Shown: one piece after another, positions 1 through 35,117 of the stretch
Position numbering within the stretch: position 1 is the first letter of the stretch
How the letters are laid out: every line of letters begins with the position of its first letter
Assembly: GCA_013697635.1 (NCBI GenBank)
Contig: JACCWM010000160.1
Coordinates: 1 to 35,117 of the forward strand
DNA from: Lujinxingiaceae bacterium
GTDB lineage: Bacteria > Myxococcota_A > Bradymonadia > Bradymonadales > Bradymonadaceae
Direction of reading: 5' to 3'
Length of the DNA: 35,117 nucleotides
Program-made: the position numbers and the translations under genes
The notes under the pieces: generated by a model
What the model was told of the DNA's origin: nothing
Seen by the model: only the letters and a program-made list of their open reading frames with translations
Database searches by the model: none

Positions 1-53
1 GTGCAATGCACCGGGCGCGGCCGTTGATACTCTACTGCCAAGCGAGCTCTAAC

Positions 54-731
54 TTAGTTGAGCAGACGGTGCGCGATCGGCTGACCGGTGGTCGAGCCAC
101 CCAGGCCGTCCGGGCTGAAGATTGCCCAGAAGAACTTGAACGCATCGGGATCCTTGTCCTCGAGCACCTTGAGCAGGTCGATCTCGAAATAGGTGCTCAT
201 CAGCCCCGAGGTATCCCGGTGGAACAAGCGCCAGATGCGCCCGTTGGTGAGGATGCCCCAGGTCAGACCGGTGTTGCGCAGGTGACGATCGACGTCGTAG
301 GCCGGGTTGTAGTTGCCTTCTTCGCTCTCGTAGTCATCGAGCGAGGCATCCCAGTCCAGCGATCGCACGATCGCAAGCGCGCCGGTGAAGAAGTCACGGT
401 GGCCACGGTGGGGTACGGCGCGGCGAAAGTCGCTTGCCGAGGCAAACAACGTGAAGTCCGGGCGGTACTCCTCGGAGTCGGTACCAAGCGGGGGAGCCTC
501 CGAGGCCGTCGCGCAGTAGCCCAGGCAGCGAAGCACATAGCTCACCCAGTGATACTGTGTCTGGATCTCGGAGAGCTTCTCCTCGAGCACGGCACGGCGC
601 TTCTCCAAAAGCTCCTCGACACCGCGGCGCGAGGTTTCAATCTGCTCCGAGCTCCACTCGGGAAACGTTGGGAGGGCCGCAAGGCGGTCCGGAAGAAAAA
701 GATTGTTCACGTTCTGAAAAGCATCTGCCAT
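54..731 (-). CDS. N-terminal domain of an Eco57I-like type IIG restriction-modification enzyme, standing alone
   Basis: This 225-aa protein looks like the extreme N-terminal region of large type IIG (Eco57I-like) restriction-modification polypeptides. The diagnostic stretch is near residues 170-205, where the motif WGILTNGRIWRLFHRDTS is followed by an acidic FEIDLL segment and FKFFWAIFSPDGL. A helical segment rich in Glu and Lys lies near residues 30-60. Family members are usually 900-1,300 aa and carry a methyltransferase with an NPPY motif, which is absent here. The protein stops at TAA after the residues HRLLN. The same frame then stays open for 17 codons to the window edge, so a nonsense split or a true stand-alone domain are both possible. 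The ATG has a GGAG ribosome site 6 nt upstream. Family assignment is by motif recognition; function is not established. Confidence 0.65.
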   Translation of the reverse strand: MADAFQNVNNLFLPDRLAALPTFPEWSSEQIETSRRGVEELLEKRRAVLEEKLSEIQTQYHWVSYVLRCLGYCATASEAPPLGTDSEEYRPDFTLFASASDFRRAVPHRGHRDFFTGALAIVRSLDWDASLDDYESEEGNYNPAYDVDRHLRNTGLTWGILTNGRIWRLFHRDTSGLMSTYFEIDLLKVLEDKDPDAFKFFWAIFSPDGLGGSTTGQPIAHRLLN

Positions 732-754
732 GTCGTCTCCGTAAGTGGCTGGCG

Positions 755-780
755 GCGCTTCCCCACCATCGGGGAGGCGC
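755..780. other. GC-rich hairpin in the leader of the restriction-domain gene
   Basis: The arms GCGCTTCCCC and GGGGAGGCGC flank a 6-nt loop (ACCATC). They pair over 10 bp, with one G-T wobble when read as plus-strand RNA and one mismatch when read as minus-strand RNA. There is no T-tract on either side, so this is not a convincing terminator. It lies 24 bases ahead of the start codon of the minus-strand gene and could be a leader hairpin. Its role is unknown. Confidence 0.35.
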
Positions 781-811
781 GACCCTGTGCCTGGTCTCGC
801 TTGAAAGGCTC

Positions 812-854
812 AAGAAAAACAGAAAATCCGGCGCGGACTATAAGTGCGCGCCGG
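812..854 (-). terminator. Rho-independent terminator of the Ig-domain lipoprotein gene
   Basis: On the minus strand a perfect 8-bp stem (CCGGCGCG with CGCGCCGG, 828-835 and 847-854) encloses an 11-nt loop. It is followed directly by a T-rich run reading ATTTTCTGTTTTTCTT. It begins 60 bases after the stop codon of the 649-aa lipoprotein gene, where a terminator is expected. It also implies that the downstream restriction-domain gene needs its own promoter. Confidence 0.85.
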
Positions 855-913
855 GGTTGGTGTCAAGATCGCTTGCGCGGCCAAAAAGCGCGCGTCAAGC
901 CGATTTATCGGGC

Positions 914-2863
914 TCAGTTGGCTGCCGTGAACTCGAAGATTTTCTGAGCGTCCACGTTCTCGCCGTTGGGAACAATGACCGAGAGGCGGTAGGTCCCTGC
1001 GGCATCGGGAACAAAGGAGACACTTGCGCCCGTGCCGGTAAAAAAGGCCGAACTGCTCGCCGGGCGCGAGAGAAGTACCCAATTCGACCCCGCCAAATTC
1101 CCCGTGCCCGAACTCTCCACTGCCGTAAATGTGGTATTCTCACCGACCTTGGCCGCTGTGGTAAAGGAGGGATTGATATCGACGGCAAGCGTCGGATTGG
1201 CGGCTACGGGCTGTCCGACCAGCGCCAGCACCATGTCGTCCTGGCTGCCAACGGAGTTCGAGACCAACCGCACGGCCACGCTGCGTCGCACATTGACTGC
1301 ACTTGAATAGGTGGCCGTGCCCTCGAGCAATCCGCCCGGCGCGATCGTGCCGGTCAAGGTCGAGACGGCGAACTCCTCACCAGTGGTGCCCAAGCCGGGC
1401 TCAACGACGACATCGGTGATGATCAGCGGATCGCTGCCCCGGTTGTGGACGACGAAGCGGCGCTCCTGGTTGGTCTGGCCCGCAGGAAAGGTGAACTGAA
1501 AAGGCGCGACCTGACCGATCGCGGCCTCACCCTCGTCACCGAACAGATCGACCAGGGTCTTGTTGCCCGAAAAGGTGTCGTTGTGACGGATCTCCAACTC
1601 ACCGATAGTCGAGACGTTACTCTCTGCGGGCGCCTCGAACTCCACCACGAGCTCGATCGACGAGGGCACGATTTCGCCGTCCACCTCGGTTGCCCGCGGC
1701 AACGTGGGACGTTGGGTCGGAAAGTTGGCCAGAATGTCGACGCCGTTCCACAGAACCTTGTAGAAGGGGCGCGCACCCTGTGGGCGCAAGGTCAATCCCG
1801 TGAGCTGTCCGGTCGCCTTGCCGAAGTTGCTGACCGTGATGATCTGTTGGGTGGCACTGGAGAATTCCAGAGAATCCGGCTCGATGACAATGCGCGGAGC
1901 ATTGCCTGCGTCACGCGTAACCTCGAGAATGATCTTCGGGCTGGTGATTCCGATCGACGAGGAGACAAAGGAGATGGTGCTCGAAAACTCCAGGGCAGCG
2001 TCCGTGGCGTTGCCCGGTGGGTTGAAGGTCAGCGTGAAGCTCTGGGCCTCGTTGCCGGCGATGATCACCGGCTGGCTGGGCGGGATCGCCGGCGAAATGC
2101 TGAACATCTCCGAATTCGGATGGATGTCGGCCTGAAAAACTGTCAACGGGCCACTGGCCGAGTTACGGATGGTGAAGTTGGCCGTCTGGCTGACGCCTGC
2201 CTGAGCGTTGGCAAACTGGACAAACTGGGGTTCGAGCTTGATCTCGCCACTGTTGCCATCGGTCAGAAAGTAAAGCCGCGCTTTGCCTCCTTGCACGATG
2301 CCACTGTTGTTCTGGGCATTGGTTTCGATGAGCAACTCGCCACAGTAGCGCTCCTTGTACTCGGCGGGAACACTTGCGCCCGCCTGAGGACATTCGAGCT
2401 GGCCGCTGCCCTGCTTGACGATGAACTGAATCTGGTGTTGCAAGCCAGGTGCGATGGAAAACGGCGCCTCCAGACCGGTGCCAAGGCACTTGGAATTCGC
2501 GACTGCCAGGCAAATCGCGCCGCCCGAGCAGTCGGCATCACCGTTCGATGGGTCGCACGAGGTCTCACTGCGCGCGCCGGCGATCACGAGACGATCGGGA
2601 CGAGCCACCCACTCGAGCTTGGAGATGGTGAGCTCGGCCTTGTCGCTGCTTCGCAAGATCACCGTCGGCGACTGCGTGACGTGGCGGTCGGTCGCCTGGC
2701 TGATGTCGAGCACGAAGCCGGCCGAGGACAAGTCCTCGATCGTAAAGCCGGGCACGGCAACGGCCGTGAAGCTATCATTATCACCGCAACCTGGCGCTCC
2801 AAGGCTTGCAACTACACCGCTTACGAGCAGCGCCAGCGCGCCCATTTTGCTTACAGCTTTCAT
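914..2863 (-). CDS. Lipoprotein with SPD-2/hydin-type Ig domains and a C-terminal PKD-like domain
   Basis: This 649-aa protein is predicted to be secreted and lipid-anchored. Residues 1-26 form a signal sequence ending at a cysteine (SLGAPGC), a loose lipobox. The mature part is beta-rich. Repeated segments such as LEPQFVQFANAQAGVSQTANF and SLEFSSATQQIITVSNFG match the ASPM-SPD-2-hydin, choice-of-anchor-D type of Ig fold. The last 85 residues (from TLAVDINPSF) resemble a PKD domain, with the typical ending in which a sheet reading AGTYRLSVIV closes the fold. Several cysteines near residues 100-180 suggest a disulphide-linked subdomain. No catalytic motif is visible, so a structural or adhesive surface role is the best inference. 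The ATG has GGAG about 10 nt upstream. It is monocistronic, with its own promoter candidate and terminator. Confidence 0.8.
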   Translation of the reverse strand: MKAVSKMGALALLVSGVVASLGAPGCGDNDSFTAVAVPGFTIEDLSSAGFVLDISQATDRHVTQSPTVILRSSDKAELTISKLEWVARPDRLVIAGARSETSCDPSNGDADCSGGAICLAVANSKCLGTGLEAPFSIAPGLQHQIQFIVKQGSGQLECPQAGASVPAEYKERYCGELLIETNAQNNSGIVQGGKARLYFLTDGNSGEIKLEPQFVQFANAQAGVSQTANFTIRNSASGPLTVFQADIHPNSEMFSISPAIPPSQPVIIAGNEAQSFTLTFNPPGNATDAALEFSSTISFVSSSIGITSPKIILEVTRDAGNAPRIVIEPDSLEFSSATQQIITVSNFGKATGQLTGLTLRPQGARPFYKVLWNGVDILANFPTQRPTLPRATEVDGEIVPSSIELVVEFEAPAESNVSTIGELEIRHNDTFSGNKTLVDLFGDEGEAAIGQVAPFQFTFPAGQTNQERRFVVHNRGSDPLIITDVVVEPGLGTTGEEFAVSTLTGTIAPGGLLEGTATYSSAVNVRRSVAVRLVSNSVGSQDDMVLALVGQPVAANPTLAVDINPSFTTAAKVGENTTFTAVESSGTGNLAGSNWVLLSRPASSSAFFTGTGASVSFVPDAAGTYRLSVIVPNGENVDAQKIFEFTAAN

Positions 2864-2941
2864 CGATCTTTATCTCCGCAACACGCAACCATCTTCGGCT
2901 TGCCAGGTGGTGGTTTTTGAATGCTTTCCCGCACGGCGCCT

Positions 2942-2970
2942 AACTTAGCCGTCTGTCCAACACTTTGCAA
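2942..2970 (-). promoter_or_regulatory. Candidate sigma-70 promoter of the Ig-domain lipoprotein gene
   Basis: On the minus strand, TTGCAA and TAAGTT are separated by 17 bp, about 80 bp ahead of the start codon. The -10 matches the consensus at only three of six positions, so this is a weak prediction. Confidence 0.3.
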
Positions 2971-3017
2971 GCCAGGGCGCGACGGGCCGCGTGTGGGCGA
3001 GCCTGCGGCGTCCATTC

Positions 3018-3050
3018 ACGCGCTGGTCACGCGCTGGTCACGCGCTGGTC
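3018..3050. repeat. Three perfect copies of an 11-bp tandem repeat
   Basis: The unit ACGCGCTGGTC occurs three times head to tail, with a partial fourth copy running into the lipase gene. The array starts just after the lipase coding end and its last bases share the stop codon (3049-3051). Eleven is not a multiple of three, so gain or loss of a unit could alter downstream sequence but not the encoded product. Slippage is the likely origin. Confidence 0.85.
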
Positions 3051-4179
3051 ACGCGTTGGGGCGCGCCATGAACTCGGCCACGTCGCCCCACAGCGCCTCG
3101 AAGTCCGGTCGCCGAAAGCCCGAGCCCGAGATGAACCAGTCGACGTGCGGTGGCACATGGGCGGGATCGTTGAAGTGGCCGCAGACGTCCAGGTGGTCGG
3201 CTTTTGCGGTGTGGATCACCTCGCCCCAGAGCTGCGAGAGGGTGGGCACCACGCCGTCGTTGTCGCGCCGGTCGGGCATCTCGCCAAAGCCGCGCACAAG
3301 CGCGATCGATTGCTCCTTGGGCGGCGCGGGAACGGCGCCGTTTCGCGAGGTCAACAGCTGCAGCATGCGAAACATCGTGTGCGAGGCATGCGCATAAGGG
3401 TCAAAGCGCAGCCGCGCCAGCCCGCGCGCCGACAAGCCGGCGGCTTTTGTGACCACGCAACCATAGCGCACGCTGGGCCGGTCGGCCGTCGTCCCGTTGA
3501 AGATATCGATCGAGCCCGGCGTGAGCTGGCCGACGGCGTCGCGATCCGAGAGAATCTGGTCGAGAAACTCGCTGATCGCTGCCTGGCGCTCCGCGTCGAA
3601 GTCGGCGAACAGCTCGCGGTAGAACTGATCGAGGATGGTGTTGTCCAGCCCACGCGCCCGGTCAAAGTGCGTCATCAACCCCATCAACTTAAAGAGCGCG
3701 CTCAACGGCAGCCGGCCAAAGCGCAGCGTATAGATCGTGCCCAGCGACATCGCCCACAGCAGATTCTGTCCGAAGATCGAGTTAAAAAACGCCGCGCTCG
3801 GCGCCCCCAGGTGCGGCGTCGCCACGGTCACCACGCTCTTCACCCGGCTCGCAAAGCGCTCCAAAGAGGCCTTGTCCGTATCAAGGAGCGAGGCGCTGGG
3901 TGTGACCAGCAGGCGCGTGTCGAGACCGCCCGTCGAGTGGCCGATCAGGTGAATGGGGGCCTCGGCGTCGAGCGCGGTCGCAGCGATCGTGTCGTAGAGT
4001 CGCTTTGAGCGCTTGCGGATCGAGGCCGTAGGCAAGGTGTTGACCGTGATGATCTCGGCCTCGATGCCATAGGCGGCCAGGGCCAGGGTGAGGCCTTCGC
4101 GCACATGGTGAAAGTAGGTGATGCCGCCCAAATTCGAGAATCCGAAGAAGCCGGCCGACAGATAAACGTAGTGTTTCAT
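3049..4179 (-). CDS. Lipase/esterase of the alpha/beta-hydrolase fold
   Basis: The product is 376 aa from the chosen ATG. The nucleophile elbow GHSTGG (Ser82) follows a beta-strand, and an N-terminal segment YLSAGFFGFSNLGGITYF resembles the start of bacterial triacylglycerol-lipase-like hydrolases with a hydrophobic oxyanion region. A probable acid is in the NDGVVPTLSQLWG segment, and a probable catalytic His is in DVCGHFNDP near residue 325, completing a Ser-Asp-His triad. There is no signal peptide, so it is probably cytoplasmic or membrane-associated. I chose the ATG at 4179 because an AGAG site lies 8 nt ahead and homology-like sequence begins directly there; an upstream ATG at 4218 would add 13 residues. 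The gene starts 46 nt after thiC, so it may be the second gene of the thiamine-regulated transcript. The substrate cannot be deduced. Confidence 0.75.
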   Translation of the reverse strand: MKHYVYLSAGFFGFSNLGGITYFHHVREGLTLALAAYGIEAEIITVNTLPTASIRKRSKRLYDTIAATALDAEAPIHLIGHSTGGLDTRLLVTPSASLLDTDKASLERFASRVKSVVTVATPHLGAPSAAFFNSIFGQNLLWAMSLGTIYTLRFGRLPLSALFKLMGLMTHFDRARGLDNTILDQFYRELFADFDAERQAAISEFLDQILSDRDAVGQLTPGSIDIFNGTTADRPSVRYGCVVTKAAGLSARGLARLRFDPYAHASHTMFRMLQLLTSRNGAVPAPPKEQSIALVRGFGEMPDRRDNDGVVPTLSQLWGEVIHTAKADHLDVCGHFNDPAHVPPHVDWFISGSGFRRPDFEALWGDVAEFMARPNA

Positions 4180-4225
4180 GGCATCTCTGATGCGATTTGG
4201 ATCGCGTTGGGCGATCACCTTGGGC

Positions 4226-5908
<1,683 letters not shown>

Positions 5909-6025
5909 TCATCTCCGTGGTTCGTTCGCGGGCGGCAGATCGCTGAACGCAGACATGTTCCAAGCAAGTCGAAGCGCACTGTGCGACGACGATCCGATCT
6001 TGTTTGGCTCAGCCAGCGCACACCG

Positions 6026-6124
6026 CTCTTCCTACGCCGGTATCAGCCGGTTCAGGTTCCAGGGTATAATCTCAATCTTGGCGACATGCCCACGGCATGC
6101 TCTGGCCAAGATACCCCTGGCGGC
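6026..6124 (-). promoter_or_regulatory. TPP riboswitch (THI element) controlling thiC
   Basis: Read as minus-strand RNA, the stretch contains the conserved core of the thiamine pyrophosphate aptamer. The TTGAGATTATACCC segment corresponds to the usual CUGAGA/ACCC motif. ACCTGAACCGG and GATACCGGCGTAGG follow, corresponding to the usual ACCUGAUC...GCGUAGGGA region, with the 5' GGGGTAT arm of the basal stems. It sits about 120 nt ahead of the thiC start. I see no stem with a U-tract between aptamer and start codon, so control at translation initiation is the more likely mechanism. Confidence 0.93.
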
Positions 6125-6140
6125 ACTTGTGCTGGGAGGA

Positions 6141-6169
6141 TGTTTAGCCGCTGGCCGCCAACGCGTCAA
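6141..6169 (-). promoter_or_regulatory. Candidate promoter of the thiC transcript
   Basis: On the minus strand a TTGACG box and a TAAACA box are separated by 17 bp. The predicted start of transcription falls about 10 nt ahead of the first conserved riboswitch bases, exactly where a riboswitch-led transcript should begin. That placement raises confidence although the -10 box is poor. Confidence 0.55.
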
Positions 6170-6221
6170 GTCGTCTGCTCCAATGGGCCCGGCGCCAACC
6201 CCTTGGATCTAGCTGAATTCA

Positions 6222-6250
6222 TTGCTTTGATTGACGCCGTGGCGTACTCT
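6222..6250 (+). promoter_or_regulatory. Candidate promoter of the first 598-aa paralogue
   Basis: TTGCTT and TACTCT are spaced by 17 bp, about 84 bp ahead of the coding start. The match is weak but no better candidate is visible in the divergent region shared with thiC. Confidence 0.28.
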
Positions 6251-6287
6251 GGCCTGTGCTAGGACAAGTCGAAGCAACACGACCCAT

Positions 6288-6304
6288 GATGGTGTTGCAC
6301 CATC
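6288..6304. promoter_or_regulatory. Perfect 7-bp inverted repeat in the leader of the first paralogue
   Basis: GATGGTG and CACCATC flank a 3-bp centre (TTG). It lies just downstream of the promoter candidate and 30 bp before the ATG. It could be an operator for a dimeric repressor or a small leader hairpin. Confidence 0.45.
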
Positions 6305-6333
6305 GCCCACCCTAACCCCGATTCAAGACGTCC

Positions 6334-8130
6334 ATGGACAGCTCAGACTCACAAAAAGAGCAACAGCAGCTCTTGAATGCACTTGCCACCCTCACCAAAG
6401 AGTACAAAGCCAAATTCGAACCCAAAGAGGTTGCGGCCTTGCTGCGTGAATTGGCCGATGAGGTGAGCACTCCAATCGAGAGCCTCAGCGGGCCCGTGCG
6501 TACGGTGGCGGGCAAGATCGAGGTTCTTCTTTGCTTTGAGCGAGCGCTCACTTTGGAGCAACAGCTGCCGAACCTGCTCGAGGTCGGCGGCATCTTCGTG
6601 GACATCGCTCCCGCGCCGCCCATGCTCGCCGAGGTTGCCTTGATCATCGAGGGCGCGGGCGCATCAAGCTCGGTGACCCTCAATGGACGCGTCGTGCAGG
6701 TGACTGCGGCCGGCGTGGCCCTCGAGGTCTACAAACCAAACGAGCAGCAGCGCGAATTGCTCAAGGAGCTGCCGGGCAAAATGCGCGCGGCCGGTCCCAG
6801 GCGCAAGCTGCCCGCCCCGGCTGATGCACCCATGCCCGTTGCCGCACCCACACTCGCCCAGGCGCCTGCTGCGCCACCGGTTGTGGCGCCGACGCCGGTG
6901 CGCACCCTCGCGACCGGTCTGTACACGGTCGCCGGCGAGCCCGTGAAGCGCTGGGACTTGAGCCGTGACTCGATCGTCAAGGTCTTAATCGAGACGAGCA
7001 CCAAGCTTGGCTATGGTGTCATCGAAGTCGCCACCGATGGCGTCAAACGCCAACTCCTGATTCAAGACGGCCATCTCTATGACATACGCCGAGAGCCCGC
7101 GACAGATTCTGAGAGCGTGGAGCATCTGCTCGCTGCCAGCGGACGCTTCGACGCGACCGCCGTGGCAAGCGCGCGCGAGCTTGCGGCCAAACAGAACATT
7201 ACTCCGGGGGAGGCGCTTGTGGCCCTGGGGCATCTGCCCCATCAAGAGTTGGCAATCGGACTTCGCACACGGCTGCTCTTCTTGCTCACGCGCGTCTGTG
7301 CATTGAAGGACGCCCAGATCGCCTATTATCCATTGGACCAATACCCGGGCACATTCTTGCTGCAGCCCATTTCGCTGCTCGAGCGTGCCATGGAGTTGGT
7401 GCGTTCCCATTGGACTGCGCTCTCGAGCGAGGAATTGCGCACTCACGAGAGCAGCTTCTCGCAGTTTCACCTCGCACTGATCGACCCGCCGCCATTTAAC
7501 GTGAGCGTGCTCGATTTGCCAGCCAAGGAGGCGCGCCTGCTCGAGGTCGTCGGTGAGCGGTCAAGAGGACTGCGCGATCTCTACCGCACCACTTCGCTCA
7601 GCGAGCAACAGACCCTGACGATCGTGATCGTGCTCGAAGAGATGGGTCTGCTGCGGCGACTCGAGGTCAATACCTGGGGTCGGGTTAAGACCCAACAGGT
7701 CGAGCAGATCGATCTGATGCACGAGCGCCTGCTGCGTGATAACCATTTCGAATTGCTCAACCTTCATTGGTCAGCCGACAACGAAGAGGTCGGCGCAGCC
7801 TACCAGGCGGTTTTGGTCCGCTTCAATCCCGATGACCTATCTGCGAGCACCGATCCGGCGCTGCTTGCGAAGATCGCCCAGGTGCGTGTTCGCGCCGGCG
7901 AAGCCCATCAGGTCTTGGCGGCGCGGCCAGGGCGAGCGACCTACCGCGAAACGGTCATCGACCGCTTCGCGATCGAGGGCGCCATTCAGATGTTCGAGAG
8001 GCAGCTCGAGACGGCTAAGATCCGCCGGGAGATCCGCGCCGGGATCGAGGTCTGCCGGCGCATCATCGAGCTCGACCCAGGGCACAGCGAAGCGCGTCGT
8101 GACCTCGATTTGCTGCGCACTCTGATCTGA
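6334..8130 (+). CDS. PilZ-like / DUF4388-like / degenerate J-domain / TPR scaffold protein, copy 1
   Basis: This is a 598-aa cytoplasmic protein without catalytic motifs. Residues about 60-135 resemble an atypical PilZ domain, with LLEVGGIFVDIAPAPPM then VTLNGRVVQVTAAGVALEV. The RxxxR motif that binds cyclic di-GMP is not visible, so binding is doubtful. A Pro/Ala-rich linker covers about 150-190. Residues 200-330 resemble DUF4388/PATAN-type modules (RQLLIQDGHLYDIRR, then ITPGEALVALGHLPHQEL). A winged-helix-like region follows. Near residues 480-545 there is a J-domain-like segment (NHFELLNLHWSADNEEVGAAY) without the HPD tripeptide, so it should not stimulate Hsp70 normally. A TPR-like helix pair with IELDPGHSEARRDL ends the protein. 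There is no good ribosome site before the ATG. The next gene is a paralogue of identical length. Confidence 0.7.
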   Translation: MDSSDSQKEQQQLLNALATLTKEYKAKFEPKEVAALLRELADEVSTPIESLSGPVRTVAGKIEVLLCFERALTLEQQLPNLLEVGGIFVDIAPAPPMLAEVALIIEGAGASSSVTLNGRVVQVTAAGVALEVYKPNEQQRELLKELPGKMRAAGPRRKLPAPADAPMPVAAPTLAQAPAAPPVVAPTPVRTLATGLYTVAGEPVKRWDLSRDSIVKVLIETSTKLGYGVIEVATDGVKRQLLIQDGHLYDIRREPATDSESVEHLLAASGRFDATAVASARELAAKQNITPGEALVALGHLPHQELAIGLRTRLLFLLTRVCALKDAQIAYYPLDQYPGTFLLQPISLLERAMELVRSHWTALSSEELRTHESSFSQFHLALIDPPPFNVSVLDLPAKEARLLEVVGERSRGLRDLYRTTSLSEQQTLTIVIVLEEMGLLRRLEVNTWGRVKTQQVEQIDLMHERLLRDNHFELLNLHWSADNEEVGAAYQAVLVRFNPDDLSASTDPALLAKIAQVRVRAGEAHQVLAARPGRATYRETVIDRFAIEGAIQMFERQLETAKIRREIRAGIEVCRRIIELDPGHSEARRDLDLLRTLI

Positions 8131-8388
8131 CCCCCCACGATCGCCTGTTCCGTGGCGCGATCATCTCTCCCAGCGCATTTCATGGCCTGGCCGCTGTTGC
8201 CTTTGCTGCTGGCGGCACTAGCTTTGGCTTCATCACAATCCAGCTAAACCCAACGGTGCAGTTTGGTCGTCCTGGCATGCCCACGGCCGAGCTCGGCACG
8301 GGGTTCTCTTGTATTGGCATCAATGTGCCACGTACTCGTGTCGTCTCGACCCATGTCTCACGGCCCTATTTTCCTGTAAGGAATCCCC

Positions 8389-10185
8389 ATGACGAGCCAA
8401 CTTCCCAAACGGCGCAAAGTTTTTGTCGACGCGCTTCATGATTTTATCCGCGAGTACGACGACTTGGATTCCCGCGAGATTATCGAGGCACTCCAGGAGG
8501 TCTCGGAAGACTTCGACAGCGTCTCATCCACTGTCCGCCCGCCCGTGACATGCCTCGAGGTCAAAGAACAAAAATGGGAGGCGCACCTGCACTATGCCAC
8601 GCGCCAGTCGTTGAGCGTGGAGCTGCCGGCTCTGCTCGATCTGCGCGGTGTGTGCCTGATCACCGAGGACAAACCGCCGCTGATGCAATGGATCACGTTG
8701 CGCATTGGTTGCTCGGACAGCAAGCAGACCGTCGAATTGCAGGCGCGCGTGGTTCAGCACACCGAGGACGGCGTCGCGCTCGAGATCAAGCGCGCCGATC
8801 AAGCGGTGCGCGAGAAGTTGCATGGGCTGATAAGCTCGCCCGTCCAGCCCGGACAAAGCAGCACAACCTTGCACGGAAAGCCTGTGGGCGCGGGCGCTGG
8901 GCCCAGGGCGGAGCTTGCGGCGCCTTCGCCCCAGGCGTCAACGATTAACGACAAAAAGATCGAGCTCAACAGCGAAGCCATAGGCCGCTGGAGGCTCGAG
9001 CAGATGCCCCTCGATCGTATTTTGCTCGATTTGGCCCGCCGACGCGGCTATGGCGTGCTCGAGATCGTCGACGGTGAGCGCACCAGCCAGCTCGTCTGCT
9101 ACAACCATTATATCTTGGAGATCAATCGTTACCCTCGCCAGGACGGTGACACCCTCGAGGGCTTGCTCTTGGAAAGCGGCAACATCGATCAGGAGCAGTT
9201 CGCCAGTTCACGCGCCCTGGCTCGCCAGCACAACATCAGCGTCGGTGACGCCCTGGTGCAGCTCAACGCGATCACGGCCAGCCAATTGCTGCTCTCGCTC
9301 AAGGCGCGCATCAAGTTTTTGCTCGAGCGGCTTTGGAAGCCGCGCGGCGAGGCGAGCTTCCATGTCTTGAGCCAGCCGCCAGGCCGCTATACGGCGCCGC
9401 CGGTCTCGATCCCCGCGCGCGTGTTCGCCTATGCACTCAATCGCTACGAGAAGCTCGACCGCGATCAAATCCTGGTGGCCTGCGAGCGCTACAACCAGCG
9501 CTTCGTCACCACGGCCACCCCGCTACCCTTTCCGATCGAATCCTTGGAGTTCGATGACAAGCGTCAGCGCTTCTTCAATGCCTTGCAAGACGATCCGCGC
9601 GTGCTTCGCGACGTGCTTCAGATCTCATCGCTCTCGCATGCGCAGACGCTCGCGCTGGTGCTCTCGCTCGACCACCTCGGGCTGCTCAGGCTCACCGGCT
9701 CGCCGGCCGACGAGCGCGAGCGCGCACAGCGCAGCGCCGATATCGACGAGGTCTACAATCGCCTTCAAAGCGACGACTACTTCACGATGATGGGCTTGCA
9801 CTGGTCGGCCTACGACCAGGAAATCCAGCGCGCCTTTCACGCGCTCAGCCAGCGCTTTGCTCAGAGCAGCGCCGAAGACTTGGCCGAGGCCGTCCAGCGA
9901 AAGGTTCAGCGCATTCGCGAGTCGATCACCGAGGCCTATGAGGCGATTCGCAACCCGGCGCGACGCGCCAAATACCGCGAGAGCCTGGTCGACTCCTACT
10001 CGATGGAAAACGCCATCAATATGTTCAAAAAACAGGCCGAGACGGCCAAAATGCGCCGCGACATCGACAGCGCCGTCGACGCCTGCTGCCGCATCGTCGA
10101 GCTCGACCCCGACGATGGCGACGCTCGCCAGGATCTCAAGACCTTGCGCCCGCTCAAGCTATGGGCGAACTCTCAGCGCCGCTGA
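8389..10185 (+). CDS. PilZ-like / DUF4388-like / degenerate J-domain / TPR scaffold protein, copy 2
   Basis: This is a 598-aa paralogue of the preceding gene with the same domain order. Residues about 60-135 are PilZ-like (ELPALLDLRGVCLITEDKPP, later ELQARVVQHTEDGVALEIK). A linker is followed by a DUF4388-like region with ISVGDALVQLNAITASQLLL. The J-like part has DYFTMMGLHWSAYDQEIQRA, again lacking HPD, and the C-terminus has the TPR-like IVELDPDDGDARQDLKTL. Sequence similarity is strongest in the last 130 residues, from the J-like region onward. The ATG is preceded by AAGGAA at 8 nt, a better start signal than in copy 1. The 258-bp gap between the two genes shows no convincing terminator, so they may or may not be co-transcribed. 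The gene is convergent with the permease gene 15 bp downstream. Confidence 0.7.
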   Translation: MTSQLPKRRKVFVDALHDFIREYDDLDSREIIEALQEVSEDFDSVSSTVRPPVTCLEVKEQKWEAHLHYATRQSLSVELPALLDLRGVCLITEDKPPLMQWITLRIGCSDSKQTVELQARVVQHTEDGVALEIKRADQAVREKLHGLISSPVQPGQSSTTLHGKPVGAGAGPRAELAAPSPQASTINDKKIELNSEAIGRWRLEQMPLDRILLDLARRRGYGVLEIVDGERTSQLVCYNHYILEINRYPRQDGDTLEGLLLESGNIDQEQFASSRALARQHNISVGDALVQLNAITASQLLLSLKARIKFLLERLWKPRGEASFHVLSQPPGRYTAPPVSIPARVFAYALNRYEKLDRDQILVACERYNQRFVTTATPLPFPIESLEFDDKRQRFFNALQDDPRVLRDVLQISSLSHAQTLALVLSLDHLGLLRLTGSPADERERAQRSADIDEVYNRLQSDDYFTMMGLHWSAYDQEIQRAFHALSQRFAQSSAEDLAEAVQRKVQRIRESITEAYEAIRNPARRAKYRESLVDSYSMENAINMFKKQAETAKMRRDIDSAVDACCRIVELDPDDGDARQDLKTLRPLKLWANSQRR

Positions 10186-10200
10186 TCAAACCCTGCGCCC

Positions 10201-11037
10201 TCAGCCCTTGACCGCACCGGCGGTCAAGCCGCCGACCAGGTACTTTTGGAGCTTGAAGAACAGCCCCATCACCGGCAGCGAGACGATGATCGCGCCGGCC
10301 GCAAAGTAGCCCCACTGCGTGCTGTAATCGCCCACGAAGCGCTGCAGCACCACCGGCAGCGTGAACATGCGCTCGTCGGAGAGAAAGGTCGCCGCCAGGA
10401 TGAACTCGTTCCAGGCCGTCATGAAGCTGAACAGCGCCGTGACCACGATCGCCGGGCGCGCCAGCGGCAAGATGATCTTGGTAAAGATCAGCCACTGACC
10501 GGCGCCATCCATGATCGCCGCCTCCTCGAGATCGCGCGGAATCGTGTCGAAATAGCCCTTGAGCATCCAGACGCAAAACGGCACGGAGGTCGTCGAGTAC
10601 ACCAACACCAGGCCCGTGAGCGAGTTGAGCAGGCCCAGCTTGTCGAGCAGGATGTAGAGCGGAATCGCCATGACCACGCCCGGAAACATCTGCGTGACCA
10701 AAAACGAGGCCAGCCCAAGCGTGCGCCCCGGAAAACGAAAGCGGCTAAAGGCATAGGCCGCCGTGCACGCCAGCATCACGCCCACCACCGTGGTCACCAG
10801 CGCAACGACCACCGAGTTGAAGAGCTGGCGAAAAAACAAGCCCTCGCCGCTCTGCAAAATATGGCTAAAATTTGAGAAGCTCAGCTCGGTGGGGATCGGG
10901 TTGATCGACATCGAAAACGCCTGAGACGAGCTCAAGGCCATCTTCACCACCCACAACACCGGGTAGAGCACCACCATGCAGGCAGCGATCAGCACAAGAT
11001 GGGTCAGCAACGCTTCCAGAGTCGATTTTCGCTTCAC
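10201..11037 (-). CDS. Sugar ABC transporter permease, MalG type
   Basis: The 278-aa inner-membrane protein has about six hydrophobic segments. The N-terminal one reads LVLIAACMVVLYPVLWVVK. The conserved cytoplasmic EAA loop that docks on the ATPase is present near residue 185 (LEEAAIMDGAGQWLIFTKII followed by LPLARP). The C-terminal FFKLQKYLVGGLTAGAVKG matches the ending of CUT1-family (MalG-type) permeases. It starts at GTG with a GAGG site 9 nt ahead that sits on the stop codon of the upstream fusion gene, so the two are translationally linked. The substrate is probably a mono- or oligosaccharide but cannot be specified. No ATP-binding subunit gene is adjacent; one encoded elsewhere must serve it. 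Confidence 0.9.
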   Translation of the reverse strand: MKRKSTLEALLTHLVLIAACMVVLYPVLWVVKMALSSSQAFSMSINPIPTELSFSNFSHILQSGEGLFFRQLFNSVVVALVTTVVGVMLACTAAYAFSRFRFPGRTLGLASFLVTQMFPGVVMAIPLYILLDKLGLLNSLTGLVLVYSTTSVPFCVWMLKGYFDTIPRDLEEAAIMDGAGQWLIFTKIILPLARPAIVVTALFSFMTAWNEFILAATFLSDERMFTLPVVLQRFVGDYSTQWGYFAAGAIIVSLPVMGLFFKLQKYLVGGLTAGAVKG

Positions 11038-11051
11038 GCGCTAAAGCCTCG

Positions 11052-13313
11052 TCATTGGTCCCGGCTGCGCAACTGGCCGGTGAAGAGTGAGTAGCCAAGC
11101 AGCACGAAGAAAATCAAGACGGCGTAGGCCGCCGCATAGCCGTATTGCTCCTGGCGCGTAAAGGCCCACTTGTAGGCCTCCGAGATCAGGATCTCGGTGT
11201 GCCCGTCGGGCTCGCCGCCCGAGACCAGGTAGATGATGTTGAACATGTTGAAGGTCCACACCGTACCGAGCACCACGGCCGGGATCAGGGCCGGCTTCAA
11301 GAGCGGGAAGATCACGTGGCGAAAGCGCTGCCAGCGGTTGGCGCCGTCGACCGAGGCGGCCTCCTCGAGATCACCGGGGATTGCCTGCAAGGCGCCCAAA
11401 CACACGACCATCATGAAGGGAAAGCCCAGCCACACGTTGGTCGTCAGATTGGCGGCAAACGAGGTCGAGAACTGGCTGAACCAGGATACCGGCTCGGCGC
11501 CAAGCCAGACCAAAAAGGCGTTGATCGCACCAAACTGCTTGTGAAACATGCCCTTCCAGATCAGCGCCGTGATGTAGTTTGGGATAGCCCACGGCACGAT
11601 CAACATGACACGGTAGATTCCCCGAAGCCGCATCCACGGGTCGCGCAGCAGCAGCGCAAAAAACAGTCCCAGCGTGACGTGCAGCACCACGTTGCAGCTC
11701 GTCCAAAGCACCGTCACGGCCAACGTGTAATAAAAGCTCAGCGGATCGGTGAGCCCGTACTCCTCGCTCATCACGATATCGAGAAAGTTCGCCAGGCCGA
11801 CAAAGGTGAACTCGCCCTCCCGATAGGAGAAGAGGCTGACCGCCGAGCCCACCACGAAGGGCACCATCACCAGCACCAGCATGCCAAGGATCGCCGGGGC
11901 CAGATAAATGTAGGCCGGATAGGTGCGCACCATGCGCGCCCAGACGCGATCGCGCCGAAATCGCCAGGCCCCCACACCCAGTGCGGCCGCGAGCAGCGCG
12001 ATCACGGCCACGGCCAGCGGCCGCGGATCTTTGGGCTCGGGCGCCGGCCGGCTAAAAATCTCGATGCGACGCGCGGCCTGGCGAAGCGCCAGATCAGGCG
12101 CGACCGTTCCACGCATCACCTGGCGAAGCGCCTGGTTGGCCGGCTCCCAGACCGAGCGCATACGCGGGTCGTTGGACATCGGCGTTGCCCGGTCGAGCTG
12201 CTCGCGAAAGACCTTCAAATGGGCGTCGTCGGCCAGGCGCGAGTCGTCGTAGGCCGACAGCGTCGCAACGGGCTGCGCGCCTTCGATTGCACGCGTCAAG
12301 GCCGCCTCGTGGCTGGCCAAATAACGGGCAAATTGGCGTGCATCCTGGGGCCTTGACGTGTGCGCCGAGACAAAGGCCGCCTCGACGGTCAAAAACGGGC
12401 TGGCCTCGAGCCCGCTCGACGAAACCGTGGGCAAGGGCGCAAGCCGATAGTCCAGACTCTTGTCAAGCTCGCCGATAAACCACGGCCCGTTGATCGCCAT
12501 CGGCGCATGGCCACTGTTGAAGAGATGGGCGACAAGCGAGGACGTCGCCTCATGGGGAATCACGCCCTCGACGTTGAGCAGCTGGTCGACAAATTCGAGC
12601 GACGCCGCCACGCCCGGCCCATCGATCACCAGTGTGCCGTCCTGGTCGAAGATCTGGCCGCCAAAGCCAAAAAGCCAGGGCGCGTGCATATAGAAGTTTG
12701 CCGCCTCGTAGACCAGACCGTAGCGCCCCTCGCTCGCGTTGGTATGCGCGCGGGCGATGGCAAGCATCTCGTCGGTGGTCGTCGGCGCCCGCTCGATCAT
12801 CGCCGGGTTATAGAAGAGCACCAGGCTCTTGTAGGCCAGCGGCACACCGTAGCGCTTGCCCTCGAACTCCATGGCCTTGACCGTCACCGGATGGTAGTGC
12901 TGCCAGTCGGCGTCGTCTTCGTTCAAGGCCGCGATCAGCCCCGAGCGCGACCAGTCACCGGCACGCTCGTGGGCGGCGATGAAGACATCCGGGCCGTGGC
13001 CGCGCGGGATCGCGCTGGTGAGCTTGTTGGCAAAGGCCTCGTTGGGCACCGAGAGCAGCTTGACGCGCAACCGCCCCTGCTCGCCATTGAAGCGCTCGAC
13101 CACGCTTTGCAGCGCGCGCTCCTCGGCGCCTCGGTAGGCGTGCCAGACATTGAGCGCTGCCGCACCATCGCCGGCCTGCTCCCCGCCGGCCTGGGCTTGG
13201 CCGGCGATAGGCCACGACGTCAGAGCAAAGAACAAGGCCATCAACGCGGCCGCCACCAGCGCTCGTGAAAGCGCGTTTGCTGCAAGGTCAAAAGTCCGCG
13301 TTCGGTTTGTCAT
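11052..13313 (-). CDS. Fusion of sugar-binding protein (MalE type) and MalF-type permease
   Basis: The 753-aa polypeptide joins two normally separate subunits. Residues 1-42 are a signal or anchor segment ending near GQAQA. Residues about 50-395 are an extracellular solute-binding domain (LNVWHAYRGAEERALQSVVE, GPDVFIAAHERAGDW, YGVPLAYKSLVLFYN). A hydrophobic helix near 428-447 and a basic stretch (RFRRDRVWARM) follow. The permease occupies about 455-753 and has its own EAA loop (LEEAASVDGANRWQRF). The layout is topologically consistent: periplasmic binding domain, one helix inward, basic cytoplasmic hinge, then permease helices. The ATG has only a weak GGTGA site directly ahead. The next gene is the MalG-type permease after 14 bp. 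Substrate is unknown. Confidence 0.88.
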   Translation of the reverse strand: MTNRTRTFDLAANALSRALVAAALMALFFALTSWPIAGQAQAGGEQAGDGAAALNVWHAYRGAEERALQSVVERFNGEQGRLRVKLLSVPNEAFANKLTSAIPRGHGPDVFIAAHERAGDWSRSGLIAALNEDDADWQHYHPVTVKAMEFEGKRYGVPLAYKSLVLFYNPAMIERAPTTTDEMLAIARAHTNASEGRYGLVYEAANFYMHAPWLFGFGGQIFDQDGTLVIDGPGVAASLEFVDQLLNVEGVIPHEATSSLVAHLFNSGHAPMAINGPWFIGELDKSLDYRLAPLPTVSSSGLEASPFLTVEAAFVSAHTSRPQDARQFARYLASHEAALTRAIEGAQPVATLSAYDDSRLADDAHLKVFREQLDRATPMSNDPRMRSVWEPANQALRQVMRGTVAPDLALRQAARRIEIFSRPAPEPKDPRPLAVAVIALLAAALGVGAWRFRRDRVWARMVRTYPAYIYLAPAILGMLVLVMVPFVVGSAVSLFSYREGEFTFVGLANFLDIVMSEEYGLTDPLSFYYTLAVTVLWTSCNVVLHVTLGLFFALLLRDPWMRLRGIYRVMLIVPWAIPNYITALIWKGMFHKQFGAINAFLVWLGAEPVSWFSQFSTSFAANLTTNVWLGFPFMMVVCLGALQAIPGDLEEAASVDGANRWQRFRHVIFPLLKPALIPAVVLGTVWTFNMFNIIYLVSGGEPDGHTEILISEAYKWAFTRQEQYGYAAAYAVLIFFVLLGYSLFTGQLRSRDQ

Positions 13314-13318
13314 TCACC

Positions 13319-13373
13319 GACCATCGTGCACAAAAAGGGATGAATATCTCAACGTTTACTTCCCCCGATGGTC
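13319..13373. promoter_or_regulatory. Inverted repeat in the leader of the binding-protein/permease fusion gene
   Basis: GACCATCG (13319-13326) and CGATGGTC (13366-13373) form perfect 8-bp arms separated by 39 bp. In the minus-strand transcript the second arm abuts the ribosome-binding region and start codon of the fusion gene. A leader hairpin or a pair of operator half-sites are both possible. Confidence 0.4.
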
Positions 13374-13437
13374 ATCGATTGCCCGAAGCGAGTCAACCCG
13401 GAATGCACGTCGGCCTGCGCCAAAGCAGCAATCGATT

Positions 13438-13465
13438 TTGGAAAGGCTGTGAATAGGTTTAGTAT
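13438..13465 (+). promoter_or_regulatory. Candidate promoter of the VTT-domain membrane protein gene
   Basis: TTGGAA and TAGTAT are spaced by 16 bp. The predicted transcription start near 13472 lies after the upstream GTG at 13469, which supports the downstream GTG at 13541 as the real start. Confidence 0.4.
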
Positions 13466-13540
13466 AGCGTGAATGAACGCCCGCTTGCCGTGGTTCCCTA
13501 TGCGGCCTCCGCGCAGTGCGGACTGTTTGTAAGGAATGCT

Positions 13541-14128
13541 GTGGAAAGCGCGACCGACATTGTCGATGACAGATTGTTTCGCAAGCTCGCCTGGCAAAGC
13601 GCGGGCATTACGCTGCTGCTCTTTGCGGTGGTCGTCATCATCGCCTTGTTGTTTCGTGAACCGGTCACCCAGATCGCCACGGTCGTGATCGAGCATCTGG
13701 GCATCCTCGGCATCTTTTTGGGCGTTTTGGCCGCGGACGGTCTGACCTTCCCGATCCCGCCGACCACCTATTTGTTCGTCGCCGTCGCCGCCGAGGCCCC
13801 CATGGCACCGGTGCTCATCGCCGCCGGCCTGGCCAGCGTGCTGGGCGGCAGCCTCGCCTACTTTGTCGGGCCCTACTTGCAAAAGGTGCCCTTTCTCGAC
13901 CGGCGCATCGAAGCCTTTCGCCCGCGCGGTGAAGCGCTCTTCGAGCGCTTTGGTGGCTGGACCATTGCGATCGCCGCGCTCACCCCTTTGCCCTTCTCGA
14001 TCATGTGCTGGTTTGCCGGCATCTACAACATGCCCTACCGGCGCTTCTTCGCGATCACGCTGATCCGCGCCCCGCGCCTGGTGATCTACTACGGCCTGTT
14101 CATCCTGGGCTGGACAGCGACGCTCTAA
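13541..14128 (+). CDS. VTT/DedA-type (SNARE-associated) inner-membrane protein
   Basis: The 195-aa integral membrane protein has hydrophobic helices at both ends and a central re-entrant-like region. Around residues 65-90 the sequence LGVLAADGLTFPIPPTTYLF is typical of the VTT/DedA superfamily. A second family-like segment is RFGGWTIAIAALTPLPFSIMCWFAG. Members are linked to lipid scrambling and undecaprenyl-phosphate recycling; the precise job here is not known. I chose GTG 13541 because AAGGAA sits 4 nt ahead, whereas the longer frame from GTG 13469 has no ribosome site and adds 24 uninformative residues. Its stop overlaps that of the convergent amidohydrolase gene. Confidence 0.75.
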   Translation: MESATDIVDDRLFRKLAWQSAGITLLLFAVVVIIALLFREPVTQIATVVIEHLGILGIFLGVLAADGLTFPIPPTTYLFVAVAAEAPMAPVLIAAGLASVLGGSLAYFVGPYLQKVPFLDRRIEAFRPRGEALFERFGGWTIAIAALTPLPFSIMCWFAGIYNMPYRRFFAITLIRAPRLVIYYGLFILGWTATL

Positions 14129-14961
14129 AACTCCAACTCCGCGACCTTGGGGATCAAGGCCGCACAGGCCTGGGCCAGCGTCTCGAGTCCCGGCTGCTGG
14201 ATGCGAAAGTTCTTCTCGTCCATGTAGAGATCGCGGCGCACCTCGATCTGGATGGCGTGGATGCGCCGCTCGGGTTGGCCATAATGGCGGGTGATCCAGC
14301 CGCCCTTGTAGGGCTCGTTGGATTTGACGCTGTAGCCCTGCTCTCGGTAGTGCTCCTCGACGACATAGCGAAGGGTGCGGTCGCAGGCGGCGCCGTCGAT
14401 GTCGCCGGGCACAATCTGGGCGCGCTGGCTGCCCGGGTCGGAGTGGCCACGACGGCCCATCGAGGGCATGGAGTGGCCGTCGAGCAAGATGCAAAAGCCA
14501 AACTGCTTTCGCACGCGCTCAATCTCGGCCGCCAAAGCTTTGTGGTAGGGCCAATAGTAGTCGTTGATGCGCTTATCGAAGCGCTCGGCGCTCATCGCAT
14601 CGGCCATCACGGAGGTGCCGGCCGTGGTCGTACGCCAGACCACGCCTCGGTCATGGTAGTAGCCGGGCTTCTCCAGGCGCACGCCGCCCTTGACCGTCAA
14701 GGGCGAGATGTCGTCCGCGGCGCGGTTGAGATCGACCACGTAGCGCGAGACCTGGGAGACGACCATCGTCGCGCCAAGCTCGGGGGCCTGCCTCCAAAGC
14801 TTATCGACGTAGAGATCGAGATCGCGGCGCAGCACCTGCTCGCCGATGATCATCTCGGCGCGGACCTCGTCCGGTATCCAGTCACCGGCGTGGGGAACGC
14901 CCACCACGATAGGTAGCGTCTGCTCCCGGGGGCGCTCGACGCGAAATACTTCAAATGACAT
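14125..14961 (-). CDS. N-formylglutamate amidohydrolase family protein
   Basis: The 278-aa cytoplasmic hydrolase belongs to the family that releases formate from N-formyl-glutamate, the last step of one histidine-degradation route. Family features are GVPHAGDWIP at the N-terminus (metal-binding His), DLYVDKLWRQAPELGATMV, SRYVVDLNR, and CILLDGHSMPSMG with a second metal-binding His. No other hut genes are nearby, so the physiological substrate may be another N-formyl or N-acyl amino acid. The ATG has AGGAG 7 nt upstream. The gene is 43 bp beyond the YD-repeat lipoprotein gene on the same strand, so co-transcription is possible. Confidence 0.88.
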   Translation of the reverse strand: MSFEVFRVERPREQTLPIVVGVPHAGDWIPDEVRAEMIIGEQVLRRDLDLYVDKLWRQAPELGATMVVSQVSRYVVDLNRAADDISPLTVKGGVRLEKPGYYHDRGVVWRTTTAGTSVMADAMSAERFDKRINDYYWPYHKALAAEIERVRKQFGFCILLDGHSMPSMGRRGHSDPGSQRAQIVPGDIDGAACDRTLRYVVEEHYREQGYSVKSNEPYKGGWITRHYGQPERRIHAIQIEVRRDLYMDEKNFRIQQPGLETLAQACAALIPKVAELEF

Positions 14962-15004
14962 TGTTTCTCCTGACTGCGCCGGCCAAACCTAACTGTGCGC
15001 TGAA

Positions 15005-16105
15005 TTAATTTCTCTCGATCCAGCGTGCGTTTCGCACCATCTGGCGAAGCTCCTCATCCTCGAGCTTGCAAAGAGCACCACCGGTGTAGCGGATTCGCTC
15101 GTTGACCTTGCCGTCGATGAACCAGTCGAGCTCGAGCAACCGCGGATAGCCCTGAGCATGAAAGAGCAAGGAGAGCAGGCCCGAGGCCGGACGCTCGTTG
15201 ATCAGGCTCTTGCCGAAAAACTTGATCCCTTGCACGCCGTATCCATGGGGATCATAGACCATCTCCCAACTGTCGAGCAGCTCTTCGCCGACCAGGTCAT
15301 CGACGCGAAGCGTGTGCATTCGACCCTGGGCATCATAGGTGTAGGCGCTCTTCTGGTGGACGCTGCCATCGATGTGCTCGCGCTCATGGTTGAGCAGCTT
15401 GCCCTGGGCGTCGTAGCGGTAGACGTCACGCTCGTCAATCTCCCCATCGTCGTACTCGTCGAACTCCTCGATCACAGTGCGCCCGTCGTCCTCGTAGCTG
15501 AGCCGAGTCACGGATTCGAAGTTGCCCTCGTGATAGATCACGCTCAAGCGTCCGAGATCGTCGTAGACGTAATTGAGATCGAGCACGCGCCGACCGTTGT
15601 CCTCACGGCGCAGGCGCGAGAGGCGATCAGCCTCGTCGTAGGTGTACAGATAGCGCCTGTCGGCGTGGTGACCGATCTCGACATAAAATTCGTCGATCAG
15701 ACGGTCGGCATGGTCATACTCGAAGTCGGCGCGCCAATCGATCGTACCCGTGAGATTGTCGTCTCGGGTCTGCTCGCGCATCAGCCCACGCTCGTCATAG
15801 CCGCGCGTGTAGCGCACGTTGAAGCGCCCGTCGCCGTTTCGGTCTCGGTCCAATATGCAATGATCGAGGTTGGGATCGAGGTTGGCGTCGAGCGCGATGT
15901 CGCCGCCCGAAGCTGCATCGTGTGCACTCGAATCCGAGCCATCGAGCGCGGCGTCAGCCTCGGCGTCGGGCAAATCCCAGCCGGTATCGGCCAGGCCGGC
16001 GTCGCTGACGTCGCTGTTTGACGAATCGTCGCAGCCCAGGGTAGCGACGGCGAGCGCGACCACCATCGTTCTCACCAGCGTGCGTTGCCAGGCTCTGTAT
16101 TTCAC
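15005..16105 (-). CDS. Asp-rich lipoprotein with YD/RHS-like repeats
   Basis: The 366-aa protein begins with a signal sequence ending at cysteine in VATLGC, then an Asp/Ala/Ser-rich linker of about 60 residues common in surface lipoproteins of this bacterial group. From about residue 95 on, short repeats of the YD type appear, such as YTYDEADRLSRLRRED, YVYDDLGRLSVIYHEG, YRYDAQGKLLNHERE and YTYDAQGRMHTLRVDD. These build beta-sheet shells in RHS and teneurin proteins. There is no RHS core motif or C-terminal toxin, so it is a free-standing repeat lipoprotein. I chose GTG at 16105 because AGGAG lies 8 nt ahead; an ATG seven codons upstream overlaps that site. Function unknown; carbohydrate or protein binding is a guess. 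Confidence 0.7.
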   Translation of the reverse strand: MKYRAWQRTLVRTMVVALAVATLGCDDSSNSDVSDAGLADTGWDLPDAEADAALDGSDSSAHDAASGGDIALDANLDPNLDHCILDRDRNGDGRFNVRYTRGYDERGLMREQTRDDNLTGTIDWRADFEYDHADRLIDEFYVEIGHHADRRYLYTYDEADRLSRLRREDNGRRVLDLNYVYDDLGRLSVIYHEGNFESVTRLSYEDDGRTVIEEFDEYDDGEIDERDVYRYDAQGKLLNHEREHIDGSVHQKSAYTYDAQGRMHTLRVDDLVGEELLDSWEMVYDPHGYGVQGIKFFGKSLINERPASGLLSLLFHAQGYPRLLELDWFIDGKVNERIRYTGGALCKLEDEELRQMVRNARWIERN

Positions 16106-16162
16106 GATTTTCTCTCCTGATTCCAATCGGGCTCTATTCGTTTCGTTTCATCTCTTCGGCCC

Positions 16163-16192
16163 AGCCTAGCGCGAGATCCACACCCTATGCAA
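16163..16192 (-). promoter_or_regulatory. Candidate promoter of the YD-repeat lipoprotein gene
   Basis: On the minus strand TTGCAT and TAGGCT are separated by 18 bp in the 109-bp gap after queG. The match is weak. If real, the lipoprotein gene is transcribed separately from queG. Confidence 0.28.
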
Positions 16193-16214
16193 ACCATTGC
16201 TGCGAATTGGCCGC

Positions 16215-17324
16215 TCAAAGTCCGAGCGAGCAGCGCAACTCCTCGAGGACATAGGGATCCTGCTCTTGCTCGATCGCCGCCTCCAGCGCCAAGCGCGCCT
16301 CTTCGCCACCGATGTGACCCAGAGCCCAGGCGATGTGCCCGCGCACCAGGGGCTCGGCCTCGGCGCCCAGACGCAAGGCCAGGCGCGCTACGGCCTCGGG
16401 CGCACGGGAGTTTCCCACCACGACCGCCGCGTTTCGAAGCAAACCACGACGCTTGGCCCGCTTGATTGCGGACTTTTGAAAGGTCTTCGCGTACGCCGCA
16501 TCGTCGAGCTCGAGCAGGTCGAGCGCCGAGAGGGCCTCGTATTCGCTGCGAAGCGCCAGCGCAGGGTCTTCGCTTCTGGGCGCCTTGCTGTTCCAGGGAC
16601 ACACGCTCTGGCAGATATCGCAGCCAAAGACGTGGTCGCCGATCAGCGCACGAAGCTCGCGGGGGATCGGGCCGCGAAGCTCGATGGTCAAATACGAGAT
16701 GCAGCGGCGCGCATCGATCACGTACGGGCTGACGATCGCTCCGGTAGGACACGCATCCATGCAACGCGAGCATGTCCCACAGCGATCCAACACCACGGTG
16801 GGCTCGGCCTCGAGTTCGAGATCGACGAGCACCTCACCGATGAAGGTGTAGGATCCGATCTGGGGATGGATCAGCATGGCATTTTTGCCCACCCAGCCCA
16901 GCCCGGCCATCGCCGCCAGATCACGCTCCAACAGCGGCGCGGTGTCGATCGCCGGGCGCGTCGCCACGTCGGCCCCGGTCTCTGCATGGATGAAGGCCGC
17001 AAGCTCGACCAGGCGCGCGCGCAGCACCTCGTGATAGTCGTTTCCATGGGCATAGCGGGCGATGCGAAGCCCGCCGGCAAGCTTATCCTCGCCCTGATGG
17101 TAGTTCTTGAGCACCACGACCACGCTCTTGGTCCCCGGCTCGAGCGCGCGCGGATCGACACGCAGATCTTGATAGTTCTCCATATAGCCCATCTCGCCGT
17201 GGCGGCCCTCGCGCAACCACTCGAGGTAGGCCTCGCCACGCACCAGGCGCCGGGCGGCCACGGTCGCCACCGCATCAAAGCCAAGCTCGACCGCCCGCCG
17301 CTCTATGTGCTCACTTGAAACCAT
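16215..17324 (-). CDS. queG: Epoxyqueuosine reductase QueG
   Basis: QueG is the cobalamin-dependent iron-sulphur enzyme that reduces epoxyqueuosine to queuosine at the tRNA wobble position. The 369-aa protein shows the catalytic Asp127 in PAIDTAPLLERDLAAMAGLGW and two 4Fe-4S clusters: Cys182, Cys185, Cys188 in CGTCSRCMDACP with Cys242, and Cys192, Cys208, Cys235, Cys238 forming the other set, in the ferredoxin-like pattern. HEAT-like repeats end the protein (LVRGHIAWALGHIGGEEA), as in full-length QueG. The ATG has GGAG 6 nt upstream; the frame extends further but without a ribosome site. No other queuosine genes are in the window. Confidence 0.93.
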   Translation of the reverse strand: MVSSEHIERRAVELGFDAVATVAARRLVRGEAYLEWLREGRHGEMGYMENYQDLRVDPRALEPGTKSVVVVLKNYHQGEDKLAGGLRIARYAHGNDYHEVLRARLVELAAFIHAETGADVATRPAIDTAPLLERDLAAMAGLGWVGKNAMLIHPQIGSYTFIGEVLVDLELEAEPTVVLDRCGTCSRCMDACPTGAIVSPYVIDARRCISYLTIELRGPIPRELRALIGDHVFGCDICQSVCPWNSKAPRSEDPALALRSEYEALSALDLLELDDAAYAKTFQKSAIKRAKRRGLLRNAAVVVGNSRAPEAVARLALRLGAEAEPLVRGHIAWALGHIGGEEARLALEAAIEQEQDPYVLEELRCSLGL

Positions 17325-17396
17325 GCTGCTCCTCTCCGTGCTACCAACAACGCTACACCCTGCGCACTTCCCAATTTGCCGGTGAACTTGCCATGA

Positions 17397-17425
17397 TTGC
17401 CCTGGCCTATTAAGCGTGTTATAAG
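17397..17425 (+). promoter_or_regulatory. Candidate sigma-70 promoter of the kinase-ABC operon
   Basis: TTGCCC and TATAAG are spaced by exactly 17 bp, about 147 bp ahead of the kinase start. The -10 box is a good match. It would leave a long leader of about 140 nt, in which I see no clear structured element. Confidence 0.55.
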
Positions 17426-17571
17426 CCGTGGGTTTGATCCGCAGTCGTTTTTGTTCCACAAGACCGATCCGCTGCGAGATCACAACCAACGCCGCAGGAT
17501 CATATAATTCGTAGCAATACCCAAGTTAACGCCGGCCTTGTATTTGCGAGCCATGCGTTAGGAGCATCTTG

Positions 17572-18969
17572 ATGCGTACTTGCCCCAAGTGCGAACGCAA
17601 TTTTCCCGACAACACCATGTTTTGCCCGGACGATGGCCGCGCGCTGACGAGCCGCCCGACGGGCGCAACGCCTGGCGGCCACTATTCGCCCTCGAGCCTG
17701 GTGGGACGCGCGTTTTTCGGCGCCTATACGATCAACAAGTTGCTCGGCGAAGGCGGCATGGGGTCGGTCTATCTGGCCCAGCAAAACAAGATCGATCAGA
17801 AGATCGCGATCAAGGTCTTGCACAGCCGCGTCGCCGAGAGCGACGAGATCGTGCAGCGCTTTCACCGCGAAGCGCGCGTCATCAGTATGTTGACCCACCC
17901 CAACATCATCCGCGTCTTCATCTTCGGGCGCACCGAAGACGATCTGCTCTACCTGGCCATGGAGTACGTCGAGGGCCGCACGCTGCGCGAGGCGCTTGGC
18001 AACAAGGCGCTCGAAGAGCTCGCCGCCATCAAGATCATGAAGCAGCTTTGCAGCGGTCTCTCCGAGGCCCACGATCTGGGGATCATCCACCGCGACTTGA
18101 AGCCGGACAACGTGCTTCTGACCAAGTTTCGTGGTGAGAACAACTTCGTGAAGATCCTCGATTTTGGCATCGCCAAGCTCAAAGAGCCCGACGGCAAGCC
18201 CGAACAAAAGCTCACCCAGGCCGGCATCGTCTACGGCACGCCCGAGTACCTCTCCCCGGAGCAGGCGCAGGCCCTCGATCTCGATCAGCGCACCGACATC
18301 TACAGCCTGGGCGTGATGCTCTACGAGATGATCGTTGGCCAGGTGCCGTTTACGGCATCGAGCCCGGTGACGATCTTGACCATGCACGTCTTCAACGAGC
18401 CGGCGCCGCCAAGCCAGGTAGCGCCCGGGCGAGTCTCGGCCTCGATGGAGCGCATCATCTTGAAGGCGCTGGCCAAGAGCCCCGAAAAACGCTACAGCCA
18501 CGCCATGGAGATGTTTGAGGATCTCGTGCGCCGCGAGATGGAGATCTTGAACGAGCGCGGCCTCGACACCCGCGCAAGCTACGTGCCCGGCATGGAGCTG
18601 ACCGGCATGTATTCGGCCGAAAAATTACAGGCCGAGGCCGCAGCCTATGCCGCCAGCCAGCCCAACGCTTCATCGGCGCGCCCGGCAGGCTTTGGCGGCG
18701 GTGGTCCCCAAGTCCAAAATCGCAGCGCCGACGACGAACTTTCGTTTGCTGCGACGATGTCGATGCCGCCCATCGGAGGCGGGGCGATGGTCGCACCGGC
18801 TGCCCAGGATTGGACGACCCAGCCGCGCGTGCAAAGCCTCATGACCACGTCAAGCACGCCCGCAAGCGCCGATCAGAGCCGCAGGTTGATCACGATCCTC
18901 ATCGCAGGCGCGGCCTTCATCTTGCTCAGTCTGTTGGGCGTCATCATGCTCATGCTCTTGTCACGCTAA
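17572..18969 (+). CDS. Membrane-anchored Ser/Thr protein kinase with N-terminal zinc ribbon
   Basis: The 465-aa kinase opens with a zinc-ribbon-like motif CPKC...FCPDDG (residues 3-21), in which the last ligand is Asp, as is common in this bacterial group. The kinase domain has GEGGMGSVYLA (Gly59 on), the ATP-binding Lys81 in IAIKVL, HRDLKPDN (Asp175), DFGIAK (Asp197) and GTPEYLSPEQ, so it should be active. A low-complexity linker of about 100 residues, rich in Ala, Ser and Gly, leads to one C-terminal membrane helix (about 442-464), a tail anchor leaving the kinase in the cytoplasm. The ATG at 17572 has AGGAG 8 nt ahead. It is the first gene of a run with two ABC ATPase/permease pairs 20 bp downstream, suggesting that it signals to, or senses through, those transporters. 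Confidence 0.93.
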   Translation: MRTCPKCERNFPDNTMFCPDDGRALTSRPTGATPGGHYSPSSLVGRAFFGAYTINKLLGEGGMGSVYLAQQNKIDQKIAIKVLHSRVAESDEIVQRFHREARVISMLTHPNIIRVFIFGRTEDDLLYLAMEYVEGRTLREALGNKALEELAAIKIMKQLCSGLSEAHDLGIIHRDLKPDNVLLTKFRGENNFVKILDFGIAKLKEPDGKPEQKLTQAGIVYGTPEYLSPEQAQALDLDQRTDIYSLGVMLYEMIVGQVPFTASSPVTILTMHVFNEPAPPSQVAPGRVSASMERIILKALAKSPEKRYSHAMEMFEDLVRREMEILNERGLDTRASYVPGMELTGMYSAEKLQAEAAAYAASQPNASSARPAGFGGGGPQVQNRSADDELSFAATMSMPPIGGGAMVAPAAQDWTTQPRVQSLMTTSSTPASADQSRRLITILIAGAAFILLSLLGVIMLMLLSR

Positions 18970-18989
18970 GCTGTCTCCCAGGAGCTCGT

Positions 18990-19931
18990 GTGCTGTTCGA
19001 TCTCGACAACGTCCAAAAATTCTACGGGCAATTCCAGGCTCTGAGCGGGATCACGCTCAAGATCGAGAGCACCAGCGTGGGCCTGCTCGGACCCAACGGC
19101 GCCGGCAAGTCCACGCTGATCAAGGCATTGCTTGGCTTGCTCGAGATCAGCTCGGGAAACGCCCAGGTGCTCGGCTACCGGCTTCCTGACGAGGCCGCAA
19201 AGATCCGCCGCGCCACCGGCTACATGCCCGAGAACGACTGTTTTCTGCCCTACATGACGGCCGTGCAATACGTGGCCTTCAGCGGCCAGCTCTCCGGCAT
19301 GCCCCGGCGCGAGGCCTTTCGCCGCGCCCACGAGGTGCTCTACTACGTCGGCCTTGGCGAGGCGCGCTACCGCAAGCTGTCGGGCTTCTCCACCGGCATG
19401 AAGCAGCGCGTCAAGCTCGCCCAGGCGCTCGTTCACGGCCCCAAATTGGTGTTCTTGGACGAGCCCACCAACGGTCTTGACCCCCGCGGCCGCGACGAGA
19501 TGCTCCAGCTGATCAACGACGTCAAGGCGCGCGGCGTCTACATCGTCTTGTCAAGCCACGTGCTGCCCGACGTCGAGACGGTCTGCGATACCGTGATCAT
19601 GCTCAACGGTGGCCAACTCGTGCACGTCGGCCCGATCGACGAGCTCAAAGCCGGCGGCGAGCGCGTCATCGAGGTCCAGACCCGCGACGCCAACGCCCGC
19701 TTCAAGGGCCTGCTCGAAGCCCTAGGCTTTCGCGTCAACGAAGACGGCCTGCGCCTCAAGGTCTACCTCCAAGAGGACCAGAGCGATCAGAGCGTCTTGA
19801 AGTGCGCCGTCGACGCCGGCATCCAGCTTCGCCACTTCATGCCCGGCGAGCTCACCCTCGAGACGGCCTTTTTGGGCATGATTGGTCGCCACAACGCGGC
19901 CAGTGCACCCGAAGCGCTGGCCGCGCCTTGA
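18990..19931 (+). CDS. ABC transporter ATP-binding protein, pair 1
   Basis: The 313-aa ATPase has Walker A (GPNGAGKST), the signature FSTGMKQRVKLAQAL and Walker B (LVFLDEPTNGLDP), followed by an H-loop (SSHVLPDVE). It is of the ABC-2 exporter type. The start is GTG at 18990 with AGGAG 5 nt ahead. The gene lies 20 bp after the kinase gene and 38 bp ahead of its likely partner permease. The C-terminal 80 residues look like a regulatory extension. Substrate is unknown. Confidence 0.92.
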   Translation: MLFDLDNVQKFYGQFQALSGITLKIESTSVGLLGPNGAGKSTLIKALLGLLEISSGNAQVLGYRLPDEAAKIRRATGYMPENDCFLPYMTAVQYVAFSGQLSGMPRREAFRRAHEVLYYVGLGEARYRKLSGFSTGMKQRVKLAQALVHGPKLVFLDEPTNGLDPRGRDEMLQLINDVKARGVYIVLSSHVLPDVETVCDTVIMLNGGQLVHVGPIDELKAGGERVIEVQTRDANARFKGLLEALGFRVNEDGLRLKVYLQEDQSDQSVLKCAVDAGIQLRHFMPGELTLETAFLGMIGRHNAASAPEALAAP

Positions 19932-19969
19932 TTTCTTTGTTCGTCCACTCACCCCGGCATTGACGCTCT

Positions 19970-20830
19970 ATGGCTATTCACGATCAAAACTACGTGCGCT
20001 ACGAAGGTCCGCTGCGCGAGGGCGGCGGCTGGTGGGTGATCGCCAGCATCACCATTCGCCTGGCGCTGAGCTTTCTTCGCACCAAGCTCACCTTGTTGTT
20101 GCTCTGGGTCATGCCCCTGATCTCGGCCGTGCTGATCATGATGGAGTACGCCGTACGTAGCCAGATGAGCCAGCTCACCGAGCAGGGCAGCCCCGGGCCG
20201 GGCAGCGTAATCTTCTTCATGCAGGCGGCGATGTTCTCGCTGGCGATCCTCTATGTCGCCTGCGGCTGCGGCATCGTCAGCGACGATCTGCGCCACCGCA
20301 CCTTCCAGCTCTACTTCTCGCGCCCGCTGGCGCGCTGGGAGTATGGCCTGGGTAAGTTCCTCGGTTTGTTCATCCTGGGCTCGATGGTCACGATCGTGCC
20401 CGCGTTGATTTTGGGCACGATGCGCACGGCGTTTTTTGCGCGCACCGAGCACCTCAACGAGATCGCCGCTGACTTTGGCGTGGGCATGCTGCTGCTCGTG
20501 CTGCTCACCTCGCTGATGTCGCTGATCGTCATGGGCCTGAGCAGCCTGACCCGGCGCACGGGCTATGTCGTGTTGGCCTTTATCGGTGTGTTGCTCGTGC
20601 CCCTGATCCTGCATGGCATCGTCTCGGTGGCCACCGGCGGCGTCGACGCCGCCCGGCTGTGGAGCCTGCCTGGAAACTTCATGATGATCGCCGAGATGGC
20701 GCTCAACCCGGAGGTCATCGACGACCTCAGCGTGCCCTGGTGGGCGCCGGTGCTGATCACCTTAGGCGTGGCCGCGGCCAGCATCGGCGCGCTCGTGCGC
20801 CGTGTCTCTCGCCTCGATGGGGTAGCATGA
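19970..20830 (+). CDS. ABC-2 type transporter permease, pair 1
   Basis: The 286-aa membrane protein has about six hydrophobic segments. After the first, at about 30-60, comes an amphipathic loop with DDLRHRTFQLYFSRPLARWEYGLGK, which is typical of ABC-2 permeases and contacts the ATPase. No strong ribosome site is seen before the ATG. The stop TGA overlaps the ATG of the next ATPase (ATGA). Confidence 0.82.
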   Translation: MAIHDQNYVRYEGPLREGGGWWVIASITIRLALSFLRTKLTLLLLWVMPLISAVLIMMEYAVRSQMSQLTEQGSPGPGSVIFFMQAAMFSLAILYVACGCGIVSDDLRHRTFQLYFSRPLARWEYGLGKFLGLFILGSMVTIVPALILGTMRTAFFARTEHLNEIAADFGVGMLLLVLLTSLMSLIVMGLSSLTRRTGYVVLAFIGVLLVPLILHGIVSVATGGVDAARLWSLPGNFMMIAEMALNPEVIDDLSVPWWAPVLITLGVAAASIGALVRRVSRLDGVA

Positions 20831-21807
20831 TGAGCGCACCGAGCAAGAGCGAAGACACCAAAGAGCGCCTGGTCGCGCGCGTAGGCGGCGAAACGCTGGT
20901 GATCGCCGCGCGCCGCCTCTCGCTGTGGTATGGCCAGGTGATCGGCATCAACGACATCACGATCGACATCGGCAACGGCGTCATCGGCCTGCTCGGCCCC
21001 AACGGCGCTGGCAAGTCCACGCTGATGAAGGTGCTCACCGGCCAGCTCCAGCCCTCGACCGGCGCGGTGAGCATCTTTGGCCAGCGCGTCTGGAACAACG
21101 CCGAGCTCTTTGCCCGCGTGGGCTTTGTGCCCGAGCAAGACGCCTTCTACGAGGAGATGACCGGCCGCGCGTTCGTCACCTACCTCACGCGCCTGCAGGG
21201 ATTTGGCAAGGCCGACGCCGCGCGCCTGGCCGACGCCGCCATCGAGGAGGTCGATCTCGTAGGCGATCGCGATCGCAAGATCGAGGAGTACTCCAAGGGC
21301 ATGCGCCAGCGCATCAAGATTGCCCAGGCCCTGGCCCACAAGCCCGATCTGCTCTTCATGGACGAGCCGCTCAACGGCACCGACCCGGTCGGCCGCCGCC
21401 ACATCATCGACCTGATCCGCCGCTTCGGCGAGGGCAACCGCACCGTGATTGTCTCGAGCCATATCCTCCACGAGGTCGAGCAGATGACCAGCGATATTCT
21501 GCTCGTCAACAAGGGCCGCGTGGTCGCCGACGGCAACATCTATCGCATCCGCGAGATGATCGACGAACATCCCCACACGATTTTTGTCGACTGCAGCGAG
21601 CCGCGCCGCTTCGCGGCCATGTTCGCCGCATTTGCCGACGTCGTGCGCATCGAATTCACCGAGGCCGGCTTTGCCCTGGCGACCACCGAGCCCGATGCCT
21701 GCTACAGTCGCATCCCCGCGCTTGCCATCGAACACGGCATTGTCGTGCGGCGCATGACCTCACCAGACAATAACCTGATGGCCGTCTTCAACTATCTGGT
21801 GCGCTAA
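20827..21807 (+). CDS. ABC transporter ATP-binding protein, pair 2
   Basis: The 326-aa ATPase has Walker A GPNGAGKSTL, signature YSKGMRQRIKIAQAL and Walker B LLFMDEPLNGTDP, with Leu and Thr where LDEPTNGLDP is usual, then an H-loop SSHILHEVEQM. It overlaps the preceding permease by 4 nt, so translation is coupled. ATG codons occur back to back at 20827 and 20830; the first is chosen from the overlap. It is a paralogue of the pair-1 ATPase, with the same role but probably different partner specificity. Confidence 0.92.
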   Translation: MMSAPSKSEDTKERLVARVGGETLVIAARRLSLWYGQVIGINDITIDIGNGVIGLLGPNGAGKSTLMKVLTGQLQPSTGAVSIFGQRVWNNAELFARVGFVPEQDAFYEEMTGRAFVTYLTRLQGFGKADAARLADAAIEEVDLVGDRDRKIEEYSKGMRQRIKIAQALAHKPDLLFMDEPLNGTDPVGRRHIIDLIRRFGEGNRTVIVSSHILHEVEQMTSDILLVNKGRVVADGNIYRIREMIDEHPHTIFVDCSEPRRFAAMFAAFADVVRIEFTEAGFALATTEPDACYSRIPALAIEHGIVVRRMTSPDNNLMAVFNYLVR

Positions 21808-21815
21808 AGGGCGCT

Positions 21816-22622
21816 TTGAACATCATGACTAATTCGCTCCCCCCACGCAGCATCAGCATCGCAAACCAGCTCGCCACCTTGCTCTCCTGCGAGCTTCGAC
21901 GCCTGGTCTTTGCCCGAAAGACGATCGTCTTGCTCGTCGTGCAACTCTTGCCGGCGATCGCGGCGCTCGTCTATGTGCTCTTCAAGGACATCGACGGCCT
22001 GACGATGTTTCGAAGCACCGTCGAGATGGTCACGCTGCCGTTTTTGTTGCCGCTGGCCGCGCTGTTTTATGGCGGCCCGACGATCGTCGACGAGATGGAA
22101 GGTCGCACGCTGACCTACTTGACGCTTCGCCCCGTGGCCAAGCCCGTGCTCTTTCTGGGCAAGTTTTTTGCCGGTACGCTCACCGCGCTGGTCGTCGTGC
22201 TCGTGCCGCTGGCCTTGCTGTTCTTGGCCTGTCTTGGCAAGTCCTCGGATCTGTCGGCCTCGCTCAGCTCGTTTGGCTTCATCATGCTCGCCGCCGCGAT
22301 GGGCGTGATCACCTACTCGGCGATCTTTGCCCTGCTCGGCGTGGTCTTTGCCACAAGCTTGCTCTCGGGCATCATCTACTTTGTGGTCGTCGAGATGGTC
22401 TTCTCGCTGCTGCCTTTGCTCGAGCTGCTCAGCGTTCGCTACTACCTGCGCACCACGGCAGGCTTCAACGCCACGGACCGCCTCGGCCTGCTCGATCGCT
22501 TGATCCTCGAAGAACCCCTGAAATTCGAATGGTGGGTGGGCGTGCTCGTGGCGGCGATCCTGGCCGTCGTGGCCGTCGTGCTTGGCGCGTTCGCCTTTCG
22601 TGAGCGCCAGTACCACGTCTAA
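21816..22622 (+). CDS. ABC-2 type transporter permease, pair 2
   Basis: The 268-aa permease has about six hydrophobic segments (first LLVVQLLPAIAALVYVLF). The loop DEMEGRTLTYLTLRPVAKPVL is the same ABC-2 signature as in the first permease. The start is uncertain: TTG at 21816 has AAAGGG 5 nt ahead, while ATG at 21825 has the same site 14 nt ahead. It follows the second ATPase by 8 bp. The two pairs may form one heteromeric transporter or two exporters. Confidence 0.82.
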   Translation: MNIMTNSLPPRSISIANQLATLLSCELRRLVFARKTIVLLVVQLLPAIAALVYVLFKDIDGLTMFRSTVEMVTLPFLLPLAALFYGGPTIVDEMEGRTLTYLTLRPVAKPVLFLGKFFAGTLTALVVVLVPLALLFLACLGKSSDLSASLSSFGFIMLAAAMGVITYSAIFALLGVVFATSLLSGIIYFVVVEMVFSLLPLLELLSVRYYLRTTAGFNATDRLGLLDRLILEEPLKFEWWVGVLVAAILAVVAVVLGAFAFRERQYHV

Positions 22623-22658
22623 TTTCAAGCCCTCCCTGCCCCCTAAAAGGTTTTTTGC

Positions 22659-24155
22659 ATGCAAAGCCGCCTCGTCTGCCAATCCAGCGCCCAGGTCGAA
22701 GCCGACCTTTTGGTCATTCCGATCACGCGCGCCGCCTTCGACGCGCGCGCGCAAGGCGCGCTTGCCGGCATCAGCGCGACGCTCGACTTCGACATCTTCG
22801 AGGAGGCCGCCAGCGAGCGCTTCGAAGGCAAAAAGGGCCAGAGCTTCTTGCTTCGTGGCCTCAAAAACCTCGGCACGCGCCGCGTGCTCCTGCTCGGCGC
22901 CGGCGACGTCGCCCAGCTCCAGGCGGGAAACCTGCGCCAGGTCGGTGTCACGGCAGCCAAGCGTGCCCGCACGCTTCGCGCCTTAAGCGTGGCGATCGCC
23001 CTGCCCGTCATCTTGCCCGAGGGCCTCGACGACCAGAGAATAGCCGGCCAGCTCCTCGAGGGCTTTTGCCACGGCGCCTACGCCTTCGATCGCTACGTCT
23101 CGGCGCGCGAGGACCGCTTCGAGGGCAGCCAGCACCTGATCATCGTCGCACCCGAAGGCGCCGCGCTCAACGACGACGCACTGACCCGAAGCCGCGTGCT
23201 GGCCGACGCGATCTGCATGGCCCGCAACCTCGTCAACGAGCCGCCCGCAGCCATGACCCCCAACGAGCTCGCCCTTCGCGCCGAGGCGATCGCCACAACG
23301 CGCGGCCTCGAACACCACATTTTGGGCCCCACCGCCCTCGAAGAGGGCCAGTTCAACCTGCTTTTGGCCGTCGGCCGCGGCAGCGACAACTCACCGCGCA
23401 TGATCCACCTGATCTACCGCCCCGAGGGCGAGGTCAAACGCCGCATCGCCTTTGTCGGCAAGGGCGTCACCTTTGACACCGGCGGCTACAGCCTCAAGCT
23501 CAACATGGCCAACATGCACAGCGACATGGCCGGCGGCGCCGCCGTGCTCGGCGCCGCCGATGCCATCGGCGCCCTCAAACCGGCCGGCCTCGAGATCCAC
23601 TTCATCGTGCCCGCCGCCGAGAACTGCATCAACGGCGCCGCCATCAAGGTCCAAGACATCGTGCGCGGCTACGGCAAGAAGACCGTCGAGATCCTCAACA
23701 CCGACGCCGAAGGCCGCCTGATCCTGGCCGACGCCCTGGCCTACGCCCAGGAGCAAGACGTCGACACTATCATCGACCTCGCCACCCTCACCGGCGCCTC
23801 CGTCGTCGCCCTTGGCGACTACACCGCCGCCCTCTTCAGCTCCAGCGAGTCGCTCGCAAGCTCCCTGCTCTCGTCCGCCCGCGCCAGCGGCGAAGACCTC
23901 TGGCGCATGCCCCTGACCGAGCGCCTCGACAAGCAACTCGACAGCCCCGTCGCCGACATGAAGAACCTCGGCAAACGCGAAGGCGGCGCGATCAGCGCCG
24001 CGCTCTTCCTTCGCCGCTGGGTCAACATCGACGACTGGGCCCACCTCGACATCGCCGGCCCCGCCTTCATGAGCACCGACGACGAATACTACGGCCAGGG
24101 CGCCACCGGCTACGGCGTCGCCACCCTCGTCGACTACGCCTGCCGCCTGGCGTAG
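22659..24155 (+). CDS. pepA: Leucyl aminopeptidase, family M17 (PepA type)
   Basis: The 498-aa di-metal aminopeptidase removes N-terminal residues from peptides in the cytoplasm. Metal and catalytic motifs are intact: VGKGVTFDTGG (Lys268, Asp273), the later HSDMAGGAA with the metal-binding Asp, and NTDAEGRL (Asp349, Glu351, Arg353). The N-terminal domain (residues 1-165) is the divergent part, as usual. The ATG has AAAAGG 8 nt ahead. It lies 36 bp after the second ABC permease, so it is probably the last gene of the kinase-ABC operon. Downstream lies a satellite array rather than a terminator. Confidence 0.95.
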   Translation: MQSRLVCQSSAQVEADLLVIPITRAAFDARAQGALAGISATLDFDIFEEAASERFEGKKGQSFLLRGLKNLGTRRVLLLGAGDVAQLQAGNLRQVGVTAAKRARTLRALSVAIALPVILPEGLDDQRIAGQLLEGFCHGAYAFDRYVSAREDRFEGSQHLIIVAPEGAALNDDALTRSRVLADAICMARNLVNEPPAAMTPNELALRAEAIATTRGLEHHILGPTALEEGQFNLLLAVGRGSDNSPRMIHLIYRPEGEVKRRIAFVGKGVTFDTGGYSLKLNMANMHSDMAGGAAVLGAADAIGALKPAGLEIHFIVPAAENCINGAAIKVQDIVRGYGKKTVEILNTDAEGRLILADALAYAQEQDVDTIIDLATLTGASVVALGDYTAALFSSSESLASSLLSSARASGEDLWRMPLTERLDKQLDSPVADMKNLGKREGGAISAALFLRRWVNIDDWAHLDIAGPAFMSTDDEYYGQGATGYGVATLVDYACRLA

Positions 24156-24158
24156 TCC

Positions 24159-24381
24159 CGGTCACGATCACGTTCACGTTCACGTTCACGATCACGTTCA
24201 CGTTCACGTTCACGTTCACGTTCACGTTCACGTTCACGTTCACGTTCACGGTCGCGGTCGCGTTCACGTTCACGTTCACGTTCACGTTCACGTTCACGGT
24301 CGCGTTCACGTTCACGTTCGCATTCTCGGTCGCGTTCTCGTTCTCGGTCGCGGAGCCGTTCTCGTTCTCGGCCTCGGGCCT
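24159..24381. repeat. Hexanucleotide satellite array, TTCACG type
   Basis: More than 220 bp are made of a 6-bp unit TTCACG and variants (ATCACG, GGTCGC, TTCTCG), beginning 4 bases after the pepA stop codon. Long runs of perfect TTCACG are broken by single-base variants, which suggests growth by slippage followed by drift. Both strands are free of stops in some frames, giving fake proteins of repeating Arg-Ser, Arg-Glu or Asn-Val dipeptides. I read it as non-coding. Confidence 0.93.
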
Positions 24382-24410
24382 CGGGCGGCCGTAGCTGAGT
24401 CCGTGTTCGA

Positions 24411-24526
24411 GACCGTGATCGCCTTCGTGATCGTGATCGTAATCGTGATCGCGACCGTGATCGCGACCGTGATCGCGACCGTGATCGCGACCGTGATCGC
24501 GACCGTGATCGTGATCGTGATCGCGT
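24411..24526. repeat. Second satellite array, GTGATCGCGACC type, opposite in sense
   Basis: It includes five perfect tandem copies of the 12-bp unit GTGATCGCGACC (24445-24504) flanked by GTGATC repeats. On the plus strand this resembles the first array read on the minus strand: CGCGACCGTG and CGTGATCGTG here are the complements of CACGGTCGCG and CACGATCACG there. The two arrays are therefore an imperfect inverted pair separated by about 30 bp. Confidence 0.9.
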
Positions 24527-24644
24527 GTGTCGGGTGCCCTGACACCCCGACCTCGCGAAAATCCTGCCTTCCACGCAAGATAACACGACCTTACGCGTCT
24601 CTCGGGCAGTCTTGGCATGGCAGTTTTAGCACCCGAACCAATGC

Positions 24645-24741
24645 GCACCGGCGCGCCTTGGCGCGAGGTCCGGTGCTGTATCTGCTCGACGAGCCTGGGG
24701 CCTTGTCGCCCCAGGCGGCCCCCATGGCAGGCAAGCCTGCC
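24645..24741. other. Run of three GC-rich hairpins in non-coding DNA
   Basis: Three inverted repeats follow each other. First, outer arms GCACCGG and CCGGTGC enclose the inner stem CGCGCC-TT-GGCGCG (24645-24676). Second, GCCTGGGGC and GCCCCAGGC lie around a CTTGTC loop (24693-24716). Third, GGCAGG and CCTGCC lie around CAAG (24726-24741). No T-tract follows any of them, so this is not a standard terminator. No supported reading frame covers the region. It may encode a structured RNA, or be a remnant of mobile DNA. Confidence 0.5.
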
Positions 24742-24796
24742 GGCCGCAATCTGGAGCGCAACGCTGGAGACTGGGCCTGCCTGGCCTCGATCAAAA

Positions 24797-25023
24797 TCAC
24801 AGCGAATTAACGTCCAGATCGATGGTCGGTCGATTTCGCGGTATTCGAATACCATCTGGATCGATGGCGGCTCGCCAGAATGGTATTCAATTACCGATTT
24901 GTTCAGTGGCGAGTCGATCATTTTGGTATTCGAATACCATCTGGATCGATGGCGGCTGGTCTCTCCCGTATTCAAATGACGTTTTTATCGGGCACTGCCA
25001 GGAAAAAACGCTATCTGAATACC
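24797..25023. repeat. Decayed 42-43-bp tandem repeat carrying a 14-bp palindrome
   Basis: Units start near 24797, 24840, 24882, 24925, 24967 and 25010, a spacing of 43, 42, 43, 42 and 43 bp. The perfect palindrome GGTATTCGAATACC is at 24840-24853 and 24925-24938; variants are at 24882 (GGTATTCAATTACC), 24967 and 25010, with a faint match at 24797. The two perfect copies share 33 identical bases (24840-24872 and 24925-24957), and a GATCGATGG core recurs in the first, second and fourth units. The spacing is four helical turns, so the sites would lie on the same DNA face. The array ends 144 bp ahead of the oxygenase start. Confidence 0.8.
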
Positions 25024-25064
25024 ATTTTGCAAATCCCTCTCACCACCACCCCACGCCACGACGA

Positions 25065-25092
25065 TTGCATTTTCCCCAACATCTGCTATCAC
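25065..25092 (+). promoter_or_regulatory. Candidate promoter of the oxygenase gene
   Basis: TTGCAT and TATCAC are spaced by 16 bp, with a TG one base ahead of the -10 (extended -10). The predicted start lies about 70 nt before the coding region. The palindrome array ends 42 bp upstream of it, a normal position for activator or repressor sites. Confidence 0.45.
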
Positions 25093-25167
25093 TGCGCCAG
25101 CAAGACAAACCCCCGTTTTGTCTGGCAATCCGACCGCTTACCTACATGTCGTCAAGGAGTAGAAGTC

Positions 25168-26118
25168 ATGGCCGAGCAGCAGACCATTCCCGTAGTCGAT
25201 CTTTGCGAATACACCCAGGGTGACCCGGCGGCGCGCGCAGCGTTCGTGCAAAAGATCGGCGACTCGCTCAAGGGTTGCGGCTTTGTGGCGATCGAGGGTC
25301 ACGGCGTCGACACGGAGCTGCTCTACGAGAACTACGATCTGTTCAAGGCCTTCTTCGCGCTCGAGACCGAGACCAAGCGTCGCTACGAAGACACCGCTGG
25401 TGGCCGCCAGCGTGGGTACACGTCATTTGGTGTCGAGCACGCCAAGGACAGCAAGAAGGCCGACCTCAAGGAGTTCTGGCACGTGGGCCGCGAGTTGGCG
25501 ACCGACCACCCGATCTACGGGCGCATTCCGGCCAACGTGTGGCCCGAGGAGGTCTCGGCGCTGCGCGAGAAGGCGCTGGCGCTCTACGACGCGATGGAGG
25601 CCTCGGCCATCGTCATGCTCAAGGCGATCTCGTTGTACCTGGGAAAAGACGAAAATTTCTTGCCGGACATGATTCAAGACGGCAACAGCATCATTCGTAT
25701 CATCCACTATCCGGTGTGTGACGGCTTCGACGAGCCGGGCGTGATGCGGGCTGCTGCCCACGAGGACATCAACCTGATCACCTTGCTGCCCGAGGCCACG
25801 CACTCCGGCCTCGAGCTGCTCGAGAAAGACGGCACGTGGCTGGCGATTCCCTCGCTCAAGGGCCAGATGATCGTCGACTCGGGCGACATGCTCGCGCGCA
25901 TCACGAACAACGTGCTGCCCTCGACGACCCACCGGGTGGTCAACCCCCAGGGCGAGGTCACGGACCGCTACTCGATGCCCTTCTTTGTGCATCCTCACCC
26001 GGACCAGGTGCTCGAAGTGCTCGAGAGCTGCCTTGCGCCGGGCGAAGAGCCCAAGAGCGCGCCGATCACCGCAGAAGAGTTTCTCTTCGAGCGTCTTCGC
26101 GAGATCGGACTTAAATGA
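25168..26118 (+). CDS. 2-oxoglutarate/Fe(II)-dependent oxygenase, isopenicillin-N-synthase fold
   Basis: The 316-aa protein shows the domain order of the family. The N-terminal DIOX_N-like part has IPVVDLCEYTQGD and GCGFVAIEGHGVDTELL. The catalytic jelly roll has the metal triad HxD...H: His and Asp in AAHEDINLITLLPE and the distal His in STTHRVVNP, followed by the co-substrate-binding RYSMPFF (Arg and Ser). Family members hydroxylate, desaturate or cyclise small molecules; the substrate is not predictable from this sequence. I placed the start at ATG 25168 because AAGGAG lies 8 nt ahead. The frame is open upstream through the repeat array, but that part is non-coding repeat sequence. Confidence 0.9.
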   Translation: MAEQQTIPVVDLCEYTQGDPAARAAFVQKIGDSLKGCGFVAIEGHGVDTELLYENYDLFKAFFALETETKRRYEDTAGGRQRGYTSFGVEHAKDSKKADLKEFWHVGRELATDHPIYGRIPANVWPEEVSALREKALALYDAMEASAIVMLKAISLYLGKDENFLPDMIQDGNSIIRIIHYPVCDGFDEPGVMRAAAHEDINLITLLPEATHSGLELLEKDGTWLAIPSLKGQMIVDSGDMLARITNNVLPSTTHRVVNPQGEVTDRYSMPFFVHPHPDQVLEVLESCLAPGEEPKSAPITAEEFLFERLREIGLK

Positions 26119-26232
26119 GGCTGCACGCCGGTTGCGAGAGCGGGCCGTTTGCACTTCGGCCCAAAGTGCGCTAACACACAGGGTTTCGAGTCGTTGCAAC
26201 TGCCCCTTGCACCACAATCTGGAGAGCATGAC

Positions 26233-27996
26233 ATGAGTGAATCCTTCGTCGCAAAGAATGCCGGGTACGCGCGCCGCGTGGGCCTGTTGACCCTGCTCGT
26301 CGCCGGCCTGCTGCTCGGCCCGGCCATTGGCTGTGGCGGCTGCTCCGAATCCAAGGACTCTGTGCCCACCAGCAAGGCGGCGCGCGTCGAGCAGATGACC
26401 AGCCGGCTACCCGCCAGCACCGACATGGTCGTGATCGCGGGCGACCTGGTCGAGACGCGACAGACGCTCAATGACTTGCACAGCCGCGTCGGCCAGGTGC
26501 TCCCGGTCGCGCAGCTGATCCAGCAGCAAATCCAGTCCGAGATCGGCGTCAACATCTTGAGCGCCGAGAGCTGGCAGCAGGCCGGCATCGCTCCCAACAG
26601 CGGCCTGGTTTTGGGTATCCTGAATAATCGTCCGATCCTCTTGACCTATGTCGACGATCGCCAGGCCTTCGAGGCCACGATCGTCGAGCGCACCAAGAAG
26701 ACGCTGCGCATCGAGGCTCCGATCAAGAGCGAAGAGATCGCCGGCCAAACGATCAAGTCGGCAAGCCAGACGGCCGGTCGCGACATGGCCTGGTTCTACG
26801 ACGGCAAGCTTGCCATCGTCGCGCTGCCCGCCATCGAGACCAAGGACGCCATGGAGGGCGGCAGCGCGATCGTGGTCGCAAGCCAGCTCGCCTCGCTCAA
26901 GAAAGCCGACTCGCTTCAGCCCACCGCCGGCTTCCAGAAGTTCTACAAGGCCCTGGGCGCGGATTATCCGGTCAGCGCCTACGTCAACGCCGAGCGCTTC
27001 CTCAACTCGACGAGCATGGCAGACTCGCAAAAAGACATGCGCGCGGGCGCCTCGGCATTCGTCAACTGGAGCAAGCAAAACGCTCGCGGCGTCGGCCTGG
27101 GCCTCAAGGCCGAGACCAATCAGGCCAAGCTGCGCGCCTTCATCGATCCGTCCGATGAGATCACCAAGAGCGCGCTCGCTGCGCGCAAGGCACCGAGCTC
27201 GATCAACTGGGAGAGCTTCGCCACTGACAAGACCCTGCTGGGCATCCGCTCCAGCGCCAACTTCCAACAACTCTGGAAGGGCTATCTGGCCAGCCTGCCC
27301 GATGCCCAACGCCGCTCGCTGCAGCGCGACTTGCAGCACATGGGCAAGGATTTCGGCATTGACATCGAGTCCGACGTCTTCTCCGGCCTCACCGGCAATG
27401 CCGTCTTCTTCTTCTACGGCGTCGATCTCGGTGCTCTGATGGGCGGCATGCAAGACGACGTCTTCCAGGCGATCCGCGCCTTTGGTGCCGTAGCCTCGGT
27501 CCAGCTCAACGACCAGGCCACCCTCGAGGCGCTGGTGCAAAAGCTCAACACGGCCGGCAAGGGCATGCTCGGACTTCGCTACCTGGCCGACGAGAGCGGC
27601 GAGCCGGTCGAGTCCATTCAGGTGCTCGAGCTCAAGAATATGGAGTCGACCCCGGGCAGCTTCTACGCCAAGGACGACCGGTTGACCTTCGCCACGGCCG
27701 CCTTCTCGGAGTGGAGCGTGCAGCAGTACCTCACGGACTCGCGCACCGATGCCAAGCTCAGCTCGGCGGCGAACCTCGATCTGGGTAAGCGCTTTGCCAG
27801 CCACGAGGGCTTCCACGGCATCTACATCAACTTTGTGCGCGCCGCCGACCACCTGGGAAGCGCCGTGCCGATCCCGATGGTCCAGCAAACGCTCAACCAG
27901 CTCGAGGAGCTGCTGATCGAGGTCGAGGTCGAAAACGAGGGTATTTTCACCACCGTTACCCTCGATTTGATGCCAGCCCCGGCCGCTGCCCCATGA
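26233..27996 (+). CDS. Large lipoprotein coupled to an ABC exporter, DUF3352-like
   Basis: The 587-aa protein has a signal sequence (LLTLLVAGLLLGPAIGC) ending at a cysteine, so it should be lipid-anchored. The mature part begins with SRLPASTDMVVIAGDLVETR, a segment like that of the DUF3352 family, whose role is unknown. No enzyme motifs are seen, and two similar halves of mixed alpha/beta pattern are suggested. The ATG at 26233 has GGAGAG 7 nt ahead; the frame is open upstream to 26149 without a ribosome site. Its stop overlaps the next ATG (ATGA), so it is made together with the LolD-type ATPase and FtsX-type permease, which suggests a periplasmic partner of that transporter. Confidence 0.7.
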   Translation: MSESFVAKNAGYARRVGLLTLLVAGLLLGPAIGCGGCSESKDSVPTSKAARVEQMTSRLPASTDMVVIAGDLVETRQTLNDLHSRVGQVLPVAQLIQQQIQSEIGVNILSAESWQQAGIAPNSGLVLGILNNRPILLTYVDDRQAFEATIVERTKKTLRIEAPIKSEEIAGQTIKSASQTAGRDMAWFYDGKLAIVALPAIETKDAMEGGSAIVVASQLASLKKADSLQPTAGFQKFYKALGADYPVSAYVNAERFLNSTSMADSQKDMRAGASAFVNWSKQNARGVGLGLKAETNQAKLRAFIDPSDEITKSALAARKAPSSINWESFATDKTLLGIRSSANFQQLWKGYLASLPDAQRRSLQRDLQHMGKDFGIDIESDVFSGLTGNAVFFFYGVDLGALMGGMQDDVFQAIRAFGAVASVQLNDQATLEALVQKLNTAGKGMLGLRYLADESGEPVESIQVLELKNMESTPGSFYAKDDRLTFATAAFSEWSVQQYLTDSRTDAKLSSAANLDLGKRFASHEGFHGIYINFVRAADHLGSAVPIPMVQQTLNQLEELLIEVEVENEGIFTTVTLDLMPAPAAAP

Positions 27997-28760
27997 GAAT
28001 CGTCGTCGAGGGCCTCACCAAGACCTACGGTCAAGGTGAGGCCCAAGCGGGCGTCTTGCACGATCTCAACCTGGTCATCGAGCCCGGCGAGTTCGTCGCC
28101 ATCGTCGGCACTTCGGGCTCGGGCAAGACCACCCTGCTCAACATCTTGGGAGGCCTCGACAACCAATACCGAGGCCAGGTCACGATCGGCGCGCACGCGC
28201 TCTCGGGCCTTGGCGAGCGGGCGCTGGCCGGGCTGAGAAACCGCCACTTTGGCTTCGTCTTTCAAAGCTTCAACCTGCTCGACCACCTCAACGCCGTGGA
28301 GAACGTCGCGCTGCCAGACTTCTTCGCCACCGCCGACAAGGCCGACGGCCCCAGGCTCGCCCCCAAAGAGCGCGCCCTTGCCCTGCTTGAGCGCATGGGC
28401 CTGCTCGACAAGCAAAACGAGCGTCCACCGCGACTCTCCGGCGGCCAAAAGCAACGCCTGGCGATCGCCCGCGCGCTGTTCAACAAGCCCTCGATCATCT
28501 TGTGCGACGAGCCCACCGGTAGCCTCGACCGCAAGACGGGCCTGCAAATCATGGATCTGTTCGAGGAGCTCAACGTCAACGACTCCATCACGTTGCTCGT
28601 CGTCACCCACGAGGAGTACATCGCCCGCATGGCCCGGCGCGTGATCCGCCTCGAGGACGGCCGCGTCGTCTCCGACACGGTCCAGGAGCCGCATCGACCT
28701 GAGCCCGAGCTTGCGATCGCCTCGACCGCCTTGCAACCGGCCACCGAGGAGGCCCAATGA
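27993..28760 (+). CDS. ABC transporter ATP-binding protein, LolD/MacB type
   Basis: The 255-aa ATPase has Walker A GTSGSGKTTLLNILGG, Q-loop region FVFQSFNLLDHLNAVENV, signature LSGGQKQRLAIARAL, Walker B IILCDEPTGSLD and H-loop VVTHEEY, the standard pattern of the LolD/MacB/FtsE group. It overlaps the lipoprotein before it and the permease after it by 4 nt each, so the three are translationally coupled. These ATPases drive mechanotransmission rather than substrate passage through the membrane. Confidence 0.95.
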   Translation: MRIVVEGLTKTYGQGEAQAGVLHDLNLVIEPGEFVAIVGTSGSGKTTLLNILGGLDNQYRGQVTIGAHALSGLGERALAGLRNRHFGFVFQSFNLLDHLNAVENVALPDFFATADKADGPRLAPKERALALLERMGLLDKQNERPPRLSGGQKQRLAIARALFNKPSIILCDEPTGSLDRKTGLQIMDLFEELNVNDSITLLVVTHEEYIARMARRVIRLEDGRVVSDTVQEPHRPEPELAIASTALQPATEEAQ

Positions 28761-30220
28761 GCCCGAACAAGCTCACGCGCCTCGTCGTGCAGTCGATCGC
28801 GCGAAACATGCGCGGCTTCTTGTTCTCCAGCATTGGCATCGTCGTCGGCATCGCCACCCTGCTCTTCTTCACCTCGCTTGGCAGCGGGATCAAGCACGTC
28901 GTGCTCGAGCGCATCTTTGTCGTGCGCCTGCTTGAGGTCGAAAAGAAGTCCTATGATCTGGGCGGCGGCATGCGATCCGGCGGCCTCTTTGGCAGCAAGA
29001 GCCTCGACGATCGCACGGTCGAAGAGCTCAAGCAGCTCGCTGGCGTCAAAGACGTCTACCCCAAGATGAAGTTCACCTTCCCGGCCAGCGCCCGCGGCGG
29101 CAAGCGCCTGCTCGGCCAGGACATGACCGCCGAGCTGATCGCCGACGGCATCCCCTCCGAGCTCGTGCGAGACGAAGTGCGAAGCGATCTGGGCTTTGAA
29201 GACTGGGGCGCCGAGCTCAGCTGCGCCGCCGAGACGCCCTGCCCCGACGGCTTTAGCTGCGAGGCGGCCATCTGCCAGCCCAAAGCCTGCACCGGCGCCG
29301 ATTCCACCACCTGCACGGGCTTTAGCTACTGCCACGCAACGCGTAATGCCTGCGCGCTGCCCATCCCCGTGCTGATCAACCCCACCCTACTCGAGGTCTA
29401 CAACTCCAGCGTGCACACCGCGCTTGGCGGCAGCCGCGGCGCCATGAGCCGCATGCCTCGCCTCTCCGAGGATATGCTGGTGGGCTTTGAGTTCGATGCC
29501 GTCTTTGGCGAGAGCTTCTTGGGCCGCGCCGCACAGGGCGAGAGCACGCGCGAGCGCATGCGCCTGGTGGGCTTCTCCGACAAGGCGATGAACCTGGGCG
29601 TCACCGTTCCGATAGGCTACGTCAAACGCCTCAACGCGCGCTTCTCCGGCGAGCGCGCCGCCGAGGAGTACCACTCAATCGTCGTCGAGACCTCGAGCAA
29701 CGACGCGATCGCCCACGTCGCCTATGCCGTAACCGAGCAAATGGGCCTCTCACTCTCCGAGCGCCACGGCCAGGCCCAGCGCGCCGGCTTGCTCATCATG
29801 CTGATCACGATGGTCTTCAACCTGATCGCGCTGATCATCTTGGCCATCTCCGCGATCAACATCATGCACACGTTTTTGATGATGATCATCGAGCGTCGAC
29901 GCGAGCTCGGCCTGATGCGCGCGCTGGGCGCCACGCGCTCCCATGTGCGCTGGCTGGTGCTTGGCGAGGCCAGCGTGCTCGGGCTGTTCGGCGGCAGCAC
30001 CGGCGCGCTCTTGGGCTATTTGACCACGCGCGCCGTCGACGCCGTCTTCAATCACTACGTCGCCCAGTTCCCCTTCAAGCCCGATAGCCTCTTCTTGCTC
30101 GAAGCCTGGATGCTGCTCGCGAGCATCGGCGTGGCCCTGCTCTTTTGCTGGATCGGCGCTCTGCTGCCGGCCTTTCGCGCCAGCCGCGTCGAGCCCGCAA
30201 GCGCGATCTCCGGGCGCTAG
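28757..30220 (+). CDS. FtsX/MacB-type permease with an inserted Cys-rich module
   Basis: The 487-aa protein has the four-helix layout of MacB/LolC permeases: one helix near residues 17-38, a large periplasmic domain to about 345, and three C-terminal helices (LIMLITMVFNLIALIILAIS, then VLGLFGGSTGALLGYLTTRA, then LLASIGVALLFCWIGALLPA). The cytoplasmic loop MIIERRRELGLMRALGAT is the FtsX signature. Unusually, the periplasmic part carries a cysteine-rich insert at about 155-200 (CAAETPCPDGFSC, CQPKACTG, CTGFSYCHA), resembling the Cys-rich modules of the VCBS lipoproteins downstream. No MacA-type adaptor gene is adjacent. Confidence 0.88.
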   Translation: MSPNKLTRLVVQSIARNMRGFLFSSIGIVVGIATLLFFTSLGSGIKHVVLERIFVVRLLEVEKKSYDLGGGMRSGGLFGSKSLDDRTVEELKQLAGVKDVYPKMKFTFPASARGGKRLLGQDMTAELIADGIPSELVRDEVRSDLGFEDWGAELSCAAETPCPDGFSCEAAICQPKACTGADSTTCTGFSYCHATRNACALPIPVLINPTLLEVYNSSVHTALGGSRGAMSRMPRLSEDMLVGFEFDAVFGESFLGRAAQGESTRERMRLVGFSDKAMNLGVTVPIGYVKRLNARFSGERAAEEYHSIVVETSSNDAIAHVAYAVTEQMGLSLSERHGQAQRAGLLIMLITMVFNLIALIILAISAINIMHTFLMMIIERRRELGLMRALGATRSHVRWLVLGEASVLGLFGGSTGALLGYLTTRAVDAVFNHYVAQFPFKPDSLFLLEAWMLLASIGVALLFCWIGALLPAFRASRVEPASAISGR

Positions 30221-30406
30221 CGCTCCTCCGCGCGAGCAGGCCGGGCGCGCCAGCGCTCTGCGATCTCCGGGACTACGCTTTCATTTCAGCGTGCACACAA
30301 TCATCATTATAACCTGAACCAAACCACCTCGGAATGGATCGCCACGCTGGTAATTGACAGCGTCTTTTGTGGCGTCCGCTCCGCCTGGCCACCTGTGGAC
30401 GACGCC

Positions 30407-32737
30407 ATGACTCCGTTCTCCTTCGGCCGTACTCGATTTGTATTCGCACTGATCGTCGTCTTTGGGCTTGGCAGCGCGCTCTCAGGCTGCTCGAGCTGTA
30501 CCGACGTCATTCCGCCCGTCACGGACCAAGACGACGGCGGGCTATCGATCGATCGCGACGCTTGCGCAGACGACCTTTGCCCGCCGCTCGGGCTCTGCGC
30601 GCTGCAGTATCAGTGCGAGGCGTCTTGTTGCGCGCCAGGCGAACTGTGCATCGAGGGTGCCTGCCATAGCCCTGGGGACTCGTGCCGACACAGCTCACAT
30701 TGCCCGCTAGGCCAAGTGTGCGAGGCCACCCTGGAGCGCTGCATTCCCGAGGCCGGCGAGTGCATCTACAAGCCCGATCTCGACATCTTCGACCCAGTGG
30801 TCTTGACGGCCTGGCGCGCCGATTCGAGCACGCCCGAGCCAGCCTACATGCAGGTGATGATGACGCCGGCCGTGGTCGACATCACCGAGAACGGCAACCC
30901 GGACATCGTCTTCTCCTCGTTTCGCGACAGCGTCTACTACCGCGACGGCATCTTGCGTGCCGTCGACGGACGCACCTTCGAGCCGGTCTTCGATCTGATC
31001 GACGTCGAGCGCCGCGTGCATCCGGGCTCGTCGCTGGCGATCGGTGACATCGATGGCGACGGGCGAAACGAGATCGTGGCCGTGCAGCCCAGCGGCTACG
31101 GGCTGATCGTCTTTGACGACCACACCACCGACTGGGCGATTAAGTGGCGCACCGAGCCCTTTCGCATGCAAGAAGACGGCGCTGTGCTCGTCGATCTCGA
31201 CGGCGACGGCCGCGTCGAGGTCGTCGCGGCCAACCGCGTCTTCGACGGCCAAACCGGCGAGCTCTTGTGTGAGAACTCGGCCGTTGGAAACGCGCCCTTT
31301 CAGTCGGTAGCCGTCGACCTGAGCGGCGACGGACGCCTGGAAGTCTTGGCCGGCAACGGCGCCTTTCGCTTCGAGTCCGACGGCCAGGGCGGCTTTCGCT
31401 GCCCGACCTACTGGCTTCACGAGCATGGCGGCGGCTTTCCGGCCGTCGGCGATTTTGGCACGTTCACCAGCGGCCGACGCGACTTCGACACGCGCGACGG
31501 CATCCCCGAGGTGGTCACGGTCAGTCTCGATGCCTCCCGCCAGATCCAGCTCGTCAACGGCCAGAGCGGCAAGCGTATCTGGGCGGCGAGCATCCCGACG
31601 GCCGGTCACCCGCTCTTCTCGCGCACGCTTTGCGAGTCCAAGACCGGCGCCGGCCCGCCCACTGTGGCCGACTTCAACGGCGACGGGCGCGCCAACATCG
31701 CCACCGCCGGCGCCTGTTTTTACGCCGTCTTCGACACCGACGGCTCGCTGATGTGGAAGATGCCCACCCAGGATTTCTCCAGCCGCAACACCGGCTCGAG
31801 CGTCTTCGACTTTCAGGGCGACGGAAAGGCCGAGGTGATCTACGGCGACGAGTGCTTCTTGCGCGTCTTCGACGGCAGCGGCAACGGCGATGGCACCACC
31901 GACATCCTCTTCGAGGTGGCCAACACCACCGGTACGCTGCGCGAGTTGCCCGTGATCGTCGACGTCGACAACGACTTTCACGCCGACATCGTCGTCACGA
32001 GCAACGACTACTCCAACGGCGCTACCGGCCTTTGCCACCACACCTGGCCGAACTTTCAAGAGCGCGGCGGTGCCTCACGCGGCGTGCGCGTGATCCGCGA
32101 TCGCCACAACCGCTGGGTGAGCACACGCCCGGTGTGGAACCAACACGCCTATCACGTCACCAACGTCTGCGACGGACGCGTCGACGCGCTGTGCCCTGGC
32201 CGCGAGAACAAGCCCGGCGCCATCCCCACTCGCCCCGTCGCAAACCACAGCCTCACCCATCTCAACAACTTTCGCCAGAACGTACAGGGCGAGGCCGACC
32301 TCTTTCATGCTCCGGATTTGACGATCCTCGGCATCGTCTCGCGCTGCGGTGAACTGGGTCTCGAGATCGAGGTCGTCGTCGCCAACCAGGGCGCACGCGG
32401 CGTGCCGCCGGGCCTCGCCGTCGCGCTTTATGCGAGCATCCGGGGCAACGAAGAGCTTGTCACCGTCTTGGAGACCAGCAAATCGCTCGCGCCAGGCGCG
32501 CGCGAGACGCTGCGCTTTGCCTGGAACGACTCGCCGCTCGTGCGTGGCGACGGAACGATCGTCACGCTTCGCGCCCACGCCGATCTCGACGAAAACGAGG
32601 AACAACAGCACGGGGAGTGCAACGAAGACAACAACACGATGAGCATTGCGGCCACGTGCCCGTGCCGAAGCGACCATGATTGCACGCCAGGCAATTGGTG
32701 CACCGAGCGCGCGCAATGCCACCGAGTGCCTCAATAG
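30407..32737 (+). CDS. VCBS/FG-GAP repeat lipoprotein with Cys-rich N-terminus and CARDB domain
   Basis: The 776-aa predicted surface lipoprotein has a signal sequence ending in LSGC. Residues 45-115 are a cysteine-rich module (about 12 Cys, such as CCAPGELCIEGAC and CPLGQVCEATLERC). A beta-propeller of FG-GAP/VCBS type follows, with acidic Ca-binding loops DIDGDGRNEIVAV, DLDGDGRVEVVAA, DLSGDGRLEVLAG, DFNGDGRANIATA and DFQGDGKAEVIYG. Then WNQHAYHVTNVCDG leads to a CARDB-like Ig domain (PDLTILGIVSRC to the acidic DLDENEEQ) and a short Cys-rich tail. Adhesion or ligand binding is inferred. ATG 30407 is preferred; GTG 30395 would add four residues. Neither has a strong ribosome site. A very similar gene starts at 33236. 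Confidence 0.88.
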   Translation: MTPFSFGRTRFVFALIVVFGLGSALSGCSSCTDVIPPVTDQDDGGLSIDRDACADDLCPPLGLCALQYQCEASCCAPGELCIEGACHSPGDSCRHSSHCPLGQVCEATLERCIPEAGECIYKPDLDIFDPVVLTAWRADSSTPEPAYMQVMMTPAVVDITENGNPDIVFSSFRDSVYYRDGILRAVDGRTFEPVFDLIDVERRVHPGSSLAIGDIDGDGRNEIVAVQPSGYGLIVFDDHTTDWAIKWRTEPFRMQEDGAVLVDLDGDGRVEVVAANRVFDGQTGELLCENSAVGNAPFQSVAVDLSGDGRLEVLAGNGAFRFESDGQGGFRCPTYWLHEHGGGFPAVGDFGTFTSGRRDFDTRDGIPEVVTVSLDASRQIQLVNGQSGKRIWAASIPTAGHPLFSRTLCESKTGAGPPTVADFNGDGRANIATAGACFYAVFDTDGSLMWKMPTQDFSSRNTGSSVFDFQGDGKAEVIYGDECFLRVFDGSGNGDGTTDILFEVANTTGTLRELPVIVDVDNDFHADIVVTSNDYSNGATGLCHHTWPNFQERGGASRGVRVIRDRHNRWVSTRPVWNQHAYHVTNVCDGRVDALCPGRENKPGAIPTRPVANHSLTHLNNFRQNVQGEADLFHAPDLTILGIVSRCGELGLEIEVVVANQGARGVPPGLAVALYASIRGNEELVTVLETSKSLAPGARETLRFAWNDSPLVRGDGTIVTLRAHADLDENEEQQHGECNEDNNTMSIAATCPCRSDHDCTPGNWCTERAQCHRVPQ

Positions 32738-32777
32738 GGCGACAAAACGGGGGGAATGCACGAGCATGCCGGCTGGG

Positions 32778-32807
32778 TTGGACGTGACGCGTGGCTTCTG
32801 CCATAAT
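32778..32807 (+). promoter_or_regulatory. Candidate promoter of the small Cys-rich secreted protein
   Basis: TTGGAC and CATAAT are spaced by 18 bp, with TG ahead of the -10 (extended -10). The -10 matches at five of six positions. It lies about 54 bp before the start codon, in the 124-bp gap after the first VCBS gene. Confidence 0.55.
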
Positions 32808-32861
32808 CGGCCCCGATTTGGTAGTTCACTGTTCACTACACCAACTGCAACGGAGTTTGTC

Positions 32862-33113
32862 ATGTCCAAGACCATCAAGGGATTGCTCGTCGCCTGTACC
32901 TTCGCCCTCGCCAGTGTTTCGGTCCAGGCCTGGGCCTGTGACGGCCACGCCGACAAGGGGGCCGAGGCCTCCGAGACCACGACGACGGCCACAGCCAAGA
33001 CCACGACCAAGACGGCCAAGTCCGGCGAGTCCGCCTGCGCCTGTGAGAGCAAAGAGCCCTGCGGCTGCGCCAAAAAGTCCGAGGCCAAAGACGGTCAGGC
33101 CGACAAGACCTGA
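32862..33113 (+). CDS. Small secreted Cys-rich protein
   Basis: The 83-aa protein has a clear signal peptide (hydrophobic core LLVACTFALASVSV, probable cleavage after QAWA). The mature part has a Thr/Lys-rich stretch and a cysteine-rich patch CACESKEPCGCAKK with five cysteines, preceded by a lone Cys-Asp-Gly-His. The patch could bind metal or form disulphides. The tail is Lys/Asp-rich. The ATG has GGAG 7 nt ahead, and promoter and terminator are recognisable, so it is a real short transcript. No family is recognised. It stands between two VCBS lipoprotein genes. Confidence 0.7.
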   Translation: MSKTIKGLLVACTFALASVSVQAWACDGHADKGAEASETTTTATAKTTTKTAKSGESACACESKEPCGCAKKSEAKDGQADKT

Positions 33114-33124
33114 GCTTGAACACT

Positions 33125-33167
33125 AGCCGCACGTCCATCCATTGGGCGTGCGGCTTTTCATTTCTTT
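33125..33167 (+). terminator. Rho-independent terminator of the small Cys-rich gene
   Basis: The arms AGCCGCACG (33125-33133) and CGTGCGGCT (33147-33155) pair over 9 bp around a 13-nt loop. They are followed by a run TTTTCATTTCTTT. It begins 11 bases after the stop codon. It also isolates the second VCBS lipoprotein gene from the first. Confidence 0.9.
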
Positions 33168-33235
33168 ATTAGGCATCCCTTCTCACATTGCGCTTCGCCC
33201 GGTGCACGCACACCGTGCGCCAGATCTGGGCATTT

Positions 33236-35117
33236 ATGAAGCCGTCTTCCTTTCGATGCATCGTTGTTGCCATCGCATTGTCGATCGCCGCCTCGATCAC
33301 GCTGAGCGCTTGCAACTCCTGCAACGACGAACTCCAGAACACGGGGCCCGGCAAAGTTGGCGTTGATGATGCTGGCGATATCGGGCGCGACACGCCCCAC
33401 GTTGCACAGGACACCTGCACGGGCGCCTCGTGCACGACGCCACCCGACACCACGTCTCACACGGACACCAGCGGCGACGACGTACCCGGCCCAACCTGCC
33501 CGCTCGAGCTCACCTGCGGCTCGGGCTGCTGTGAGAGCGGTCAGCTCTGTATCCGCGAGAGCTGCGTCGTGCCCGGTGATACCTGCCAGCACACGCTGCA
33601 ATGCCCCGAGGGCCACTCCTGCGAGCCCACGCTCGGGCGCTGCATCCCGCAAGCCGCCGAGGCATGCATCTATCGCCCGGACAGCGACATCTTCGATCCG
33701 GTCGTGCTCGTGGCCTGGGTCGATGGCGAGGACACGCCCGAGCCGACCTACAAGCAGGTCATGATGACGCCGGCCGTGGTCGACATGACCAATAACGGCA
33801 CGCCCGACATCGTCTTCTCCACCTTCAAAGGCAGCAACTACAACACCGACGGAATCCTGCGCGCCGTCGACGGGCGCACCTTCGAGCCGGTCTTCGATCT
33901 GGTCGACCTTGAGCGCCGCGTGAGCCCAGCCGCGGCAATTGCCCTGGGCGACATCGACGGCGACGGCAGAAACGAGATCGTCGCCGTGCAAGCCAGCGGC
34001 CAGGGCCTCATCGCCTTTGACGACTACACCACGGAGTGGGCGATCAAGTGGACGACGGATCCCTTCTCCATGGGCAGCGACGGCCCCGCTCTGGCCGATC
34101 TCGACGGCGACGGGCGCGTCGAGGTGATCGCCGCCAACCGCGTCTACGACGGACAAACGGGCGAACTGTTGTGCATCAACACCGAGGTCGGCGGCGGGCT
34201 GATGCAGTCGATCGCCATCGATCTCAACGGCGACGGACGCCTCGAGGTTTTGGCTGGAAACGGCGCCTTTCGCTTCGAGTCCGATGGCGAGGGCGGCTTC
34301 AACTGCCCGACCTACTGGACCCACCAATTTGCCACCGGCCTGCTCGGCGTGGGCGACTTTGGCACCTTCACCGACGGCCAGCGCGACTTCGACACGCTCG
34401 ACGGCATCCCGGAGGTGGTCACGGTCAACACGGCGGCCGCCGACCAGATCCAGCTCGTCAACGGCCAGACTGGCGAGCGCATCTGGTCGGTGACCCTGCC
34501 CGCAACAGACCACCCGTTTTTTACCGACGAGCAGTGCACAGCCAAAACCGGTGCAGGGCCGCCCACGGTGGCCGACTTCGACGGCGACGGGCGAGCCGAC
34601 GTCGCCATGGCCGGCGCCTGTTACTACGTCGTCTACCGAAACGACGGCTCGCTTTTGTGGAAGATGCCCGTGCAGGATTTCTCCAGCCGCGTCACCGGCT
34701 CGAGCGTCTTTGACTTCCAGGGCGACGGCAAGGCCGAGGTCGTCTATGGCGACGAGTGCTTCCTTCGCGTCTATGACGGCGCTGGCAACGGTGACGGCAC
34801 GACCAACATCCTCTTCGAGATCGCCAACACCACCGGCACGCTGCGCGAGCTGCCGGTGATCGTCGACGTCGACGGCGACTTTCACGCCGACATCGTCGTC
34901 ATGAGCAACGACTACTCCGGCGGCACGACAAACCGTTGCCGCGATACCTGGTCGGGCTTTGACGAGGCCGGCGGTCCTTCCCACGGCATCCGCGTGATCA
35001 AGGACCGCGAAAACCGCTGGGTGAGCACGCGCCCGGTGTGGAATCAGCACGCCTACCACGTCACCAACGTCTGCGACGGCATCGTCGATGCGACCTGCCC
35101 GGGTACGGTCAACCGCG
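33236..35117 (+). CDS. Second VCBS/FG-GAP repeat lipoprotein with Cys-rich N-terminus, cut by window end
   Basis: The gene is open from ATG 33236 to the window edge (627 codons plus one base), so its C-terminus is missing. The signal sequence ends LSAC. A Thr/Asp-rich linker and a Cys-rich module (CPLELTCGSGCCESGQLC, later CQHTLQCPEGHSC) precede the propeller, whose acidic loops include DIDGDGRNEIVAVQ, DLDGDGRVEVIAAN and DFDGDGRADVAMAG, ending WNQHAYHVTNVCDG. It is a close tandem paralogue of the 30407 gene across the Cys-rich and propeller regions, with near-identical segments, differing mostly in signal and linker. The ribosome site is weak. A CARDB domain is expected beyond the edge, as in the first copy. 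Confidence 0.9.
   Translation, partial: MKPSSFRCIVVAIALSIAASITLSACNSCNDELQNTGPGKVGVDDAGDIGRDTPHVAQDTCTGASCTTPPDTTSHTDTSGDDVPGPTCPLELTCGSGCCESGQLCIRESCVVPGDTCQHTLQCPEGHSCEPTLGRCIPQAAEACIYRPDSDIFDPVVLVAWVDGEDTPEPTYKQVMMTPAVVDMTNNGTPDIVFSTFKGSNYNTDGILRAVDGRTFEPVFDLVDLERRVSPAAAIALGDIDGDGRNEIVAVQASGQGLIAFDDYTTEWAIKWTTDPFSMGSDGPALADLDGDGRVEVIAANRVYDGQTGELLCINTEVGGGLMQSIAIDLNGDGRLEVLAGNGAFRFESDGEGGFNCPTYWTHQFATGLLGVGDFGTFTDGQRDFDTLDGIPEVVTVNTAAADQIQLVNGQTGERIWSVTLPATDHPFFTDEQCTAKTGAGPPTVADFDGDGRADVAMAGACYYVVYRNDGSLLWKMPVQDFSSRVTGSSVFDFQGDGKAEVVYGDECFLRVYDGAGNGDGTTNILFEIANTTGTLRELPVIVDVDGDFHADIVVMSNDYSGGTTNRCRDTWSGFDEAGGPSHGIRVIKDRENRWVSTRPVWNQHAYHVTNVCDGIVDATCPGTVNR

Follow-up and report, generated by a model that had tools for sequence, protein, structure and literature searches.

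The window analyzed here, 35,117 nucleotides from a Lujinxingiaceae bacterium, contains a short non-coding element (copy A, Table 1) lying between an M17 leucyl-aminopeptidase gene (window 22659-24155) and an oxygenase gene. Relatives partly or wholly keep the gene order kinase, ABC transporter genes, permease, oxygenase, DUF3352, ABC ATPase and FtsX permease. The M17 gene is found between the permease and the oxygenase in none of the compared relative loci, where it is either absent or located elsewhere. In the window, this same interval is occupied by two short-unit satellites (24155-24525) as well as the M17 gene and the palindromic element, and their joint presence suggests that insertions have been taken up here. 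The first satellite, which is intergenic and directly follows the M17 gene (24155-24371), consists of ∼30 copies of the hexamer TCACGT/TTCACG, with the variants TTCGCG and TTCTCG. The second follows the hexamer array directly (24401-24525) and is built from ∼8 copies of the 12-bp unit CGTGATCGCGAC. The GC profile sets the element apart from the DNA on its left, at ∼47-53% versus ∼60-69%.

The element is organized around a 14-bp palindrome. Two perfect copies of GGTATTCGAATACC, placed 85 bp apart by the original prediction, are indeed present at that distance (sites 1 and 3). The original prediction also proposed six sites in phase, and five of these hold: sites 1 to 5 match GGTATTCGAATACC at 14, 12, 14, 10 and 11 of 14 bases, with start-to-start spacings of 42, 43, 42 and 43 bp, and they are the top five scores for this sequence within 24700-25120. 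Scores as high as the four in-phase ones jointly occurred in 0 of 2,000 dinucleotide shuffles, and the single-site rates in the same number of shuffles were 0 for site 2, 0.0025 for site 4 and 0.0005 for site 5. The sixth proposed site, at ∼24797, matches at only 5 of 14 positions, a score equalled by 57% of dinucleotide shuffles and therefore at chance level.

Table 1. Coordinates of the palindromic element, its parts and the adjoining oxygenase gene (window positions)
Feature	Position	Strand	Description
Whole element, copy A	24773..25034	.	262 bp, non-coding; 82% identical to G000:C86:15568-15829 = L059:7569-7830
Unit 0	24787..24822	.	outer arms TCGATC ... GATCGA only; palindrome core unrecognisable (5/14); direct-repeat family D5
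Site 1	24840..24853	.	perfect palindrome GGTATTCGAATACC; copy B = ACTAATCGAATACC
33-bp stretch	24840..24872	+	exactly equal to 24925-24957 in copy A; the counterparts in copy B differ from each other at 7/33 positions
Site 2	24882..24895	.	GGTATTCAATTACC, 2 mismatches; copy B = GGTATTTAATTACC
Site 3, extended dyad	24914-24949		TCGATC-N4-TGGTATTCGAATACCA-N4-GATCGA; inverted repeat I4
Site 3	24925..24938	.	perfect palindrome GGTATTCGAATACC; copy B = CGTATTCGAATACC
Site 4	24967..24980	.	CGTATTCAAATGAC, 4 mismatches; copy B = CGTATTCGAGAGAC
Site 5	25010..25023	.	GCTATCTGAATACC, 3 mismatches; copy B = GCTAATTGATAACC
Possible oxygenase promoter	25065..25095	+	TTGCAT ... TGCTATCAC; outside the element, just to its right; from a by-eye upstream comparison
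Oxygenase gene	25168..26118	+	2OG-Fe(II), isopenicillin-N-synthase-like family (DIOX_N + 2OG-FeII_Oxy); downstream of copy A

The leftmost position is nevertheless part of the array. While the palindrome is absent there, the flanking arms of the unit are kept: the motif TCGATC-N24-GATCGA, 36 bp end to end, occurs at unit 0 and likewise around site 3, and this half-unit was recovered by the repeat search as a direct-repeat family. Shared outer arms at unit 0 and site 3 imply a repeat unit longer than the palindrome, of ∼42 bp. Counted outward from its centre, the site 3 dyad is symmetric at 14 of 20 positions. Tandem Repeats Finder likewise reported a 42/43-bp array at the palindrome region, and the 33-bp identity said to reach beyond the palindrome proved exact between the units of sites 1 and 3. 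Within the array, the palindrome is the part common to the degenerate units.

The array is a mere part of a larger element with a second genomic copy, which the original prediction had overlooked. A search of the 6.2-Mb assembly with this region returned one other convincing place, on contig C86 (copy B). The alignment of copies A and B spans 262 bp and is broken by two single-base gaps, both close to the left end; its last 202 bp are gap-free. Homology ends sharply on both sides, and nothing clear aligns past the ends. Copy A lies between the M17 aminopeptidase and oxygenase genes, while the neighbours of copy B are pepP (aminopeptidase P, minus strand) and a small lipoprotein-like ORF (plus strand). 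Each copy is upstream of the gene on its right and runs in the same direction as that gene, at 133 bp from the oxygenase start and ∼80-160 bp from the candidate starts on C86. No terminal inverted repeats or target-site duplication were seen by eye at the aligned ends, where 18% divergence may have eroded duplications and the exact ends are uncertain. No transposase adjoins either copy, no regulator gene was recognised beside either one, and no replication, partition, integrase or phage gene was recognised adjoining them.

Comparison of individual units fixes the order of events. The five sites are present in both copies, in register and without indels. Over 40 bp, units at the same position are 82% (unit 1), 85% (unit 2), 85% (unit 3), 75% (unit 4) and 72% (unit 5) identical between copies, while units at different positions are mostly 35-62% identical; units 1 and 3 reach 70-82%. 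Because same-position units are the most alike and the sites remain in register, the array was complete before it was copied. Array formation thus preceded copying.

In the whole genome, a 39-position profile of the unit recovered the ten units, the same palindromes read on the reverse strand, and one weak match at C119:78374, which was discarded as isolated. Since the profile finds only the two arrays and this lone match, such sites do not form a regulon, and the element has two copies only in an assembly that is 99% complete. No BLAST match to the 262-bp element was obtained in 20 other genomes of the family, and a profile of the 206-bp core gave no convincing match in another 378 genomes of the phylum, nor in the class. 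One profile match (G042:C161, E = 0.007) was taken as chance, being a gapped alignment with no palindromes and no 42-bp period. Plasmid and phage records gave no match to the element, nor did viral contigs in exact-pattern scans, which would miss diverged copies. Five single-unit pattern matches in GTDB genome contigs were rejected, as none has a second unit and, by our own estimate from base counts, about two are expected. A literature search found no mention of the core sequence.

The original prediction had offered, as one of two explanations, an operator cluster dedicated to the oxygenase. This reading is disfavoured: the palindrome and the array are absent upstream of every oxygenase orthologue in the family (58-78% identical proteins), the unit is also missing upstream of pepP orthologues, and neither the rest of this genome nor its relatives show any enrichment of GGTATTCGAATACC. 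This absence, which the original prediction itself had named as refuting evidence, holds at family level, with oxygenase orthologues at most 78% identical and none from the same genus. The oxygenase may also have a promoter of its own. TCTGTTATGTG-like motifs were noted by eye at a comparable place before the start codon in several element-free orthologues (e.g., L016, L017, L019, L025), and this recurring motif may be the conserved promoter of this oxygenase. A strict sigma-70 consensus scan made no call at the corresponding window position; if the promoter is correctly placed there, the gene has its own promoter without the array.

Between the two copies, the palindromes carry no detectable additional constraint. 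Differences fall at 12 of 70 palindrome positions and 25 of 132 spacer positions (Fisher P = 0.85; with two sequences the power is low), and substitutions are not clustered. The proposal that the palindromic part is best kept holds among units inside one array and fails between genomic copies. Symmetry declines from 26/35 pairs in copy A to 22/35 in copy B, and is weaker at three of the five sites in B. Both copies keep the four-turn phasing, but at the local indel rate the lack of indels over such a length is unremarkable. At ∼0.05 gaps per substitution, a rate calibrated on family intergenic DNA, the 37 substitutions over 202 bp predict ∼1.9 indels, so that about one in six such stretches would have none (P(0) ∼0.16); as proof of a spacing constraint, it was rejected as not significant after this calibration. 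One finding runs counter to this, namely the 33-bp stretches of units 1 and 3 (identical in A, 7/33 differences in B; P = 0.011, uncorrected). It fits either constraint on copy A, with copy B decaying freely, or gene conversion within A.

Our preferred reading, with a probability of about one half, is that the element is a relic, present in low copy number, of a protein-binding region that had multiple sites and a mobile or foreign origin. Its history would begin with a unit of ∼42.5 bp (a TCGATC arm, a GGTATTCGAATACC core and a GATCGATGG arm) that was amplified in tandem. The resulting array would probably have presented a dimeric protein with binding sites lined up along one helical face. 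The setting of this amplification would have been an ancestral locus, possibly a cis-acting region belonging to a plasmid, phage or transposon. Once complete, the array would have been moved or copied as a single block to two unlinked intergenic places, and the two copies would since have drifted to their present identity. Today the element would be without function at the oxygenase gene. The observations fit a short dispersed element whose array was made elsewhere, since a discrete, sharp-ended block of 262 bp is found at two unlinked loci; it is from the two copies only that we infer mobility. Several points weigh against this reading, namely the lack of an adjoining transposase and of visible terminal inverted repeats or target-site duplication, the count of two copies with no same-genus genome compared, the placement of both upstream of a co-oriented gene, as a regulatory cassette would be, and the retention of two perfect, identical sites in copy A.

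Among known kinds, the element comes closest to short intergenic repeats, a loose class. Its REP/BIME and REP-derived miniature elements (overview in PMC3733652) are short, non-coding, intergenic, palindromic units, clustered and found at unlinked loci, and the present element shares each of these properties. It differs in having two copies only, units that run in the same direction and a fixed 42.5-bp period; neither copy adjoins a RAYT-type transposase, and terminal inverted repeats were not seen. The element is not assigned to any of the defined families, whose marks are terminal inverted repeats, a known tag (such as GTAG/CGTC), high copy number and a transposase. It shows that a helically phased, seemingly purpose-built operator array can belong to a low-copy dispersed element, so that a location in front of a gene says little about regulation.

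Ranked next is a shared operator cassette that still works, which is possible but on balance rather unlikely. A dimeric repressor or activator encoded elsewhere would bind the sites, four turns apart, cooperatively and control both the oxygenase and the C86 lipoprotein-like gene, the regulatory region having been duplicated together with its sites. Homotypic operator clusters for dimeric regulators consist of 14-18-bp dyads at whole-helical-turn spacing directly upstream of a gene. The dyads here are likewise whole-turn spaced and directly upstream of a gene, in both copies, with identical site spacing and no indel over 202 bp; the perfect sites and identical 33-bp units of copy A could also reflect constraint there. 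The element differs from such clusters in that the sites are not conserved upstream of orthologues and are missing from all family orthologues examined, no further genome sites or nearby regulator were recognised, and no site-specific constraint was detected, the palindromes being no better conserved than their spacers and less symmetric at three B sites. The lack of indels would arise by chance with the probability given above, and unit identity in A is explained equally well by gene conversion. The more specific proposal of a transferable control cassette is doubtful; here the 262-bp block, with its phased dyads for a putative dimeric DNA-binding protein, would have been inserted as a unit in front of two unrelated genes and would have brought both under the same regulator inside one genus. 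If the cassette is still bound by protein, it would exemplify a ready-made multi-site regulatory block copied between genes.

The second explanation of the original prediction, a duplicated or decayed repeat array, does not hold as simple drift in place. Its local form, in which slippage upstream of the oxygenase produced a minisatellite whose unit includes a palindrome by accident, is improbable. Such an origin would account for the array reported by Tandem Repeats Finder, for the 33-bp identity between units 1 and 3 and for the further tandem repeats just upstream (24155-24525). Against this, the palindrome is what the degenerate units have in common, and the whole array recurs at the unlinked C86 locus with the same spacers and the same succession of degenerate units, so that at least one of the two arrays arose elsewhere than where it now lies. 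Copy B thus largely refutes the local minisatellite.

A specific version of the relic reading, in which the element is an iteron-like or centromere-like remnant of the replication or partition region of an integrated plasmid or phage, appears less likely still. Plasmid iterons and partition centromeres consist of repeated units that resemble binding sites and are set at even intervals in AT-rich DNA. The element matches them in its AT-rich, evenly spaced phased palindromes with arms, and insertion as a block also fits this version. Unlike them, it has chromosomal-type gene surroundings with no nearby rep/par gene; beside neither copy was a replication, partition, integrase or phage gene recognised, and plasmid, phage and viral collections gave no match.

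Transcription of the element into a structured non-coding RNA or an attenuator is very unlikely and was rejected: on either strand its RNA folds more stably than shuffled sequence (z -5.6 and -5.5) and there is an imperfect hairpin at ∼24968-25022, but good folding is expected of repeated palindromes by construction, the main-stem arms break without compensation when A and B are compared by hand (e.g., GGTATT to ACTAAT at site 1, with the partner unchanged), and no Rfam match lies in 24500-25300.

Coding potential was likewise rejected, the differences between copies being distributed by phase as 16, 12 and 9 over the 202 ungapped positions, with no clear third-position pattern. Downstream of copy B (L059:7913-9348, on C86), the lipoprotein-like ORF contains a D/V/E-rich stretch; after it comes a protein carrying a CTHRC1 C-terminal domain (E 1.7e-11).
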